A DNA stretch of 64,000 nucleotides from contig NZ_MTQO01000047.1 in assembly GCF_001984155.1 (NCBI RefSeq), positions 124,001 through 188,000 on the forward strand, in the 5' to 3' direction. Position numbers and translations under genes: made by a program. Positions 1 through 64,000 of the stretch are shown here, one piece after another. The notes below the pieces were generated by a model. It was not told the origin of the DNA. It worked only from the letters and a program-made list of their open reading frames with translations, and did not search any database. Origin of the DNA: Actinosynnema sp. ALI-1.44. GTDB lineage: Bacteria; Actinomycetota; Actinomycetes; Mycobacteriales; Pseudonocardiaceae. The stretch's first letter is position 1, and each line of letters starts with the position of its first letter.

Positions 1-430
1 CTTGTTCAGGCGTGACGTACACCGGCAGCCGCCAGTAGTACCAATCCATGGCGGCGCGGTAGTCGGGGGAGGCGAACTGGGTGGCGTACTCGGGATTGCG
101 GGAGAACGTGGCGCTCCAGAAGTCCTCGAGTTCCGCGGTCCCGGCGGCGATCCGCGGCGCTTCGGCCCTGCCCTGCACCAGTACGGCGGTCCCACCGTCG
201 AGGCCACTGCCGGTCAGGTCGGAGTAGAACAGCGACACCCGGCCGTCGCGCCGGATGTTGAACACCTTCTGCGGGAACGCGAGCGGCGTGGTCAGCACGA
301 TGTGGTCCTTCCCGGGAACCCAGATCGCCGACATCGGCCGCACCTGCGGCGAGCCGTCCTTGCCGATGGTGGCGAGTTCGACCACCCGCACCTTCGACAG
401 CACCTCGGACACTCGTGAATCGATCAGCAT
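1..430 (-). CDS. Pyridoxamine 5'-phosphate oxidase-family protein (3' end outside window)
   Basis: The minus strand is open from an ATG at 428-430 to the window edge (143 codons, no stop reached). The translation starts MLIDSRVSEVLSKVRVVELA and continues with a split-barrel flavin/F420-binding fold: 'ATIGKDGSPQVRPMSAIW', then 'TPLAFPQKVFNIRRDGRVSLFYSD'-like strands (visible in pieces) and a C-terminal 'MDWYYWRLPVYVTPEQ'. This is the usual pattern of small PPOX/F420-dependent reductases of actinobacteria. Cofactor and substrate cannot be told from sequence. The start is supported by a -10-like TAGCGT exactly 7 nt upstream, which suggests a leaderless transcript. It is divergent from the HTH gene at 493. 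Confidence 0.8.
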   Translation of the reverse strand, partial: MLIDSRVSEVLSKVRVVELATIGKDGSPQVRPMSAIWVPGKDHIVLTTPLAFPQKVFNIRRDGRVSLFYSDLTGSGLDGGTAVLVQGRAEAPRIAAGTAELEDFWSATFSRNPEYATQFASPDYRAAMDWYYWRLPVYVTPEQ

Positions 431-492
431 GGCGTGGACGCTAAAACCTCAACCACGGTCGAGGTCAACGAGCGGGCATTATCATCGGAAGC
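431..492. promoter_or_regulatory. Divergent, apparently leaderless promoter pair
   Basis: The 62-bp gap holds TAGCGT (minus strand, 443-438) followed by 7 nt and the ATG at 430, and TATCAT (plus strand, 480-485) followed by 7 nt and the ATG at 493. No Shine-Dalgarno sequence is visible for either gene. The spacing fits actinobacterial leaderless transcripts. This is inference from motif spacing only. Confidence 0.5.
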
Positions 493-723
493 ATGGTTCG
501 GCCACCACTCACCCCCGAGGACCGCGAACGCGGCGTCCGGCTCGGTGAGGCGCTGCGCGCGGCGCGGGCGGGCCGGACCACGGTGGAGATCGCCGCGGCG
601 GCGGGCATCTCGGTGGAGACCCTGCGCAAGATCGAACACGGCCGGATCCCCACCCCCGCGTTCTTCACGGTGGTCGCGATCGCCAAGGCGGTCGACCTCC
701 CACTGGACAAGCTCCCGGGATGA
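493..723 (+). CDS. Small XRE-family helix-turn-helix regulator
   Basis: A 76-residue protein that is almost only a lambda-repressor-type HTH (about residues 15-68): 'LGEALRAARAGRTTVEIAAA', then 'GISVETLRKIEHGRIPTP' and 'FFTVVAIAKAVDLPLDKL'. There is no effector domain, so it is probably a bare DNA-binding protein that may pair with the kinase it overlaps. Its TGA (721-723) overlaps the ATG of the next gene (720) as ATGA, so the two are translationally coupled. Similar stand-alone XRE proteins are common in actinobacteria; the target is unknown. Confidence 0.8.
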   Translation: MVRPPLTPEDRERGVRLGEALRAARAGRTTVEIAAAAGISVETLRKIEHGRIPTPAFFTVVAIAKAVDLPLDKLPG

Positions 724-1457
724 ACCTCGAACCGGCGCGAGCCCGGATGCGACGGCGGTTCGGCCCCGAGGCACACGCGTGGATGGACGCGTTGCCCGCC
801 CGGATCGCGGACTTGGCGCGGCGCTGGGCCCTGACGCCGGGCGAGCCGTACCCCACAGGCAACTCGTCGGTGGCCATCCGCTGCGGTGACGTGGTCCTGA
901 AACTCTCGCCGCAGGTGGACTTCCTCGCCGAGCAGGCGCGGGTCCTGCGGATGTACGAACCCAGCGGCCGCGTGCCCCGGGTGTTCCAGCACGAGGACGG
1001 CGCGATGGTGATGGAGATCATCGAGCCGGGCACGTTCGTCACCGAGGTACCGCCGCCGGAGGAATTCGCCGCGCTGATGACGGACCTGCACGCGGTCGGT
1101 GATCCCGCGGTCGCCGAACGGGACATGCTCGCCTACACCGAGGAGTTCTTCGACCGCATGGAGAGCCGCGGCGTGGACATCGGTTCGTCACGGCAACTGC
1201 GCGACGAACTCGTCGCCACCCAGGACGATGTCGTTCTGCTGCATGGGGACCTGCATTTCCACAACATCCTCGTCGGCCCGCGCGGGCTGATGGTGATCGA
1301 CCCGAAGGCGTGCGCGGGGGACCGCGCGTTCGACGCGATCGACTACGCGATGGCCGCGCCGGACCGCGTCAAGGAACTGGCGAAAGCCGCCAATCTGGAC
1401 GCTGAGCGAATCGCCGCGTGGCGTCGGATGCTGCACTGGGTAGATTCACCCCTATGA
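720..1457 (+). CDS. APH(6)/hydroxyurea-type antibiotic phosphotransferase family protein
   Basis: A 245-residue protein-kinase-like phosphotransferase. A weak N-lobe ('YPTGNSSVAIRCGDVVLKLS', with Lys61 of VVLKL the likely ATP-contact lysine) is followed by the catalytic loop 'VVLLHGDLHFHNILV' and the metal loop 'LMVIDPKACAGDRAFD' (the IDPKG-like form typical of APH(6)/hydroxyurea kinases). The family phosphorylates streptomycin, hydroxyurea or unknown small molecules. The C-terminus ends soon after the metal loop and is somewhat shorter than usual for the family, so activity is not certain. It overlaps both neighbours by 4 bp (ATGA), forming a three-gene unit with the HTH and pentapeptide-repeat genes. 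Confidence 0.75.
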   Translation: MNLEPARARMRRRFGPEAHAWMDALPARIADLARRWALTPGEPYPTGNSSVAIRCGDVVLKLSPQVDFLAEQARVLRMYEPSGRVPRVFQHEDGAMVMEIIEPGTFVTEVPPPEEFAALMTDLHAVGDPAVAERDMLAYTEEFFDRMESRGVDIGSSRQLRDELVATQDDVVLLHGDLHFHNILVGPRGLMVIDPKACAGDRAFDAIDYAMAAPDRVKELAKAANLDAERIAAWRRMLHWVDSPL

Positions 1458-2044
1458 CGGCGATCGAGGGCAAGAAGTTCGACGACGAGGACTGGTACGG
1501 CGAAGAGCTCGACGGCCGCGTCTACCGGAACTGCGCCTTCCACGAAGTGGACATGACCGAGGTCGTCAACACCGGCAGCACCTTCGAGGAATGCACGTTC
1601 GGCAACGTCAAGTTCAACGCCTCGAAGCACTCCAGCGCCGCCTTCGTCAACTGCGTCTTCAAGCGCTGCAACCTTTTCGACACCGAGTTCGACGGGTGCA
1701 AACTCGTCGGCAGCACGTTCGCCGAATGCACCATGCGGCCCATGCGGGTCCGCGGCGGCGACTGGTCGTTCGCGGTGCTGTCCGGTGTGGATCTGCGCAA
1801 CTGCGTGTTCCGCGACGTGCGGATGCGGGAAACGGATCTGACCGCGGCCGACTGCGAGAAAGCCGAATTCCTCAACGTGGACATGGCTTCCGCGCAGCTG
1901 GACCGGATCCGGCTGGTCGGCGCGGACTTGCGCGGCAGTGACCTGTCGTCGCTCAACCCGTTCGACGCCGAGCTGAAAGACGCGATCATCGGGGTCGACC
2001 AAGCGATGACGATCGCGCGGTCACTCGGCTTCAGCATCCGTTAG
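1454..2044 (+). CDS. Pentapeptide-repeat protein
   Basis: The start is taken at the ATG at 1454, which overlaps the upstream stop (ATGA); an upstream in-frame ATG at 1418 lies inside the kinase gene. The 196-residue product begins MTAIEGKKFDDEDWYGEEL and is built of A(D/N)LXX-like pentapeptides ('YRNCAFHEVDMTEVVNTGS', 'FEECTFGNVKFNASKHSS', 'FKRCNLFDTEFDGCKLVGS', 'LRNCVFRDVRMRETDLTA', 'LVGADLRGSDLSSLNP'). Such right-handed quadrilateral beta-helices include Qnr/MfpA DNA-mimics that protect gyrase, and McbG-type immunity proteins. The overall pattern resembles Qnr/McbG-type proteins but function is not proven. Confidence 0.82.
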   Translation: MTAIEGKKFDDEDWYGEELDGRVYRNCAFHEVDMTEVVNTGSTFEECTFGNVKFNASKHSSAAFVNCVFKRCNLFDTEFDGCKLVGSTFAECTMRPMRVRGGDWSFAVLSGVDLRNCVFRDVRMRETDLTAADCEKAEFLNVDMASAQLDRIRLVGADLRGSDLSSLNPFDAELKDAIIGVDQAMTIARSLGFSIR

Positions 2045-2724
2045 AACCAGGGGCGGACCTCGCCCCAGCCCCAGGTGGGCATGGGTTCGGGGACAGTGGG
2101 ATCCACGCCGGGCTGGGAGAACATCACGGCCATCCGCGTGCCCCATTCCAGGTATCCGACGAACGCCGACCGGAATTCCGCCTCGGACGGCAGACCGACC
2201 TCGTCGGCGGTGTCGATCAACAGGTTCACCCAGTGCCTGCGGTGGTTTTCGGTGAGCGCGCGGCCGAGGTGCCGGGAAACCATGTGCGGATGGCCGCCGT
2301 GCTGTTCGGAATAGACCTTCGGGCCGCCGAAGATCTCCCCGAGCCAAGCCGCGACGTGCTTCGGGTGATTCGGGTCCATGTGTGCGAAAACCGGTGCCAG
2401 CACAGGGTCATTGGCCACGTTCGCGTAGAACCCGGTGAACAGTTTCTCCAGTGCTGCCGCCCCGCCCGCCCATTCGTAGAGAGTGGGAGCGAGATCGACG
2501 GGACGCTCCAGTCGTTTGTCGGTCGCCTGGAATTCCGCGAGTTGTTCGACGTCCTGCGGGGTCGACCAGACGATCCGCAAGGTGTACTGGTTCTCGTTGC
2601 GCGACAAATCATATGTGCGGCAATGGGGCGACGCGGACAGCGCGCTGGCGGCGGCCCGGCATGCCTTCTCGAAGTCCTCAGTCCGCTCGGCCGGGACGAG
2701 GTAGTGCGCGTACTCGACAATCAC
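2041..2724 (-). CDS. Fusion: antibiotic-biosynthesis-monooxygenase (ABM) domain + group II truncated haemoglobin
   Basis: The first ~90 residues form an ABM/dimeric alpha-beta barrel domain ('MIVEYAHYLVPAERTEDFEK', 'YDLSRNENQYTLRIVWSTP'). Residues ~100-227 are a truncated haemoglobin: 'ALEKLFTGFYANVANDPVLA', 'FAHMDPNHPKHVAAWLGEIF', 'HMVSRHLGRALTENHRRHWV', and a C-terminal Trp-rich tail. In the family the proximal His lies in the 'ENHRRHW' helix. Group II globins bind O2/NO and take part in NO or peroxide detoxification; ABM domains handle quinones or haem-like substrates. The fusion suggests the globin supplies oxygen or electrons to an oxidative reaction. The gene converges with the pentapeptide gene and their ends overlap by 4 bp. 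Confidence 0.85.
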   Translation of the reverse strand: MIVEYAHYLVPAERTEDFEKACRAAASALSASPHCRTYDLSRNENQYTLRIVWSTPQDVEQLAEFQATDKRLERPVDLAPTLYEWAGGAAALEKLFTGFYANVANDPVLAPVFAHMDPNHPKHVAAWLGEIFGGPKVYSEQHGGHPHMVSRHLGRALTENHRRHWVNLLIDTADEVGLPSEAEFRSAFVGYLEWGTRMAVMFSQPGVDPTVPEPMPTWGWGEVRPWF

Positions 2725-2884
2725 GAGTGCAGTCGACCACCGCCGCGGCCGCCGCTCAAGGCCATCCCGGCAAGTCCGACTCGGAGAAGGTCACCGGTCG
2801 GGTTCATCCCGCTGGTCGGAGCCAAGATCAGACTGTGACACGCCGGTACATCTGGGGGTGTGTTTTCGGCGCTGGCACTACATG

Positions 2885-3055
2885 TAGGGTCTGCGTCGTC
2901 GATGCGACAAGGGAACCCGGTGCGAGTCCGGGACTGCCCCGCAGCGGTGAGCGGGAACGACCGCCGTCATGGAAGCACTGGGCGTGAGCCTGGGAAGCGA
3001 CGGCCAGTAGGTCCAGGTGTTGCCTGGATGCCCGCGAGTCCGAAGACCTGTCATC
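2885..3055 (+). ncRNA. Cobalamin (B12) riboswitch
   Basis: The 454-bp gap before nrdA contains recognisable cobalamin-aptamer elements: 'GGTGCGAGTCCGGGACTGCC' followed by 'CCGCAGCGGTGA' (2919-2949) and the 3' B12 box 'GCGAGTCCGAAGACCTG' (3034-3050). These are the conserved core and receptor-loop regions of adenosylcobalamin riboswitches. From established knowledge, Streptomyces nrdAB(S) (the oxygen-dependent class I RNR) is repressed by B12 through such a riboswitch, letting the B12-dependent class II enzyme take over. The layout here is the same: aptamer, hairpin with T-run, then the nrdA ribosome-binding site. Exact 5' border is approximate. Confidence 0.93.
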
Positions 3056-3106
3056 GACGCGTGCGCCGGCCGGCGTGCGCGTGTCCGGAGCCTCGCGGGA
3101 AGGCCG

Positions 3107-3138
3107 GCACGGTGACTTCGTCTTGCCGTGCTTGTTTT
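3107..3138 (+). terminator. Putative riboswitch-controlled intrinsic terminator
   Basis: GCACGG (3107-3112) pairs with CCGTGC (3126-3131), with an inner GAC-TTC-GTC pairing, followed directly by TTGTTTT (3132-3138). It lies between the aptamer and the nrdA start, so it is well placed as the expression platform. A T-rich tail is unusual in this GC-rich window and supports a real intrinsic terminator. Confidence 0.7.
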
Positions 3139-3178
3139 CCTGTGCGCCTTCGGTCCGTCGGGCTTACGAGGAGGGGCT

Positions 3179-6100
3179 GTGACCGCAACAGCTGTGGGAT
3201 TTGAGAGCCGCGTCGTCGACGCGTGCGCGGGTGTGCCCGATGTGGCTGCCGAGCTGGTGATCGCCGAGGTGGCGCGCAACGTCTACGACGGCATCACCGA
3301 CCGGGAACTGGACGACGCGCTGATCATGTCGGCGCGCACGTTCGTGGAGACCGAGCCGAACTACTCGTTCGTGTGCGCGAGGTTGTTGCTGGACAAGCTC
3401 AAACGCGAGGTCCACGGCGCGGTGGCCGAGGACAAGTACTTCCACGAGTACATCCGCAAGGGAGTCGAACTCGACCGGATCGACCCGGAACTGGCGACGT
3501 TCGACCTGGACAGGATCGCCGCGGCGATCAAGCCGGAACGCGACCTGGCCTTCGGCTTCATCGGCCTGCAAACCCTCTACGACCGCTACCTGCTGCACGA
3601 GCACGGCGTGCGTTACGAACTGCCGCAGGCATTCTTCATGCGCGTGGCCATGGGCCTGTCGGTCAGGGAGGACGACAGGGAAGCCAGGGCGATCCAGTTC
3701 TACGAACTGCTGTCCAGCTTCGACTTCATGTGCTCGACACCGACCCTGTTCAACTCGGGGACCACGCGCCCGCAGCTGTCGTCCTGCTTCCTGACCACAG
3801 TGGACGATGACTTGAACAGCATCTTCCAGGGCTACCGCAACAACGCGTTGCTGGCCAAGTACTCCGGCGGCCTCGGCAACGACTGGACGCCGGTGCGCGG
3901 CATGGGCGCGCACATCAAGGGCACCAACGGCCAGTCGCAGGGCGTCGTGCCATTCCTGAAGATCGCCAACGACACGACGGTCGCGGTGAATCAGTGTTTC
4001 GCACCGGAAACCCTGGTCTACACAGCCGACGGCGCCAAGCAGATCCAGGCGATCCAAATCGGTGACATGGTTCTCGGCATCAGCGGCACCTACCGCGAAG
4101 TGACCGAGGTGATGGCCTACGACCAGGTCGACCCCATGGTCGAGGTGAACGTCAAGCACTCGGTCGACACGCTGAAGGTCACCGCGGGGCACCCGTTCTA
4201 CGCGATCAAGGGCGTGCCGTTGGGGCAGGACAATGCGCGCACGCTGAAGTGGCTCGCCAACGGCAAGGTCGAGCCGGAATGGGTGGACGCGGGCAACCTG
4301 GAGAAGGGCGACTACGTCGCTCAGGTTGTGCCAACGGAAATCGTTCCGGTCGAGGGATTCACCGAGGACGACGCGCGGCTCTACGGCATCCTGCTCGGGG
4401 ACGGACACCTGTCGAAGGACGGCCAGCAGTGGGGTGTTTCCGGCAATCCGGAGTTGGACACGCATCTCGACTTCGTCCGGGCTTACCTGACCGCTCGTGG
4501 AATTCACTTCTGGGAAACGGGCAGGGATGAGACCTGTGCCCAGGTCCACTGGGCATTCGGGCGTGGCGTGCGACGTGATGAGAAGAGCGGGCGCATATCG
4601 GGTGCGGGTGACCCAACGCTCCCGTTCACGTATGACGACGTGTACGACGAGAACCACAACAAGCGGATCTCCCGCAGGTTCTCACACTTGCCGCACACAC
4701 AGACCCGGATGTTGCTGCGAGGGTTGCTGGAAACCGACGGCGGAGTGTCACGTGGCGTCGAGATCTACTTCACCACGACTTCTCAGCCCCTGGCTGCTGG
4801 GGTTCGTTACCAGTTGTTGCGGATGGGCGTTCCCTCAGCCGGGCAGTACCGAGAGCGTCAGCAGGACCACACGGGCACGCGTTCGGACGGCACCGCGATC
4901 TTCTTCACAGGAGTCGTCAAGGCTTTCGACGTCCGCGTCCCAGCTGTACAGGGTATCGCCGAGCTCGTCGGGTGCAGGCCACTGACCAAGCACAACTGGA
5001 TCGAACACGGAGGCATGGTCTACTCCCGGGTTCGCGAGGTCCGCGAAACCGAGGTTGTTCCGACGGTTTTCGACCTCAAGGTGGACGCCGACGAGTCCTA
5101 CATGACTGCGGCGGGACTCGCGCACAACGGTGGCAAGCGCAAGGGTGCGGCGTGCGCCTATCTGGAGACGTGGCACATCGACGTCGAGGAGTTCCTCGAC
5201 CTGCGCAAGAACACCGGTGACGACCGGCGCCGTACGCACGACATGAACACGGCCAACTGGGTGCCGGACGAGTTCATGCGCCGCGTGGAGGCTGACGGTC
5301 ACTGGACGCTGTTCTCCCCGGACGAGGTCCCAGACCTGCACGACACCTACGGCGACGACTTCGCCAAGCGCTACCGCGCATACGAAGAAGCCGCGGAACG
5401 CGGCGAGATCCGCGTGCACCGCAAGGTGCGGGCGCTCGACCTGTGGCGGCGGATGCTGACCATGCTGTTCGAGACCGGCCACCCGTGGATCACGTTCAAG
5501 GACCCGTGCAACCTGCGTTCGCCGCAGCAGCACACCGGTGTCGTGCACTCGTCGAACCTGTGCACCGAGATCACGCTGAACACCAGCGCCGACGAGGTCG
5601 CCGTGTGCAACCTCGGCTCGGTCAACCTGGCCAACCACGTGACACCGCAAGGCGTCGACCACGAGCGGCTCGAGCGGACCGTGAAGACAGCCGTTCGCAT
5701 GTTGGACAACGTGATCGACATCAACTTCTACACCATCCCCGAGGCCGAGCGGTCCAACCTGCGGCACCGCCCGATCGGTCTGGGCATGATGGGGTTCGCC
5801 GACTCGCTGTTCACCCTGCGGATGCCGTTGGCCTCCGCGGGCGCTGTCGAGTTCGCCGACCGCAGCATGGAGGAGATCAGCTACTACGCCATCACCGCGT
5901 CGGCCGAGTTGGCGCGTGAGCGCGGCAGCTACGAGTCCTTCGACGGCTCGTTGTGGAGCAAGGGGATCCTGCCGATCGACTCGGTCGCGCACCTCGGCGA
6001 CCACGTCGACGTCGACACGGCCTCCACTTTGGACTGGGGGCCGGTGCGTGAGCTGGTCCGCGGTGGTGTGCGCAACTCCAACATCATGGCGATCGCGCCG

Positions 6101-6658
6101 ACCGCGACGATCTCCAACATCGTCGGTGTCGGCCAGTCGATCGAACCGCTCTACCGCAACCTGTTCGTGAAGTCCAACATGTCCGGGGACTTCACCGTGG
6201 TGAACGCCGCGCTGGTCAAGGACCTCAAGGAGCGCGGTCTCTGGGACGCGCGGATGGTCGCGGACCTCAAGGTGCACGACGGCGTGCTCGGCCCGGTCGC
6301 GCGGATCCCGATCGACCTGAAGGCGCTGTACGCCACCGCGTTCGAGATCGAGTCGGACTGGCTGATCGAGGCCGCGTCCCGCCGCCAGAAGTGGATCGAC
6401 CAGGCGCAGTCGCTCAACCTGTACATCGCCGCGCCGAGCGGCCGCAAGCTGGACGCGCTCTACCGCCTGGCCTGGCACAAGGGCCTCAAGACCACCTACT
6501 ACCTGCGTTCGCAGAGCGCGACCCACGTCGAGAAGAGCACGTTGCAGGGCACCGACGGCAAGCTCAACGCCGTCGCCGTGCGCAACGTCGCACCCACCGC
6601 CCCTGTCGAGCCGGTCGCCTGCTCGATCACCGACCCCGATTGCGAGGCCTGCCAGTGA
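3179..6658 (+). CDS. nrdA: Class I ribonucleotide reductase large subunit, interrupted by an intein
   Basis: The start is the GTG at 3179, preceded by GAGGAGGGG; an in-frame ATG at 3128 sits inside the terminator and is not used here. The precursor is 1159 residues; without the intein (residues 273-650) it is 781. Visible RNR features: radical-site pair Cys in 'QLSSCFL', the active-site loop 'NLCTEI' (Asn/Cys/Glu), the second redox Cys in '[10 protein letters not shown]', the stacked tyrosines in 'KTTYYLRS', and a C-terminal redox pair in '[12 protein letters not shown]'. The N-terminus keeps only the helical part of an ATP-cone ('[20 protein letters not shown]') and lacks the beta-hairpin, so overall-activity regulation may be lost. 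The C-extein closely resembles the Chlamydia-type NrdA ('[18 protein letters not shown]'). It overlaps nrdB by 4 bp and is under the B12 riboswitch. Confidence 0.95.
3995..5128 (+). mobile_element. Intein with LAGLIDADG homing endonuclease inside NrdA
   Basis: The insert lies between Gln and Gly of the conserved 'AVNQ/GGKRKGA' loop. It begins with Cys ('[13 protein letters not shown]', block A), has block B 'VTAGHPFYA' (TxxH), two endonuclease helices ('[15 protein letters not shown]' and '[16 protein letters not shown]'), block F '[15 protein letters not shown]' and ends with 'AAGLAHN'. It is 378 residues, normal for an intein plus endonuclease. All classical catalytic residues are present except the +1 nucleophile: the first C-extein residue is Gly (GGT at 5129-5131) instead of Cys/Ser/Thr. 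Block F has Asp, not the Cys of class 3 inteins. The reading frame is intact throughout. Confidence 0.95.
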
Positions 6659-7710
6659 CCGTCACCAATGAGCCGCTGATCGAACGCGGCGCGGCCCGTG
6701 TCCACGTCGACGACAAGGCGATGATCAACGCCCGCGCCGACGTCAACCAGTTGCTGCCGCTGAAGTACCAGTGGGCGTGGGACAAGTACCTCGCCGGGTG
6801 CGCCAACCACTGGATGCCCACCGAGGTCTCGATGCAGGCCGACATCGCGCTGTGGCGTTCGCCGGACGGCCTGACCGAGGACGAGCGGTTCGCGATCAAG
6901 CGCAACCTCGGCTTCTTCGCCACCTCGGAGTCGTTGGTGGCCAACAACATCGTGCTCGCGGTGTACCGGCACCTGACCAACCCGGAGTGCCGCCAGTACC
7001 TGCTGCGCCAGGCGTTCGAGGAGGCCGTGCACACGCACACCTTCGAGTACATCTGCGAGTCGCTCGGCCTGGACGAGGGCGAGCTGTTCAACATGTACCG
7101 CGAGGTCCCGTCGATCACCGACAAGGCGTCGTGGGCGCTGGACTACACCCAGCACTTGGAGGACCCGACCTTCTCCACCGGCACGCCCGAGAACGACCAG
7201 GCCTTCCTGCGCGACCTGGTGGCGTTCTACGTGGTCTTCGAGGGCATGTGGTTCTACACCGGGTTCGCGCAGATCCTGTCGCTGGGCCGGCGCAACAAGA
7301 TGGTCGGCATCGCCGAGCAGTACCAGTACATCCTGCGCGACGAGTCGATCCACCTGAACTTCGGCATCGACTCGATCAACCAGATCAAGATCGAGAACCC
7401 GCACCTGTGGACCGAGCGGTTCCAGGCGGAGATCCGCACGATGCTGGGCGAGGCGTGTGAGCTGGAGGTGGCCTACGGCCGCGACACCATGCCCAACGGC
7501 CTGCTCGGCCTGAACGCGCAGCTGTGCGAGCAGTACATGCACTTCATCACCAACCGCCGTTGCGCGCAGCTGGGGCTCGAGCCGGTGTTCGGGCCGACGG
7601 AGAACCCGTTCCCGTGGATGTCGGAGGCGATGGACCTCAAGAAGGAGAAGAACTTCTTCGAGACCAGGGTGACCGAGTACGCCTCGGGATCCAGCCTCGA
7701 CTGGGACTAG
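6655..7710 (+). CDS. nrdB: Class Ic-type ribonucleotide reductase small subunit (R2c, likely Mn/Fe)
   Basis: The start is the GTG at 6655, overlapping the nrdA stop (GTGA), giving 351 residues. The metal ligands are all visible: Glu92 ('TSESLV'), Glu123 and His126 ('EAVHTHTF'), Glu196 ('VVFEGMWF'), Glu230 and His233 ('RDESIHLN'). At the position of the radical tyrosine (E. coli Tyr122) there is Phe130. Phe at this site and Glu rather than Asp as the first ligand define class Ic, known from Chlamydia trachomatis R2 (E89, E120, H123, F127, E193, E227, H230 - here each shifted by +3), which uses a Mn(IV)/Fe(III) cofactor in place of a tyrosyl radical. The C-terminal '[20 protein letters not shown]' also matches that group. 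It makes the radical for NrdA. Confidence 0.94.
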
Positions 7711-7795
7711 CTCGCACATTCACTCCCCGGCAAACACCGCCACCAGGGGAGCCCCTGATCTTGATTCAAGCACAGGGGTCTGACAGTTTTCGCCT

Positions 7796-7854
7796 GCTGA
7801 GCTCACGGCTCAGCCGCGTCATGGGGTGGTCCAATTGGACCACCCCATGACGCG
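7796..7854. terminator. Tandem hairpins including a perfect 40-bp palindrome
   Basis: GCTGAGC (7796-7802) / GCTCAGC (7808-7814) forms a small hairpin. Directly next to it, 7815-7854 is a perfect 40-bp palindrome centred on CCAATTGG, arms 20 bp, no loop. It follows nrdB by about 105 bp and precedes the VWA gene by 125 bp. The simplest reading is a strong terminator for nrdAB. The perfect symmetry also allows a protein-binding site. Confidence 0.6.
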
Positions 7855-7979
7855 TTTCACGGTCCCGAACCGCCCCAAAGGGCAGACTCCCCGGGCGGCC
7901 GACCACAGCGTCAACCGATTCCTTGTCTCCGGTGGCACGTCCGACGACGCTCATCAGGCTGAGCATCGAAGGAGGTGCC

Positions 7980-9743
7980 ATGCCCACGAGAACGCTGGCG
8001 CTGATGGTGGCGTCAGCCGTGCTGCTCGCCGGTTTGCCGTCGTACGCCGCGCCGGCCCAGGTCGATCCGCCGTCGGTGGATCTCACCCTCGGTCCCGGCG
8101 GCAGCGCCACACTGACCAAGAAGGTCACCACCCCGACAATCCCACCGAACCCCGACATCGTGCTGCTCGGTGACACCACCGGCAGCATGATCGACGTGCT
8201 GGCGAACGTCGCGGCCAACGCCGAGGCGATCGCCGGTCAGGTCATGGACACCCAGCCGACCGCGAAGTTCGCGGTGGCGCAGTACAAGCACCACAACGAC
8301 GGCGCACTGGCGTTCAGCGTGAACCAGGCGCTGACCGGCAGCCAGGAAGCTGTCCACGCCGGCACCCAGAAATGGGTCGACCAGGCCGAGGGCGGCGGCA
8401 TCCCGGCGTCGGACTTCGTCAACGCGCTGTACCAGATCGCGTCCGGCGCGATCGCGTTCCGGCCGGACAGCAGCCGGATCGTCGCGTGGTTCGGCGACTC
8501 ACACTCCGAGGACCCGAGCATCGGGCACACCATGGGTCAGGCCATCGCGGCGCTGAAGGCCAAGGACATCCGGGTCATCGCCGTGCCGATCGCGGGCACC
8601 GACGGCGGTGGGCTCGACAGCCTCGGCCAGGCGAGCGCGATCACGTCACAAACCGGTGGCGTGATGATGCCGGGCACGTCGCCCGGTGCGGTCGCACAGG
8701 CCATCCTCGACGGTCTCGAGAACCTCGACGCCACCGTGACGCACCAGCAGGTCGGCTGCGCGCCGCAGTTGACGACGTCGCTCAGTCCCGCCAGCAAGAC
8801 GGTCCCGAGCGGACAGGCGGTCGAGTTCACCGAGACCATCGGGGTCAAGGAGGGCACGAAGCCGGGCACGTACAGCTGCAAGGTGAAGTTCCTGGTCAAC
8901 GGCGCTCAGCACGACCTCGTCCAGACGATCACCGTCCGGGTTCCGGGCATCGTGGTCCGCGACGTCGTCACGCGCGAGGGCAAGATCGTGAAGCTGCCGG
9001 TGCAGCTGGACAGGGCGAGCACCACCCCGATCACCGTGCACTACAAGACAGTCGACGGCACGGCGACCGCGGGGACCGACTACAAGGCGGCCGAGGACGA
9101 CCTGACGTTCACGCCGGGGCAGACCAGCAAAACTGTCCACTTGCAAATCCTGTCCGACAAGGAATACAAGGAGGGCAACGAGACGTTCAGCGTGCAGTTC
9201 ACGCAGGGCGCCACCGTGGTCGGGACGGCGAAGGTCACGATCAAGGAGCGCCACAGCGGCTCGTGTGGTGCGACTGCGGTGAAGCTGCTCAACCAGGACG
9301 TCGTGGCTGCCAACTCCGGCGAACACGGCTGTGACACGGACAGCAAGACCGCGGCCGGTACGAAGGTCGGTGCGGGCCCGGTGTCCGTGCAGGTCTCCGC
9401 GGTGTCCGCGAAGACAGGCAAGGCCGCCGCCTCGACCTCGGTGGGTTCGGTGAAGATCACCGTGCTCGGACAGGTCGTGGAGATCGGCGTGATCGAGTCC
9501 CACGCCTCGGCCTCCTGTGACACGGGCAAACCCGTTGCCCGGTCCACGGTCGGGTCGTTGAAGGTCAACGGCTCCGAGGTCGACGTCGGCTCCGGCCCGG
9601 TCACCGTTCCGTTGGTGGCCGGGAAGCTGAAGCTCAACAGCACTACGAGAACAGCGGACTCGGTGACGCAGCGCGCGGTCGTGCTGGACACCGCGCTGAC
9701 CGATCTGGTGATCGGTGAAGCCCGTGCCGGGTGCGCGAAGTGA
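7980..9743 (+). CDS. Secreted von Willebrand factor A / Calx-beta protein
   Basis: The start is the ATG at 7980 with AGGAGG 5 nt upstream. The 587-residue product has a signal peptide (about residues 1-27, 'LAGLPSYAAPA'). A VWA domain follows (residues ~55-240) with a modified metal motif 'DTTGSM' (canonical DxSxS has Ser second; here Thr-Gly-Ser), then a beta domain, a Calx-beta repeat at ~345-425 ('YKTVDGTATAGTDYKAAED', 'FTPGQTSKTVHLQIL'), and a Cys-containing beta-rich C-terminal region with two similar stretches ('VGSVKITVLGQVVEIG' and 'VGSLKVNGSEVDVG'). There is no sortase or TM anchor, so it is probably released or associates non-covalently. Role unknown; calcium-dependent adhesion is the family theme. 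Confidence 0.82.
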   Translation: MPTRTLALMVASAVLLAGLPSYAAPAQVDPPSVDLTLGPGGSATLTKKVTTPTIPPNPDIVLLGDTTGSMIDVLANVAANAEAIAGQVMDTQPTAKFAVAQYKHHNDGALAFSVNQALTGSQEAVHAGTQKWVDQAEGGGIPASDFVNALYQIASGAIAFRPDSSRIVAWFGDSHSEDPSIGHTMGQAIAALKAKDIRVIAVPIAGTDGGGLDSLGQASAITSQTGGVMMPGTSPGAVAQAILDGLENLDATVTHQQVGCAPQLTTSLSPASKTVPSGQAVEFTETIGVKEGTKPGTYSCKVKFLVNGAQHDLVQTITVRVPGIVVRDVVTREGKIVKLPVQLDRASTTPITVHYKTVDGTATAGTDYKAAEDDLTFTPGQTSKTVHLQILSDKEYKEGNETFSVQFTQGATVVGTAKVTIKERHSGSCGATAVKLLNQDVVAANSGEHGCDTDSKTAAGTKVGAGPVSVQVSAVSAKTGKAAASTSVGSVKITVLGQVVEIGVIESHASASCDTGKPVARSTVGSLKVNGSEVDVGSGPVTVPLVAGKLKLNSTTRTADSVTQRAVVLDTALTDLVIGEARAGCAK

Positions 9744-9759
9744 AGTGAGGTGACGGGTG

Positions 9760-9787
9760 GACGCGGGCTGGTCGGCCAGTCCGCGTC
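9760..9787. terminator. Bidirectional terminator hairpin
   Basis: GACGCGG (9760-9766) pairs with CCGCGTC (9781-9787), with an inner CTGG/CCAG pairing around TCGG. It sits between the convergent VWA and MarR genes and overlaps the MarR stop codon. Confidence 0.65.
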
Positions 9788-10283
9788 ACTCCCGCTTGTC
9801 GCCCAGTGATTCCAGCAGGTCCCGCAGTGCGCCCGCCAGCGCGTCGCGCTGCTTCCCGGTCACCGCGGCCAGTACGCGCTGCTCGGTTTCGAGGTGTTCC
9901 GGCATCGCCTTCTCGATCAGGTCCCAGCCTTCGCCGGTGAGCGAGACGACGACGCTGCGGCCGTCCTTCTCGCTGCGCGTGCGCCGGATCAGGCCGCGTG
10001 CTTCCAGCCGGTCGAGGCGTTGGGTGATCGCGCCGGACGTCACCATGGTCGCCGTGATCAGGTCGTTCGGGCACAGCTGGTGCGGTGGTTCGGAACGGCG
10101 CAGGGTCGCCAGGACGTCGAAGGACGGCGAGTCCAGGCCGTGCCGGGCGAACGTCTTGTCCAGTTCGGCGTTGACCAGCCGGTTGAGCCGCTTGAGCCGC
10201 CCGACCACGGCCATCGGGGAGACGTCCAGGTCAGGGCGGCGTTCACGCCACTGATCGAGCACCATATCGACGTGGTCGGCCAT
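9786..10283 (-). CDS. MarR-family transcriptional regulator
   Basis: A 165-residue winged-helix protein. The recognition region is 'MVTSGAITQRLDRLEARGLI' followed by the wing 'RTRSEKDGRSVVVSLTGEG'. An N-terminal helix 'DVSPMAVVGRLKRLNRLVNA' would make the dimer. MarR proteins are usually relieved by small toxic ligands and control a divergent exporter, which fits the DMT transporter gene at 10363. The ATG at 10283 is preceded by TACCAT and 6 nt, so the transcript may be leaderless. Confidence 0.9.
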   Translation of the reverse strand: MADHVDMVLDQWRERRPDLDVSPMAVVGRLKRLNRLVNAELDKTFARHGLDSPSFDVLATLRRSEPPHQLCPNDLITATMVTSGAITQRLDRLEARGLIRRTRSEKDGRSVVVSLTGEGWDLIEKAMPEHLETEQRVLAAVTGKQRDALAGALRDLLESLGDKRE

Positions 10284-10305
10284 GGTCGCATGGTAGCCGA
10301 AGTGT

Positions 10306-10370
10306 CTTAGTGGTGAGCTAACTCACCGGTCGGATTCCTTAGCGTTGAGATACATTGTCTTAGTGCTAAG
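10306..10370. promoter_or_regulatory. Divergent promoter with CTTAG-type MarR operators
   Basis: Three related elements occur in 65 bp. They are CTTAGTGGTGAGCTAA (10306-10321) overlapping GGTGAG/CTCACC (10312-10327), CTTAGCG (10339-10345), and the 12-bp palindrome CTTAGTGCTAAG (10359-10370). The last covers the GTG start of the exporter, whose -10-like TACATT lies at 10351-10356. Repressor binding there would block the exporter directly. Operator identity is inferred from position and symmetry. Confidence 0.6.
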
Positions 10371-11301
10371 CAATCGGATCGCTCTCATCCTGGTGACCGC
10401 GCTGGCGCCCATGATCTGGGGGACCACCTACTACGTCACCACGGAACTGCTGCCGCCCGACCGGCCCCTGCTCGCCGGGCTGCTGCGGGCGCTGCCCGCC
10501 GGGCTCCTGCTCGTCGCCGTGACCCGCCGTCTGCCCACCGGGGACTGGTGGTGGCGGGCCCTGGTCCTGGGCGTGCTGAACATCGGCGCCTTCTTCCCGC
10601 TGCTGTTCCTCGCCGCCTACCGGCTGCCCGGCGGCGTCGCCGCCACCGTCGGCGCCATCCAGCCGCTCATCGTCGTGGGACTGTCCGCGGCTGTGCTCAA
10701 CGACCGGCTCACCGTCCGCAAGGCGCTGGCCGGGGTCGCCGGGGTGTTCGGTGTGGCCCTGCTCGTGTTGCGTGCCAACGCGCAACTGGACGCGCTCGGT
10801 GTCGGCGCCGCCCTCGCCGGCGCCTTCGTGATGGGCACCGGCGTTGTCCTGAGCAAGCGGTGGGTCTCGCCCGCGCCGCTGCTCGCCATCACGGGATGGC
10901 AGCTCGTCGCGGGCGGACTGCTGCTGCTCCCGGTCACGCTGGTCTTCGAGGGGCTGCCGTCGTCGGTCACCGGGGCGAACCTGGCGGGGTACGCGTACCT
11001 CTCGATCATCGGCGCCGCGGTGGCGTACGCCTTGTGGTTCCACGGGATCCGGGCGCTGACCGCCGTGAACGTCACCTTCCTCAGCCTGCTCAGCCCGGTG
11101 GTCGCCACCCTCGTCGGCTGGCTGGCCCTCGGCCAGAACCTCAGTACCGCTCAGCTCGTCGGCGCGGCGATCGTGCTGGCGTCGTTGATCACCGCCCAGA
11201 CGACCGCCAAGATCGAAAAAGGGAAAACCGATGCGGATGACAGTGTTCGGAGCGGGCGGAAACGCCGGGCGCCGGGTCGTGACCGAAGCCTTGTCCCGTG
11301 A
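10363..11301 (+). CDS. DMT-superfamily (EamA) exporter
   Basis: A membrane protein of about 312 residues with roughly ten TM helices and two EamA repeats ('ALAPMIWGTTYYVTTELLP' at the N-terminus is the typical first-helix signature; the second half repeats 'LAITGWQLVAGGLLLLPVT'). The GTG at 10363 is chosen because TACATT lies 6 nt upstream and the operator overlaps it; a TTG at 10345 is an alternative. The last ~20 residues are charged and overlap the next gene by 71 bp. Likely a drug or metabolite exporter controlled by the divergent MarR; substrate unknown. Confidence 0.87.
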   Translation: MLSNRIALILVTALAPMIWGTTYYVTTELLPPDRPLLAGLLRALPAGLLLVAVTRRLPTGDWWWRALVLGVLNIGAFFPLLFLAAYRLPGGVAATVGAIQPLIVVGLSAAVLNDRLTVRKALAGVAGVFGVALLVLRANAQLDALGVGAALAGAFVMGTGVVLSKRWVSPAPLLAITGWQLVAGGLLLLPVTLVFEGLPSSVTGANLAGYAYLSIIGAAVAYALWFHGIRALTAVNVTFLSLLSPVVATLVGWLALGQNLSTAQLVGAAIVLASLITAQTTAKIEKGKTDADDSVRSGRKRRAPGRDRSLVP

Positions 11302-11848
11302 CCACGACGTCACAGCGGTGGTCCGTGACCCCGGCGACTACCCGGACTTGGCCGCGGTGGCCGGCGACGCCGCGAACCCCGACGACGTCGCCCGGCTGAC
11401 CGAAGGCCAGGACGTCGCCGTCCTCGCGACCCGTCCGGCGCCAGGCCGTGAGCCGGAGGCGGCGATCGTGATGAAGGCGGTTCTCGCCGGGATCGCGCCA
11501 GGCGTACGGCTGCTGGTCATCGGCGGCTCGGGCAGCCTCACCGCGCCAGGCGGCGGACTGGTCATCGACTCGCCGGAGTTCCCGCCGTCGTGGCTGCCCA
11601 TCGCGCGGGCATCCGGCGGGCAGTTCGACGCGTGCCGTGCCGAGACCACAGTGGACTGGACGTACATCAGCCCGGCCAACGAGTTCGAACCCGGTGTGCG
11701 GACTGGGAAGTACCGGCTCGGCAAGGACGACCTGCTGGTCGACGCGGACGGCCGGTCGGCCATCTCGATGGAGGACTTCGCGGTGGCCTTGGTGGACGAG
11801 GCCGAACGGCCACGGCACAAGCAAACCAGATTCACAGTCGGGTACTAG
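11231..11848 (+). CDS. NAD(P)-binding atypical SDR (NmrA/YwnB-like)
   Basis: The 205-residue protein begins with a Rossmann motif 'MTVFGAGGNAGRRVV' (GxGGxxG), followed by 'HDVTAVVRDPGDYPDL' and 'LLVIGGSGSL', then 'VDWTYISPANEFEPGVRTG', all typical of NAD(P)H-binding SDR a5/a6 proteins such as YwnB. It probably reduces or senses a quinone or redox state. It overlaps the exporter by 71 bp and is likely in the same MarR-controlled unit. Its TAG stop lies within the first bases of the hairpin element at 11846. Confidence 0.85.
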   Translation: MRMTVFGAGGNAGRRVVTEALSRDHDVTAVVRDPGDYPDLAAVAGDAANPDDVARLTEGQDVAVLATRPAPGREPEAAIVMKAVLAGIAPGVRLLVIGGSGSLTAPGGGLVIDSPEFPPSWLPIARASGGQFDACRAETTVDWTYISPANEFEPGVRTGKYRLGKDDLLVDADGRSAISMEDFAVALVDEAERPRHKQTRFTVGY

Positions 11849-11939
11849 GTCGTGTCTCGAAGTCCCCGGTCGATGAGAGCCGGGATCGGGACCGCATCCG
11901 GCCCGGCTATCGCGGCCGGGGCCTTTGAGACACGGCCTA
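11846..11939. mobile_element. 94-bp MITE-like inverted-repeat element (or long bidirectional terminator)
   Basis: TAGGTCGTGTCTCGAAG...CCCCGG (11846-11869) and its inverted partner (11916-11939) match at 21 of 24 positions. A second inner pairing, AGCCGGG (11878-11884) with CCCGGCT (11902-11908), makes the whole element one long hairpin. The GTGTCTC-type ends, the 24-bp imperfect terminal repeats and the outer TA resemble miniature derivatives of TA-targeting insertion sequences. No transposase is present. The TAG at each end serves as the stop codon of the flanking convergent gene. A terminator is the conservative alternative. Confidence 0.5.
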
Positions 11940-13241
11940 ACCCAGCAACCTGTGCAACCCGGTGCTGGTGGCCGCGAGCATGCCGCAGTGGTCGGCGAAC
12001 GCCAGGTCGTTCACCGCGCCGAACGTCGTCTCGCGGCCACGCGGCCTGCCGCTGTGAGCGTCCAACCAGGACACCCCGGCGGCGGTGCCGACCGCGAGCG
12101 TCCGCCCGTCGCCGGTGTAGCAGAGCGTGCCGGTGCGGGACTCGATCTCGTGTTTCCACGCGGCTTCACCGGTCGCGGAAAGGGTCGCGACGACACCCGT
12201 CGGGTGGACCCACATCGCGATGTACTCGCCGCTGGGGGAGAAACGGAGTGTGCCGGACACCTCGGAGCTCCACGGCTGCGGGTCGCGCCGGTCGTAGCGG
12301 TGTCGCAACCGGCCGTCCCTGCCGACGTCGAGGACTGTCAGCCACCAACTGCCCCGCATCGAGTTGCCGACCGCCAGTTTCCCGCCGTCCGGCGAGAACT
12401 CGGGCGTGACACGGGCGTCACCGAGCCCCTCCCAGTCGGTGTGGTCGAGGTCCTGATCACCGGCGAGCGGAACGCCCGAAGCGGTCTCGACGACCCGCAG
12501 TTGCTGGTCGCGGCCGATCGCGAGCCGTTCACCGTCCGGCGACATCGCCAGGCTGCCCGTGCCCGCGTCGGGTAACTCGAACGCCAGCCGGATCGCCGCC
12601 CACTGCCGGACCTGCACGGACTTCTCGCCCGCGAACGCGACCAGCGGGCCCGTGTACGACCCGACCGGGCCACGGAGGTCGGTGCGGGAGCCGACCCGCA
12701 GGATCTCCACCGGTTTGATCCGCGGCTCCAACTCCCACCGGACGAGGACAGTGCCGCGGTACATCGTGGTCAACGCCTCGGCCCGATGCGGCCGGATCGC
12801 CACGGTCTGCTGCGGCCCGTGTTCCACCTCGTCGAGCCCCAGTCGCGTGGACCGGCCGTGGTAGCGGAGTCTGCGCGCCATCCGTTCCCTGAGCTCCGAC
12901 GGGCCGTGGGGTAACAGGTCCTGCGGCAGGTCGCCGTAGCGGTCGCGGCAGCCGGGGTCGGCGCCGCGCTCCAGCAGCATCTCGGCGACGTCCGTCCAGC
13001 CGAACTCGGCCGCCCGGTGCAGGGGCGAGGTGTCACCGCCCGCCCGCACCGGCGCGCCCGCGGAGATCAGCAGCCGGGCGATGTCCGGATCGCTGGCGAC
13101 CTCCAGCGGCGTGTGCCCGTCGTCGTCGGTCACCGACAACGCTGTTCCGGTCGCGAGCAGCGCGCGGACCGCATCAGCATCGCCGCTCGCTACGGCGCTG
13201 TGCAGGTCCACGGCTGTCACGTTAGGTCCCGGGTCGATCAA
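11937..13241 (-). CDS. Ankyrin-repeat protein with C-terminal beta-propeller
   Basis: A 434-residue cytosolic protein. Residues ~8-110 are ankyrin repeats ('DLHSAVASGDADAVRALLAT', 'DGHTPLEVASDPDIARLLIS', 'TSPLHRAAEFGWTDVAEMLL', 'RGADPGCRDRYGDLPQDLL'). Residues ~150-434 are WD40/YVTN-like blades ('LAMSPDGERLAIGRD', 'FSPDGGKLAVGNSM', 'FSPSGEYIAMWVHP', 'LCYTGDGRTLAVGTAAGVS'). Both halves are protein-interaction scaffolds. No catalytic motif or signal peptide is seen. It probably starts at 13241; a later start at codon 9 would also keep the first repeat. Function unknown. Confidence 0.8.
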   Translation of the reverse strand: MIDPGPNVTAVDLHSAVASGDADAVRALLATGTALSVTDDDGHTPLEVASDPDIARLLISAGAPVRAGGDTSPLHRAAEFGWTDVAEMLLERGADPGCRDRYGDLPQDLLPHGPSELRERMARRLRYHGRSTRLGLDEVEHGPQQTVAIRPHRAEALTTMYRGTVLVRWELEPRIKPVEILRVGSRTDLRGPVGSYTGPLVAFAGEKSVQVRQWAAIRLAFELPDAGTGSLAMSPDGERLAIGRDQQLRVVETASGVPLAGDQDLDHTDWEGLGDARVTPEFSPDGGKLAVGNSMRGSWWLTVLDVGRDGRLRHRYDRRDPQPWSSEVSGTLRFSPSGEYIAMWVHPTGVVATLSATGEAAWKHEIESRTGTLCYTGDGRTLAVGTAAGVSWLDAHSGRPRGRETTFGAVNDLAFADHCGMLAATSTGLHRLLG

Positions 13242-13286
13242 CCGTCCAGCAGTGCATCGTCGGGAGTCCCCGCCGTCGTGTGCGAG

Positions 13287-14246
13287 TCAGTGCGGGAACG
13301 CCCGCCAGGTCCGTCGGTCGAGGTGCTCGCGGTGTTCCCGGATGGCCATCGCGACCTCGGCCAGGTGGACTGACTGCTCCAACTGGGGCAGGTAGCCGAC
13401 GCTCGCGGCGAGACCGGGCAGGTCGAGCGTGAAGTACATCGACATCAGCGGGTTGACGAACAACTCGCTGCCCGCGGTCCGGTCGGTGAACTGGCTGTCG
13501 CCGAACTCGCCGCGCAGTGACGCCGCGATCTGGCCGTTGACGATGCTGGGCCGCCGTGGCGTCGCGGCCGCCGCGTGCTCGACCGCACGCAGGTACCCCT
13601 GTGCTTCGGGGGACCCCGGTGGGATGGAGAAAGCACCCAGATAAGCGCCGGTCCGGGTCAGCGCGGCGAGGTTCTCCAACACCAACGAGTGACAAACGCC
13701 GTGATACGTGTCGATCCCGAACCCGATGCACACGGCCAGTCGTTCGACGCCATCGATCCCGGCGAGCGCGGCGAGACTGGTCATGTCTTCTTCGGGCGTG
13801 CCGAGGCCGACCTCGTCGCCGCGCATCAGGATGTCCGTACCACCATCGACCAGCACGACGGCGTCGATCCCAAGGTGTGAGAGCAGCGACTGGTATGCCA
13901 GCCGCAGCGGCTGGACCCCGACCCGGGGGAACGCGTACACCGTCGACGGCAGCCTTTCAGCAGCCAGCCAGGTCGCCAGCACGCGTTCCGGGAAGTAGCT
14001 GCCTTTCACCCCACCAGTTGACGGAGTGACCGCCGCGACCCCCGGCCACACCCAGGAGTCGACGTCGAGCGCCGTTAGATTGGTGAACGACAGATTGGCG
14101 AGGTGGACGTCCTTCCCCGCGGCACGCAACGCCAGAGCCAGCGGAATTCCGGCGTACACATCGAAACCGCCGCCCGCTCCGGCGATCAGGACCCGGCGCG
14201 CGCCGGCCAGTCGCGTGAACAACGGCGGTTCGGACAACGAGAACAC
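13287..14246 (-). CDS. DUF1152 family protein
   Basis: A 319-residue protein with an N-terminal nucleotide-binding-like loop 'VLIAGAGGGFDVYAGIPLAL', and the family motifs 'LVDGGTDILMRGDE' and 'GIDTYHGVCHSLVLENLAAL'. These match the DUF1152 family, found in archaea and actinobacteria, for which I know no proven function. The Gly-rich loop and the Asp/Glu/His clusters suggest a metal- or nucleotide-dependent enzyme. It is divergent from the metH leader. Confidence 0.8.
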   Translation of the reverse strand: MFSLSEPPLFTRLAGARRVLIAGAGGGFDVYAGIPLALALRAAGKDVHLANLSFTNLTALDVDSWVWPGVAAVTPSTGGVKGSYFPERVLATWLAAERLPSTVYAFPRVGVQPLRLAYQSLLSHLGIDAVVLVDGGTDILMRGDEVGLGTPEEDMTSLAALAGIDGVERLAVCIGFGIDTYHGVCHSLVLENLAALTRTGAYLGAFSIPPGSPEAQGYLRAVEHAAAATPRRPSIVNGQIAASLRGEFGDSQFTDRTAGSELFVNPLMSMYFTLDLPGLAASVGYLPQLEQSVHLAEVAMAIREHREHLDRRTWRAFPH

Positions 14247-14310
14247 GACTCGAGGCTAGCTGGAGGGACATGTGCGAGGCTTGCGCTTTCCCGGTAACCT
14301 ACAAGGCCTA

Positions 14311-14399
14311 GGCCGAGAGGCGCTGCAACGGACCACCCGGGTCCGCCACGCTCGGCCTGGCGTTATGAACGTGAAGGGCGCCTCCCAAATGGTGGGAGG
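14311..14399 (+). ncRNA. S-adenosylhomocysteine (SAH) riboswitch with ribosome-binding-site hairpin
   Basis: The metH leader fits the SAH aptamer: GGCCGAG (14311-14317) pairs with CTCGGCC (14351-14357), 'GAGGCGCTGCAACGGACC' is the 5' core, GGACC pairs with GGTCC, then 'GCCACGCTCGG' and the closing strand GCGCCTC (14378-14384), which pairs with GAGGCGC (14317-14323). The last bases of that closing strand (CCTCCC, 14381-14386) can instead pair with GGGAGG (14394-14399), the metH Shine-Dalgarno. SAH binding should hold CCTC in P1 and free the ribosome site, giving ON control. This agrees with the known role of SAH riboswitches upstream of metH/ahcY; the switch mechanism here is read from the pairing and not tested. 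Confidence 0.9.
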
Positions 14400-14404
14400 C
14401 GAAC

Positions 14405-18007
<3,603 letters not shown>

Positions 18008-18016
18008 GCAACAGCG

Positions 18017-18055
18017 GGACCGGCTACTTTCTCCTCCAGCGGAAGTAGTCGGTCC
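18017..18055. terminator. Bidirectional terminator hairpin after metH
   Basis: GGACCGGCTACTT (18017-18029) pairs with AAGTAGTCGGTCC (18043-18055) with one mismatch and a 13-nt loop. It sits between convergent metH and the exonuclease-BRCT gene. Confidence 0.65.
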
Positions 18056-18095
18056 ACAGTGCCCTGGGATTCGGCGTAGGTCAGCCCGTTGACCA

Positions 18096-19331
18096 TCAAG
18101 CTCTCCTCAACGAGTGGCTGATGAACGACTCGAACGCGTCTTCGGTGATGATCGGGATGCGGTACGTGTGTGCCTTCTTCGCCTTGCCGGACAGCGAATC
18201 CGGGTCCGCGGCGACGACGAGTCGTGTGGTCTTGGTTACGGTGTTGTGCACGCCGAGGCCTGCCTGTTGCGCGCGCTCCACCCATTCTTCACGAGACAGT
18301 CGCATCTGCCCCGTGAACACGACCGAGTCACCGTGCCGCAGCCGGAACTCGTCACTCGAGCGGTGACCCAGTTTCACCAACTGGCGCGCGGTCGACAGCG
18401 CGGTGTCCACCTCACCTGCGGGCAGTCCGAGCAGGCTCGCCACCAGGCGCAGGTCGGCCACCTCGACGTCGGTCACGACCTCGTCCGCCCACGCGCGCAT
18501 CGCCAGGGCCACGAGGTACCGCTGGTGCAGGTCCGTGGTGTCGCCCCGGGTGAGCCCGACGTCCTGTGCGGTTCGCACCAGTTCGTCCTGCTCGGTGGTG
18601 GACAGGTGGCGGTCGAGCAGTGCCCTGTCCACAACCGCCAGGTACCCGTCCGCTCCCGGCGAGTGGGAAATCTTCGGCAGCCCGTCGACCAGTCGTGCGA
18701 GAAAATGTCCGCGGTCGGCAGGTGTACCGCGGCGCACTTCTTTACCGGTGGATTCCGGCAAAGCGGGCCAGCTCCGTGACGCCACGTCCTGCCATTGCCG
18801 GAGCCAGGGTCGCGGATCGGCCACTATTCGCAGCAGATGACCGAACAACTCGGCCGTCGCCCTGGCGTCGTGCAATGCGGAATGGGCATTGTCCAGGGGC
18901 ACCCCCGCGGCCTGGCAACACATGGCCAGAGAACGTCCCGTTGTTGTCAGGTATCGGTCCGACAACCGCATGGTGCAGAGACCTGTCGTGGCGTCCAGCG
19001 GCACCCTTTCGCCGAACTCGGCGGCGAGAAACCGCAGGTCGAAGGACACGTTGTGACCGACGACCAGTCGTCCGGCCAACCGGCGGCCGAGGTCGCCCGC
19101 GATCTCGCCGAAACGCGGGGACCTGCGTGCCTCAGCCGCGGTGATTCCGTGGATGTGCTGCGGACCGAGGTCTCTTTCGGGATTGACGAGTGTGCACCAC
19201 TCGTCGATGAACCCGCCGTTGTTGTCGAGCCGTACCACGGCGACCTCGACTATTCGATGATGCCATCCGGGGTGTAGGCCAGTTGTTTCGACATCCACAA
19301 CGGCATAACCATCGACCACAGCGTCTCCCAC
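18096..19331 (-). CDS. DnaQ-like 3'-5' exonuclease with C-terminal BRCT domain
   Basis: A 411-residue protein. Residues ~8-175 are a DEDDh exonuclease of the Pol III epsilon type: ExoI 'AVVDVETTGLHPG' (Asp/Glu), ExoII 'VVGHNVSFDLRFL' (Asp), ExoIII 'NAHSALHDARATAELF' (His and Asp). Residues ~320-411 are a BRCT domain ('DSVVFTGQMRLSREEWVERA', 'TKTTRLVVAADPDSLSGKA'). Between them is a helical region. It likely trims DNA ends in repair or replication, independent of the main polymerase proofreading subunit. It is convergent with metH and divergent from aroG. Confidence 0.88.
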   Translation of the reverse strand: MGDAVVDGYAVVDVETTGLHPGWHHRIVEVAVVRLDNNGGFIDEWCTLVNPERDLGPQHIHGITAAEARRSPRFGEIAGDLGRRLAGRLVVGHNVSFDLRFLAAEFGERVPLDATTGLCTMRLSDRYLTTTGRSLAMCCQAAGVPLDNAHSALHDARATAELFGHLLRIVADPRPWLRQWQDVASRSWPALPESTGKEVRRGTPADRGHFLARLVDGLPKISHSPGADGYLAVVDRALLDRHLSTTEQDELVRTAQDVGLTRGDTTDLHQRYLVALAMRAWADEVVTDVEVADLRLVASLLGLPAGEVDTALSTARQLVKLGHRSSDEFRLRHGDSVVFTGQMRLSREEWVERAQQAGLGVHNTVTKTTRLVVAADPDSLSGKAKKAHTYRIPIITEDAFESFISHSLRRA

Positions 19332-19543
19332 GGTTGTCGCCTCCTACCGTTCGACGCTGTCGGAAGTCGGCTGCGGCTCGTTATCCGCCGCACTCTTTTC
19401 GTTATGAACGCGGGGTTCCCGTGTCAATTCGACGCCTGGCGTGCCCCTGGGCGGCGGTTGGCCTGTCCAACCCGTTCGGGGCCTGGAAGTGAGGAGATTG
19501 AGGTCCAATCGTGCCTGACGGTAAAACTCCCTCGCGGACCTCT

Positions 19544-20944
<1,401 letters not shown>

Positions 20945-20959
20945 CCAGCCCCGACGTGA

Positions 20960-20992
20960 ACGATGCCCCCAACGCGCCGTTGGGGGCATCGT
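20960..20992. terminator. Strong bidirectional terminator between aroG and pknL
   Basis: ACGATGCCCCCAACG (20960-20974) and CGTTGGGGGCATCGT (20978-20992) form a perfect 15-bp stem with a 3-nt loop, without a T-tract. It lies between convergent aroG and pknL. Confidence 0.8.
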
Positions 20993-21012
20993 CGTTCGTG
21001 CAGCAGGGCGGG

Positions 21013-22959
21013 TCAGCCGAAGAACTCGACAGCCACGCGGACGGTCGAGCCCTTCTCCACCAGGCTGCCCGCGTTCGGTCCCTGTGCGTTGATCCGCCGA
21101 TTGCCGCGGTCGTCGCCGAAGAACGAGACAACCTCCAGCTTCAGGCCGAGCTTGTCGACCTGCTCCCGTGCTTCTTTGACCTTCTTGCCGCGGAGGTCGG
21201 GCACGGAGATCGCGTTGGAGACGACGAACTCGACCTTCTTGTCCTCGGCGGTGGTTCCCGCGCCGGGGGTCGTCGAGATCACCTTGCCGCCTTCGGTCCT
21301 GCCGTCGAACTTCTGGGTGACGTTGGTGACGGTGTAACCGGCTTCCTGCACCAGCGAGCGGGCTTCGGCCTCGGACTTGCCGACCACGTTCGGCAACGGC
21401 TTGAGCGGCGCCGGGCCCCTGCTCAGGATCAGCGTCACCGTGTCGCCGATCTTCAGCTGCGTTCCCGCGCTCGGCGACGTGGTCAGCACCGCGCCCTTGG
21501 GCACGTTGTTGTCGTACCTGTCGTCCGCAGGGGACAAGCCGGACTTGAGGTCCTGTGCCTTCAGTTCCTTCTCGACGGCTTCCACGGTCGCGCCCGGCTG
21601 GACCTCCGGCACGACCGGCGGCCCGGCCGAGACGAACACGTTCACCGCCGACCCCGGCAGCAGGGTTCCCGACGCCGGGTCCGTCTTGATCACTTTGCCG
21701 CGCTGGACGGTGTTGCTGCGGCTTTCGAGCACGGTCGGCGCCAGTTGCGCGTTCTGGATCTGCTGCACCGCCGACGTCTTGTCCGCGCCGACCACGTTCG
21801 GGATCGCCACCGGGCTCGGGCCGCTGACCAGGATGAACGTCGCGACGATCGCGACGACGGCGATGCCGGCGGCGACGATGCCCCACTTCGGGATGGGGAA
21901 ACGTTTGCGTGGCGACTTCTCCGGCGGTGACGCCGCAGCGGGCTTCCTCGTGCGGGGCGGAACCGGCGGCGGAGGTGGCGGCGCGTCCAGGTCGGATCGC
22001 AGCATCGCGCGAGTGCCCCGCGGGCCGGGTGTGGTCGGTGTGCCGTTGTTCTGCACGGGCACGGTCTGCTGGGTCGGTACCTCGATGCCCGGCGTGGTCT
22101 TCATGCCGTGTGCCGCGGCGGGCACCGGCACGAGCGGAGCGCCGATCGCGAGCCGGACACGCTCGACTTCCTGAAGGAACGCGCCCGCGTCCGCAGGACG
22201 GCCGGACGGGTCGCGGCGCGTGGCACGCAGCACGAGCTCGTCCAACGCCTGGGGGATGCCCGGCGCGGTCTGGCTCGGCGGCGGCACGTCGTCGTTCACG
22301 TGCCGGTACGCCACCGACAACGGCGTGTCGCCGACGTACGGAGGCGTTCCCGTGAGCATCTCGTACAACAGGACGCCCGCGGAGTACACGTCACCGCGGG
22401 CTGTCGTCGCGCCCGTGGTCACCTGTTCCGGCGACAGGTAGGCCACTGTGCCGAGGATCACGCTGTGGCTCGTGTTGTTTCCGCTGGCCATGGCCTTGAC
22501 CAGGCCGAAGTCGCCGACCTTGACCGTGCCCTGCTTGCCGATCAGCACGTTCTCCGGCTTGACGTCCCGGTGCACCAGCCCGGCCTGGTGAGCCGCGGCG
22601 AGCGCGGACAGCACCGGCTGCAGCACCGACAGCGCCAGCGGGATGGTCAGCCTGCCGCGCTCGGTCAGCAGGTCGCGCAGGGTGCCGCCGTCCACCAGTT
22701 CCATCACCAGGAACACGTGGTCCCCGTCGAAGCCCTGGTCGTGCACGGCGATCACGTGGGGGTGATGCAGGCTCGCCGCGGCTCGTGCCTCACGCTCGAA
22801 CCGGTCGACGAACGAACGGTCCTCGGCGAACCGGTGATCCATCACCTTGATCGCCACCGGCCGCTCCAGCCGAGTGTCCATACCTCGGTAGACCGCCGAC
22901 ATGCCGCCACGGGCAAGGGGCGCGTCGACCCGGTAACGCTGCTCCAGCAACGTCGCCAT
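21013..22959 (-). CDS. pknL: Membrane Ser/Thr protein kinase with four PASTA domains (PknL-like)
   Basis: The start is placed at the ATG at 22959 ('MATLLEQRYRVDAPLARGGM'), where kinase homology begins; the frame is open further upstream. The 648-residue protein has a kinase domain (1-~270) with Gly-loop 'LARGGMSAVYRG', catalytic lysine 'VAIKVM', 'HRDVKPENVL' loop and 'VGDFGLVKA' DFG. A Pro-rich juxtamembrane linker follows, then one TM helix ('WGIVAAGIAVVAIVATFIL') and four PASTA repeats outside ('AIPNVVGADKTSAVQQI', 'VVPEVQPGATVEAVEKEL', 'PLPNVVGKSEAEARSLV', 'SVPDLRGKKVKEAREQV'). PASTA domains sense muropeptides or lipid II. The divergent neighbour is the homologue of the PknL substrate Rv2175c. 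Confidence 0.93.
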   Translation of the reverse strand: MATLLEQRYRVDAPLARGGMSAVYRGMDTRLERPVAIKVMDHRFAEDRSFVDRFEREARAAASLHHPHVIAVHDQGFDGDHVFLVMELVDGGTLRDLLTERGRLTIPLALSVLQPVLSALAAAHQAGLVHRDVKPENVLIGKQGTVKVGDFGLVKAMASGNNTSHSVILGTVAYLSPEQVTTGATTARGDVYSAGVLLYEMLTGTPPYVGDTPLSVAYRHVNDDVPPPSQTAPGIPQALDELVLRATRRDPSGRPADAGAFLQEVERVRLAIGAPLVPVPAAAHGMKTTPGIEVPTQQTVPVQNNGTPTTPGPRGTRAMLRSDLDAPPPPPPVPPRTRKPAAASPPEKSPRKRFPIPKWGIVAAGIAVVAIVATFILVSGPSPVAIPNVVGADKTSAVQQIQNAQLAPTVLESRSNTVQRGKVIKTDPASGTLLPGSAVNVFVSAGPPVVPEVQPGATVEAVEKELKAQDLKSGLSPADDRYDNNVPKGAVLTTSPSAGTQLKIGDTVTLILSRGPAPLKPLPNVVGKSEAEARSLVQEAGYTVTNVTQKFDGRTEGGKVISTTPGAGTTAEDKKVEFVVSNAISVPDLRGKKVKEAREQVDKLGLKLEVVSFFGDDRGNRRINAQGPNAGSLVEKGSTVRVAVEFFG

Positions 22960-23069
22960 TTGAAGCCCGCCTCTTTCCTGCACGTGTGCGATCGTACGGA
23001 CCGGTTTGCCCCTCCGTGGTCGGCCTGCCTCATTTCTCATACGTGCGGCGTGTGGCATCGTGTTCATTC

Positions 23070-23438
23070 GTGAGCGCGATTCCCATTGCTGAAGATCTGC
23101 TCGACCCAGCGGTGGAGGTGCTGACCCTGCGGGAAGTGGCCGACCGGTTCGGCCGTCCGGTGAGCAGGGTGCAGCAGGCCCTGCGGGACCACCAGCTGAT
23201 CGCGGTGCGCCGCGACGGTGACGTGGTCGTCCCGGCGATCTTCCTGACCGACGCCGACGAGGTGGTCAAGGGCCTGCCGGGCACGATCACGGTGCTGGTC
23301 GACTCGGGTTATTCGACCAGCGAGATCCTGCGCTGGCTGTTCACTGCGGACGACTCGCTGCCGGGCACGCCGATCGAGGCGCTGCGGGGCGACCGGGGCC
23401 GCGAGGTCAAGCGCAGGGCCCAGGCCCTGGCGTTCTGA
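23070..23438 (+). CDS. Rv2175c-like DNA-binding protein (likely PknL substrate)
   Basis: The start is the GTG at 23070; homology begins just after it. The 122-residue product is a winged-helix protein: '[20 protein letters not shown]', '[19 protein letters not shown]', and a C-terminal part '[20 protein letters not shown]' then '[20 protein letters not shown]', all characteristic of the Rv2175c family. From established knowledge, M. tuberculosis PknL phosphorylates Rv2175c and alters DNA binding. Here the gene is divergent from pknL (110 bp apart) as in mycobacteria. Its last 130 bp are antisense to the end of crtB. Confidence 0.88.
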
Positions 23439-24337
23439 CCGGCGGCGAGCCCGATCGAGGCGGCCGCGCCGGGCAACGCGACCCGCAGCCGCTGCCCGGT
23501 GGGAACGACCGCGCGCTGGTTGAGGATCGCGTAGTCCGCGGCCACGATCTCGTCGAGGATGCCCCGGTAAAGCTTGGCCGCTGTCCGTACGCACGGTCGT
23601 GACCACGGCCGCAGCAATGCGATGCCCGGTTCGGCACGGCGGTAGACCGCTGTGTTGCGCGCGACCATGTGTGCCAATGCTCTGCGTACATGCGGGTCGC
23701 GTCGGCCGGTCCGTCTGGCCCAACGCAGTCGCTCGCGGTCCACACCGAACGCGGCCAGCTCGTCCAACGGCAGGTACACGCGGCCACGGTCGAGGTCCTC
23801 GCCGACGTCCCGCAGGAAGTTCGTCAGCTGGAACGCCTCGCCGAGCGCGGCGGCGTACGGCGCCGCCTCGTCCCGCGGCGAGACAGTGCCCAGCACGGGC
23901 AGCATCTGCAGGCCGATGACGCTGGCTGAGCCGTAGACGTACCGTGCCAGGTCGTCGTACGTCGCGTAGTCCCTGACGTGCAGGTCCATCCGCATGGAGG
24001 CGAGGAAGTCGGTGAACAGCGCCCGGTCGATCCGGTAGCGGCGGACCGTGTCGGCCAACGCCCGCAGCACGGGCTGGTCACCGTTCCACATGGTCCGCTC
24101 GAGCGCCAGCAGCTCCATCGTCTGCTGCGCTTTCGGCAGCGTGCCGTCGACGATGTCGTCGGCGATTCGCGCGAAGCCGTACAGCGCGTGCACGGCAGGA
24201 CGGTCGGCGAGCGGCAACAAGCGCGTGGCCAGGAAGTAGGTCCTGCCGTGCCGGGCGTTGATCGCCTTGCTGGCCGCGTAGGCGGCACGCAGCTCGGGAT
24301 CCGTGATCCCGGCCGCGTCCAACTCACGCGTGCTCAC
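23309..24337 (-). CDS. crtB: Phytoene/squalene synthase family protein
   Basis: The 342-residue enzyme begins at a GTG (24337) with GGAGGG upstream and overlaps the mannosyltransferase end by 14 bp. Both prenyl-diphosphate Asp motifs are present: '[10 protein letters not shown]' (DxxxD) and '[11 protein letters not shown]' (DxxxD), with '[16 protein letters not shown]' and '[16 protein letters not shown]' typical of CrtB. It condenses two GGPP molecules to phytoene. IdsA in the same operon could supply GGPP. The last ~43 residues are low-complexity, rich in Ser/Arg/Pro, and antisense to the Rv2175c-like gene, suggesting run-on of the reading frame after loss of an earlier stop. Confidence 0.87.
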
Positions 24338-25598
24338 GCTTGACCCTCCACCAGACGAAAGTTCCTGCCGCCGCGGTCAGCAGCACCCACCACCAGTTGT
24401 AAAGACCGGTATCCCCATTGGGGTAGTTGACAACCACAAGCCACAGCGAGATCCCGGCCACAACGGCGGGCTGGAACGCGAACCCGGCGGCCAGCACGAG
24501 CGGCCACGTGAAGTACCACGGCATGGTCACGGCGGACAGCAGCACAGTGGCCAACAAAGCCCATGCCGCCCCGGAAACGGCTCGAGGACCGCCGCAACGC
24601 GACCGCCACCACAACCACACGACGATCACCGCCAGCAGCGCCCACCCGCCGATCCGCGCGGCCGGGATCACCCCGAACAGCTCACCGATCCCGGTCGGCA
24701 CCGACAGCCAGTGGATCAGCAGCGAGTTCCCGCCGAGCGCGCCCAGCCAGCCGAGGTCCACTCCGGCGGCGAGCGTGCACAGGCCGAACACCACCACCGT
24801 GACGACCGCGCCGAGCCCGGCGGCCGTGGCGAAACCCCAGCGCTTGACCCGTGAGGCCCAGATCCACACCAGGAACGGCAGCACGAGTGCGGCGGTCACC
24901 TTGATGCTCACGGCAAGCGCCACCACAGCGACCCCGGCGACGTGCTTGCGGTCGAGGACGAGCAGCGTCCCGGCGGCCAGGAAGGCGATCATCAGCAGGT
25001 CGTTGTGTGGCCCGCCGACCAGGTGCACCAGCACCAGCGGGTTCGCCGCGCCGAGCCACAGCGCCTGCTCCGGCGTACCGCCGAGATGCCGCGCCAGACC
25101 AGGCAGGGTGGCGCACAGCAGCACCAGCCCGCTGGCGATCACGAGCTTGGTCGTGAATGCCGCGACGAGGACGTTCGGGCCGGTCACGGCGACGACGCTC
25201 TTCATCAGCAGGATGAACAGCGGCCCATACGGCGACGGCGTGTTCTCCCACACCCAGCTGACCCGGTCGGTCAACGGGCTGTCCAGCCCCGACGGGCCGA
25301 TGGTGTACGGATCAAGCCCGGCATGCGCGATCGCACCCTGCGCCAGGTAGATGTACAGGTCCTGGCTCAGCAGCGGCAACGACGCCAGCAGTGGCACGGC
25401 CCACACGCCGATCGCGACGAGGATCTGCCGTTGCGCGCACGTTCGCAGCCGCAGCCACGCCCACACGAACGCCGCGATGCCCACGTAGAACACGACCCGT
25501 CCACCAGGCACGACGGTGCTGAGGCAGACCGCGAGCGAACCGACGAACCCGAGCGCGACCGTAAGTCGGTGGTGCGTTGCGGAGGGGGCGATGACCAT
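24324..25598 (-). CDS. mptA: Polyprenol-phosphate-mannose alpha-1,6-mannosyltransferase (MptA/MptB-like)
   Basis: A 424-residue integral membrane protein with about 12 TM segments. An acidic pair occurs in the first external loop after TM3 ('[20 protein letters not shown]', 'DPYTIGP'), as in GT-C mannosyltransferases of the MptA/B group. '[15 protein letters not shown]' and '[20 protein letters not shown]' are typical family stretches. It extends the alpha-1,6-mannan backbone of lipomannan using polyprenyl-phosphate-mannose outside the membrane. In M. tuberculosis mptA (Rv2174) lies at the same place beside idsA2 and Rv2175c, which is the basis of the symbol; MptB-type activity cannot be excluded. 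Confidence 0.85.
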
Positions 25599-25611
25599 GG
25601 CTTACGTGAGC

Positions 25612-26988
25612 CTACTGAGGCGGGCACCCGACCCACTGGGCAGGCGGGCACGAGCCAACGCGCCCGCGGTAGGCGTCGACGAGCTGGCGGGCCAGCGCAT
25701 GCGCGGAAGCCGGATCACCGGTCGCGGCGACCTCGTCGACGACACACGACGGCATGCCACCCGCGGTGCAGAACCTCAGCTGCTCGTCGGGGATTTTCCG
25801 CCAGTCGGCACCGGTCGCGACGCCGTACTTCCAGATCTGCTTGTCGTCTTTGCCCGCGCTGCCGCGGATCAGGAACACGTGCTGGTTGCCTTGCGGGTTG
25901 GCGACCGGTGTTTGCGCTGACGTGGCCAACGTGCGCAGGCCAGTCGGGTCGGGCGGGGTGATGAGCGCCATAGCCGTCCATTCCGCCCCGTACGGGTGCT
26001 GCCCGGCGACGGACTGCGCGCGGCGGTAGAACTGCGTCCACTGGGGCGACGCCAGCGTGCAGGTGGCCGTACCCGCCTGGTTGGGCTGCAGCGGCCCCAC
26101 ACGGCTGTCACAGGACCCGATCGTGTTGCCTGACGCGGTCCACGTCGCCTTGATCGCCACACGGACCGGTTGCTTGCCCACGTTGGTCAGCTCGACCACG
26201 ATCGCGCAGCTGGCCACGCCGCAGTTCTGGAACCTGTGCGGGCCTTGTTTGACCCCGGTGAACGGGTCGTAGGCGGTCTCCAGCTCGGTGGCTCTCGCGG
26301 CGAGGTCACGGTAGAGCGCGGCCATGTCGCCGGTCGCGTCCGTGACGCTGAACGCCAGGTCACGCACCTTGGTCGGGTCGCTCTTGCCCGACTTCGTCAG
26401 GTCGAACCGGACCAGGCCGTACGGCGCGCTCGCGCCGACGTAGAGCACCCCGGTGTCGGTCGGCACCTCCAGCACGTCCCGGCCGGCCACCTTGGTGCGC
26501 TTGATGGCGTCCGGTGGCTGGTCGGGCAGTGGTTTGCCGAACAGCGACGGCAGCGTCTCGGTGTCGAAGATCCGCTCGATGTCCACGCCGAGCAGCACCC
26601 CGGGCGCCTTGACCCACCGGTCGGCCACGGTCGGCGCGGTGCTGTCCGGCACGCCGGACAGCTTCAGCCAGAAATCCAGCCCGGCCTTGAGGTACAGCGT
26701 GTGGTCGACGACCAGGACGGACGCGGCCAGTTCGTTCACCGACAAGGTGCCCATGGCCTCACCGGCTTTGGTCACCGTGACCTGCATGGTCACCTTGTCG
26801 CCCGCGGGGGCGGTCAGCGAACCGTTGTAGTTGACCGCGCCGGCGCCCTTGAGATCCACAATGGATTGGGCGACGGTGTCGGTCGTCGACGGCGCGGGCG
26901 CCGGAGCGTTGGTGGGCGGCTCGTCGCCGGTGCAGCCGGAACACAGCAGGACCGCCACCATCAGGGTGCCGAGTCCGTACCGCATCAC
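25612..26988 (-). CDS. Putative lipoprotein of unknown function
   Basis: A 458-residue exported protein. Lipobox 'LLCSGC' at about residues 14-19 follows a short hydrophobic signal. Residues ~40-230 resemble the LppX/LprG beta-sheet fold ('SIVDLKGAGAVNYNGSL', 'VVDHTLYLKAGLDFWLKL', 'DVLEVPTDTGVLYVGASAP'). Residues ~240-458 form a second domain with Cys pairs ('FQNCGVASCAIVVELTNVG', 'FCTAGGMPSCVVDEV', 'CPPAQWVGCPPQ'). The LppX/LprG resemblance suggests lipid or glycolipid binding near the mannosyltransferase, but this is only an inference. It lies 13 bp upstream of mptA in the same direction. Confidence 0.7.
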   Translation of the reverse strand: MMRYGLGTLMVAVLLCSGCTGDEPPTNAPAPAPSTTDTVAQSIVDLKGAGAVNYNGSLTAPAGDKVTMQVTVTKAGEAMGTLSVNELAASVLVVDHTLYLKAGLDFWLKLSGVPDSTAPTVADRWVKAPGVLLGVDIERIFDTETLPSLFGKPLPDQPPDAIKRTKVAGRDVLEVPTDTGVLYVGASAPYGLVRFDLTKSGKSDPTKVRDLAFSVTDATGDMAALYRDLAARATELETAYDPFTGVKQGPHRFQNCGVASCAIVVELTNVGKQPVRVAIKATWTASGNTIGSCDSRVGPLQPNQAGTATCTLASPQWTQFYRRAQSVAGQHPYGAEWTAMALITPPDPTGLRTLATSAQTPVANPQGNQHVFLIRGSAGKDDKQIWKYGVATGADWRKIPDEQLRFCTAGGMPSCVVDEVAATGDPASAHALARQLVDAYRGRVGSCPPAQWVGCPPQ

Positions 26989-27055
26989 GGGTTCAACGTT
27001 AGTTGACTACTGGCCGAAGCCACTTGTGCGGCATGGTCTGGCGCATATTCGCTAC

Positions 27056-28534
27056 CTACCGGTGACCCTTTCGCCCGGTGATCCGCTGCGCGGCCAGCCG
27101 CCCCGAGATCACCACGGGCGGAATCCCGACGCCCGGAGTCGTCCCGCACCCGGCGAGCACGGCGTTGTCCACGCCGGGCACCAGGTTGCGCGGCCGGAAC
27201 GGGCCTGTCTGGCGGAATGTGTGCGCCAGCGAGAACGGTGTGCCCGCGCCGAGGCCCTGCGCCTCCCAGTCGGCGGGCGTGACCAGCTGCCGTACCTCGA
27301 TGGAGGATCCGAAACCGGTCAGCCCGCGCTGTTCGAGCACCTCGACCAGCTCGTCGCGGTACGCGGGCCCGACCCGGGGCCAGTCGATCCGGGACGTGCG
27401 CAGGTTCGGGCACGGCGCCAGCACCTGGACGACCTGCCCGCCGTCCGGCGCGAGCCCGGGATCGGTCGCGGTCGGCCGCGTGACCAGCAGGGACGGGTCG
27501 GTCATCAGCGTTCCGCGCCGGGTGATCTCGTCGAACGTCCGGTCCCACGCGGCGCCGAAGAAGATCGTGTGGTGCCCGAGCGAGTCCCACGACCGGTCCA
27601 CCCCCGCGTGCAGGACGACGGCGGACGGTGACCACTGCAACGGAACTGGTCGTCGTGACGGCAGACCGAGCAGGCCGCGCGCGACCGGCAGGTCCGGAGT
27701 CAGGACAACGGCGTCACACGCGATCCGTTCACCCTCAGTAGTGCGCACGGCCGTCACGCGGGAACCCACACGCTCCAGCCACGCCGCGCCGCAGGAGTAC
27801 CGGACGTCCGCGCCCACCGTGACCGCCGCCTGCGCCATGTGCTCAGCGACCGCCGAGACACCGCCCCTCGGAAACCACACGCCCGCGATGGTGTCCATGT
27901 AGGCGATCACGGCGTACGCCGCCAACGCCCGCCGTGGCGGGACACCGGCGTACAACGACTGGAACGAGAACAACCGGCGCAACCGGTCGTCGGACAGGTG
28001 CTTGGCGATCGCGGGCCCCAGCCGCCCGAACCCGCCGAGCGCGACCAGGCTCGCCAGGCGCGACCCGACCAGGTCCAACGGGGAGTCGAAGTTCGCGCCG
28101 ATGAACGAATCCCGCTCGACGGCGTACAGCTCCGACAGCCACCGCCGCAGCCGGAGGTACCCGGCGGCCTCGGCGGGCCCGGCCACGCGGCGGACCTCGT
28201 CGGCCATCGCGCCGGCGTCCGAGTGGACGTGGATCGTGCTGCCGTCGGCGAAGTGCGCGCGGTACGCCGGATCGAGCCGGGTCAGCTCCAGCATCGGCGC
28301 GCCGACCTGTGCCAGCGCCTCCTCGACCAGCTCGGGCATGGTGAGCACGCTCGCGCCCGAGTCGAACGTGTACTCGCCGAGCCGCATCCGCCCGGCCCGC
28401 CCACCCGGTGACGGCGCGGTTTCCAGCACGGTGACCTGGCGCCCGGCGCCGAGCAGGTGCAACGCGCAGGACAGCCCCGAGAGACCGGCGCCGACCACGA
28501 CGACGTGGTCGGTCCGGCCGGTGACGCTTCTCAG
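27056..28534 (-). CDS. crtI: Phytoene desaturase / carotenoid FAD oxidoreductase, CTG start likely
   Basis: A 492-residue FAD enzyme. The dinucleotide motif 'HVVVVGAGLSGLSCALHL' is at the N-terminus, followed by 'VLETAPSPGGRAGR'. The C-terminal signature 'AGCGTTPGVGIPPVVISGRL' is typical of CrtI. It adds double bonds to phytoene. The first ATG/GTG in frame (GTG at 28498) would cut the beta-strand of the FAD fold. A CTG at 28534 has AGGAGG 5 nt upstream and overlaps the idsA stop (CTGA), so it is the likely start; the N-terminus would be MRSVTGRTDHVVVVGAG. Same operon as idsA. Confidence 0.87.
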   Translation of the reverse strand: MRSVTGRTDHVVVVGAGLSGLSCALHLLGAGRQVTVLETAPSPGGRAGRMRLGEYTFDSGASVLTMPELVEEALAQVGAPMLELTRLDPAYRAHFADGSTIHVHSDAGAMADEVRRVAGPAEAAGYLRLRRWLSELYAVERDSFIGANFDSPLDLVGSRLASLVALGGFGRLGPAIAKHLSDDRLRRLFSFQSLYAGVPPRRALAAYAVIAYMDTIAGVWFPRGGVSAVAEHMAQAAVTVGADVRYSCGAAWLERVGSRVTAVRTTEGERIACDAVVLTPDLPVARGLLGLPSRRPVPLQWSPSAVVLHAGVDRSWDSLGHHTIFFGAAWDRTFDEITRRGTLMTDPSLLVTRPTATDPGLAPDGGQVVQVLAPCPNLRTSRIDWPRVGPAYRDELVEVLEQRGLTGFGSSIEVRQLVTPADWEAQGLGAGTPFSLAHTFRQTGPFRPRNLVPGVDNAVLAGCGTTPGVGIPPVVISGRLAAQRITGRKGHR

Positions 28535-29601
28535 TGGTTCCTCCTGGTCGCCGCGATCGCCAGCTCGGCGAGCCGGTCACCGGCGGGCCGAGCCAGGTCG
28601 GCCGACTCCAGTGCCCGCATCGCGGTCTCGGTCAGCGCCTCGATCTTGTCCTCCACCGCGTCGACCGCGCCGGACTCCCGCAGCACCGCGCGGGCCCGTT
28701 CGACGTCGTCGCTCGTGAGGTCCTGGCTGCCGAGGCAGTCCCGCAGCACGGCGGCGCCCGCCGCGTCCGCCTGGTGCAGGCCGAGCGCGACCAGCAGGGT
28801 TCGCTTGCCCTCCCGTAAGTCGTCGCCCGCGGGCTTGCCGGTCACGTCGGTGTCGCCGAACACGCCGAGCAGGTCGTCCCGCAGCTGGAACGCCACCCCG
28901 ATGTCCGCTCCGAACGTCCGCAGCCGCTCGACGACCTCGGGATCCGCGCCCGCCAGCGTCGCGCCCATGTGCAGCGGCCGCTCCACGGTGTAGGCGGCGG
29001 TCTTCATCCGGGCCACCCGCAGCGCCGCCTCGGCCGACTCGTCCCCCTCCACCTGGGTGAGGATGTCGAGGTACTGGCCCGCGAGCATCTCCGAGCGCAT
29101 CGCCTGCCACGGCTCGCTGGCCGACGCCAGCCGCTCCGGCGCGACGCCGGAGCCGTAGAACATGTCGTCCGCCCAGGCCAGCGCGATGTCGCCGAGCAGG
29201 ATCGCGGCGGCCATGCCGAACCGGTCGGCCGGGCCGAGCCAGCCGCGTTCCCGGTGCAGCCGCTCGAAGGTCACGTGCACGGTCGGCGAACCCCGGCGGA
29301 CCGCGGAAGCGTCCATCAGGTCGTCGTGCACCAGCGCGCAGCCCTGGATCAGCTCGAGACCGCTGATCGCACGCAGTACGGCCGGGGCGTCCGGCTCGCC
29401 GCCCGCGCCGCGCCAGGCCCACCAGGCGAACGTCGGGCGGATGCGTTTGCCACCCCGCAGGATGAACTCGACCAGTGCGTCGAGTGCGTCCGCGAGCTCG
29501 CGCGTCAGGCTGGCCATCGTGGACTGCTTGGCCGCCAGGTACTCGGTCAAGGTGAGTTCGACGTGGGCTCTGACGGAGTCGTCAATGGTCGTCGGATGCA
29601 C
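28531..29601 (-). CDS. idsA: Geranylgeranyl diphosphate synthase (IdsA-like)
   Basis: The start is the GTG at 29601 ('HPTTIDDSVRAHVELTLTEY'), giving 356 residues, close to M. tuberculosis IdsA2 (Rv2173). Both Asp-rich motifs are present: 'ALVHDDLMDASAVRRGSP' (DDxxD) and 'VAFQLRDDLLGVFGD' (DDxxG/D). 'LRGGKRIRPTFAWWAW' carries the IPP-binding Lys/Arg. Product length is not certain from sequence. It would feed crtB and also polyprenyl/menaquinone paths. It starts the idsA-crtI-lipoprotein-mptA-crtB unit and is divergent from metF with 69 bp between. Confidence 0.92.
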   Translation of the reverse strand: MHPTTIDDSVRAHVELTLTEYLAAKQSTMASLTRELADALDALVEFILRGGKRIRPTFAWWAWRGAGGEPDAPAVLRAISGLELIQGCALVHDDLMDASAVRRGSPTVHVTFERLHRERGWLGPADRFGMAAAILLGDIALAWADDMFYGSGVAPERLASASEPWQAMRSEMLAGQYLDILTQVEGDESAEAALRVARMKTAAYTVERPLHMGATLAGADPEVVERLRTFGADIGVAFQLRDDLLGVFGDTDVTGKPAGDDLREGKRTLLVALGLHQADAAGAAVLRDCLGSQDLTSDDVERARAVLRESGAVDAVEDKIEALTETAMRALESADLARPAGDRLAELAIAATRRNH

Positions 29602-29657
29602 GCGTCCATCGTCCGCCCCCGCACACTTGGCCGACGCGGCGGGGTCGGCACTCCCGA

Positions 29658-29671
29658 TAGGCTTTCCGCTA
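29658..29671 (+). promoter_or_regulatory. Leaderless-type -10 element for metF
   Basis: TAGGCT (29658-29663) lies exactly 7 nt before the ATG at 29671, and no Shine-Dalgarno sequence is present. The 69-bp gap to idsA must also hold the idsA promoter. Confidence 0.45.
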
Positions 29672-30558
29672 TGACGTCCGTGCTGGAGCGCATCAATGTC
29701 GCCCACGCCACCTTCTCCGTCGAGTTCATGCCGCCCCGGGACGACGCCGACGAGCAGATCCTGTGGCGCTCGATCCGTGAGCTCGAGGGGCTGGACCCGG
29801 CGTTCGTGTCGGTCACGTACGGCGCCGGCGGCTCCCGGCGCGACCGAACGATCCGCACCACGGGCCGCGTGGCCAGGGAGACGACGCTGGTGCCGATGGC
29901 GCATCTCACAGCCGTCGACCACTCCGTGGCCGAACTGCGCAACGTGATCGGCTGGTACGCCGCGGTCGGCGTGCACAACGTGCTGGCGCTGCGCGGCGAC
30001 CCGCCCGGCAACCCGATGGGGGAGTGGGTCAAGCACCCGCAGGGCCTGAGCTACGCCGAGGACCTCGTGCGCCTGGTGCGTGAGCTCGGCGACTTCTGCG
30101 TGGGTGTCGCGGCGTTCCCGTACGGGCACCCGCGCTGCGCCGACATCGACACGGACGCGGACCGCCTGGTGCGGAAGTTCCGGGCAGGCGCGGATTTCGC
30201 CGTCGGGCAGCTCTGCTACTCGGCCGAGGACTTCCTGCGGCTGCGTGATCGGGTGGCGGCCAAAGGCGGCGACGCCCCGATCCTGCCGGGTGTGATGCCG
30301 CTCACCACCCCGAAGATGCTCAGCAAGACGGTGGAGCTGTCCGGGGCGCCCGTGCCCCCGCACATCGCGAGCCGGCTCGAACCGCTGGCCGACGACCCGA
30401 AGGCGTTCCGCGCCGAAGGCATCGACGTGGTGACCGAGATGTGCCAGCAGTTGCTCGCCGAAGGCGTCAACGTGCTGCACTTCTACACGTTCAACCGGGC
30501 GAAGGCGACAAAAGAGGTACTGGGCCGGCTGAACCTGGTGCCGAGCCGCACGGCGTGA
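29671..30558 (+). CDS. metF: 5,10-methylenetetrahydrofolate reductase family protein
   Basis: A 295-residue TIM-barrel protein: 'HATFSVEFMPPRDDADEQIL' (catalytic Glu region), 'FVSVTYGAGGSRRDRTIRT', 'LVPMAHLTAVDHSVAELR', 'VHNVLALRGDPPGNPMGEW', 'GVAAFPYGHPRCADIDTDAD', 'FAVGQLCYSAEDFLRLRD', 'GVNVLHFYTFNRAKATKEVL'. It reduces 5,10-methylene-THF to 5-methyl-THF, the methyl donor for MetH at 14405. It matches the position and orientation of Rv2172c. The upstream in-frame stretch (from 28969) is antisense to idsA and is not counted. Confidence 0.92.
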   Translation: MTSVLERINVAHATFSVEFMPPRDDADEQILWRSIRELEGLDPAFVSVTYGAGGSRRDRTIRTTGRVARETTLVPMAHLTAVDHSVAELRNVIGWYAAVGVHNVLALRGDPPGNPMGEWVKHPQGLSYAEDLVRLVRELGDFCVGVAAFPYGHPRCADIDTDADRLVRKFRAGADFAVGQLCYSAEDFLRLRDRVAAKGGDAPILPGVMPLTTPKMLSKTVELSGAPVPPHIASRLEPLADDPKAFRAEGIDVVTEMCQQLLAEGVNVLHFYTFNRAKATKEVLGRLNLVPSRTA

Positions 30559-30564
30559 CAAGCC

Positions 30565-31263
30565 CTACGCGTACTCCGAGACCTGCTCCTTGCGGCGGTT
30601 GCGGCGGTGCGTGAACAGGGCTAAACCGAGCACGATCAGCGCGGTGCCCACCGCGCCCGCGCCTACGAGCAGCACCCACTTGGTCCACGACATCCCGGAC
30701 TCGGCGTTGTACTGCGCGGTCGCCGAGATGTCGGTGATCCGGCCGGGGTTGAGCTTCCACGAGATCGTGTTGTCCATCTCCAGCGCGCCGTTGGTCTTGC
30801 CGATCGGGCCGGGAAAGGCGATCTTGAGCTGCACGTCGACCCCGTCCGGTCGAAGCTGGCTCAGGTCGGCGACCCCGGCGAGCGAGACGATGTCGCCGGA
30901 CCGCCGGAAGTTGAGCCGGTAGCGGCTGGTCACCGTGCTGATCGACTCGCTGAGCGTGCGCAGCTGGTCGAAGCTGAGCTGGGTGAACTTCACCGTCTGG
31001 CCCACGTAGCCGTCCACCTTGTACGGCTCCATCGTGACCTGGCTGGTCAGCTCGGCGGGGACGGTCAGCTGCGGGCCGACCTCCTCGGGCTTCGCCTGAA
31101 CGGTCGCGATCTCGAACGTGCCGGAGACCAGGTCGTACGGGTCGATCGCCATCGCCACGCGTACTCGCACACAGCCGCTGAGCACGAACGCCAGCACGAG
31201 CAAGAGTGGCACGGCAGCCCACCGGCGGGCTGAACGGTGGGAAGCCTGGTGCACGGGCGTCAC
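30565..31263 (-). CDS. lppM: LppM-like lipoprotein
   Basis: A 232-residue membrane-anchored protein. Lipobox 'FVLSGC' (about residues 26-31) follows a signal peptide; the mature part begins 'VRVRVAMAIDPYDLVSG', the LppM-type domain. A C-terminal TM helix ('WVLLVGAGAVGTALIVLGLA') ends in a basic tail 'THRRNRRKEQ'. It corresponds to Rv2171 (LppM), a surface lipoprotein that in mycobacteria affects PIM/lipomannan display and phagosome trafficking. It starts at a GTG (31263), with another GTG three codons downstream possible. It converges with metF. Confidence 0.85.
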   Translation of the reverse strand: MTPVHQASHRSARRWAAVPLLLVLAFVLSGCVRVRVAMAIDPYDLVSGTFEIATVQAKPEEVGPQLTVPAELTSQVTMEPYKVDGYVGQTVKFTQLSFDQLRTLSESISTVTSRYRLNFRRSGDIVSLAGVADLSQLRPDGVDVQLKIAFPGPIGKTNGALEMDNTISWKLNPGRITDISATAQYNAESGMSWTKWVLLVGAGAVGTALIVLGLALFTHRRNRRKEQVSEYA

Positions 31264-31337
31264 TATGCCAGCTTTGTCCAGCCTGATGCGAAATCCGGCG
31301 GGTCCGCCGCATATCCGTACCGGGTAACGTCCCCGAC

Positions 31338-33005
31338 ATGGCCAATCACACTGTGGGGGTCCACGAGGCGAGTGAACGGTTCGTGGACGAGTACGCCACC
31401 CTCGACCCGATCGCCGCCACGTACGCCGGACTGACCGGATACGAGTCGGAGATGACCGATTTCTCCCCGGACGGAGACCGGCAACGCGCCGAGCTCAACG
31501 CCCGTTACCTGCGCCAGATCGAGGCGATGGAACCGGCCGACGATTCCGAGCGCGCCGCGAAGGCCCATTTCCTCGAACGCGTCGGCATCGACGTGGAACT
31601 GCACGAGGCGGGGCTGACCACCGGCCACCTGAACGTGATCGCGAGCACTGTGCAGAACGTCCGCGCGATCTTCGACCTGCTGCCGACCGAGACCGCCGAG
31701 GACTGGGCGGGCGTCCGCACCCTGCTGGGCAAGGTGCCCGCCGCCGTGGATGGCATCAAGGCGGGCCTGCTCGACGCCGCGCGGCGCGACCAGCTGGTGG
31801 CACTGCGGCAGATCACCAAAGTCGCCGAGCAGTGCGACACGTGGTCGGGCGCCGACGGCGAGTCGTTCTTCGCCGCGTTCGTCAAGGACGCGCCGGAACC
31901 GGAATCGACCGGGCTGCGATCGGCCGCGGACAAGGCCGCTGAGGCGTATGGCGAGCTCGCGCGTTTTCTGCGTGCGGAGATCGCGGACAAGGCGCCGAAG
32001 AAGGACGCAGTCGGCGAGGACGTCTACAAACTGTGGTCGCGGTATTTCCTCGGCGCGCGGCTTGATCCGCACGAGGCCTACGAATGGGGCTGGACCGAGT
32101 TCTTCCGCGTGGAGAAGGAAATGATCGCGGTCGCCGAACGGATCAAGGCGGGCGGTTCCCTCGCCGAGGCCGCGGCCGCACTCGACGCCGATCCGCGTTA
32201 CCGGGTACAAGGCCGCCGCGAATTCGAGCAGTGGATGCAGCAGTTGTCCGACAACGCGTTGTCCGAACTGCGGGGAGTGCACTTCGACATCCCGGACGCG
32301 CTGATGCGCCTGGACTGCAAGATCGCCCCGGACGGCGGCGGCGTCGGCGCGTACTACACCGGTCCGAGCGACGACTTCTCCCGCGCGGGCGCGATGTGGT
32401 GGTCGGTGCCGTCCGGTCGCGCCGAGTTCAGCACGTGGCGTGAAGTGTCCACTGTGTACCACGAGGGTGTGCCCGGCCACCACCTGCAGATCGCCACCGG
32501 CGTGGCCGAGGCCGAGTCGCTCAACCGCTACCAGCGCCTGTTCGGCTGGGTGTCCGGGCACGGCGAGGGCTGGGCCCTGTACGCCGAGCGGCTGATGCAG
32601 GAACTCGGCTACCTCACCGACGACGGCGACCTGATGGGCATGCTGGACGCGCACCTGTTCCGCGCGGCACGGGTGATCATCGACATCGGCATGCACCTCG
32701 AGCTGGAGATCCCGGCGGGCAGCGGATTCCACGACGGCGAGCGGTGGACGCCGGAGCTGGGCCTCGAGTTCATGCTGACCCGCACGATCACCGACGCCGA
32801 GCACGTGCACGACGAGATCGACCGCTACCTCGGCTGGCCTGGGCAGGCTCCGTCGTACAAGCTCGGCGAGCGCTACTGGCTGCAGCTGCGCGACGAGGCG
32901 CGTCGCCGCGACGGGGAATCCTTCGACATCAAGGACTTCCACATGCGCGCGTTGCGCCTCGGCTCGATGGGCCTGGACAACCTGGGCGCGAGCCTGCGCG
33001 GCTAG
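31338..33005 (+). CDS. DUF885 family metallopeptidase-like protein
   Basis: A 555-residue protein with the gluzincin-like motif 'VYHEGVPGHHLQIATGVAEA' (HExxxHH), a downstream 'GHGEGWALYAERLMQELGY' (Glu helix) and 'RTITDAEHVHDEIDRYLGWP', all DUF885 markers. The fold is related to carboxypeptidase Taq (M32). No signal peptide, so cytosolic. Substrate unknown. Its stop (TAG) and the stop of the convergent tetR-type gene abut with no gap, in a GCTAGCTAGC sequence. Confidence 0.87.
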   Translation: MANHTVGVHEASERFVDEYATLDPIAATYAGLTGYESEMTDFSPDGDRQRAELNARYLRQIEAMEPADDSERAAKAHFLERVGIDVELHEAGLTTGHLNVIASTVQNVRAIFDLLPTETAEDWAGVRTLLGKVPAAVDGIKAGLLDAARRDQLVALRQITKVAEQCDTWSGADGESFFAAFVKDAPEPESTGLRSAADKAAEAYGELARFLRAEIADKAPKKDAVGEDVYKLWSRYFLGARLDPHEAYEWGWTEFFRVEKEMIAVAERIKAGGSLAEAAAALDADPRYRVQGRREFEQWMQQLSDNALSELRGVHFDIPDALMRLDCKIAPDGGGVGAYYTGPSDDFSRAGAMWWSVPSGRAEFSTWREVSTVYHEGVPGHHLQIATGVAEAESLNRYQRLFGWVSGHGEGWALYAERLMQELGYLTDDGDLMGMLDAHLFRAARVIIDIGMHLELEIPAGSGFHDGERWTPELGLEFMLTRTITDAEHVHDEIDRYLGWPGQAPSYKLGERYWLQLRDEARRRDGESFDIKDFHMRALRLGSMGLDNLGASLRG

Positions 33006-33587
33006 CTAGCGAGCCAGACCAGCGAGAACGAGTGAGCAGACGGCGTCGAACGCCGCGTCGATGCCGTCCTGCTTCCACTCGCCCGCGTACGCCGGGTCGT
33101 GGAACCGGTTCGTCGCGTCGAAGACGGCCCGCGCGGTCTGGTCGACGTCGTCGAACGGTTTGAAGTCGCCCGCTGCGACGCCTGCCCGCAGGATCTCCGC
33201 GAGCTCAGCGGTCAGCTCGGCGATGTGGTCGGCGACCACCTTGCTGTTCTCCCGCACCAGCGCGGTGAAGGTGGCGAACAGCTCGGGGTCGTCGAGCACC
33301 TTGTGCCTTTTGCTGTCGAACAGCGTGGCCAGCCAGGTGCGCAGCCGCTCGGGCGCGGGCAGATCCGCCTTGGCCGCCAGGGCGACCGCTGCGTGGGCCC
33401 GGCTGAGCCACCGCCGCGTGACGGCTTCCCGCAAAGCCGCCTTGCTCGGGAAATGCCGGTACACGCTGCCGTGGCTGACGCCGAGTGCGCGCGCGACGTC
33501 GACAACGGTCGCCTTGCTCGGGCCGAAGCGGCGCAGGACGTCCTGCGCCGCTTCGAGGATCTGGTCCGCGGTGAGCGTCTCGGGCAT
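33006..33587 (-). CDS. TetR-family regulator
   Basis: A 193-residue repressor. N-terminal HTH: 'ILEAAQDVLRRFGPSKATVV' then 'VARALGVSHGSVYRHFPSKA'. The helical C-terminus binds an unknown ligand. The start codon overlaps the stop of the aldo/keto reductase gene (TGATG), so the two are co-transcribed and the regulator probably acts at the operator at 34635-34658. Confidence 0.9.
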   Translation of the reverse strand: MPETLTADQILEAAQDVLRRFGPSKATVVDVARALGVSHGSVYRHFPSKAALREAVTRRWLSRAHAAVALAAKADLPAPERLRTWLATLFDSKRHKVLDDPELFATFTALVRENSKVVADHIAELTAELAEILRAGVAAGDFKPFDDVDQTARAVFDATNRFHDPAYAGEWKQDGIDAAFDAVCSLVLAGLAR

Positions 33588-34582
33588 CAGCGTTCGCTGT
33601 CCAGCGTCCGCATCTGGTGCGCGTCGTACCGTTCGCCCGCGACCGCGTCGACGGGTACAGCCTTCTCGATCATGCCGAGATCTTCCTCCGACAGTTCCAC
33701 GCTCAGCGCACCGGCCGACTCCACGAGGCGGTCACGCCTGCGTGCGCCGACGAGCGGCACGATGTCCTCCCCCCGTGACAGTACCCACGCGATCGCGACC
33801 TGTGCGACGGAAACCGCTTTGCGGTCGGCGATCTCACGCAGCGCGTCGACCAGTTCCAGGTTGCGCGTCAGGTTGTCGCCCTGGAACCGCGGGCTGCGGG
33901 ACCGGAAGTCGGTGGCGGCGTTGGGCCGGTCGGCCGACCAGTGTCCCGACAACAGACCGCGCGACAGCACGCCGTACGCGGTCAGCCCGATGCCCAGTTC
34001 GCGCAGCGTCGGCAGGATGGTGTCCTCCACGCTCCGGGTGAGCAGCGAGTACTCGATCTGCAGGTCGGCGATCGGGTGCACGGCGGCGGCCCGGCGGATG
34101 GTGTCCGCGCCGACCTCGGACAGCCCGACGTGCCGGACGTACCCGGCCTGGACCATCTCGGCGATCGCGCCGACGGTGTCCTCGATCGGGACGTCCGGGT
34201 CCAGCCGGGCGGGGCGGTAGATGTCGATGTGGTCGGTGCCCAGTCGGCGCAGGGTGTAGGACAGTGCCGTCTTCACGGCGTTGGGGCTGGCGTCGTAGCC
34301 GACCCACTCGCCCGCCGGGGAGCGCTGGGCGCCGAACTTCACGCTGATGACGAGGTCGTCGCGGGTCCGGTCGCGCAGCGCGCGGCCGATGAGCATCTCG
34401 TTGTGGCCCATGCCGTAGAAGTCGCCGGTGTCGATCAGCGTGACGCCGCTGTCGATCGCGGCGTGGATGGTCGCGATGCTCTCGGTCTCGTCGGCCGGAC
34501 CGTACATGTCCGACATGCCCATCGCGCCGAGCCCCAGCTCGGACACCTCGGGGCCGGTCCTGCCAAGTCGTCGGGTGTGCAC
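33587..34582 (-). CDS. Aldo/keto reductase
   Basis: The start is the GTG at 34582, with AGGAGG 7 nt upstream; the open frame extends further. The 331-residue (alpha/beta)8 oxidoreductase has 'LGLGAMGMSDMYGPADETES', the catalytic Asp and Tyr in 'LIDTGDFYGMGHNEMLIGRA', Lys in 'LVISVKFGAQRSP', and NADPH-binding 'VPLVGARRRDRLVESAGAL'. It is of the YajO/AKR type that reduces aldehydes. It is co-transcribed with the TetR regulator. Confidence 0.9.
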   Translation of the reverse strand: MHTRRLGRTGPEVSELGLGAMGMSDMYGPADETESIATIHAAIDSGVTLIDTGDFYGMGHNEMLIGRALRDRTRDDLVISVKFGAQRSPAGEWVGYDASPNAVKTALSYTLRRLGTDHIDIYRPARLDPDVPIEDTVGAIAEMVQAGYVRHVGLSEVGADTIRRAAAVHPIADLQIEYSLLTRSVEDTILPTLRELGIGLTAYGVLSRGLLSGHWSADRPNAATDFRSRSPRFQGDNLTRNLELVDALREIADRKAVSVAQVAIAWVLSRGEDIVPLVGARRRDRLVESAGALSVELSEEDLGMIEKAVPVDAVAGERYDAHQMRTLDSER

Positions 34583-34634
34583 GGGGGTTCCTCCTGGATG
34601 TGGTGGTTTCTCCTCTTCGAGTATGCACATTGTG

Positions 34635-34658
34635 ATGACAGATTTCAATATCTGTCAT
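34635..34658 (-). promoter_or_regulatory. Operator for the TetR / aldo-keto reductase unit
   Basis: ATGACAGAT (34635-34643) and ATCTGTCAT (34650-34658) are a perfect 9-bp inverted repeat with a 6-bp spacer, located about 55 bp upstream of the reductase start. TGACA/TGTCA arms are common TetR-family sites. The stretch around it is unusually AT-rich for this window. Confidence 0.75.
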
Positions 34659-34818
34659 TTTAATGGTTGCAGAGGGTATCTAACCACTTTCGGCGCGTGC
34701 TGCCACTCGGGCCACCCTATGCGGTGAAGCCCGGCGTTTTGGCAGCTCAGAGTGGGTGCGACGGTGTCTACCATCGCCATGCCCGGATCCTCGCCGGGAC
34801 AACCACAAGGAGAGACCA

Positions 34819-35355
34819 ATGTCCAAACGCTTGCCCGTTGTGCTGTCGTTGGCAGCGCTGGGCCTCGCCTGGGCCGCGCTGCCGAGTGCGGCGGTCCTGG
34901 ACCCGACCGCGGAGGGCCGGGTCGGGTGCACTGCCGCGACCCCAGCGGTCAAAACCTTGCAGGACGCGGTCAAGCGGGTCACTGCCGCCGCGGACGATCC
35001 GACCAAGCTGCGAACCGTGCTCGGCGACGTCTTCAACGCGGTGACCGGAGCGCAGGAAGCGGGCTGCCTGCCCGCGTTGCCCGCCAGCGCGCCGGCCCCT
35101 CCGGCTCCGCCCGCACCACCTACGCGCAAGGCTGTTGACGCGTGCCTGAAACCGACCGTGGACCTGTTGGGTGCGGCGCTGGGCGGGGTCGGCGCCACAC
35201 TCGCGGTGCCGCCGGACCGCACGGCGACCACCGCCGCGGTCACGCGACTGGCCTCATCCGTCACCGCGATGAACGCCGCGAAGTGTCTGCCGGTCGAGTT
35301 GCCTGTTCCCGGCGGTCTGCCCACTCCGGCGCTGTCACCTGCCCCGTTGCCTTAG
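34819..35355 (+). CDS. Small secreted protein, four cysteines, Pro/Ala linker
   Basis: The start is the ATG at 34819 with AAGGAGAG upstream; 178 residues. A signal peptide (about 1-25, 'LGLAWAALPSAAVLDP') is followed by two similar helical segments ('GCTAATPAVKTLQDAVKRV' and 'ACLKPTVDLLGAALGGVG'), each with two Cys, joined by a Pro/Ala linker ('PASAPAPPAPPAPP'). I do not recognise a family. The two halves look like an internal duplication. Confidence 0.7.
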   Translation: MSKRLPVVLSLAALGLAWAALPSAAVLDPTAEGRVGCTAATPAVKTLQDAVKRVTAAADDPTKLRTVLGDVFNAVTGAQEAGCLPALPASAPAPPAPPAPPTRKAVDACLKPTVDLLGAALGGVGATLAVPPDRTATTAAVTRLASSVTAMNAAKCLPVELPVPGGLPTPALSPAPLP

Positions 35356-35372
35356 GTGTGCGGCAGAATCCC

Positions 35373-35409
35373 CTCGTGAGCGGCTGGTCTACGACCGGTC
35401 GCTCACGAG
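35373..35409. terminator. Bidirectional terminator hairpin
   Basis: CTCGTGAGCG (35373-35382) pairs with CGCTCACGAG (35400-35409), with inner GGTC-TAC-GACC. It lies between the secreted protein gene and the convergent GNAT gene and contains the GNAT stop. Confidence 0.75.
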
Positions 35410-35987
35410 GACGTCATCGGCAGGGGGCGGCCGAGCACGGCGAACGGCCGTGGATCACCGGCGAACCGGTAGTTGCGCAGCACGTCGACGAAGCCGACCC
35501 GGCGGTAAAGGCTCCACGCCCTGGTCCGGCCTTCGGGGGTGGACAACAGCACCCGCCCGTTGGGGACGTCCGTCAGCAGCGCCCGTAGCAACTGCTCACC
35601 GGTGCCCCTGCCCTGGCTGTCCGGCCGGACGTGCAACTCGGTCAGCTCGAAGTAGTCGCGCATCCACTCGTCCGCGACCTCGGCGCCACCCAGTTCGGTC
35701 ACGCCACGGCGGACCTGCTCGTGCCACCACTGCCCAGGCGCGCCCTTGTAGCCGTAGCAGATCCCGGTCAGCTTGTCGGTCTGGTCCAACGCCGCCACAC
35801 AACGCCACCCGTCCCGCAGCATGTGCGCCAACCACATCGGCGCCCTCTGCTCGGCTGTTCCCTTCGGGTAGCCCATGGCTGTGACGTACAGACCTAACGC
35901 CTCGTAGAGTCGCGGCCGCAACGCGTCGGCCGACAGCTCGACGAGCTGGCTTCTGTGCGATGGCGCGGCGGTCACGTCAGGAATCAT
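35403..35987 (-). CDS. GNAT-family N-acetyltransferase
   Basis: A 194-residue protein with the acetyl-CoA signature 'LHVRPDSQGRGTGEQLLRAL' and following 'NGRVLLSTPEGRTRAWSLYR', then 'VGFVDVLRNYRFAGDPRP'. Substrate unknown. Its first codons overlap the end of the YbaK-type gene by 11 bp, so the two form an operon. Confidence 0.85.
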   Translation of the reverse strand: MIPDVTAAPSHRSQLVELSADALRPRLYEALGLYVTAMGYPKGTAEQRAPMWLAHMLRDGWRCVAALDQTDKLTGICYGYKGAPGQWWHEQVRRGVTELGGAEVADEWMRDYFELTELHVRPDSQGRGTGEQLLRALLTDVPNGRVLLSTPEGRTRAWSLYRRVGFVDVLRNYRFAGDPRPFAVLGRPLPMTSS

Positions 35988-36492
35988 CCTCCACGCTCCG
36001 GACGTCCGCAGCTGTCCCCCCGGTCAGGGCCACCAGCTGGTCGAACGTAGTGGGGTACACGGACTTAGGGTGCCCAGCCGCGGCCCAGACCGCCGTGTAT
36101 GTGGCCAAATGGTTGTCGACCAGTGTACGGATCGGGCGCGGGTGACCCGCCGGGGCGACTCCGCCGATGGCCTGACCGGTGTTCTCCTTGACGAACGCGG
36201 AGTCGGCCTTGCCGATCCTGTCGGCGCCCACGACGGCGGCGATCCTGGTGGTGTCCGCCCGGTGCGCGCCCGAGGTGAGCACCAGCAACGGCTCGGTCCG
36301 GTCGCCGTACGTCGCGCGGAAGACCAGGCTGTTGGCGATCGCGCCGACCTCGATACCCAGCGCCTGTGCCGCAGCGGCCGCTGTCCGAACCTCGTCGTCG
36401 AGGATCCGGATGCCCTGAGCGCACCCGGTCAGCCCGGCCTCCAGCAGGGCGGCGGCGACCTTTACGACAGCCGGGTGATCCGTGGTTGTCAC
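35977..36492 (-). CDS. YbaK/ProX-type aminoacyl-tRNA deacylase
   Basis: A 171-residue YbaK-fold protein: 'DEVRTAAAAAQALGIEVG', 'NSLVFRATYGDRTEPLLVLT', 'SGAHRADTTRIAAVVGADRI', 'AIGGVAPAGHPRPIRTLVDN'. Family members hydrolyse mischarged tRNAs (for example Cys- or Ala-tRNA-Pro). Lys of 'DSAFVKENTG' is at the usual active position. It is the first gene of a pair with the GNAT gene. Confidence 0.88.
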   Translation of the reverse strand: MTTTDHPAVVKVAAALLEAGLTGCAQGIRILDDEVRTAAAAAQALGIEVGAIANSLVFRATYGDRTEPLLVLTSGAHRADTTRIAAVVGADRIGKADSAFVKENTGQAIGGVAPAGHPRPIRTLVDNHLATYTAVWAAAGHPKSVYPTTFDQLVALTGGTAADVRSVEDDS

Positions 36493-36526
36493 ACGTCAAT
36501 CACACCATGACCGGGATCTCCGCAGC

Positions 36527-36570
36527 TTGAGCGGCCGCCGTCGCCCAGGTAGACTCGAACACGTGTTCGA
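36527..36570 (+). promoter_or_regulatory. SOS-regulated promoter with perfect LexA box
   Basis: TTGAGC (36527-36532), a 17-bp spacer and TAGACT (36550-36555) form a good sigma-A-type promoter. TCGAACACGTGTTCGA (36555-36570) is a perfect match to the actinobacterial SOS box TCGAAC-N4-GTTCGA and overlaps the -10 box by one base, so LexA bound there would block transcription. Confidence 0.85.
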
Positions 36571-36676
36571 AATCGAACACGGCTGCCCGGTGGTGGGGCG
36601 GGGGAAGCGCCTCGCCACCGGGTCCACCGGCTTCCCCACGGTGGGTTCGACGAGGCCGCCCTGGCCCCGTCGATGA
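36564..36676 (+). CDS. Possible 37-codon leaderless upstream ORF
   Basis: A GTG at 36564 lies 8 nt after the -10 box, about where transcription should start, and is open for 37 codons (begins VFEIEHGCPVVGRG) to a TGA at 36674-36676. That stop overlaps a mini-ORF, ATGACGTGA. No Shine-Dalgarno sequence is seen. It could be a leader peptide for the HEPN-like gene or only an open stretch of GC-rich DNA. Confidence 0.25.
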
Positions 36677-36691
36677 CGTGAGGAGGCCCTG

Positions 36692-37114
36692 ATGTCAACC
36701 AGAGTCGACTTCCCCAGCTCCCCCTCGCGTCGAGGCGGCAACTCGTGGGCCTCCGGCTCGCCTGCCGCGCTGATGCGCCAGGCCGAATGCGGGATCGCCG
36801 CCGCCGAGGCCGAGACCGACCCGGCCGAGCGGTTCGCTCAGGCGTACCTGTCCGCGTTGCGAGCGGCAGCCGCGATGCTCGCGCACCGCGGCCGTCCGCA
36901 CCGCGGCCGCTCCCGTCCGACCAGCGCGTGGACGTTGTTGTCATCGGTCGTGCCGGAACTGCGCGAATGGGCCGCGTTCTTCGCGGCGCACTCACGCACG
37001 AGGGCGGCGGTCCAGGCCGGCCGGACCCGGCTGGTCAGCGCCCAGTCGGCGGACGAACTGGTCCGGCAGGCCGGTGTGTTCGTCGGCCTGATCGCCCGGG
37101 TTGTCCCGGGGTGA
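36692..37114 (+). CDS. Small HEPN-like (SAV_6107-type) protein, SOS-controlled
   Basis: The start is the ATG at 36692, with GAGGAGG upstream. The 140-residue product is largely helical: 'LMRQAECGIAAAEAETDPAE', 'RFAQAYLSALRAAAAMLAHR', 'TSAWTLLSSVVPELREWAAF', 'RTRAAVQAGRTRLVSAQSAD'. This pattern matches the SAV_6107-type HEPN family of actinobacteria. Family function is not established; the SOS box in front points to a DNA-damage role. The TGA overlaps the next gene's GTG (GTGA). Confidence 0.7.
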   Translation: MSTRVDFPSSPSRRGGNSWASGSPAALMRQAECGIAAAEAETDPAERFAQAYLSALRAAAAMLAHRGRPHRGRSRPTSAWTLLSSVVPELREWAAFFAAHSRTRAAVQAGRTRLVSAQSADELVRQAGVFVGLIARVVPG

Positions 37115-37890
37115 GCACGAAGGCACTGACAGATCAGGCGAAGCTGCTTGACGTACTGGAGATCGAGGCCACGGTGCTGGCCGAAACGGTGGACGGAGCG
37201 CGAGCGGACCTCAGGATCCCGAACTGCCCGGGTCTGACCGTCGGGGAAACGGCCAGGCATGTGGGCAGCGTGTACCGGATGGCGCTGCAGTGGATGCGGA
37301 CCGGGGACACCCCGGAGACGTGGCAGCGCCAGCCGGGCCCGTTCCAGTCGTTGCGGGACTTCGTGATCAGTGGCGTGCGCGAACTGGTCGACGAACTCGC
37401 GGCGCACGAGCCGAGTCAGCCGTGTTCCACCTGGTGGGCGGCGGATTCGACGTACGGTTTCTGGCGCAGGCGGATGGCGCACGAGACCGTGGTCCACCGC
37501 GTCGACGTCCAGGCGGCGGTCGAGCAGCCGATCAGTGAGATCGAGGACGACATCGCGGTCGACGGTGTCGACGAGATCCTCACGCTGTGGTTCGGCCACC
37601 GCCTGACAGTCCAGGGGGTGGTCGGAACGAGAGACGCCACGGTGGCGGTGCTCACCGGAGATCGAGCGTGGCTGACCCGCGTGACCACGGGCGGGGTCGG
37701 GGCATGGCGCCTGCCCGGCTCGGACGTCGAACGAGCGGACCTGGCCAGGGTCGACGCCAGAGTGACCGGCCAGCCGTCCACTGTGTACCGCTACCTCTGG
37801 GGGCGCCTCGGCGAACGGGCGATCCACCGGGAAGGGGACATCGACGCGATCAACCAGCTGTGGGCGTTGATCCGCGTGGCAACCCGCTGA
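37111..37890 (+). CDS. DinB-like maleylpyruvate-isomerase-family protein (mycothiol-dependent type)
   Basis: The start is the GTG at 37111, coupled to the previous stop. The 259-residue protein has an MDMPI/DinB-like N-terminal helical bundle ('LTVGETARHVGSVYRMALQW', 'WRRRMAHETVVHRVDVQAA') with the metal-site histidines (His of 'ARHVG', and the 'AHETVVHRVD' pair), and a C-terminal domain 'VLTGDRAWLTRVTTGGVG'. Family members act with mycothiol, the actinobacterial thiol. Being behind an SOS box suggests a detoxification role during DNA damage. Confidence 0.8.
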   Translation: MSTKALTDQAKLLDVLEIEATVLAETVDGARADLRIPNCPGLTVGETARHVGSVYRMALQWMRTGDTPETWQRQPGPFQSLRDFVISGVRELVDELAAHEPSQPCSTWWAADSTYGFWRRRMAHETVVHRVDVQAAVEQPISEIEDDIAVDGVDEILTLWFGHRLTVQGVVGTRDATVAVLTGDRAWLTRVTTGGVGAWRLPGSDVERADLARVDARVTGQPSTVYRYLWGRLGERAIHREGDIDAINQLWALIRVATR

Positions 37891-37994
37891 CACGTCGGCC
37901 ACGTGGTGATCACCTGGGCAGGAGGGCCCATCCGGAACCCTCCTGCCCACGCCGGGTATGTCCATCTCCTCCGGTGCCGCGCTAACTTGCGGAC

Positions 37995-38720
37995 ATGGGA
38001 ACGAGACTCGTCAACGTCGTCGTCGCCACCGCGGACCCCGAGGCGCTGGGGCGGTTCTGGTCGCGGTTGCTCGGCTGGCAGTTCGTGGCCGAGCACGGCG
38101 AGATCGACGTGCGGGCGCCGTCGTCGCAGGGCTGGGAACTGGATCTCGCCTTCGGCGAGGTCCCCGCGCCGAAGACCGCGCCCAACCGCATCCACCTGGA
38201 CCTGGCCTCGGCCACGCCAGGCGACCAGGCCGCGATCATCGAGCGAGCGCGTGATCTCGGTGCGAGATCGGTCGACATAGGCCAGCGTGACGTGCCGTGG
38301 GAGGTGATGGCCGACCCGGACGGCAACGAGTTCTGTGTGCTGGAACCTCGTGAGGTTTACAGCGACACAGGCGCCGTGGCGGCCATCGTCGTCAACGCGC
38401 AGCACGCTGGAGAACTCGCCAGCTTCTATTGCGAGGCAACCGGGTTCAAGCGCCACGACAAACCGGCCGCGGAAGTCGGCCTGCGCGCGCCGAACGGTCG
38501 CGGGCCGTGGCTGGAGTTCCAGCACGGCCACCCACCCCGCACGGCACGGGATCGGCTGCACCTCGATGTCCGCCCCTTCGCCGGTGACAACCAGGCGGAC
38601 GAGGTGGCCAGGCTCCGCCGGCTGGGAGCCAGGTCGATCGACATCGGCCAGCGTGACGTGCCGTGGGAGGTGATGGCCGACCCGGAGAACAACGAGTTCT
38701 GTGTGCTGACCCCGCGCTGA
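37995..38720 (+). CDS. Two-domain VOC (glyoxalase/bleomycin-resistance fold) protein
   Basis: A 241-residue protein with two tandem VOC domains, residues 1-~120 ('VNVVVATADPEALGRFWSRL', 'MADPDGNEFCVLEPRE') and ~122-241 ('AIVVNAQHAGELASFYCEAT', 'MADPENNEFCVLTPR'). The end of each half is nearly identical in DNA (see the repeat at 38281). VOC proteins bind metals or small molecules; ligand unknown. Confidence 0.85.
   Translation: MGTRLVNVVVATADPEALGRFWSRLLGWQFVAEHGEIDVRAPSSQGWELDLAFGEVPAPKTAPNRIHLDLASATPGDQAAIIERARDLGARSVDIGQRDVPWEVMADPDGNEFCVLEPREVYSDTGAVAAIVVNAQHAGELASFYCEATGFKRHDKPAAEVGLRAPNGRGPWLEFQHGHPPRTARDRLHLDVRPFAGDNQADEVARLRRLGARSIDIGQRDVPWEVMADPENNEFCVLTPR
38281..38686 (+). repeat. 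40-bp exact direct repeat ending the two VOC halves
   Basis: Bases 38281-38320 recur exactly at 38647-38686, encoding 'GQRDVPWEVMADP' in both domains, and the identity continues after a short gap ('NEFCVL'). Such DNA identity between two domains suggests recent duplication or gene conversion inside the gene. Confidence 0.85.
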
Positions 38721-38948
38721 GTCCGCACCCGGCGACCACGCCCCCCGGCGGGGAAGGGAATCACGCAGCAGGGTGATGCCCGGGAACGAATCCAGGCCGA
38801 AGAACCATGGACCGGGCGCGTTCAGCCGCGATCTGCACCCGTCTGGGGGGCACGGCGCAGGCCCGAAAGAATGCAAACTGCTCACAACGCGTCATTGGCC
38901 CGTCGTCGACAGATACGTAGGATGATCCGTCGGTGAAGGTGAGACCGA

Positions 38949-40181
38949 GTGGGCGGTGACATGGGCGCTGGCCTGAGCACGATCAGCGATCGCGTGGTGG
39001 ACACCCGCGTGACGACGGCGCGTAGGGTGCTGCTGATAGCCGGGATCCTCCTGGTGGCGGCCAACCTTCGAGGTGCGCTGACCTCGGTGGGTCCGTTGCT
39101 GGAGACGATCAGGCGGTCGGAAGGACTGAGCGCGGGAGAGGCCGGACTGCTCAGCGCCCTGCCGCTGCTGACCTTCGCGGTGTTCTCACCGCAGGTGGCC
39201 AGGCTCGCGCGCCGGGTCGGCATGGAACGGCTCACCTGGTACGCCCTGCTGACCCTTGCGGTGGGGATCGTCCTGCGTTCGGTGCCGGTCACCGGCATGC
39301 TCTGGGTCGGCACCGTACTGCTGGGAGTGTCCATCTCGGTCGGCAACGTGCTGATCCCCGCCCTGCTCAAAAGGGACTTTCCCGACCGGGTGGCGCCGAT
39401 GACAAGTCTCTACTCGGCGACCATGAGCGTCGTCGGAGCGGTCGTGTCCGGTGTCGCGGTACCGCTGGCCGGTGTGTTGCCAGGCGGCTGGCGAACTGCG
39501 CTGGGCTGCGTCGCGGGGCTGGCGTTGATCGCGTTCGCGGTCTGGACTCCCCAAGCGCTGGGTCGCCAGGCACGACCAGCCGAACCGCCGGCGGCAGCCA
39601 CCCGTACCCCCTGGCGCTCGGTGTTGGCCTGGCAGGTGACCGCATACATGGGACTGCAGTCGTTCGGCTTCTACGTCGTGCTCTCGTGGTTCCCGGCGAT
39701 CATGAACGACAACGGGATAAGCGAGGCCAACAGCGGCTGGCTGATGATGCTGCTCCAGGTGCTCGGCGTCACCATGAGCGCATTGATCCCGTTGGTGGCC
39801 AACAAGATGCGCGACCAAAGGCTGCTGGCGACAGGCGGCGCGCTGTTGAGCCTGTCGGGATACCTGGGAATGTTGCTCGCGCCCGGCCTGACGGTGCTCT
39901 GGGTGGTCGTCGTCGGCCTGGCGAGCGGAATATGTTTCGTCCTCGCCCTGCTGTTCTTCACCCTGCGAGCCGAGGACTCCTTCAGTGCGGCAGCCCTCTC
40001 CGGAATGGCGCAGTCGATCGGCTACCTCTTCGCGACAACCGGCCCGGTCCTCTTCGGGACACTCCACGACTGGACGTCGAGCTGGACCCTCCCACTGGCA
40101 GTCCTGACAGGAGCAGCCCTGATCCAGGCGATCATCGGTCTCGGCGCGGGTCGAAACACCACGGTGAACCGGCCCGTCTGA
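38949..40181 (+). CDS. MFS transporter, CynX/NimT family
   Basis: A 410-residue membrane protein with 12 predicted TM helices: 'LLIAGILLVAANLRGALTSV' (family signature in TM1), 'LSAGEAGLLSALPLLTFAVF', 'SLYSATMSVVGAVVSGVAVP', 'GWLMMLLQVLGVTMSALIPL'. CynX/NimT transporters move cyanate, nitroimidazoles or other small anions. The GTG at 38949 has a GGTGAG ribosome site; an ATG four codons later is also possible. The 228-bp gap before it holds only a TAGGAT-like -10 at about 38922. Confidence 0.88.
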   Translation: MGGDMGAGLSTISDRVVDTRVTTARRVLLIAGILLVAANLRGALTSVGPLLETIRRSEGLSAGEAGLLSALPLLTFAVFSPQVARLARRVGMERLTWYALLTLAVGIVLRSVPVTGMLWVGTVLLGVSISVGNVLIPALLKRDFPDRVAPMTSLYSATMSVVGAVVSGVAVPLAGVLPGGWRTALGCVAGLALIAFAVWTPQALGRQARPAEPPAAATRTPWRSVLAWQVTAYMGLQSFGFYVVLSWFPAIMNDNGISEANSGWLMMLLQVLGVTMSALIPLVANKMRDQRLLATGGALLSLSGYLGMLLAPGLTVLWVVVVGLASGICFVLALLFFTLRAEDSFSAAALSGMAQSIGYLFATTGPVLFGTLHDWTSSWTLPLAVLTGAALIQAIIGLGAGRNTTVNRPV

Positions 40182-40204
40182 CTGTGCTGTCCCCAACCCG
40201 TGCG

Positions 40205-40711
40205 CTACTTGTCCCCGCTCCAGAACCACTGGGACTCACGGGCTTTACGGAGCGCCTCCTTGCGCTGGTCCGGTTCCAGCCGGTCGAGGTACAGCTTGCC
40301 GTCGAGGTGGTCCGTCTCATGTTGCAGGCACCGGGCAAGTTCCTTCGTGCCGGTCACCGAGATGGGTTTGTTCTTGGCGTCGACGCCTTTCACGGTCGCT
40401 TTCGCGGCGCGCCGGGTGGGGAACCACAGCTCGGGCACGGACAGGCAGCCCTCCGGCCCCTCCTGGGTTTCGTCGGACAACTCGACGAGCCGCGGGTTGA
40501 CCACGTAGCCGTGCAGGCCACCGACGTTGTAGCTGAAAACCCGTAGCCCGACACCGATCTGTGGTGCCGCGAGGCCTGCGCGTCCCGGCAGCAGCACCGT
40601 GTCCATCAGGTCTGCGATGAGTGCGCTCAGCTTGTGGTCGAAGTGGGTGACCGGATCGGCCTGGGTGGTGAGGACCGGATCGCCGAGGTACCTCAGCTCT
40701 CGGACGGCCAT
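40205..40711 (-). CDS. def: Peptide deformylase
   Basis: The start is the ATG at 40711; homology starts with 'MAVRELRYLGDPVLTTQADP'. The 168-residue zinc/iron enzyme removes the N-formyl group from new proteins. Motif 1 is 'GRAGLAAPQIGVG' (first Gly of the usual GxGLAAPQ is Arg), motif 2 'EGCLSVPELW' (metal Cys), motif 3 'LQHETDHLDGKL' (metal His pair and catalytic Glu). Likely active; the change in motif 1 is a mild oddity. It overlaps the ArsR-like gene by 19 bp and may be a second, regulated deformylase. Confidence 0.92.
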   Translation of the reverse strand: MAVRELRYLGDPVLTTQADPVTHFDHKLSALIADLMDTVLLPGRAGLAAPQIGVGLRVFSYNVGGLHGYVVNPRLVELSDETQEGPEGCLSVPELWFPTRRAAKATVKGVDAKNKPISVTGTKELARCLQHETDHLDGKLYLDRLEPDQRKEALRKARESQWFWSGDK

Positions 40712-41193
40712 GGCGCCTCCTGTTCGACGGGGAGCAGTGGGAACAATCGGGCAACGGCGGCTACAGGTCGTGCGTCCGGACTGACCGGGCGGGTGGCGTA
40801 CCGGGCGAGCACGGTCCGGATCTGCGCACCGACCTCGGCCAGTTCGGCGGGTTCGAGAAATATCACCGAGCTGAACGCGTCGTCGATCGACCATTCGGTC
40901 GGTGCTTCGTCCTTGTGCCGCAACCAGCGCTGATAGCCCTCGTCCTCCAGCTCTCTGGCGAGCGCGCCGAGGTCGGGTTCGAGGGACGGTCGCGTCAGTC
41001 GCCATGGCCGGGCGCGGCCGTCGGTCGCGTCGGCCTCTTCGACATAGCCGTACCGCGCGAGCTGTCGCAGGTGGAACGAGCACAGGCCCGAGCTGAAACC
41101 CAGCGCTTGAGCGGCTTGGGTCGACGTCACGCTGTCCCGTTCACGCAGCAGCGCCAGTAGCGCGGAACGGACGGGATGGTCAGGGGGAGGCAC
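40693..41193 (-). CDS. ArsR-type winged-helix regulator
   Basis: A 166-residue protein that starts at the GTG at 41193. The HTH is 'VRSALLALLRERDSVTSTQA', 'AQALGFSSGLCSFHLRQLAR', with the wing 'EEADATDGRARPWRLT'. The C-terminal half is an effector or dimer region. No thiol metal-site motif is evident. It starts within a palindromic operator (41193-41202) and is leaderless by motif spacing. It is co-transcribed with def. Confidence 0.85.
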   Translation of the reverse strand: MPPPDHPVRSALLALLRERDSVTSTQAAQALGFSSGLCSFHLRQLARYGYVEEADATDGRARPWRLTRPSLEPDLGALARELEDEGYQRWLRHKDEAPTEWSIDDAFSSVIFLEPAELAEVGAQIRTVLARYATRPVSPDARPVAAVARLFPLLPVEQEAPWPSES

Positions 41194-41218
41194 TTTGCAA
41201 AGTCTACTCTTTGCAAAG
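41193..41218 (-). promoter_or_regulatory. Twin CTTTGCAAAG operators and leaderless promoter of the ArsR-def unit
   Basis: CTTTGCAAAG occurs at 41193-41202 and again at 41209-41218, centres 16 bp apart. On the minus strand TAGACT lies between them, 7 nt before the GTG at 41193. One operator therefore covers the start site and the other lies just upstream, the usual layout for autorepression. Confidence 0.75.
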
Positions 41219-41255
41219 CTGCGAATCCAGAGAGATCGCTCTTGACCTCGAGTGT

Positions 41256-41273
41256 TAGCCTACTGAAATGCAG
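41256..41273 (+). promoter_or_regulatory. Promoter and inverted repeat at the GntR gene start
   Basis: TAGCCT (41256-41261) precedes the ATG (41268) by 6 nt, again a leaderless-type layout. TACTG (41260-41264) and CAGTA (41270-41274) flank AAATG, making an inverted repeat over the start codon that may be the GntR operator. Confidence 0.45.
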
Positions 41274-41918
41274 TATATTGGTCGCGTCGACCGATCCTTG
41301 CTCAGCGAACAGGCGCTCACAGTGATCCGGCGCGCCATAGTCGCGGGCGAACTCGCGCCAGGCACACCGGTCAAGGACGTGGAGCTGGCCGCGCGAATGG
41401 GCCTGTCCCGGACGCCGGTCCGTGAGGCATTGGCTCGTCTGACCGACGAGGGTCTGATCGAAACAAAGCCGCACAGCTACACCCGCGTGACCCAGCTCGA
41501 CTCGGCGGCGGTCCGTGACGCCCACGCCGTCGTCCAGTCGATGCACGGGTTGGCTACGCGGCTCGCTGTCCCGAAAATCACCCCGCGGCACCTCGACGCG
41601 ATGCGCGCGGCCAATCTCCGGTTCGCCACAGCCGTCGACGCGAGTGCGTTGGAGGATGCGATCGCCTGCGACGACGCGTTCCACGACGTCCTGGTGCGGG
41701 CGAGCGAGAACCGGGCCGTCGCTGCGACAATCCGCCGGTACACGCCGTTGCTGCACCGTGCCATCTACCTGTACCTGGGCTCACCGCTGGGGCGTGACTC
41801 AGCCCCGATGCACGAACGGATCATCGCCGCGTGTGAGGCGGGCGACGTAGCCGAAGCGGCCGACCTGGCCGAACGCAACTGGGCGACGCTGGCGGCGCTG
41901 CTGCGAGAAAAATGTTGA
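41268..41918 (+). CDS. GntR-family regulator (FadR/FCD type)
   Basis: A 216-residue protein. The winged helix is 'LTVIRRAIVAGELAPGTPVK', 'ELAARMGLSRTPVREALARL', 'IETKPHSYTRVT'. The C-terminal FCD domain has the metal-binding pattern 'ACDDAFHDVLVRAS' and 'MHERIIAACEAGD'. FCD regulators sense small carboxylates. It is 142 bp upstream of the ACC deaminase gene and probably controls it. Confidence 0.9.
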   Translation: MQYIGRVDRSLLSEQALTVIRRAIVAGELAPGTPVKDVELAARMGLSRTPVREALARLTDEGLIETKPHSYTRVTQLDSAAVRDAHAVVQSMHGLATRLAVPKITPRHLDAMRAANLRFATAVDASALEDAIACDDAFHDVLVRASENRAVAATIRRYTPLLHRAIYLYLGSPLGRDSAPMHERIIAACEAGDVAEAADLAERNWATLAALLREKC

Positions 41919-41967
41919 CACAGACCAATATCCCGGGGTCGGCGCGTCTGTCGGCCATCGTCGCCCC

Positions 41968-42045
41968 ATGATCCTTGTCCTCGCGGCCGTCACACGCGGC
42001 GATGTGTCCGCCGTTCCCGCACATCGACACATGCACCTCACATGA
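41968..42045 (+). CDS. Possible 25-codon leader peptide before acdS
   Basis: ATG (41968) to TGA (42045) in the GntR-acdS gap encodes 25 residues ending 'HRHMHLT', with three His codons in five positions. No ribosome-binding site is seen. It ends 15 nt before the acdS start. Leader peptides with clustered codons control downstream genes by attenuation, but no terminator hairpin is obvious here, so this is weak. Confidence 0.25.
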   Translation: MILVLAAVTRGDVSAVPAHRHMHLT

Positions 42046-42060
42046 TCGCCTGGAGAACCG

Positions 42061-43053
42061 ATGACGCTTGAGAACTTCGGCCGTTACCCGTTGCTGTTCG
42101 GTCCTTCGCCAATTCACCCGCTCGAGCGGCTGACCGCACATCTGGGTGGAGCGCGGCTGTGGGCCAAGCGTGAGGACTGCAACTCGCCGTTGGCCTTTGG
42201 TGGCAACAAAACCCGCAAACTGGAGTACCTGGTCGCCGACGCGATCGCGACCGGCTGCGACACGCTCGTGTCCATCGGCGGTGTGCAATCCAACCACACC
42301 AGGCAAGTCGCCGCGGCCGCCGCCCGTGCCGGCCTGAAATGCGTTCTGGTGCAGGAGAAGTGGGTGGACTGGACAGACGTCGGTTACGCCACCACCGGCA
42401 ACATCCAGCTGAGCCGGTTGATGGGCGCCGAGGTCCGGCTGGACCCGTCCGGATTCAGCATCGGAATCCGCGAGTCGTGGCAGCGGGCAATCGACGACGT
42501 GCGTGCGGCCGGTGGCAGGCCGTACTCGATTCCGGCAGGCGCGTCCGACCACCCGCTCGGTGGTCTCGGCTTCGCGGGATGGGCGGAGGAAGTGCGTAGG
42601 CAGGAGGCCGAACTGGGTGTTTTCTTCGACACGATCGTGGTGTGCTCGGTGACCGGCAGCACGCAGGCGGGCATGGTCGCCGGTTTCGCGGGCGATCGCC
42701 GCGTGATCGGGATCGACGCGTCGGCCAAACCAGGAGAGACCCGCGCGGCGATCGCCCGGATCGCCGAAGAGACCGCCGAGCGGATCGGGACATCCATCTC
42801 GGGCAGCGACGTCGAACTGGACGAGCGCTACCACGCCGGTACGTACGGAATTCCGGACGAGCGCACGATCGATGCCATGAAACTCGCGGCCAGAACCGAC
42901 GCGGTGATCACCGATCCCGTCTACGAGGGCAAGTCCATGGCCGGGATGATCGACATGGTCGCGTCCGGTGAGATCGCGAAGGACTCCACTGTGCTGTACG
43001 CGCATCTCGGCGGTCAGCCCGCGTTGAACGCGTACAGCACGCTGGAGTTCTGA
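42061..43053 (+). CDS. acdS: 1-aminocyclopropane-1-carboxylate (ACC) deaminase
   Basis: A 330-residue PLP enzyme of the tryptophan-synthase-beta fold that splits ACC, the plant ethylene precursor, into ammonia and 2-oxobutyrate. '[12 protein letters not shown]' holds the PLP lysine; '[16 protein letters not shown]' the catalytic Ser; 'YGIPDERT' and '[17 protein letters not shown]' the tyrosine and the Glu that separates true deaminases from D-cysteine desulfhydrase; '[11 protein letters not shown]' has the family Leu. The match to Pseudomonas AcdS is close over the whole length. The start has TGGAGA upstream. Its stop abuts that of the convergent reductase. Confidence 0.94.
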
Positions 43054-44238
43054 CTACTGCCCCCCGATCGGGATCTCCGTGTTGGCGAGCTTGTCCGGGT
43101 CGACCTGCTTGCCGGACCGGATCAGGGCCTTGATCGGGTCGACCACGTCCCAGACGTTCACGTTCATCCCGGCCAGCACGCGGTTGTCCTTGAGCCAGAA
43201 CGCGATGAACTCACGGCCCGGCTTGTCGCCGCGGAACACCACGCGGTCGTAACCGGTGATGTCACCGATGTACTCCATGCCCAGGTCGTACTGGTCGGTG
43301 TAGAAGTACGGCAGTTCGTCGTAGGTCGCCGACCCGCCGAGCATCCCGGTCGCGGCAACGGCTGGCTGGTTGAGCGCGTTCGCCCAGTGCTCCACGCGGA
43401 CACGCTTGCCCAGGAACGGGTGCTCGGCGTTGGCGACGTCACCGGCGGCGAAGATGTCCGGATCGGAGGTGCGCAGCGACGCGTCCACCAACACGCCGTT
43501 GTCCACGTCCAGCCCAGCTGCCTTGGCCAGTGCGATGTTCGGCGTCGCACCGATCCCCACCAGCACGGCGTCGGCCTCCACGACCGTTCCGTCGACCAGG
43601 CCAACGCTCTTGGCGCCGATCTGGTCGACTTCCACACCCAGTCGCAGGTCGACACCGTTGGCGCGGTGCAGGTCCGCGTACACCTCGGCGACTTCCGGAC
43701 CGACCGCGGCCAGCAGGGGCTGCTTCGCCGCCTCGAGCACGGTCACCTCCACGCCTGCGGTGCGCGCGGCGGCGGTGACCTCCAGGCCGATCCAGCCCGC
43801 GCCGATCACGATCAGCCGCGCCGAGTTCGCGATGGCCGCCTTGATCCGCTCCGAGTCGCCGATCCTGCGCAGGTACAGCGCGTCCTCGGCACCCGGGAAC
43901 TCACGGGGGCTGGATCCCGTCGCCAGCAGGAGTTTCGAGTACTCGACAGTCGAGCCGTCCGACAGCTTCACCTGGTGCGCGGCACGGTCGACGCCGGTCG
44001 CGGAGACACCGACCCGCAGGTCCACGTTGTTCTCGGCGTACCAGCCCGGGGCGTGCACGAACACGCTTTCGCGTTCGGCCTTGCCCTGTAGGAAGTCCTT
44101 GGACAGCGACGGCCGTTCGTATGGGCGGTCCTGCTCGTCGGCCACGAGCACGATGTCGCCGTCGAATCCTTGGTCTCGTAGCGCTTCCGCGCCTTTGGCG
44201 CCGGCGAGGCCGCCGCCGACGATGACGAAGGTGGTCAC
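43054..44238 (-). CDS. FAD-dependent ferredoxin/rubredoxin reductase-like oxidoreductase
   Basis: The start is the GTG at 44238, with TGGAGG upstream; homology begins there. The 394-residue protein has the FAD motif 'FVIVGGGLAGAKGAEAL', NAD motif 'LIVIGAGWIGLEVTAAA', and 'DPDIFAAGDVANAEHP' for flavin binding; the C-terminus 'FYTDQYDLGMEYIG' is of the BphA4/ferredoxin reductase type. It passes electrons from NAD(P)H to a ferredoxin. It follows folE by 16 bp in the same direction. Confidence 0.9.
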   Translation of the reverse strand: MTTFVIVGGGLAGAKGAEALRDQGFDGDIVLVADEQDRPYERPSLSKDFLQGKAERESVFVHAPGWYAENNVDLRVGVSATGVDRAAHQVKLSDGSTVEYSKLLLATGSSPREFPGAEDALYLRRIGDSERIKAAIANSARLIVIGAGWIGLEVTAAARTAGVEVTVLEAAKQPLLAAVGPEVAEVYADLHRANGVDLRLGVEVDQIGAKSVGLVDGTVVEADAVLVGIGATPNIALAKAAGLDVDNGVLVDASLRTSDPDIFAAGDVANAEHPFLGKRVRVEHWANALNQPAVAATGMLGGSATYDELPYFYTDQYDLGMEYIGDITGYDRVVFRGDKPGREFIAFWLKDNRVLAGMNVNVWDVVDPIKALIRSGKQVDPDKLANTEIPIGGQ

Positions 44239-44254
44239 GCGAATCCTCCAAGTT

Positions 44255-44854
44255 TCAGGCGTGGACGCCGGTGAGTGCGAAGAACTCCTGGCGTGAACGG
44301 GCGTCGTCACGCAGGCTGCCCAGCAGAGTGGACGTGACGGTGGTCGATCCGCTCGCCAGCACACCTCGAAGTGTCATGCACGTGTGCTCGGCCTCGATCA
44401 CAACCCCGATCCCACGCGGGCGCAGGTGGTCGTCGAGCCAGTCGGCGACCTGTTTGGTGAGCCGTTCCTGCACCTGCGGACGGCATGCGAAGTACTCGAC
44501 GATCCTGGCGAGCTTCGACAGCCCCAGGATGCGTTCGCCGGGCAGGTAGCCGACGTGCGCGGTGCCGACGAACGGCAGCAGGTGGTGCTCACACACCGAT
44601 CGGACGGGAATGGAGCGGGCCAGCACCAGTTCGTCGTAACCCTCGTCGTTCGGGAACGTCGTCAGGTCGAACGGACGTGGGCTGAACAGTTCCGCGTAGG
44701 CGCGCGCCATGCGGCCCGGCGTTCCGCGAAGGCTCTCCGTGTCCGTCGGCACGCCGAGCGCGTGCAGGAACGCCTTGGCGGCCTCTTCGGCCGCGGCGAG
44801 ATCCACCCCCGTGTCGGGCTCGTGGACGACCCGCAGAGCGGTAACGGCACGCAT
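44255..44854 (-). CDS. folE: GTP cyclohydrolase I
   Basis: A 199-residue enzyme that opens GTP to 7,8-dihydroneopterin triphosphate. The zinc/active-site motif is 'PVRSVCEHHLLPFVGTAHVG' (Cys, His-His), then 'LGLSKLARIVEYFACRPQVQ' and 'VIEAEHTCMTLRGV' (second zinc Cys, His). Most genomes of this type carry a housekeeping folE elsewhere, so this one may be a paralogue tied to the reductase behind it. It starts 128 bp from the divergent SufR-like gene. Confidence 0.92.
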   Translation of the reverse strand: MRAVTALRVVHEPDTGVDLAAAEEAAKAFLHALGVPTDTESLRGTPGRMARAYAELFSPRPFDLTTFPNDEGYDELVLARSIPVRSVCEHHLLPFVGTAHVGYLPGERILGLSKLARIVEYFACRPQVQERLTKQVADWLDDHLRPRGIGVVIEAEHTCMTLRGVLASGSTTVTSTLLGSLRDDARSRQEFFALTGVHA

Positions 44855-44982
44855 AAGCGACTCCTCTTGACCTGGTTACGCCAACAAATCTTGGTCTTAT
44901 TCGATCCGAAGGTCAAGAAGTGGGACGTCGAGTGCTCGTTGATGTGTTTTCGACCATAGAACTTGCCGATAAGGTAGGTGGT

Positions 44983-45669
44983 GTGAGCTCGCCGGAGATC
45001 AAAGCCGTCGCGGCGCTGGACGACGACCTGCGCTGGCGGATGTACACGTTCATCCGCGCCGAACGACGCCCGGTGACCAGGGACGAAGCGGCCGCGTCGG
45101 TGGGGATCTCCCGCAAGCTCGCTGCCTTCCACCTGGACAAACTGGTCGACGCGGGCCTGCTGCGAGCCGGGTACCAGGCCGCGGGGAAGGTCGGCCGGGC
45201 GCCGAAGGTCTACGAACCGACCAACGTGGACATCCGGGTGGCCATCCCACAACGACAGCATGACGTGCTGGCCGAAATCCTGCTGGACACGGTCCTGGCA
45301 CAGGACGTGAGCGATGCCGCCGTGCTGGCAGCCGCCCAGCGCGGCGAAAAACTCGGTACCCAGGAGCGTGACAAAGCGAAACTCGGCCGTCTCGGCCCGG
45401 AACGGGCGCTCACGGTCGCCCAGGACGTGCTGGCGCGTCACGGCTTCGAACCAGCAAGAGAAAGCCCGACGTGTGTGCGGCTGCGCAACTGCCCGTTCCA
45501 CCCGCTCGCCGCGAAGGCACCCGACCTGGTCTGCGGGATAAACCAGGCGTTCCTGAACGGATTGCTCGGCGGGCTCCAAGCGCCCGCTGTGCGGGCTGTG
45601 CTCGTCGCGCCGAGACCGGGTGAGTGCTGTGTCCTGCTGCGCGGTACCGATGCCGAAGGCAGGTCATGA
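44983..45669 (+). CDS. SufR-like winged-helix regulator with a Cys-rich C-terminal motif
   Basis: The start is taken at the GTG at 44983, 7 nt after TAAGGT; the frame is open to an ATG at 44920. The ~228-residue product has an HTH 'TRDEAAASVGISRKLAAFHL', 'DKLVDAGLLRAGYQ' and a C-terminal half with 'TCVRLRNCPFHPLAAKAPDL' then 'VCGIN'. The three cysteines of C-x5-C and the later Cys-Gly resemble the Fe-S binding region of SufR-type regulators. It may sense iron or redox state and control the divergent folE-reductase operon. Confidence 0.75.
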   Translation: MSSPEIKAVAALDDDLRWRMYTFIRAERRPVTRDEAAASVGISRKLAAFHLDKLVDAGLLRAGYQAAGKVGRAPKVYEPTNVDIRVAIPQRQHDVLAEILLDTVLAQDVSDAAVLAAAQRGEKLGTQERDKAKLGRLGPERALTVAQDVLARHGFEPARESPTCVRLRNCPFHPLAAKAPDLVCGINQAFLNGLLGGLQAPAVRAVLVAPRPGECCVLLRGTDAEGRS

Positions 45670-45750
45670 CCCCGAAAGTGTGATGATCGCCCATGGCTCA
45701 GCGTCGGCGAAGCCCCGACCTGCTGCGGATGGGGGCCTCATGAGACGCCG

Positions 45751-45788
45751 ATCCCGGCCGGTCCAATCATTGTCGGACCGACCGGGAT
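45751..45788. terminator. Bidirectional terminator hairpin
   Basis: ATCCCGGCCGGTCC (45751-45764) pairs with GGACCGACCGGGAT (45775-45788), one mismatch, 10-nt loop. It lies between the SufR-like gene and the convergent glucosaminidase gene. Confidence 0.75.
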
Positions 45789-45817
45789 GGGTTGTGGCCG
45801 GCGAAGCTTCCCGGTGA

Positions 45818-48448
45818 CTATTCGGTCGCGGTCAGCCGCTGTGACGCCACGTTGATGCCGCCGACCTCCACCGTGGGCCGCCTGGTCGGCTGGTGCGATG
45901 CCTGGACGGTGACCGATTCACCGGGCCACAGCGCCACGTAGTTGTCCGACCAGGTCACCGGCAGCAACTGCGAACCGTCCGCCTTGCGCAGCGTCAGTTG
46001 TGCCGCCGGGATGATGCTGCTGGAAGTGTTGCGGATGGTGACGGTCGTCTTGTCACCGAAGCTGCGGGCCCGAACGTCGACCGACGCCTTGGGCAGCGTG
46101 GACAGGCCCTTCAGGTCCGCGAACTGGCTGACCGGGGTGTAGTACCAGACGCTGTTCGCCCAATCCGGTACGTCCGGTTTCGACGAGAGCCAGTAGGTGT
46201 TCTTGCTGACGTCCTTGCCGTGCGCGTCGGTCAGCTTCAGCCGGACGAAGTACGTCGCCGACAGGTTCGGCACCTCCGGCAGCGTGAACACCTCGGCGAC
46301 ACCCGGCAGTGACACCGAGATACCGCTCTTGGTCTGGCTGTGCGCCAGTTTTCCGTCGGTCGTGTAGACCTCGGCCGTCGCGGTCAGCCGGTCGGCCTTT
46401 TTCGGGGACTGGCCGACGATGACGACCGACCGGTCGTCGTAGGAGTACTGGATGTGGATCGGCTCGTTCGCCTTCTTCGCACCGAAGTACGCTCCGGCCG
46501 GGTTGAGGTCGTAGCTGTAGAGGTGCCAGTTCAGCGACGGCCAGGCGTTGTTGAGCATCCAGTAGATGAATCCGGTCGCGGGCCGCTCCGCGTTCATCCG
46601 CCGTGCGTTGGCCTCGAACTGGGCGCGGACCTGCTCGTAGTTGGCCAGCTGAGCCTTGTCGACGTAGTCGGGGAGGCTGGTAGGCGTGCCATATCGCTGA
46701 GCCAACGCGTTGCTGAACAGATAGAGGTTGTTGAACGGCTCGTTGCCCCGACCGGTGTGGAACTGCGGCGTCGCGGGCTCACGCCAGAGCTGCTCCTGCT
46801 CGGTCGCGGTCAGCATGCCCTTCACGGTGTCCAATGCGGGGATGGAGTGTCCGGCGCTGAGCTCGCCGCCGAACCCGAAGGCAGCGCCGAGCTTGTCGCC
46901 GTACCAGTAGTTCGGCGGCACCCAGTCGTACGGGCCTTCCATCTTGCTGCCGGACGAACCGAGCGGAGGTTTCGGGCCGCCGTTGAGCGAAGCGGCGGGA
47001 ACGACCGGATTGGCCCAGCCTGCTTTGTCGAACTCGGCCAGGTACATCCGCTGCACGTCCTCCGGCGGCGAGATGTCGCTGCCGATCAGGAACGCGATCA
47101 CACTCGGGTGGTTGCGCAGGAATCGTGCCTGCGCGTTCAGCGAACCGGCCGCGATCGGGTAGTCCTCGGGCTTCCAGTCCTCGCCGCCCCAACCGGTCCA
47201 CGGTTCCCACTTGTCACAGCACTCCCAGCCGGGCAGCAGCATGATGCCGTAGCGGTCGGCCAGTTCGTAGAACTCCGGGGTCTCCAGCTTGCCTTCCAGC
47301 CGGATGGCGTTGAGGCCCATGTCCCGCGTGTAGCGCAACTGCGCGTCGAGGCGCTCCGGCTGCGTGCGCAGCAACAAGTCGGACGCCCACCCGCCGCCGC
47401 GGATCTGGATCTGCTTGCCGTTGACGATGAACTGCCGGTCGCCCTTGGCGTTGAGGTTCGAAACCACGTCACGGACGCCGAACTTCGTGGCGCTGTGGTC
47501 CGAGGTGCGCCCGTTCACCCGCGCAGTGAGCTCCAGCCGGTACAGCGGCTGCTCGCCGTACTGGTAGGGCCACCACACACGCGGATTGCGCAGGGTTTCC
47601 GGTGTGAACGCGACGGTTTTGGTCTCACCCGCGTCCAACCGGACAGCCTGACTGAGCCGTCGTGACGCGACTTCACCCTGCAACAGGACGGTTTGCGGTG
47701 CGTTGGTGTTGTTGCGAACCTCAGCGAACGCCTTCACCTCGGCCGATTCAAGACCGGGAAGCGCGAGCTTGGTGTGAACGTACGAGCCCAACAGGGACAC
47801 CGCGCCGCCACGAGCGATCTCGACGTCGCGGAGCAGGCCCATGTTGTTGTCGGGTGCGGGCTGGGCCCAGTCGATCCAGCTAATCGCGAAGTCCTTCTTC
47901 GGATCGGCGGGCGCCACCTTGATAGCCAGCGCGTTTCGGCCGGGCTTGACCAGTGCGCTGATGTCGAACTCGCGTGCGTTGTACACGCCGACCACATCGC
48001 CGAGCCTCGTGCCGTTGAGGAACACCTCACCCCGCGAGATCACGCCGGGCACCTTGAGCACGGTGTTGGGCGACCGGTCGCGGACGTGGAACTCGCTGCG
48101 GTACCACCACGGCACCTGGAAGTCCGCGCGGTTGACGTTGTCGCGCAGATTCGTGCCGTGGAAGAGGTCGGGGTAGCGCCCGTTTTGTACCAGGCCGGCC
48201 AGCACGGTGGAGCGTGGGCCGACCCGGTACCACCGGGAGCCGTCGTAGCGCGGCTGGGAGATCTCCTCACCGGCCGCGGCCAGTTGCGCGGAGGACTGGA
48301 TCTGCCAGCCCGAGATCGCGGTGTCGTCGGACTCTGCCTCGGACAACGTGGTGACCACATCGGCCTGCGCGGCGACGCTGGCAGGTGCCAGCGAGAACGT
48401 CAGCAGCGCAGCCAGGGATAGGGCGACACGCACCCGTAACGCGGACAT
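45818..48448 (-). CDS. csxA: Secreted GH2 exo-beta-D-glucosaminidase (CsxA-like)
   Basis: An 876-residue secreted enzyme (signal peptide ~1-27, 'LAPASVAAQA'). GH2 sandwich, barrel and C-terminal beta domains follow. The acid/base Asp is in 'IAFLIGSDISPPEDV' and the nucleophile Glu in 'FGFGGELSAGHSIP'; 'GFIYWMLNNAWPSLNWHLYS' and 'GAYFGAKKANEPIHIQYSYD' are the CsxA signatures. The known Amycolatopsis orientalis enzyme (CsxA, catalytic D469 and E541) removes single glucosamine units from chitosan. The start has GAGGAGG upstream. Confidence 0.93.
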   Translation of the reverse strand: MSALRVRVALSLAALLTFSLAPASVAAQADVVTTLSEAESDDTAISGWQIQSSAQLAAAGEEISQPRYDGSRWYRVGPRSTVLAGLVQNGRYPDLFHGTNLRDNVNRADFQVPWWYRSEFHVRDRSPNTVLKVPGVISRGEVFLNGTRLGDVVGVYNAREFDISALVKPGRNALAIKVAPADPKKDFAISWIDWAQPAPDNNMGLLRDVEIARGGAVSLLGSYVHTKLALPGLESAEVKAFAEVRNNTNAPQTVLLQGEVASRRLSQAVRLDAGETKTVAFTPETLRNPRVWWPYQYGEQPLYRLELTARVNGRTSDHSATKFGVRDVVSNLNAKGDRQFIVNGKQIQIRGGGWASDLLLRTQPERLDAQLRYTRDMGLNAIRLEGKLETPEFYELADRYGIMLLPGWECCDKWEPWTGWGGEDWKPEDYPIAAGSLNAQARFLRNHPSVIAFLIGSDISPPEDVQRMYLAEFDKAGWANPVVPAASLNGGPKPPLGSSGSKMEGPYDWVPPNYWYGDKLGAAFGFGGELSAGHSIPALDTVKGMLTATEQEQLWREPATPQFHTGRGNEPFNNLYLFSNALAQRYGTPTSLPDYVDKAQLANYEQVRAQFEANARRMNAERPATGFIYWMLNNAWPSLNWHLYSYDLNPAGAYFGAKKANEPIHIQYSYDDRSVVIVGQSPKKADRLTATAEVYTTDGKLAHSQTKSGISVSLPGVAEVFTLPEVPNLSATYFVRLKLTDAHGKDVSKNTYWLSSKPDVPDWANSVWYYTPVSQFADLKGLSTLPKASVDVRARSFGDKTTVTIRNTSSSIIPAAQLTLRKADGSQLLPVTWSDNYVALWPGESVTVQASHQPTRRPTVEVGGINVASQRLTATE

Positions 48449-48483
48449 GCGGGGCCTCCTCGGGGCCAGGGACCGCCTATTAA

Positions 48484-48499
48484 TAGGGAACTTTCTTTA
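48484..48499 (-). promoter_or_regulatory. Candidate ROK-type operator upstream of csxA
   Basis: TAGGGAACTTTCTTTA (48484-48499) is a near-palindrome close to TAGGAAACTTTCCTA-type sites that I recall for ROK-family repressors (CsnR) before chitosanase genes. It lies about 36 bp before the start. CCTATTAATAGG (48477-48488) beside it is a perfect 12-bp palindrome. The resemblance is from memory and was not checked. Confidence 0.45.
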
Positions 48500-48656
48500 C
48501 GAAGTCAATGCCTCACTGGTCGGTGAAGCCCCGGTGAGCTGGGCCGAACGGGTGGCGATGCCGCCAGGCGGACGACCCGCGTCATGATCGTCTCGACCCG
48601 GTGGGCCAGTCATGGGAACGGGCACGCAGTTGAGGCTGAGGCTGTTCTCTGAAGGC

Positions 48657-49343
48657 CTATGACCGGCGGATGAACTGTGCCCAGGTGAGCATGCGCCGAA
48701 TTACGGCCGCGGCGGGTTGGGGAGTATTCGACACATTTACGGTGTGCATCCAACCGGATGTGGAAGTCTCTTTGACGGTGACCGGGATTCGCCGATAAGC
48801 ACCGGCGACGGAACTGTGTCGGACCACCTCGTCGTAGAACCACTCGGATGTGATGACGGCGAGTACTCCTGGCGCCCGGCGAAACGCGCTTTTGAGCTCG
48901 GGAGCGTCGAGTAGCCGAAATGCCAGATTGATCGAGTTGCCGGTCGCGCCGTGCTCGTCACGGGCCACCTCGCCGGCGTGCATGGCCAAGCGCAGCCGGA
49001 TCCGTTCCTCCGGAGGGTGGCGGGAGTTATGTCTGCGCAACGACTTCGCCAGCGCGGTGGGCAAGGCCTCGGCGAGTCGAACCTTGTCGGTGCGGAGGGG
49101 CGCGAGGATGAAGACGCCGTCGCCGCGGTCAGCGTGGTGGCAGCGTATCCACCGAACTCCGGCGGCCCGCAAACCCTGCTGGACAGCGCGGTACATCGTA
49201 TCGCGAACGATGAGCTGATTGGGTCTGATCCTGGTGTGGTCACCAAACCCTTCCACGTCGACGACAATTATTGTCCGGTGGACAGCAGCTCGCCGCTTCA
49301 CGGCTGGTGAGCCTAATCCTGGTTGACAAGCTGCAACTTGCAA
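48657..49343 (-). CDS. Class III nucleotide-cyclase-like protein
   Basis: A protein of about 228 residues. 'RTIIVVDVEGFGDHTR' and 'HHADRGDGVFILAP' carry the two metal aspartates of class III cyclases, and 'LRLAMHAGEVARDEHGATGN' with 'SINLAFRLLD' the late Asn/Arg. The substrate-fixing Lys is not seen. Such stand-alone versions are common in actinobacteria, often beside conflict or signalling proteins; whether it makes a cyclic nucleotide is unclear. It may start at 49343 or up to ~18 codons later. The 208-bp gap to csxA holds its operator. Confidence 0.75.
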   Translation of the reverse strand: MQVAACQPGLGSPAVKRRAAVHRTIIVVDVEGFGDHTRIRPNQLIVRDTMYRAVQQGLRAAGVRWIRCHHADRGDGVFILAPLRTDKVRLAEALPTALAKSLRRHNSRHPPEERIRLRLAMHAGEVARDEHGATGNSINLAFRLLDAPELKSAFRRAPGVLAVITSEWFYDEVVRHSSVAGAYRRIPVTVKETSTSGWMHTVNVSNTPQPAAAVIRRMLTWAQFIRRS

Positions 49344-49400
49344 ACCGCGTGATAGTCACCCAATGGGATTATCTATTGCAGGTGCAACCGGTTAGAATTC

Positions 49401-49745
49401 CTACCGCAGCGCGGCACCGAGCAGGTCCCGCAGCGCGGGGTCGGCGAGTTGCCCGGCCGAATGGACCTTGATGTGCCGGTGAACCTTCCCGGTGCCTTGC
49501 ATGAGCTTCGCCGGATCGGCGAGTCCAGCGCCGCCGACGATGCCCAACCGCACATAACCGCCGAAGGGGGCAACGGTGAACTTGAGTCCTTTGTAGCCGG
49601 TAGAGGTCCCGTACCCGATGTTCTCGTCGTCGGCGGTGAGGACCGCATCGGGGAACAGTTCGAGGAGCAACTCGTGCACCTCAACGGCCAGTGACCCGCC
49701 CTTGTTCAGCAACGTGTTGACCTTCGGCTCAACGGCGGCGTCCAT
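49401..49745 (-). CDS. DUF1801 family protein
   Basis: A 114-residue protein: 'LAVEVHELLLELFPDAVLTA', 'DENIGYGTSTGYKGLKFTVA', 'PFGGYVRLGIVGGAGLADPA', 'GTGKVHRHIKVHSAGQL'. This is the YdhG/DUF1801 fold (SpoIIAA-like), function unknown. It starts with an ATG at 49745. Confidence 0.8.
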   Translation of the reverse strand: MDAAVEPKVNTLLNKGGSLAVEVHELLLELFPDAVLTADDENIGYGTSTGYKGLKFTVAPFGGYVRLGIVGGAGLADPAKLMQGTGKVHRHIKVHSAGQLADPALRDLLGAALR

Positions 49746-50206
49746 ACGTGCAAGGTACCCGTTGCTGGGAGCTGGGAGCTGCTCGTTCGGGCGAGCGCCG
49801 CCGAAGTGATGGTTCGGTGCTCGCTGGGTATCTCGTGGCTGGCGGCGGGCTCCCGTGTGCTCGACTTGGCAGCTGGGCGCGGTGTCGTGAAGTTGGGGGG
49901 TGAGCGGCCAAGTATCTGTGCCACGCTGGATGACTGTGATTCGGTGCGGCGTGTGCGGTGTGCTGGGCGTTGATATGAGGTGAGCAGCCAGGCGTCGGTA
50001 TGCGATGTGCTGGACGAGTTGTTGCTGGTGGCGGTCGGCCGTCTGTTTCTCTGGCGGGTGGGGCAGGGTGTCATGGTGCCGGTGGTGGGCCAGGTGTGAT
50101 GGGAGGCGGGCGACGTTGCCCTCTTGAAGGCGGGCCGGTCATGAGCGGGGAAGGGTCTGGTGTGAGGACCGAGGCTTGGTCAGGTGCTCGGAGGTGGAGG
50201 CCCGGG
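49746..50206. other. 461-bp gap without a recognisable gene
   Basis: No credible coding region, RNA or repeat is seen. The plus strand is markedly G- and T-rich with runs such as GGGAGCTGGGAGCTG, and its short open frames do not resemble known proteins. It may be decayed coding sequence; it also holds the promoter of the DUF1801 gene. Confidence 0.5.
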
Positions 50207-53200
50207 TCAGGCGCGGAGGCGGAGGCCCTTGGGTGTCGCGCGGAAACCTGCGTCGCGCAGGATTTCGGCCAGGTGAGAGGTGAGGGCGAGGTCGCCGTCG
50301 GCTTTCTGGACGGCGAGTTGGCCCAGCCAGCCTTCACGGACGGCACGGGAGAGGCCCTCTGCCGCTATGCGGAGGGGCTCGTCCTCCTCGGTGAAGGAGA
50401 GGAGGGACTTCCCGCCGCGTTCCACGTAGAGGGCTGGTTCGCCGTCGACGAGGACGGCCAGGGCGCCTGCTTTTCGGGCTGGGCGGTGCTTTCCATCGCC
50501 GATGGTGGCGGGCCACGGCAGTGCCGCGCCATAGGGTTGGGCTGGGTCTGCTGCCGCGAGGACCACCGCGCCGGTGGGGTCGACGTCTTTTCCGGCAGCG
50601 CGGGACAGAGCACGAAGTCGGTCGACTGCTCCTCTGGCGGCGAACTGGGCCGCGCCGAGGCCTTCGACCACATAGCCGCGGATGACCTGGCCGGATTCCT
50701 CCATGGCCCGCAGGACGCGGTACACGGCGCTGAAACCGCCGGTGACGCGTTCGGTGTCCAGCGCGCCCCGGGTGAGGACACCGTGGCGCTCCAGGAAGGC
50801 CTCGGCGCGGGCGTGGGCGCGCCGAGTGGCTTCGGATTCGCGTTCCACTGCCAGCGACCAGCGCCCACCCACCGTGGGCGGTCCGGTTCTGCTGGGCATC
50901 GACGGGCGCTGGGCGCGGATGCGGGCGTACCGGCCACGGGGAGTCGAACGGCGGGGTTTGTGCGCCGCGCCCTTGCCGGACACCAAGGCACGCAACGGGT
51001 TCAGCGTGTCGTTGGTGACCAGACCGGCCCACACCAAGTCCCAGAGGGCGGTGACCACCTCTTGGTCGTCGGTTGAGCCGGTCCGGTCGACCAGTTGCCG
51101 GAAGAACAGCGCGCCACCGTCCAAAGCAGACAGTATGGCCCGGTGCAGCGGGGAGTCCGGGACGTTCTCCTCCGCTTCCGGCAACAACAGATCGGCGACG
51201 TCCGCGGGCGCGAGGGCGATCCAGCCATCGCCCCCGGCCAGCGAACCACTGCCACACCAGGTGACCTCGCCTGCCGCGGTGAGCTCGTCGAGGAGAGCAG
51301 GGGAGTAGCCTGGCAGCCGTGCCGGCAGGATGAGCGACTCGAGCGCACTCGCCGGGAGGGGAGTCCCAGCCAGCTGTTCCACCACGGACAACACGTCGTC
51401 CGCTGTCGGCGCGGTGCGCAAACGCTTCCCCACACCGTGCCACCTGGGGAGAAATCGCCCGAGCGCGGCCTGTTCGACCGGCTCCACTTCAGCCCTTAGT
51501 CGCGCCAACGATGCCCGGCGCAACCGGCGCAACACCTCGGCGTCGCAGTATTCGGTGTGCGTGCCGCCTGGCCTCAGCTCGCCGCGAACGAGCCGACCGG
51601 CACCTGCCAGACGGTCGAGCACACCTGTCACCACCGCTGTGCCCAGTCCGAACCTCGCCGCGGCCTCGGCGGCGGGGAACGGGCCGTGCGTACGGGCATA
51701 GCGGGCCAGCAGGTCGCCGAGCGGATCGGCGACCGGTTCGGTGAACGCCTCCGGAACGCCTACCGGCAGCGCCACCCCGAGTGCGTCCCGCATCCGACCG
51801 GCGTCCTCGATGCCGACGTTGCGGTCCTCACCCGCGACACGCACCCTGATCACCCGGCGCTGGGCGATCAGATCGGCCAGCCACTCGGGCTTGACGCCCC
51901 GGGCGGCCGCCTCGGCGTTGGTCAGGTCGCCGAGGAAACGCAGGAGGTCAGCCGCGTCCTCCGCGTGCCGTGCGTGCCTGTCTTCGGCGAGCCGTTGCAG
52001 TGACCGTTCGACCTCGGCCACCACATCGGCGTCGAGCAACTCGCGGATGGCCTCGGAGCCCAGCAGTTCGGCGAGCAGGGACGAATCCAGTGAGAGAGCG
52101 GCCGCACGTCGTTCGGCCAACGGCGTGTCCGTCTCGTACAAGAACATCCCCACATAACCGAACAGCAAGCTGCGGGCGAAGGGCGACGCGGCCGGCGTCT
52201 CCACATCGACCACACGCACCCGCCGGGCGCGCACGTCCTTCATCAGCTCACGCAAGCCGTCGAGGTCGTACACGTCCTGCAGGCACTCCCGCATGGCCTC
52301 CAGCACGACCGGGAACCGTTCGTACTTCGCCGCCACCGACAGCAGTTGCGCCGCACGCTGGCGCTGCTGCCACAGTGGACTACGCCGCCGCGGATCCCTT
52401 CTCGGCAGGAGCAGTGAACGCGCGGCGCATTCGCGGAACCGGGCCGCGAACAACGCCGAACCACCCACTTCGGCCACCACGATCTGTTCGATCTCCTCCG
52501 GATCGAGCAGGACATCCTCGGCGCCCGCGGTGACCTCCACGCCGGAATCGTCGACGGCGTCCGGCAACCGCATGACGATCCCGTCGTCGGAGTGCGCCAT
52601 CTGCGCGTCGATGCCACGGCTTTCGCGCAGCCGCGCGGCGATCGCCAACGCCCAAGGCGCATTGACGCGTGCGCCGAACGGCGAGTGCACGACCAGCCGC
52701 CAGTCGCCGAGCTCGTCACGGAACCGCTCGACAAGCACCGTTCGGTCGTCCGGTACGTGTCTCGTGGCCTGTTTCTGCTCGGTGAGATACGTCAACAGGT
52801 TGTCCGTCGCCCACTCGTCCAACCCGGCAGACGCGGCTCGCTTCCTGGCCTCATCGTCATCCGATGTGGACAGTTCGCGGAGGAACTTCCCCATCGCCCT
52901 GCCGAGTTCCAGCGGGCGCCCGGGAGCGTCGCCCTTCCAGAACGGCATCCGGGCAGGCTGCCCCGGCGCGGGCAGCACTATCACCCGGTCGTGGGTGATG
53001 TCCTCGACACGCCACGCGGACGTGCCCAACAGGAAGGTGTCGCCGACTCTGGACTCGTAGACCATCTCCTCGTCCAGCTCGCCGACCCGTGACCCCGCAC
53101 GCCCTTCACTGGGCGGGGTCATCACGGTGAACAGACCACGGTCGGGAATCGTGCCGCCGGACGTGACCGCGAGCCGTTGCGCGCCCGGCCTGCCACGCAA

Positions 53201-54799
53201 CTCGCCCGCGATCCTGTCCCACGTCACGCGAGGCCGCAGTTCGCCGAACTCCTCGCTGGGATACCGCCCGGACAGCATGTCCAGCACGGACTCCAGTGCG
53301 GACTGCGGCAACGACGCGAAGTTCGCGGCCCGCCGGACCACTGAGGACAGTTCGTCGATGGTCCATGCTTCGAGTGCGACCATCGCCACGATGTGCTGCG
53401 CCAGCACGTCCAACGGGTTCCTGGGGTACCGGACCGCCTCGATAGCCCCTTCGCGCATGCGTTCCGCGACCACTGCGCACGACACCAGGTCGCCGCGGAA
53501 CTTGGGGAACATCACGCCACGGGACACCGCGCCCACGTGATGCCCTGCCCGGCCGACGCGTTGCAGGCCGGACGCGACCGTCGGCGGCGCCTCGACCTGG
53601 ATGACGAGATCGACGGCGCCCATGTCGATCCCGAGCTCCAGCGAGGACGTCGCGACGACGCACGGGAGCCGACCCGACTTCAGCTCCTCCTCGACGACGG
53701 TGCGCTGTTCGCGCGCCATTGATCCGTGGTGCGCCCGGGCGATCACCGGCGCCGCGCCGCTGGTGAGGCCCGACTGGCCGATCGCTTCGGCTGGGAAGCG
53801 ATCCACCTCCGGCGGCTGTTCGTCCGCGAGCTCGTTCAACCGTGCGGTGAGCCGTTCGGCCAGCCGCCGGGAGTTGGCGAACACGATCGTCGACCGGTGT
53901 TGGCGCACCAGGGTGAGGATGCGGTCCTCGACCGCGGGCCAGATCGACGGCCGCCGGGTGGCGCCGATCTCGCCCGTGATCTCCTCGAGCGTGCCGATCC
54001 CGCCCTGCGCCGGCAGGTCGCCGGTCGGGTCAGGCGCTTGCGGAGTGTCCAGGTTGGCCATGTCCTCCACAGGGACCTGGACGCTGATCTCGATGGTCTT
54101 GGCCGTCTTGGGCTGGACGACCGTGACCGGGCGGCCACCGGCGAGGAACGCACTGACCTCCTCGACCGGCCGGACCGTGGCCGAGAGACCGATGCGTTGT
54201 GCGGGCTTGGGCAGCAACGCGTCGAGCCGTTCCAGCGACAACGCCATGTGGGCGCCGCGTTTGGTGCCGGTCACCGCGTGCACCTCGTCGACGATCACAG
54301 TCTCGATGCCCTTGAGAGACTCCCGCGCGGCCGATGTGAGCAGGAGGAACAGGGATTCGGGCGTGGTCACCAGGATGTCCGGCGGTGTCCTGGTGAAGGA
54401 ACGGCGCTCGTCGGCAGGCGTGTCACCGGTGCGCATGCCGACGGAGATGGACGGCGGGGTCAGCCCCAGCCGGTGGGCGGCCTGCCTGATACCGGCCAGC
54501 GGTGCCCGCAGGTTGCGCTCGACGTCCACCGCGAGCGCCTTGAGCGGCGAGATGTACAGGACGCGGCAGCGGTGTTTCGGCTCGCTTGAGGGCGGCTGGG
54601 TCGCCAGCCGGTCGAGACCCCAGAGGAAGGCGGCGAGCGTCTTGCCGGACCCGGTGGGCGCGACGACCAATGCGTGTTCACCCGCGGCGGCCGCACGCCA
54701 CGCCCCGGCCTGCGCCTGGGTCGGGGCCGCGAAGGCTCCCGCGAACCAGTCGCGGGTCGCGGGTGAGAAGAGATCGAGTACGTCCACGCTGACCATCAT
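50207..54799 (-). CDS. lhr: Lhr-type large ATP-dependent helicase
   Basis: A 1530-residue SF2 helicase, the usual length of bacterial Lhr. Motif I 'VVAPTGSGKTLAAFLWGL', motif Ia 'LYISPLKALAVDVERNL', motif II 'VIVDEVHAVTGTKRG' (DEVH), motif III 'IGLSATVRPVEEVSAFL', motif IV-VI 'VIQVEAPPTVASGLQRVGRA'. The C-terminal ~800 residues contain the winged-helix and DUF-type regions of the Lhr family. It unwinds RNA-DNA and DNA duplexes in repair and is DNA-damage induced in mycobacteria. It probably starts at 54799 (MMVSVDVLD) or one codon later. Confidence 0.95.
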   Translation of the reverse strand: MMVSVDVLDLFSPATRDWFAGAFAAPTQAQAGAWRAAAAGEHALVVAPTGSGKTLAAFLWGLDRLATQPPSSEPKHRCRVLYISPLKALAVDVERNLRAPLAGIRQAAHRLGLTPPSISVGMRTGDTPADERRSFTRTPPDILVTTPESLFLLLTSAARESLKGIETVIVDEVHAVTGTKRGAHMALSLERLDALLPKPAQRIGLSATVRPVEEVSAFLAGGRPVTVVQPKTAKTIEISVQVPVEDMANLDTPQAPDPTGDLPAQGGIGTLEEITGEIGATRRPSIWPAVEDRILTLVRQHRSTIVFANSRRLAERLTARLNELADEQPPEVDRFPAEAIGQSGLTSGAAPVIARAHHGSMAREQRTVVEEELKSGRLPCVVATSSLELGIDMGAVDLVIQVEAPPTVASGLQRVGRAGHHVGAVSRGVMFPKFRGDLVSCAVVAERMREGAIEAVRYPRNPLDVLAQHIVAMVALEAWTIDELSSVVRRAANFASLPQSALESVLDMLSGRYPSEEFGELRPRVTWDRIAGELRGRPGAQRLAVTSGGTIPDRGLFTVMTPPSEGRAGSRVGELDEEMVYESRVGDTFLLGTSAWRVEDITHDRVIVLPAPGQPARMPFWKGDAPGRPLELGRAMGKFLRELSTSDDDEARKRAASAGLDEWATDNLLTYLTEQKQATRHVPDDRTVLVERFRDELGDWRLVVHSPFGARVNAPWALAIAARLRESRGIDAQMAHSDDGIVMRLPDAVDDSGVEVTAGAEDVLLDPEEIEQIVVAEVGGSALFAARFRECAARSLLLPRRDPRRRSPLWQQRQRAAQLLSVAAKYERFPVVLEAMRECLQDVYDLDGLRELMKDVRARRVRVVDVETPAASPFARSLLFGYVGMFLYETDTPLAERRAAALSLDSSLLAELLGSEAIRELLDADVVAEVERSLQRLAEDRHARHAEDAADLLRFLGDLTNAEAAARGVKPEWLADLIAQRRVIRVRVAGEDRNVGIEDAGRMRDALGVALPVGVPEAFTEPVADPLGDLLARYARTHGPFPAAEAAARFGLGTAVVTGVLDRLAGAGRLVRGELRPGGTHTEYCDAEVLRRLRRASLARLRAEVEPVEQAALGRFLPRWHGVGKRLRTAPTADDVLSVVEQLAGTPLPASALESLILPARLPGYSPALLDELTAAGEVTWCGSGSLAGGDGWIALAPADVADLLLPEAEENVPDSPLHRAILSALDGGALFFRQLVDRTGSTDDQEVVTALWDLVWAGLVTNDTLNPLRALVSGKGAAHKPRRSTPRGRYARIRAQRPSMPSRTGPPTVGGRWSLAVERESEATRRAHARAEAFLERHGVLTRGALDTERVTGGFSAVYRVLRAMEESGQVIRGYVVEGLGAAQFAARGAVDRLRALSRAAGKDVDPTGAVVLAAADPAQPYGAALPWPATIGDGKHRPARKAGALAVLVDGEPALYVERGGKSLLSFTEEDEPLRIAAEGLSRAVREGWLGQLAVQKADGDLALTSHLAEILRDAGFRATPKGLRLRA

Positions 54800-55025
54800 G
54801 CATCGGGGGTCCGACAGTTTCGAGGTGGTGGGGCTCGGGCTGTGGACAACTTCGATGCCGGTGGTGCTGACCTGCGAATATGCCGGTTGGCGGCTGGCGT
54901 TCGCCAGCGGCGATTCCGCTCAGAGCCGCATCGGTCGCGGACCGGTGGTCCCGTGCGGAAGGCTCGACCCTGGGGCGGGAGCTTGCCCAGCCGATGGGGT
55001 CGGCTGGGCAGGCCGAAACCACGGC

Positions 55026-55703
55026 TCAGCCCGGTGGTAGGGGGTGGCGTCCGGTCACGAGCCCGTTGAGGTGCGCGTACGCGACGGCGTGCACGCGGTC
55101 GCGTAGTCCGAGCTTGGACAGCACCCGCGAGACGTGGGTCTTGACGGTCTCGTCGCCGACGTGCAACTGCGCGGCTATCTCCGCGTTGCTGTACGCGGCC
55201 GCCACGAGCTGCAGCACTTCCCGCTCACGGGCGGTGAGCTGGGACAGCTCCGGCGGGGCGACCGGCGGCGCGATGCTCACGGCGAACCGCGCGATCAGGC
55301 GTTGGGTCACCGACGGGTCGATCAGTGCGTCGCCCCGCGCGGCCACCCGGATCGCCGAGATCAGCTCCTCCGGCGGCAACGACTTCAGCAGGAACCCGCT
55401 CGCCCCGGCGTTGAGCGCCCGGTAGACGTACTCGTCGCTGTCGTAGGTCGTCAACAGGATGACCTTGGTCCGGTTGGCCCGGTCGCCCAGTATCGCCTCG
55501 GTCGCGCCCAGTCCGTCCAATTTGGGCATCCGGATGTCCAGGACGGCCACGTCGGGGCGCAGCCGGGTGACTTCGGCGACCGCGGCGCGGCCGTCGGCGA
55601 CCTCGGCGACGCACTCCAGATCCGGTTGCGTCTCGAAGATAGCGCGCATCCCGGAGCGCAGCATGGCGTGGTCGTCGGCCAACAGCACACGCAGTGTCGT
55701 CAT
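55026..55703 (-). CDS. NarL/LuxR-family response regulator
   Basis: A 225-residue regulator. The receiver domain (1-~120) has the acidic pocket 'VLLADDHAMLRSGM' and phospho-Asp in 'VAVLDIRMPKLDGLG', then 'VILLTTYDSDEYVYRAL' and Lys in 'GFLLKSLPPEEL'. The C-terminal HTH is 'LTAREREVLQLVAAAYSNAE', 'IAAQLHVGDETVKTHVSRVL'. It overlaps the kinase gene by 4 bp and is its partner. Confidence 0.95.
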   Translation of the reverse strand: MTTLRVLLADDHAMLRSGMRAIFETQPDLECVAEVADGRAAVAEVTRLRPDVAVLDIRMPKLDGLGATEAILGDRANRTKVILLTTYDSDEYVYRALNAGASGFLLKSLPPEELISAIRVAARGDALIDPSVTQRLIARFAVSIAPPVAPPELSQLTAREREVLQLVAAAYSNAEIAAQLHVGDETVKTHVSRVLSKLGLRDRVHAVAYAHLNGLVTGRHPLPPG

Positions 55704-56911
55704 AGAGGAAACCTCACGCTCGTCCGCCAGGTCACGCCGTCCGGATCGACCCCGGCCTCGGTTCGACCGGTGAACAGACCGGCTCGGTTGCGGATCCCGA
55801 CCAGGCCGCGTCGCGCGGTCCCGGAGGTCTCGCGGCCGGCGCCGATCCGGTTCGCCGACGACACGGTCAGCGAGTCCGGCTCGTAGTCCAGCGACACCGA
55901 CACACCGGAGTGGTCACCGTGCCGCAAGGCGTTGGTCAGCATCTCCTGCACGATCCGGTACACCGTTATCCCCAGTGATTCGGGTACTTCACGCTGAGTT
56001 CCGGAAACGGCGAACTGCGTGGGCACGCCTGCGGACCGCACACCGTCGAACAGTTCGTCGAGGTTGTCCAGCCCTGGCTGGCGCGCACCCTCGGGATTGT
56101 CCCCGTGCAGAAGATCGAGCAGGTGTCGCAGGTCGACCATGGCCGCGCGACTGGCTGTCTCAACCGACCGCAATGAGGTCTCCACCTTCGTGTTGCCCGC
56201 CGGCAGGCCCAACCGGGCCGCTCCGGCGTGCAGTCCGATGGCGCTGACGTGGTGCACGATCACATCGTGCAGGTCTCGGGCGATGGAACTTCGCTCGTTC
56301 GTGATGGCCCTCGTGACAGCTTCCCGCGCATCCCTGCGTTCCAGTTCGGATCGGCGCTCCAACTCCGCGAGGTACGCACGTCGCGCGGTGGTGTAGCGGC
56401 CGACGAGGAACGGCAGGACCGCGGCCTTGACCATGCTCACGAGGCCGAGTTCGAATCGCCGCTGCATGATCAGGGTGCATGCCAACAGGCTCGCCGACAG
56501 CACGACGAGTGACGCGACCGCGGACGCGCCGTGCAGCCACGCACCCGCCCGGTAGCCCGCGATCAGGATGCCCGCATCGTTGGCGGGGGTGTCGTTGCCG
56601 ATCAGGATGGTGGTGACGGGTACGGCCGCATGCGCGAACGCCACATACCCGGAAAGCCGCGCGGGACCGGCGAGAGCGGCGTCGACGGTGAGCGTCAGTG
56701 CGAGGGTCAGCCAGTTCTGCCACGTCTCGCACCCGAGGAGGATCACGAACGCGCCGTCGGCGACCATGCACGCGGCAGCGACCAGCCACGACTGGCGTTT
56801 CAACGACAAGCTGGTGGTGAGCATCGAGTGCAGATCCTGCCGCATCCGCTCGGGAAGAACCTCCCGCTTCTCGGGGTTGCCGGTCCCCCGTGCAGGGGAT
56901 GCGGATTCCAT
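55700..56911 (-). CDS. Membrane sensor histidine kinase (HisKA_3 type)
   Basis: A 403-residue kinase with about four to five TM segments in the N-terminal half ('WLVAAACMVADGAFVILLG', 'YVAFAHAAVPVTTILIG'), the phosphoacceptor box 'RSSIARDLHDVIVHHVSAIG' and an ATP-binding domain ending 'RRGLVGIRNRAGLFTGRTEA'. No obvious extracellular sensor domain, so the signal may be in the membrane. It is divergent from the exported-protein operon at 56953, which it may regulate. The start is inside an inverted repeat (56895-56915). Confidence 0.92.
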   Translation of the reverse strand: MESASPARGTGNPEKREVLPERMRQDLHSMLTTSLSLKRQSWLVAAACMVADGAFVILLGCETWQNWLTLALTLTVDAALAGPARLSGYVAFAHAAVPVTTILIGNDTPANDAGILIAGYRAGAWLHGASAVASLVVLSASLLACTLIMQRRFELGLVSMVKAAVLPFLVGRYTTARRAYLAELERRSELERRDAREAVTRAITNERSSIARDLHDVIVHHVSAIGLHAGAARLGLPAGNTKVETSLRSVETASRAAMVDLRHLLDLLHGDNPEGARQPGLDNLDELFDGVRSAGVPTQFAVSGTQREVPESLGITVYRIVQEMLTNALRHGDHSGVSVSLDYEPDSLTVSSANRIGAGRETSGTARRGLVGIRNRAGLFTGRTEAGVDPDGVTWRTSVRFPL

Positions 56912-56915
56912 CCCC
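56895..56915. promoter_or_regulatory. Inverted repeat over the kinase start codon
   Basis: GGGGATG (56895-56901) and CATCCCC (56909-56915) are a perfect 7-bp inverted repeat with a 7-bp spacer. The kinase ATG (56911-56909) lies in the second arm. It could be a response-regulator site for autoregulation or an RNA hairpin at the start codon. Confidence 0.45.
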
Positions 56916-56952
56916 GAAGGGACGAAACCGAGGCGCCGCGCTGGTTGTATCC

Positions 56953-58302
56953 ATGTCGATGCGAACTCTGCCGACAGTGCTGCTCACGCTGGGGATGGTC
57001 TTCGGGATCGCCGCCCCGGCGCTGGCCGACGGCGCCCAGGTCGGCGCCGACATCCACGTGGCGCAGACGCTGGGCGACCGTGAGCTGACGGTCATCATCC
57101 GCCGGGTGGCGGAAGTGCCCGGCCCGGTGCACGTGGACCTGGTGACGCACGCGGGATCGCCGCCCGGTGTGGTCACGGTGAGCGTCGCCGCGGCGGGTTC
57201 GCCGACGAGTACGGCACAGGTGGAGCTCGGTGCGACGCCTGGTTTCCACGCGGCCACGGTCCAAGTGGACCGGGCCGGGCCGTGGGAGCTCAGAGTCGAC
57301 GAGGCGACGATCCCGTTCGTGGTCCCGGCGGTCGTGGCGTCGCCATGGGAGAAAGCGACGTACGGCGGATTCGTCGCGGCTGGTCTGCTCCTCGTCGTGG
57401 CTTTGGGGTTCGCTGTCCGCGGCCGGGTCGGTTGGGCGATGGTGCCTGCAGGCGGGATGATCGCGGCGATCGCCGTGGCCGCGACCGCCGCGTTGCTCGC
57501 GCCCGTCATCCCCGCCCCGCCGGCGCCCGGTGCGGCTCTGGACCCGACGTTCGACAACGTCAACGACCCGTACCAGCGAACGTCTATTGCGGACTTCTCA
57601 CGGCCGCCAGTGAACCTGGTGCCGAGCATGGCCGGTACCGACCTGAGACTGAACCTGACCGACAGCTCGTCCGGGCGGCCGGTCGACGACCTGCTCGTGC
57701 ACGACAACGCGTTGATACACCTTGTGGTGATTTCGCCGAGCGGCGCTCTACGGCACCTGCACCCGATCAGGGTGGCGCCGGGCGAGTACCGCGCCCGGCT
57801 CAACCCGGAACCGGGAGCGCACGCGATCGCGGCGGAGATCGCCAGACGCGGTGGGGGAGTGCAACTACTCCGTTCGTCCGTCGAGGTGACCGGCGACGCG
57901 AAGAATCGCCCAATGGAGGGAAAAGCGGAGTTCGTGACCCAGGTTCGGCCCGCTGGGGCACCCAGCACGATCACGGCGAGGTTCGGCGCGAGGAACCTGC
58001 AACCGTGGCTGGGGATGCTCGGACACATGATTGTCGTCGGACCGATCGTCGGTGGTCAGCCGCAATCGTCGCAGAACTACGCGGACGCGCGGATCTGGGC
58101 CCATGTGCACTCGATGATCCCGCCGACTCCCGGCTTGCCCGACAAGCCGGACGAGAGCGTCGCGGCGTTCGGCCCGGATGTGCCGTTCACGTACTCATTC
58201 CCGTTGCCCGGCCGTTACCTGGTGTGGGTCCAGGTCGAGCGCGACTACTCGATCGTCACCGTGCCGACGGTCGTCGACGTTCCGAAGGGGACAGACGGAT
58301 GA
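56953..58302 (+). CDS. Exported two-domain membrane protein (FixH/YtkA/CopC-like beta domains)
   Basis: The ATG at 56953 is chosen (another ATG two codons later). The ~449-residue protein has a signal peptide (about 1-25, ending 'ALADGAQ') and an N-terminal beta domain ('VGADIHVAQTLGDRELTVII', 'PGPVHVDLVTHAGSPPG', 'FHAATVQVDRAGPWEL'). Two TM helices follow ('GGFVAAGLLLVVALGFAV', 'GGMIAAIAVAATAALLAPV'), then a C-terminal beta domain with several His ('LIHLVVISPSGALRHLHPI', 'LGMLGHMIVVGPIVG', 'IWAHVHSMIPP'). Beta domain - two TM - beta domain with histidines suggests metal (possibly copper) handling in the exoplasm. No homologue of known function recognised. Confidence 0.72.
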   Translation: MSMRTLPTVLLTLGMVFGIAAPALADGAQVGADIHVAQTLGDRELTVIIRRVAEVPGPVHVDLVTHAGSPPGVVTVSVAAAGSPTSTAQVELGATPGFHAATVQVDRAGPWELRVDEATIPFVVPAVVASPWEKATYGGFVAAGLLLVVALGFAVRGRVGWAMVPAGGMIAAIAVAATAALLAPVIPAPPAPGAALDPTFDNVNDPYQRTSIADFSRPPVNLVPSMAGTDLRLNLTDSSSGRPVDDLLVHDNALIHLVVISPSGALRHLHPIRVAPGEYRARLNPEPGAHAIAAEIARRGGGVQLLRSSVEVTGDAKNRPMEGKAEFVTQVRPAGAPSTITARFGARNLQPWLGMLGHMIVVGPIVGGQPQSSQNYADARIWAHVHSMIPPTPGLPDKPDESVAAFGPDVPFTYSFPLPGRYLVWVQVERDYSIVTVPTVVDVPKGTDG

Positions 58303-58679
58303 AGCTCTTCCTGAGCGTGCTGGGCGCATTGGTCGTCGCGGTGGCCGCGCTCTTGCTCTGGCCGACGTCCGGCAAGGGGCACGAACTCGTCGCGGACTCG
58401 CAGCGCTACAGCTTCAAGGTGAACGCACAGCCGTTGAAACAAGGCACCAACACACTGGACATCGAGGTCACCGACAAGTCGGGAACACCGGCGTCGGGCG
58501 ACGTGACGATCGAACCGGCGATGCCGCAGATGGGGCACGCGCTCAGCCCGGTCACCGCCGTGCGGACGCGACCCGGCAGGTTCCGGGTGGACGGCGTCGA
58601 CCTGCCGATGCCGGGTCAATGGGAGATCACGGTTTCGCTGGGGACCGAACGCGTCGTTTTCCCACTGCTGCTCAACTGA
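58299..58679 (+). CDS. Small membrane-anchored FixH/YtkA-like protein
   Basis: The 126-residue product is coupled to the previous gene (ATGA). An N-terminal TM/signal helix ('LFLSVLGALVVAVAALLLWP') is followed by one beta domain containing 'VTIEPAMPQMGHALSPVTAV', the Met/His motif typical of YtkA/FixH-like proteins linked to copper and cytochrome oxidase assembly. The domain resembles the N-terminal domain of its upstream neighbour. Confidence 0.75.
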   Translation: MKLFLSVLGALVVAVAALLLWPTSGKGHELVADSQRYSFKVNAQPLKQGTNTLDIEVTDKSGTPASGDVTIEPAMPQMGHALSPVTAVRTRPGRFRVDGVDLPMPGQWEITVSLGTERVVFPLLLN

Positions 58680-58693
58680 AAAGGGGTGGATCA

Positions 58694-59815
58694 ATGGACA
58701 TGACCGCGTCGATGGCGGCCGGACGCGACACCGCGGCCAGGAACGTGCCGAGGGGATTGCTGCCCGCGAGTTTCGTGCTCGGTGGAACGCTGCTCTCGCT
58801 CGTCGGCCTCACCTGGGACATCCAGTGGCACTCGGATGTCGGCCCGGACACGTTCTTCACGTTGCCGCACCTGTTCCTGTACTCCGGCAGCGCCGTCTCC
58901 GGGATCGCCAGTCTCGTCGTGGTTCTGCTGACAACGGCAGCGCAGCGGCGCGGCGCGGACATCGACCCGATCGTGGGTGGCCGGGCGGTCGGCGTGTTCG
59001 GGCGGACGTTCGCAGCACCTGTCGGGTATCTCGTCTCCGGCGTCGGAGCCGCGTCGTTCCTGCTGTACGGCTTGTGGGACCAGTGGTGGCACGGTCTTTA
59101 CGGCTTCGACGCGGTGATCGATTCTCCGCCGCACATCGGTCTCCTGCTGTCGATCTCCATCACGATGGTCGGTGCGGTCATGGTTTTCGCCACCGCGCGC
59201 GACCAGCGCTGGGGCCAGATCGGCACGGTGGTCGGCGCGGCGACGCTGATCGCTTTCAGCATGGTCACCGTGATCGGTTTGCAGGCGTTGCCGAACGGCA
59301 TCGTGCGTCCGGTGACCGCCGGAGCCACATTCATGTGCGTGCTTCTGCTGACCATGGCCTGTGGGGTGATCACCCGCCGCGGTGGCGCGATCGCCGTGGC
59401 CGTCGCGGTCGGGTTGCTCCAGGCGGTGTTCTGGTGGTTTTCCCCGTGGGCCGCTCGGGTTTACGCCGACGCGGTGGGCTTGCCGGTCCGTGACTACATC
59501 GACGGTGTTCCGTCATTGCCCGCCATGATCCCGATGAGCCTCATCATCGTCGCGGTGGCGATCGAACTGCTGCGCAAGGCCCCTGCCGTGATCGCGGGCG
59601 TCGTCGGCGGCTTGATCATCACGCTGACCCTGCCGCTGCAGAACATCTGGGTCTATGACAGCTCGATGCCACCCACCGACGTCTATCTGGCCACGGCGGC
59701 GACAGGTGCGGTCGTCGGCGCTCTCGCCGGGATGCTGGGCCGCCGGTTCAGCCAGATGCTGCGCCACCTCGCGCCAACGAACGAAACCAGCACGAAGGAA
59801 GCCAGTCATGCGTAG
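58694..59815 (+). CDS. Polytopic membrane protein with conserved Trp/His motifs
   Basis: The start is the ATG at 58694, with AAGGGGTGG upstream. The 373-residue protein has about nine TM helices. Near the N-terminus 'LTWDIQWHSDVGPDTFFTLP' and 'HLFLYSGSAVSGIASLVVVL', and later 'LWDQWWHGLYGFDAVIDSPP' and 'HIGLLLSISITMVGAVMVFA', place His/Asp/Trp at membrane borders in a repeated WD-x-x-WH ... PPH pattern. That suggests an internal repeat and a metal or haem site. I do not recognise the family. Confidence 0.7.
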   Translation: MDMTASMAAGRDTAARNVPRGLLPASFVLGGTLLSLVGLTWDIQWHSDVGPDTFFTLPHLFLYSGSAVSGIASLVVVLLTTAAQRRGADIDPIVGGRAVGVFGRTFAAPVGYLVSGVGAASFLLYGLWDQWWHGLYGFDAVIDSPPHIGLLLSISITMVGAVMVFATARDQRWGQIGTVVGAATLIAFSMVTVIGLQALPNGIVRPVTAGATFMCVLLLTMACGVITRRGGAIAVAVAVGLLQAVFWWFSPWAARVYADAVGLPVRDYIDGVPSLPAMIPMSLIIVAVAIELLRKAPAVIAGVVGGLIITLTLPLQNIWVYDSSMPPTDVYLATAATGAVVGALAGMLGRRFSQMLRHLAPTNETSTKEASHA

Positions 59816-60320
59816 ATCAGTGTGGGGACTGCTCGCGGCGATCGGGCTTCTGCTCGGGTTGGCCGCGCCGGCATCGGCCTACGAGCCGGTGAACGTGGTG
59901 CACACCGAGAAAGTCGTGGCCGGGCCGTACACCGTGACCGTCGGCTTCAGCACGTGGCCGCTGAAAGCCATGCAGTCGCTGGACTTCACATTCGCCCCGG
60001 ACGACGGCATCGCCGGCAAGCAGGGCAACGTGATCATGAGCCTCGGCCGGCAGAGACAAGGGGAGCCGTTGGCTCGTCATCCGCGTAAGCGCGACGTCTG
60101 GGGGCTGGACGTGCGTAGCCTGCCCGAACCGGGCGACTGGACGGTTCGCTTCAACATCGAAGGGCCGAAAGGTACCGGAACGGGTGAACTGCGCGACCTC
60201 AAAGTGATGGAGCAGCCGGGACCACCGATGGGGTTGAGCTGGGCGATCAGCACGATCCCGCTGTTCGGCCTGATCGCGTTGATCGTGATCGCCTGGCGTC
60301 GAACGCGTCGACCGGTGTAA
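59808..60320 (+). CDS. Exported protein with C-terminal membrane anchor
   Basis: A 170-residue protein overlapping the previous gene by 8 bp. Signal peptide ~1-25 ('LAAPASAYEPV'), one beta domain ('VVAGPYTVTVGFSTWPLKAM', 'GDWTVRFNIEGPKGTGTGEL') and a C-terminal TM helix ('AISTIPLFGLIALIVIAW') with a basic tail. It resembles the beta domains of the other two genes, so the operon encodes three related exoplasmic beta proteins and one channel-like protein. Confidence 0.72.
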   Translation: MRRSVWGLLAAIGLLLGLAAPASAYEPVNVVHTEKVVAGPYTVTVGFSTWPLKAMQSLDFTFAPDDGIAGKQGNVIMSLGRQRQGEPLARHPRKRDVWGLDVRSLPEPGDWTVRFNIEGPKGTGTGELRDLKVMEQPGPPMGLSWAISTIPLFGLIALIVIAWRRTRRPV

Positions 60321-60432
60321 CGCGGGACTCGGGTGCCGCCTGCCGCCGAACCGGTGGCACCCGGGGACTCGTCAGCGCTGCGCGCCGGAAGACTTCGATG
60401 TAGTCGGCCAGTTCGGGCCAGCCGCCGGAGCC

Positions 60433-61116
60433 TCAGATCGCAGACGAGTCCGTCAGCACGGTGTGCGTCCTGTCCAGGGGAGTCCAGTAGGGGAAAGGTT
60501 CCTGACCGATTTTGGTGTGATCAACCAGGACATATGCGTGCCGTGCGCTGTGCAGCATCGCGTGTTTCAGGTGTGCCTGGTCCAGGCTCGGCGAGCACAG
60601 ACCTCGGTCCGTGCTCAGGCCGTCCGCGCCGAGGAAGACGCGGTCCGCGCCGATGTGCCGCAGTTGTTCGATGGCCGTCGCGCCGACGATCGAAGCGTTC
60701 GGCTGCCGCATCCGTCCGCCTAGGACGATCAGGTCCACGGTCGTGCTCTCGGCCAGCGCGGTGATCGCTGTCAGACCGTTGGTGACCACGGTCAGATCGC
60801 GGTGCGCGAGGTGGGCGGCGAGTCGTCCGGTTGTCGTGCCCGCGTCGAGGACGACGATCTCGCCGTCCTCGACCATAGCCGCCGCCTTCAGCGCGATCTC
60901 ATCCTTTTCGGTGACGTTGCGGGTGTCCTTCTCCCGGACACTTCGCTCCACAGCGCCGCCGTACGTCCGCACGATGTGGCCGTCGCGTTCGAGCGCGGTG
61001 AGGTCACGGCGGATCGTGGAGGGCGACACCTGGAACTGGTCCGCCAGTTCGCTGATGTGCCCGGATCCGCCGCGCACTTCCCGCAACAGCCTCGCCCGGC
61101 GTTCACGTGCGCTCAT
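60433..61116 (-). CDS. DeoR/GlpR-family sugar-acid regulator
   Basis: A 227-residue repressor. HTH: 'HISELADQFQVSPSTIRRDL', 'TALERDGHIVRTYGGAV'. The C-terminal sugar-phosphate isomerase-like domain has 'IVVLDAGTTTGRLAAHL' and 'VTNGLTAITALAESTTV', 'GADRVFLGADGLSTDRG'. It binds a phosphorylated C4 acid, by context, and probably acts at the twin operators at 63310-63346. It is the last gene of the kinase-pdxA2 unit (ATGA overlap). Confidence 0.92.
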   Translation of the reverse strand: MSARERRARLLREVRGGSGHISELADQFQVSPSTIRRDLTALERDGHIVRTYGGAVERSVREKDTRNVTEKDEIALKAAAMVEDGEIVVLDAGTTTGRLAAHLAHRDLTVVTNGLTAITALAESTTVDLIVLGGRMRQPNASIVGATAIEQLRHIGADRVFLGADGLSTDRGLCSPSLDQAHLKHAMLHSARHAYVLVDHTKIGQEPFPYWTPLDRTHTVLTDSSAI

Positions 61117-62132
61117 CTGCCGGGATACGCCTCACGTAGCCGGGGCGCGTAGGGCGCCAGATCGACGGCTGCGCGGAACGCCGCGACCATCGTGCCGTGT
61201 TCGGCCCGGCCGGTCCCGGCTATGTCGAACGCCGTGCCGTGGTCCACTGACGTACGCAGAATGGGCAGGCCGACAGTGACCGACACCGTGCCGTGGAAGT
61301 CGACGGTCTTCGACGCGATGTGTCCCTGATCGTGGTACAGCGACAGGACGCCGTCGTAGCGTCCTTCCAGACCTTGGTGGAACACGGAATCCGCTGGGAT
61401 CGGGCCTGCGACGTCCAGGCCGTCGGCCTTCGCCGCCTCGACGGCGGGCGCGATCGCGACGATCTCCTCGTCGCCGAACTTGCCGCCCTCGCCGCCGTGC
61501 GGGTTCAACGCGGCGACCGCCAGCCTGGGGGACTCGTTGCCGAACACGCGCAACGCCGTGTACGCCTCGCGGATCGCGTGCTCGATGTTGGGCCTGGTGA
61601 TCTGCTCGACCGCCTGGCGCAGTGACAGATGCCTGGTCGCGAAGAAGATCCGCAGACCGCGGACCCAGAACATGGTGTTGAACCGGTCGGACCCGGTCAG
61701 TTCGCCGAGCATCTCGGTGTGCCCGAGGTGTTTCGACCCCGCCGCCCAGATCGATTCCTTGTTGATCGGGGACGTGACCACGGCGTCCACCTCGCCACGC
61801 AGCGCCGCCCTCGTCGCCTCCTCGATCGCGGCGACAGCGGCCTTGCCCGCCGTGGCGTTCACCTCGCCCCACGGCAGGTCGCCCGGTGCGATGCCCAGGT
61901 CGAGAATGTCGATCGTGCCTGGTTCGAATTTCGCGTCGGCGACCGACGACACGGCGTTGACCTCCGCGTCCAGGCCGAGTACCTCGATCGCGCGGCGCAG
62001 GACGGGCGCGTCGCCGACCGCGAGCGGACGGGCGGTGTCCGTGGCCTCCGGCGCGGCGAGCGTCTTCGCGGTGATCTCCGGTCCGATCCCGGCCGGATCC
62101 CCGAGCGTCACCGCGAGCACGGGCTTGGTCAT
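61113..62132 (-). CDS. pdxA2: PdxA2-type 4-phospho-D-threonate / D-erythronate dehydrogenase
   Basis: The start is the ATG at 62132. The 339-residue PdxA-family enzyme has metal histidines in 'GSKHLGHTEMLGELTG' and 'AALNPHGGEGGKFGDEE', and 'VLSLYHDQGHIASKTVDFHG' (Asp/His). True PdxA acts in vitamin B6 synthesis, but next to a DUF1537 kinase the family is known to act as PdxA2, oxidising and decarboxylating 4-phospho-D-threonate or D-erythronate to dihydroxyacetone phosphate. It overlaps both neighbours by 4 bp. Confidence 0.9.
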   Translation of the reverse strand: MTKPVLAVTLGDPAGIGPEITAKTLAAPEATDTARPLAVGDAPVLRRAIEVLGLDAEVNAVSSVADAKFEPGTIDILDLGIAPGDLPWGEVNATAGKAAVAAIEEATRAALRGEVDAVVTSPINKESIWAAGSKHLGHTEMLGELTGSDRFNTMFWVRGLRIFFATRHLSLRQAVEQITRPNIEHAIREAYTALRVFGNESPRLAVAALNPHGGEGGKFGDEEIVAIAPAVEAAKADGLDVAGPIPADSVFHQGLEGRYDGVLSLYHDQGHIASKTVDFHGTVSVTVGLPILRTSVDHGTAFDIAGTGRAEHGTMVAAFRAAVDLAPYAPRLREAYPGR

Positions 62133-63316
62133 ATGGTTCCTCTCAGCCGTTCGATACAGGCGACCGCCGCGGCGTGGTCCCCGATCAGGCCGCCCTTCGT
62201 GGCGAACGGCAGCCCGTTGAACGGGCCACCGGCGAGCCTGCCGACCACAGCCAGCGGTACCACCTCGTCGTCGATCACGAATCCATCCGTGTCCAGTGCG
62301 GCCGTGATCGCCGTGGCGATGTCGCCACCGGTGGCGTACAGGCCACCGATCCTGTGCCGCGTCAGGATCTGCCTGGTGATCTCGGCAAGGACGCCCGGCA
62401 GTCGCGCCGCGAGTTCCCTGTCGAGCGCGGCCGCCATGGTGCGCACGCCGACCACGTCGAGATCCTGGCCGAGCAGGTCGCCGACTGCGGCGGCCACGTC
62501 CTCGGGTACTTCGGCGCCGGTCACCGTGATGTACCTGGCGCCCAGCGTCTGCTCGGTTTCCTGAACCTGGTCGGCGGTGAGGCCGGTGATGCTGCCGACC
62601 ACGGCGAGCACCGGCGGCCTCGGCTGGTCGCCGGGCGCGATACCCAAAGCCGCGGCGAGCCGGACGCCGAACGGGCCGGAATCCACCGACAACCACACTT
62701 TCGACACCTGTGCCGCCGCCTCGGCGATCACCCGAAGGTGTGCATTGCGAGTCGCGTCGCAGACGACGATCTCACTGTCCGTGCGCAACGCCTCCGCGAC
62801 CGCTTCGACCCCTTGTTCCACCACATCCAGCGGAATCTCACTGATCGACCGAGCGGTTCCGGCTCTGAGGATCGTGGCCACGCGGGACGATTTCACCGGA
62901 TTGAGTGCATCTCGTCCGGCTGCCGTCTGCGCGACCGGCACACCGTCGACGAGGTGCAAGCCACCCACGGTGACTCGTCCGGCATCGGGGAACGCGGGGA
63001 CGACGAGCGCACGCGCGTTCAGTGCCTCGATGGCCGCGTCTGTCTCGGCTCCGACGTTGCCTCGCAAGGTCGTGTCCACGCGCTTGACGACGAGAGGTAC
63101 GTCACCCACTGCCTCGATCGTCGCCCGCACCGCCGCTCGAGCCTCGTCGGGCGCGGCGTGCCGGTTGCCCAAGTTGACCACGAGCGCCTCGATGTCCGGC
63201 AACGCGCTGTTTCCCTGCACGGTCATGGCGCGCATGCCGAACCGGGCGAACAACGCGCCGGTCGCGTTGCTGCCGGTCAGGTCGTCGCCGATCACCAGGA
63301 CACGGAGTGTGCTCAT
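62129..63316 (-). CDS. dtnK: Four-carbon acid sugar kinase (D-threonate/D-erythronate type, DUF1537)
   Basis: The ATG at 63316 ('MSTLRVLVIGDDLTGSNATG') is preferred because promoter elements at 63328-63355 place the transcription start near 63321; an ATG at 63325 is also possible. The ~395-residue kinase has the family motifs 'VIGDDLTGSNATGALFARFG', 'PLVVKRVDTTLRGNVGAETD', 'PAFPDAGRVTVGGLHLVDG' and the C-terminal ATP site 'GGLYATGGDIATAITAAL'. It phosphorylates a C4 sugar acid at O4. Whether D-threonate or D-erythronate is used cannot be told. Confidence 0.88.
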   Translation of the reverse strand: MSTLRVLVIGDDLTGSNATGALFARFGMRAMTVQGNSALPDIEALVVNLGNRHAAPDEARAAVRATIEAVGDVPLVVKRVDTTLRGNVGAETDAAIEALNARALVVPAFPDAGRVTVGGLHLVDGVPVAQTAAGRDALNPVKSSRVATILRAGTARSISEIPLDVVEQGVEAVAEALRTDSEIVVCDATRNAHLRVIAEAAAQVSKVWLSVDSGPFGVRLAAALGIAPGDQPRPPVLAVVGSITGLTADQVQETEQTLGARYITVTGAEVPEDVAAAVGDLLGQDLDVVGVRTMAAALDRELAARLPGVLAEITRQILTRHRIGGLYATGGDIATAITAALDTDGFVIDDEVVPLAVVGRLAGGPFNGLPFATKGGLIGDHAAAVACIERLRGTI

Positions 63317-63346
63317 TCTGAGCATTCATCGTGCTCGGAATGAGCA
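63310..63346 (-). promoter_or_regulatory. Twin DeoR-type operators in the dtnK promoter
   Basis: Two 15-bp palindromes, TGCTCATTCTGAGCA (63310-63324) and TGCTCGGAATGAGCA (63332-63346), have centres 22 bp apart, two helical turns, so two dimers would sit on the same DNA face. On the minus strand TTGACT (63355-63350) and CACGAT (63333-63328) are a possible -35/-10 with 16 bp between; the second palindrome lies in that spacer. Confidence 0.8.
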
Positions 63347-63427
63347 GAAAGTCAACCCGGACCCACCCGTACCCGTCGGCATGGCACCATCTGGGCCGAC
63401 CAGCCGGTCACATCAAAGGGGAGATCA

Positions 63428-64000
63428 GTGCGCGTCCTGTCAGTTGACCTCGGCACGTCGAACACCGTCGCTGTGCTGTCCGCCCACGGACGTCCGCCTC
63501 GTGTGGTCGAGGTCGACGGCTCCGCCACCATGCCGTCCGCGGTCTTCGCCGGTGAGGACGGCAACCTGCTGGTCGGCAGGGACGCCGAACGCCGGGCCCG
63601 ACTGGATCCGTCGCGGTTCGAGCCCAACCCCAAACGCCGGGTCGACGAGGGCACCCTCCTGCTCGGTGACACGGTCGTGCCGGTGACCGACGCGCTTGCC
63701 GCCGTGCTGAGCCGCGTCGGCGAAGAGACATCACGGCAACTCGGCGGCGCGAAGCCGGACGAGGTGCGCCTGACACACCCCGCGCAGTGGGGTCCGACCA
63801 GGCGAAACGTCCTGATGGCTGCGGCCAGGCTTGCCGGACTCGGCAACAACCTCCTGCTCGTGCCCGAGCCCGTGGCCGCGGCAGCGCACTTCGCCTCGTT
63901 CCCCGGGCAGTCGCTGGCGCCGGGAAAGGCGCTCGCGGTCTACGACCTCGGCGCGGGCACGTTCGACATCGCCGTGGTCGGCGCGACGCAGACCGGCTTC
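63428..64000 (+). CDS. Hsp70-family (DnaK-like) protein, 3' end outside window
   Basis: The start is the GTG at 63428, with AAGGGGAG upstream; 191 codons are visible. The Hsp70 ATPase phosphate-1 loop is 'VLSVDLGTSNTVAVLSAHG', followed by 'MPSAVFAGEDGNLLVGRDA', 'VRLTHPAQWGPTRRNVLMAA', 'LLVPEPVAAAAHF' and phosphate-2 'LAVYDLGAGTFDIAVVG'. It is not housekeeping DnaK (the sequence departs from it), but one of the actinobacterial Hsp70-like proteins often fused to other domains at the C-terminus. That part is beyond the window. Confidence 0.9.
   Translation, partial: MRVLSVDLGTSNTVAVLSAHGRPPRVVEVDGSATMPSAVFAGEDGNLLVGRDAERRARLDPSRFEPNPKRRVDEGTLLLGDTVVPVTDALAAVLSRVGEETSRQLGGAKPDEVRLTHPAQWGPTRRNVLMAAARLAGLGNNLLLVPEPVAAAAHFASFPGQSLAPGKALAVYDLGAGTFDIAVVGATQTGF

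Follow-up and report, generated by a model that had tools for sequence, protein, structure and literature searches.

Inteins are sorted into three mechanistic classes, and in excerpts of three papers the routes of classes 1, 2 and 3 all run through a Cys, Ser or Thr at the +1 position (PMC4031507, PMC7664689, PMC7765530). Class 1 inteins combine the +1 nucleophile with Cys1, a TxxH motif, Asp at position F:4 and a His-Asn end, and include LAGLIDADG inteins such as PI-SceI and Tli VMA. Class 2 inteins have no nucleophile at position 1, and Cys+1 attacks the N-junction. Class 3 inteins, such as that in DnaB of phage Bethlehem, have no Cys1 and carry Cys at F:4 as part of a WCT motif, and are recognised as departing from the canonical mechanism.

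Bacterial intein-like (BIL) domains of type A end in His-Asn and have no +1 nucleophile, and Dassa 2004 and Aranko 2013 are said to be papers on BIL splicing. One paper, as excerpted, treats them as a precedent for splicing without a +1 nucleophile by way of a thioester, Asn cyclisation and the freed amine, and states that they yield mainly cleavage, one of them having spliced only once its Tyr+1 became Cys (PMC4031507). The excerpted part of a review takes the contrary position that type A BILs cleave and cannot ligate (PMC7765530).

Inteins of ribonucleotide reductase (RNR) are on record, in partial accounts, as Methylococcus MCA2543, Thiomargarita NrdA, phage P1201 RIR1, CroV RIR1-h and Aquifex R2. 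The Aquifex R2 intein, whose splicing has been demonstrated, links Leu229 with Cys230 and has Cys+1, unlike the family described here. The other four share with this family their location in RNR subunits, and are compared without the +1 residue, which those partial descriptions do not give. Here, an intein with Gly at +1 is described in NrdA of class I RNR, encoded in a 64,000-nucleotide stretch of DNA from Actinosynnema sp. ALI-1.44 (the window).

The interrupted nrdA gene and its insertion site

In the window, nrdA is a single open frame that runs from the GTG at 3179 to the TGA at 6656-6658 with the intein inside it (Table 1). Reading of the DNA confirmed the preliminary description of a 378-residue intein with Cys1, TxxH and His-Asn, followed by Gly (GGT, 5129-5131). 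The motifs NLCTEI, AVCNLG, TYYLR and CEACQ, which we take to be those of the NrdA active site, are undamaged. Alignment with P. aeruginosa NrdA begins only at residue 169, so that the N-terminal ATP-cone region seems to be absent from the window protein. A profile search also found a class II gene, named nrdJ by NCBIfam, on the same contig about 100 kb from nrdAB. Switching between two RNRs is gated by B12 in Streptomyces, and the cobalamin riboswitch before nrdAB, together with nrdJ as a B12-dependent RNR, probably reflects a similar choice between two enzymes.

Table 1. Features of the interrupted nrdA locus, in window positions
Feature	Position	Strand	Basis
Cobalamin (B12) riboswitch upstream of nrdAB	2883..3069	+	Rfam RF00174, 82.7 bits
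nrdA N-extein, 272 aa, last residues VAVNQ	3179..3994	+	frame, GTG start after GAGGAGG; 5IM3 alignment to Gln442
Intein, 378 aa, Cys1 (TGT) to His377-Asn378 (AAC)	3995..5128	+	sequence reading; boundary set by empty alleles
Block B, T63-A-G-H66 (TxxH)	4181..4192	+	T63, H66 in 56/56 alleles
Endonuclease block C, YGILLGDGH, Asp136	4382..4408	+	sequence reading, allele alignment
Endonuclease block E, GLLETDGG, Asp248	4721..4744	+	allele alignment; LAGLIDADG_3 match at residues 237-294
Blocks F and G: Asp360 at F:4, Glu367 for block-F His, His377-Asn378	5066..5128	+	sequence reading, allele alignment
+1 residue Gly (GGT), opens GGKRKGA in loop 2	5129..5131	+	sequence reading, 5IM3 alignment
nrdA C-extein including stop	5129..6658	+	NLCTEI, AVCNLG, TYYLR, CEACQ all found
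nrdB, class I RNR small subunit	6655..7710	+	Pfam PF00268, NCBIfam NF005550; overlaps nrdA stop

The window intein matches LAGLIDADG_3 above the Pfam cut-off, and the Hint and intein models match below theirs. Its AlphaFold2 model (pLDDT 84, pTM 0.83) has PI-SceI (miniprecursor) and the Tli VMA intein as best PDB matches. With these class 1 inteins it has in common the fold, block order, Cys1, TxxH, F:4 Asp, His-Asn and a two-motif endonuclease, whereas its family differs from class 1 in having Gly+1 in all of 56 alleles and Glu in place of the block-F His in 53 of them. Both LAGLIDADG motifs retain the acidic residues, Asp136 and Asp248, which by motif are presumably catalytic; one or both are missing in 10 of the 56 alleles. 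The BIL structure 2LWY gave a weak profile match to residues 2-74 (E 0.004).

The intein lies between a Gln and the sequence GGKRKGA, and both Gln-1 and GGKRKGA are constant in the 56 alleles. Against P. aeruginosa NrdA (5IM3) the N-extein ends at Gln442 and the C-extein starts at Gly443; against human RRM1 the N-extein ends at Gln288, the human loop, QGGNKRPGA, being longer by one residue. By these alignments the insertion site is RNR specificity loop 2, immediately past the substrate-facing Gln. Loop 2 relays the allosteric signal to the active site, and because the intein interrupts it the unspliced precursor should be inactive.

Related NrdA genes were aligned at the site, as the preliminary description had proposed. 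The empty site reads NQ followed by GG[KR]R[KL]GA in 21 of 21 intein-free nrdA loci (L080-L100; 16 from one motif search and 5 from another, both of which fixed part of GKRKGA), which fixes the boundary. Since intein-free NrdA has the same Gly, the +1 Gly belongs, on this comparison, to loop 2 and not to the intein. The agreement of 56 alleles and 21 empty sites rules out a sequencing error or a slipped boundary; with 5IM3 it also disposes of the two escapes foreseen earlier, a miscalled +1 codon and a shift by one residue. A first DNA pattern for the loop sequence gave no match in the window's own genome.

Conserved residues and possible chemistry

Cys1, T63, H66, D360, Y369 and N378 are each present in 56 of 56 alleles, and the penultimate His377 in 55, with Ser in its place in L136. 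The junction scripts behind these counts fixed GKRKG after +1; one run restricted +1 to G, S, C, T or A and a later run left it free. The junctions of the viral allele L116 were read by coordinates, and L137, which is cut by a contig end and stands outside the 56, is the sole family locus that failed the junction patterns. Residue 367 is Glu in 53 alleles, Ala in two (L069 and L133) and His in one, compared with His at the equivalent position in six of seven control inteins. A role for Glu367 as an essential base is weakened by the two Ala alleles, and the change in pairing between residue 367 and the penultimate residue, from Glu/His in the family to His/Ser in L136, is a single event. L136 (G1350), which occupies the same site, is divergent: it has the block-F His and a Ser-Asn end, and it still has Gly+1.

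The seven other inteins, which come from an incomplete motif scan with L062 and L145 read by eye, have Cys (L110, L111, L112, L144), Ser (L117, L062) or Thr (L145) at +1. Three of these loci encode two inteins in one NrdA chain, with Gly+1 in loop 2 and a canonical residue at the other site (Cys+1 in L110 and L144, Thr+1 in L145).

The family thus has the class 1 features Cys1, TxxH, Asp at F:4 and His-Asn throughout (His377 in 55 of 56) and Gly at +1 where class 1 has Cys, Ser or Thr, which upholds the earlier view that the canonical class 1 pathway, as written, cannot run to its end. Class 2 is ruled out by the presence of Cys1 together with Gly+1. Class 3 is ruled out, as already argued from the window alone, by Cys1 and Asp360 in every allele, class 3 being the reverse in having Cys at F:4 and no Cys1. 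With type A BILs the family shares the lack of a +1 nucleophile and the His-Asn end (55 of 56). BILs mostly cleave and, according to the excerpted review (PMC7765530), are located where non-conserved proteins have hypervariable regions, whereas this family occupies one fixed NrdA loop 2 site in a conserved enzyme in all 56 alleles and carries a homing endonuclease. As judged from sequence, therefore, the family fails one class 1 feature as well as the definitions of classes 2 and 3, and the known Methylococcus and Thiomargarita NrdA inteins may belong to it. No report of Gly+1 inteins was found in the open-access literature searched.

Splicing of some kind quite probably takes place. The reading we favour, with moderate confidence, is a functional splicing intein that would work without a +1 nucleophile through a thioester, Asn cyclisation and amine attack. 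The residues for thioester formation and Asn cyclisation are all conserved in the family, as is Gly+1, and with the type A BIL precedent they make the BIL-like route suggested in the preliminary description the best lead. Cys1, assisted by T63 and H66, would attack the carbonyl of Gln(-1) to give a linear thioester. Transesterification would be skipped, because the +1 residue is Gly. Asn378 would cyclise with the assistance of His377, freeing the C-extein with its Gly alpha-amine, and this unhindered amine would then attack the thioester and make the Gln-Gly bond of loop 2 directly; Gly is the least hindered amine for such an attack. The two halves of NrdA form one barrel, and their folding into it would hold the cut ends together.

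Two variants of this chemistry would supply a substitute nucleophile. In one, a block-F hydroxyl, that of Ser/Thr368 or Tyr369, would receive the acyl group from Cys1 and hand it on to the Gly amine, a detour like that of class 3. Position 368 is Ser or Thr, and 369 Tyr, in 56 of 56 alleles, but canonical inteins too can have the Ser equivalent to 368 (DHSF in L110 and L144), so that it is no hallmark of the family; Cys1 is kept, unlike in class 3, and F:4 is Asp and not Cys, so that this detour appears distinctly improbable. In the other, the thiol of a Cys that stands at +9 in 55 of the 56 alleles and at +8 in the viral allele would take the acyl group and pass it to Gly+1 by a long-range S-to-N shift. 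The same Cys is found in intein-free NrdA, and was thus not selected for the intein, and the ring in the transition state would be very large; capture at such a distance is extremely improbable.

Spread of the family and endonuclease decay

The 56 distinct alleles, all at one site, come from Actinomycetota, Gammaproteobacteria, Chlamydiota and one viral contig. They rule out an oddity confined to the window, and the Gly+1 intein is, judged by this distribution, a widespread mobile family. It was found in 8 of 390 genomes of the window's taxonomic family, five of the eight same-genus genomes listed being among these; G216 and G219 have an intein-free nrdA, and G215 has nrdJ only. An alignment scan of one genome per species gave 11 loci, in Actinomycetota (Kibdelosporangium, Allokutzneria, Amycolatopsis, Nocardiopsis and Marinitenerispora) and in other phyla (a Thiothrix MAG, two further Gammaproteobacteria MAGs and a Parachlamydiales MAG). 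The scan also gave L014, titled Rhodococcus rhodnii NRRL B-16535, a title that is probably wrong. Among sampled genomes, the intein was found in 17 of 190 from the phylum of the Parachlamydiales MAG, 8 of 321 from the class of a gammaproteobacterial MAG (nine matches, one of them a DnaE intein), 22 of 63 from the order of the Thiothrix MAG and 1 of 396 from Actinomycetota, namely the window's own genome.

The viral contig, L116 (159 kb), carries the intein in its own, quite different nrdA, beside a gene that by eye is nrdB-like; chaperonin-like, clamp-loader-like and DNA-ligase-like genes were also named by eye from its translations. Its mean identity with the actinobacterial alleles is 59.5% over the intein and 47.4% over the extein, and this closer likeness of the intein is a sign that it moved horizontally. 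Between and within the cellular groups, mean extein identity exceeds intein identity (the L056 extein value being lowered by part of a second intein), so that recent transfer is, on these identities, not the general pattern there. On a 38-allele tree, one branch sets the Chlamydiota alleles apart (support 100/99) and another the Actinomycetota alleles (100/100).

No relative of the window intein with a canonical +1 residue was seen at another site; matches outside the family were distant, and comprise G957 DnaE (Ser+1) and L117-L119, of which L117 has Ser+1. Plasmids gave no match, and the INPHARED phages gave 18 records with distant matches (below 36% identity, none reaching 80% coverage). 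A viral scan with one sequence as query yielded no relative; alignment queries gave L116.

Substitution rates were compared in 14 pairs hand-picked from 37 alleles. In five pairs dS was infinite for one part or more, and many dS values were about 1 or above and hence rough. Where dS was finite, dN/dS was 0.06-0.20 for the Hint part (10 of the 14 pairs) and 0.08-0.22 for the endonuclease part (nine pairs). The exteins gave 0.05-0.43 (10 pairs), and poor matching of N-termini may account for the upper end of this range; within the window's genus, the extein values of the two closest pairs were 0.05 and 0.14.

Endonuclease decay is a better test of selection than dN/dS. Asp136, Asp248 or both are missing in L011, L059, L075, L077, L078, L079, L134, L135, L138 and L139, although the change in L075, Asp to Glu, may not mean lost function. 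The losses need eight changes on a quick tree, seven of them forced by supported branches. All 10 decayed alleles retain Cys1, T63, H66, D360, H377, N378 and Gly+1. Compared with their relatives, L138 and L139 have 76-77% identity in the Hint part and 56-58% in the endonuclease part. The difference, Hint minus endonuclease, is 14-20 points in L135, L138 and L139 and 8.5-10.3 in L077-L079, against -9 to +4 in intact alleles; L059, L075, L134 and, less clearly, L011 have little or no gap, perhaps through recent endonuclease loss. The keeping of splicing residues in inteins that would be unable to home is as expected if the host needs the intein removed. L138 and L139 (G1348 and G1360), naturally shortened to 315 residues and with ruined endonuclease motifs, are good starting points for a mini-intein.

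Dependence of the hosts on nrdA and the fate of the precursor

The importance of nrdA, which the preliminary description had thought probable for the window's organism, is not supported there: nrdJ is in the genome, a cobalamin riboswitch precedes nrdA, and G215 of the same genus has nrdJ as its single PF02867 gene. With nrdJ present, and with G215 having no other RNR large-subunit gene, nrdA is probably dispensable in the genus. For the built-in control on RNR that the preliminary description also raised, evidence was found in neither direction. By NCBIfam naming, nrdJ occurs in 10 of 10 bearing Actinomycetota, the window's genome included, and therefore nothing there forces splicing. The argument from importance rests instead on the relatives outside Actinomycetota, most of which yielded no RNR gene besides the interrupted nrdA.

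Among those relatives, several of which are MAGs by title, no PF02867 gene besides the interrupted nrdA was found in 17 of 17 Chlamydiota that bear the intein and in 8 of the 10 bearing gammaproteobacterial genomes examined, or 25 of 27 genomes checked for the large subunit; 18 Thiotrichales alleles from the Thiothrix-order sample lie outside this census. In the remaining two Gammaproteobacteria, G883 and G929, a second RNR gene is present, and it bears an intein of its own. The eight include G890 despite an extra nrdA 3' fragment and G849 despite an nrdA broken as assembled. No class III NRDD gene was found in the 27 genomes, the control search being positive in 6 of 14 known genomes. Because completeness is not stated, single absences prove little, and it is the agreement of all 17 Chlamydiota that carries weight. 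Among 11 intein-free Chlamydiota searched, 10 gave a single nrdA, accompanied in one case by an additional 24-bit match, and the eleventh gave none. As assembled, two of the interrupted genes have a broken C-extein, by a frame break with two TGA in the shifted part in G849, where no other RNR was found, and by an assembly gap in G1233. In G890 the nrdA 3' end is duplicated (L115, 4408-10445) beyond a block of about 6 kb with a gene that by eye is DNA-methylase-like, a layout that would fit an island which inserted at the nrdA end and restored nrdA in doing so.

A non-functional intein in a dead nrdA of the window's organism, with the domain kept by homing alone, would fit the presence of nrdJ in every bearing actinobacterium and the same-genus genome with nrdJ only. 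It is at odds with the low extein dN/dS of the two closest pairs in the genus, with splicing residues that outlast endonuclease loss and with bearing genomes in which no other RNR was found, and is very unlikely.

Conserved Cys1 and His-Asn are, against splicing, equally expected of a domain that cleaves twice. Such a domain would excise itself without ligation and leave two NrdA pieces to act as a non-covalent enzyme. These residues are enough to cut both ends, phage Aeh1 NrdA functions as two polypeptides according to partial accounts (PMC3653736, PMC3267527), and BILs, in the excerpts, mostly cleave (PMC4031507), one review denying them ligation (PMC7765530). The cut would, however, fall within the specificity loop, right past the substrate-facing Gln; Gln-1 and GGKRKGA are unaltered in all 56 alleles, as if a continuous loop were still required; and in 25 genomes, where no other RNR was found, the two-piece enzyme would have to suffice. 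Excision without ligation is thus unlikely.

If ligation does follow thioester formation and Asn cyclisation, the family may represent a fourth natural class of protein splicing, towards which we lean slightly. There would be no branched intermediate, the amine of the +1 Gly would attack the N-terminal thioester directly, and the route would have been kept in a virus and three bacterial phyla, within an RNR that is apparently the sole one in many hosts. Under this reading it is the intein and not the host that adapted, because loop 2 keeps its Gly at +1.

BIL domains without a +1 nucleophile splice poorly if at all. That a homing family with Gly+1 persists in a conserved RNR, often apparently the only one of its host, implies that an efficient nucleophile-free route exists. 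Were cleavage the only outcome, the family would provide a naturally split RNR whose two pieces part within the specificity loop, which would also be unexpected. If true, the nucleophile-free route would close a gap in the known mechanisms of protein splicing, and its Gln-Gly junction would avoid the Cys, Ser or Thr scar that limits protein ligation.
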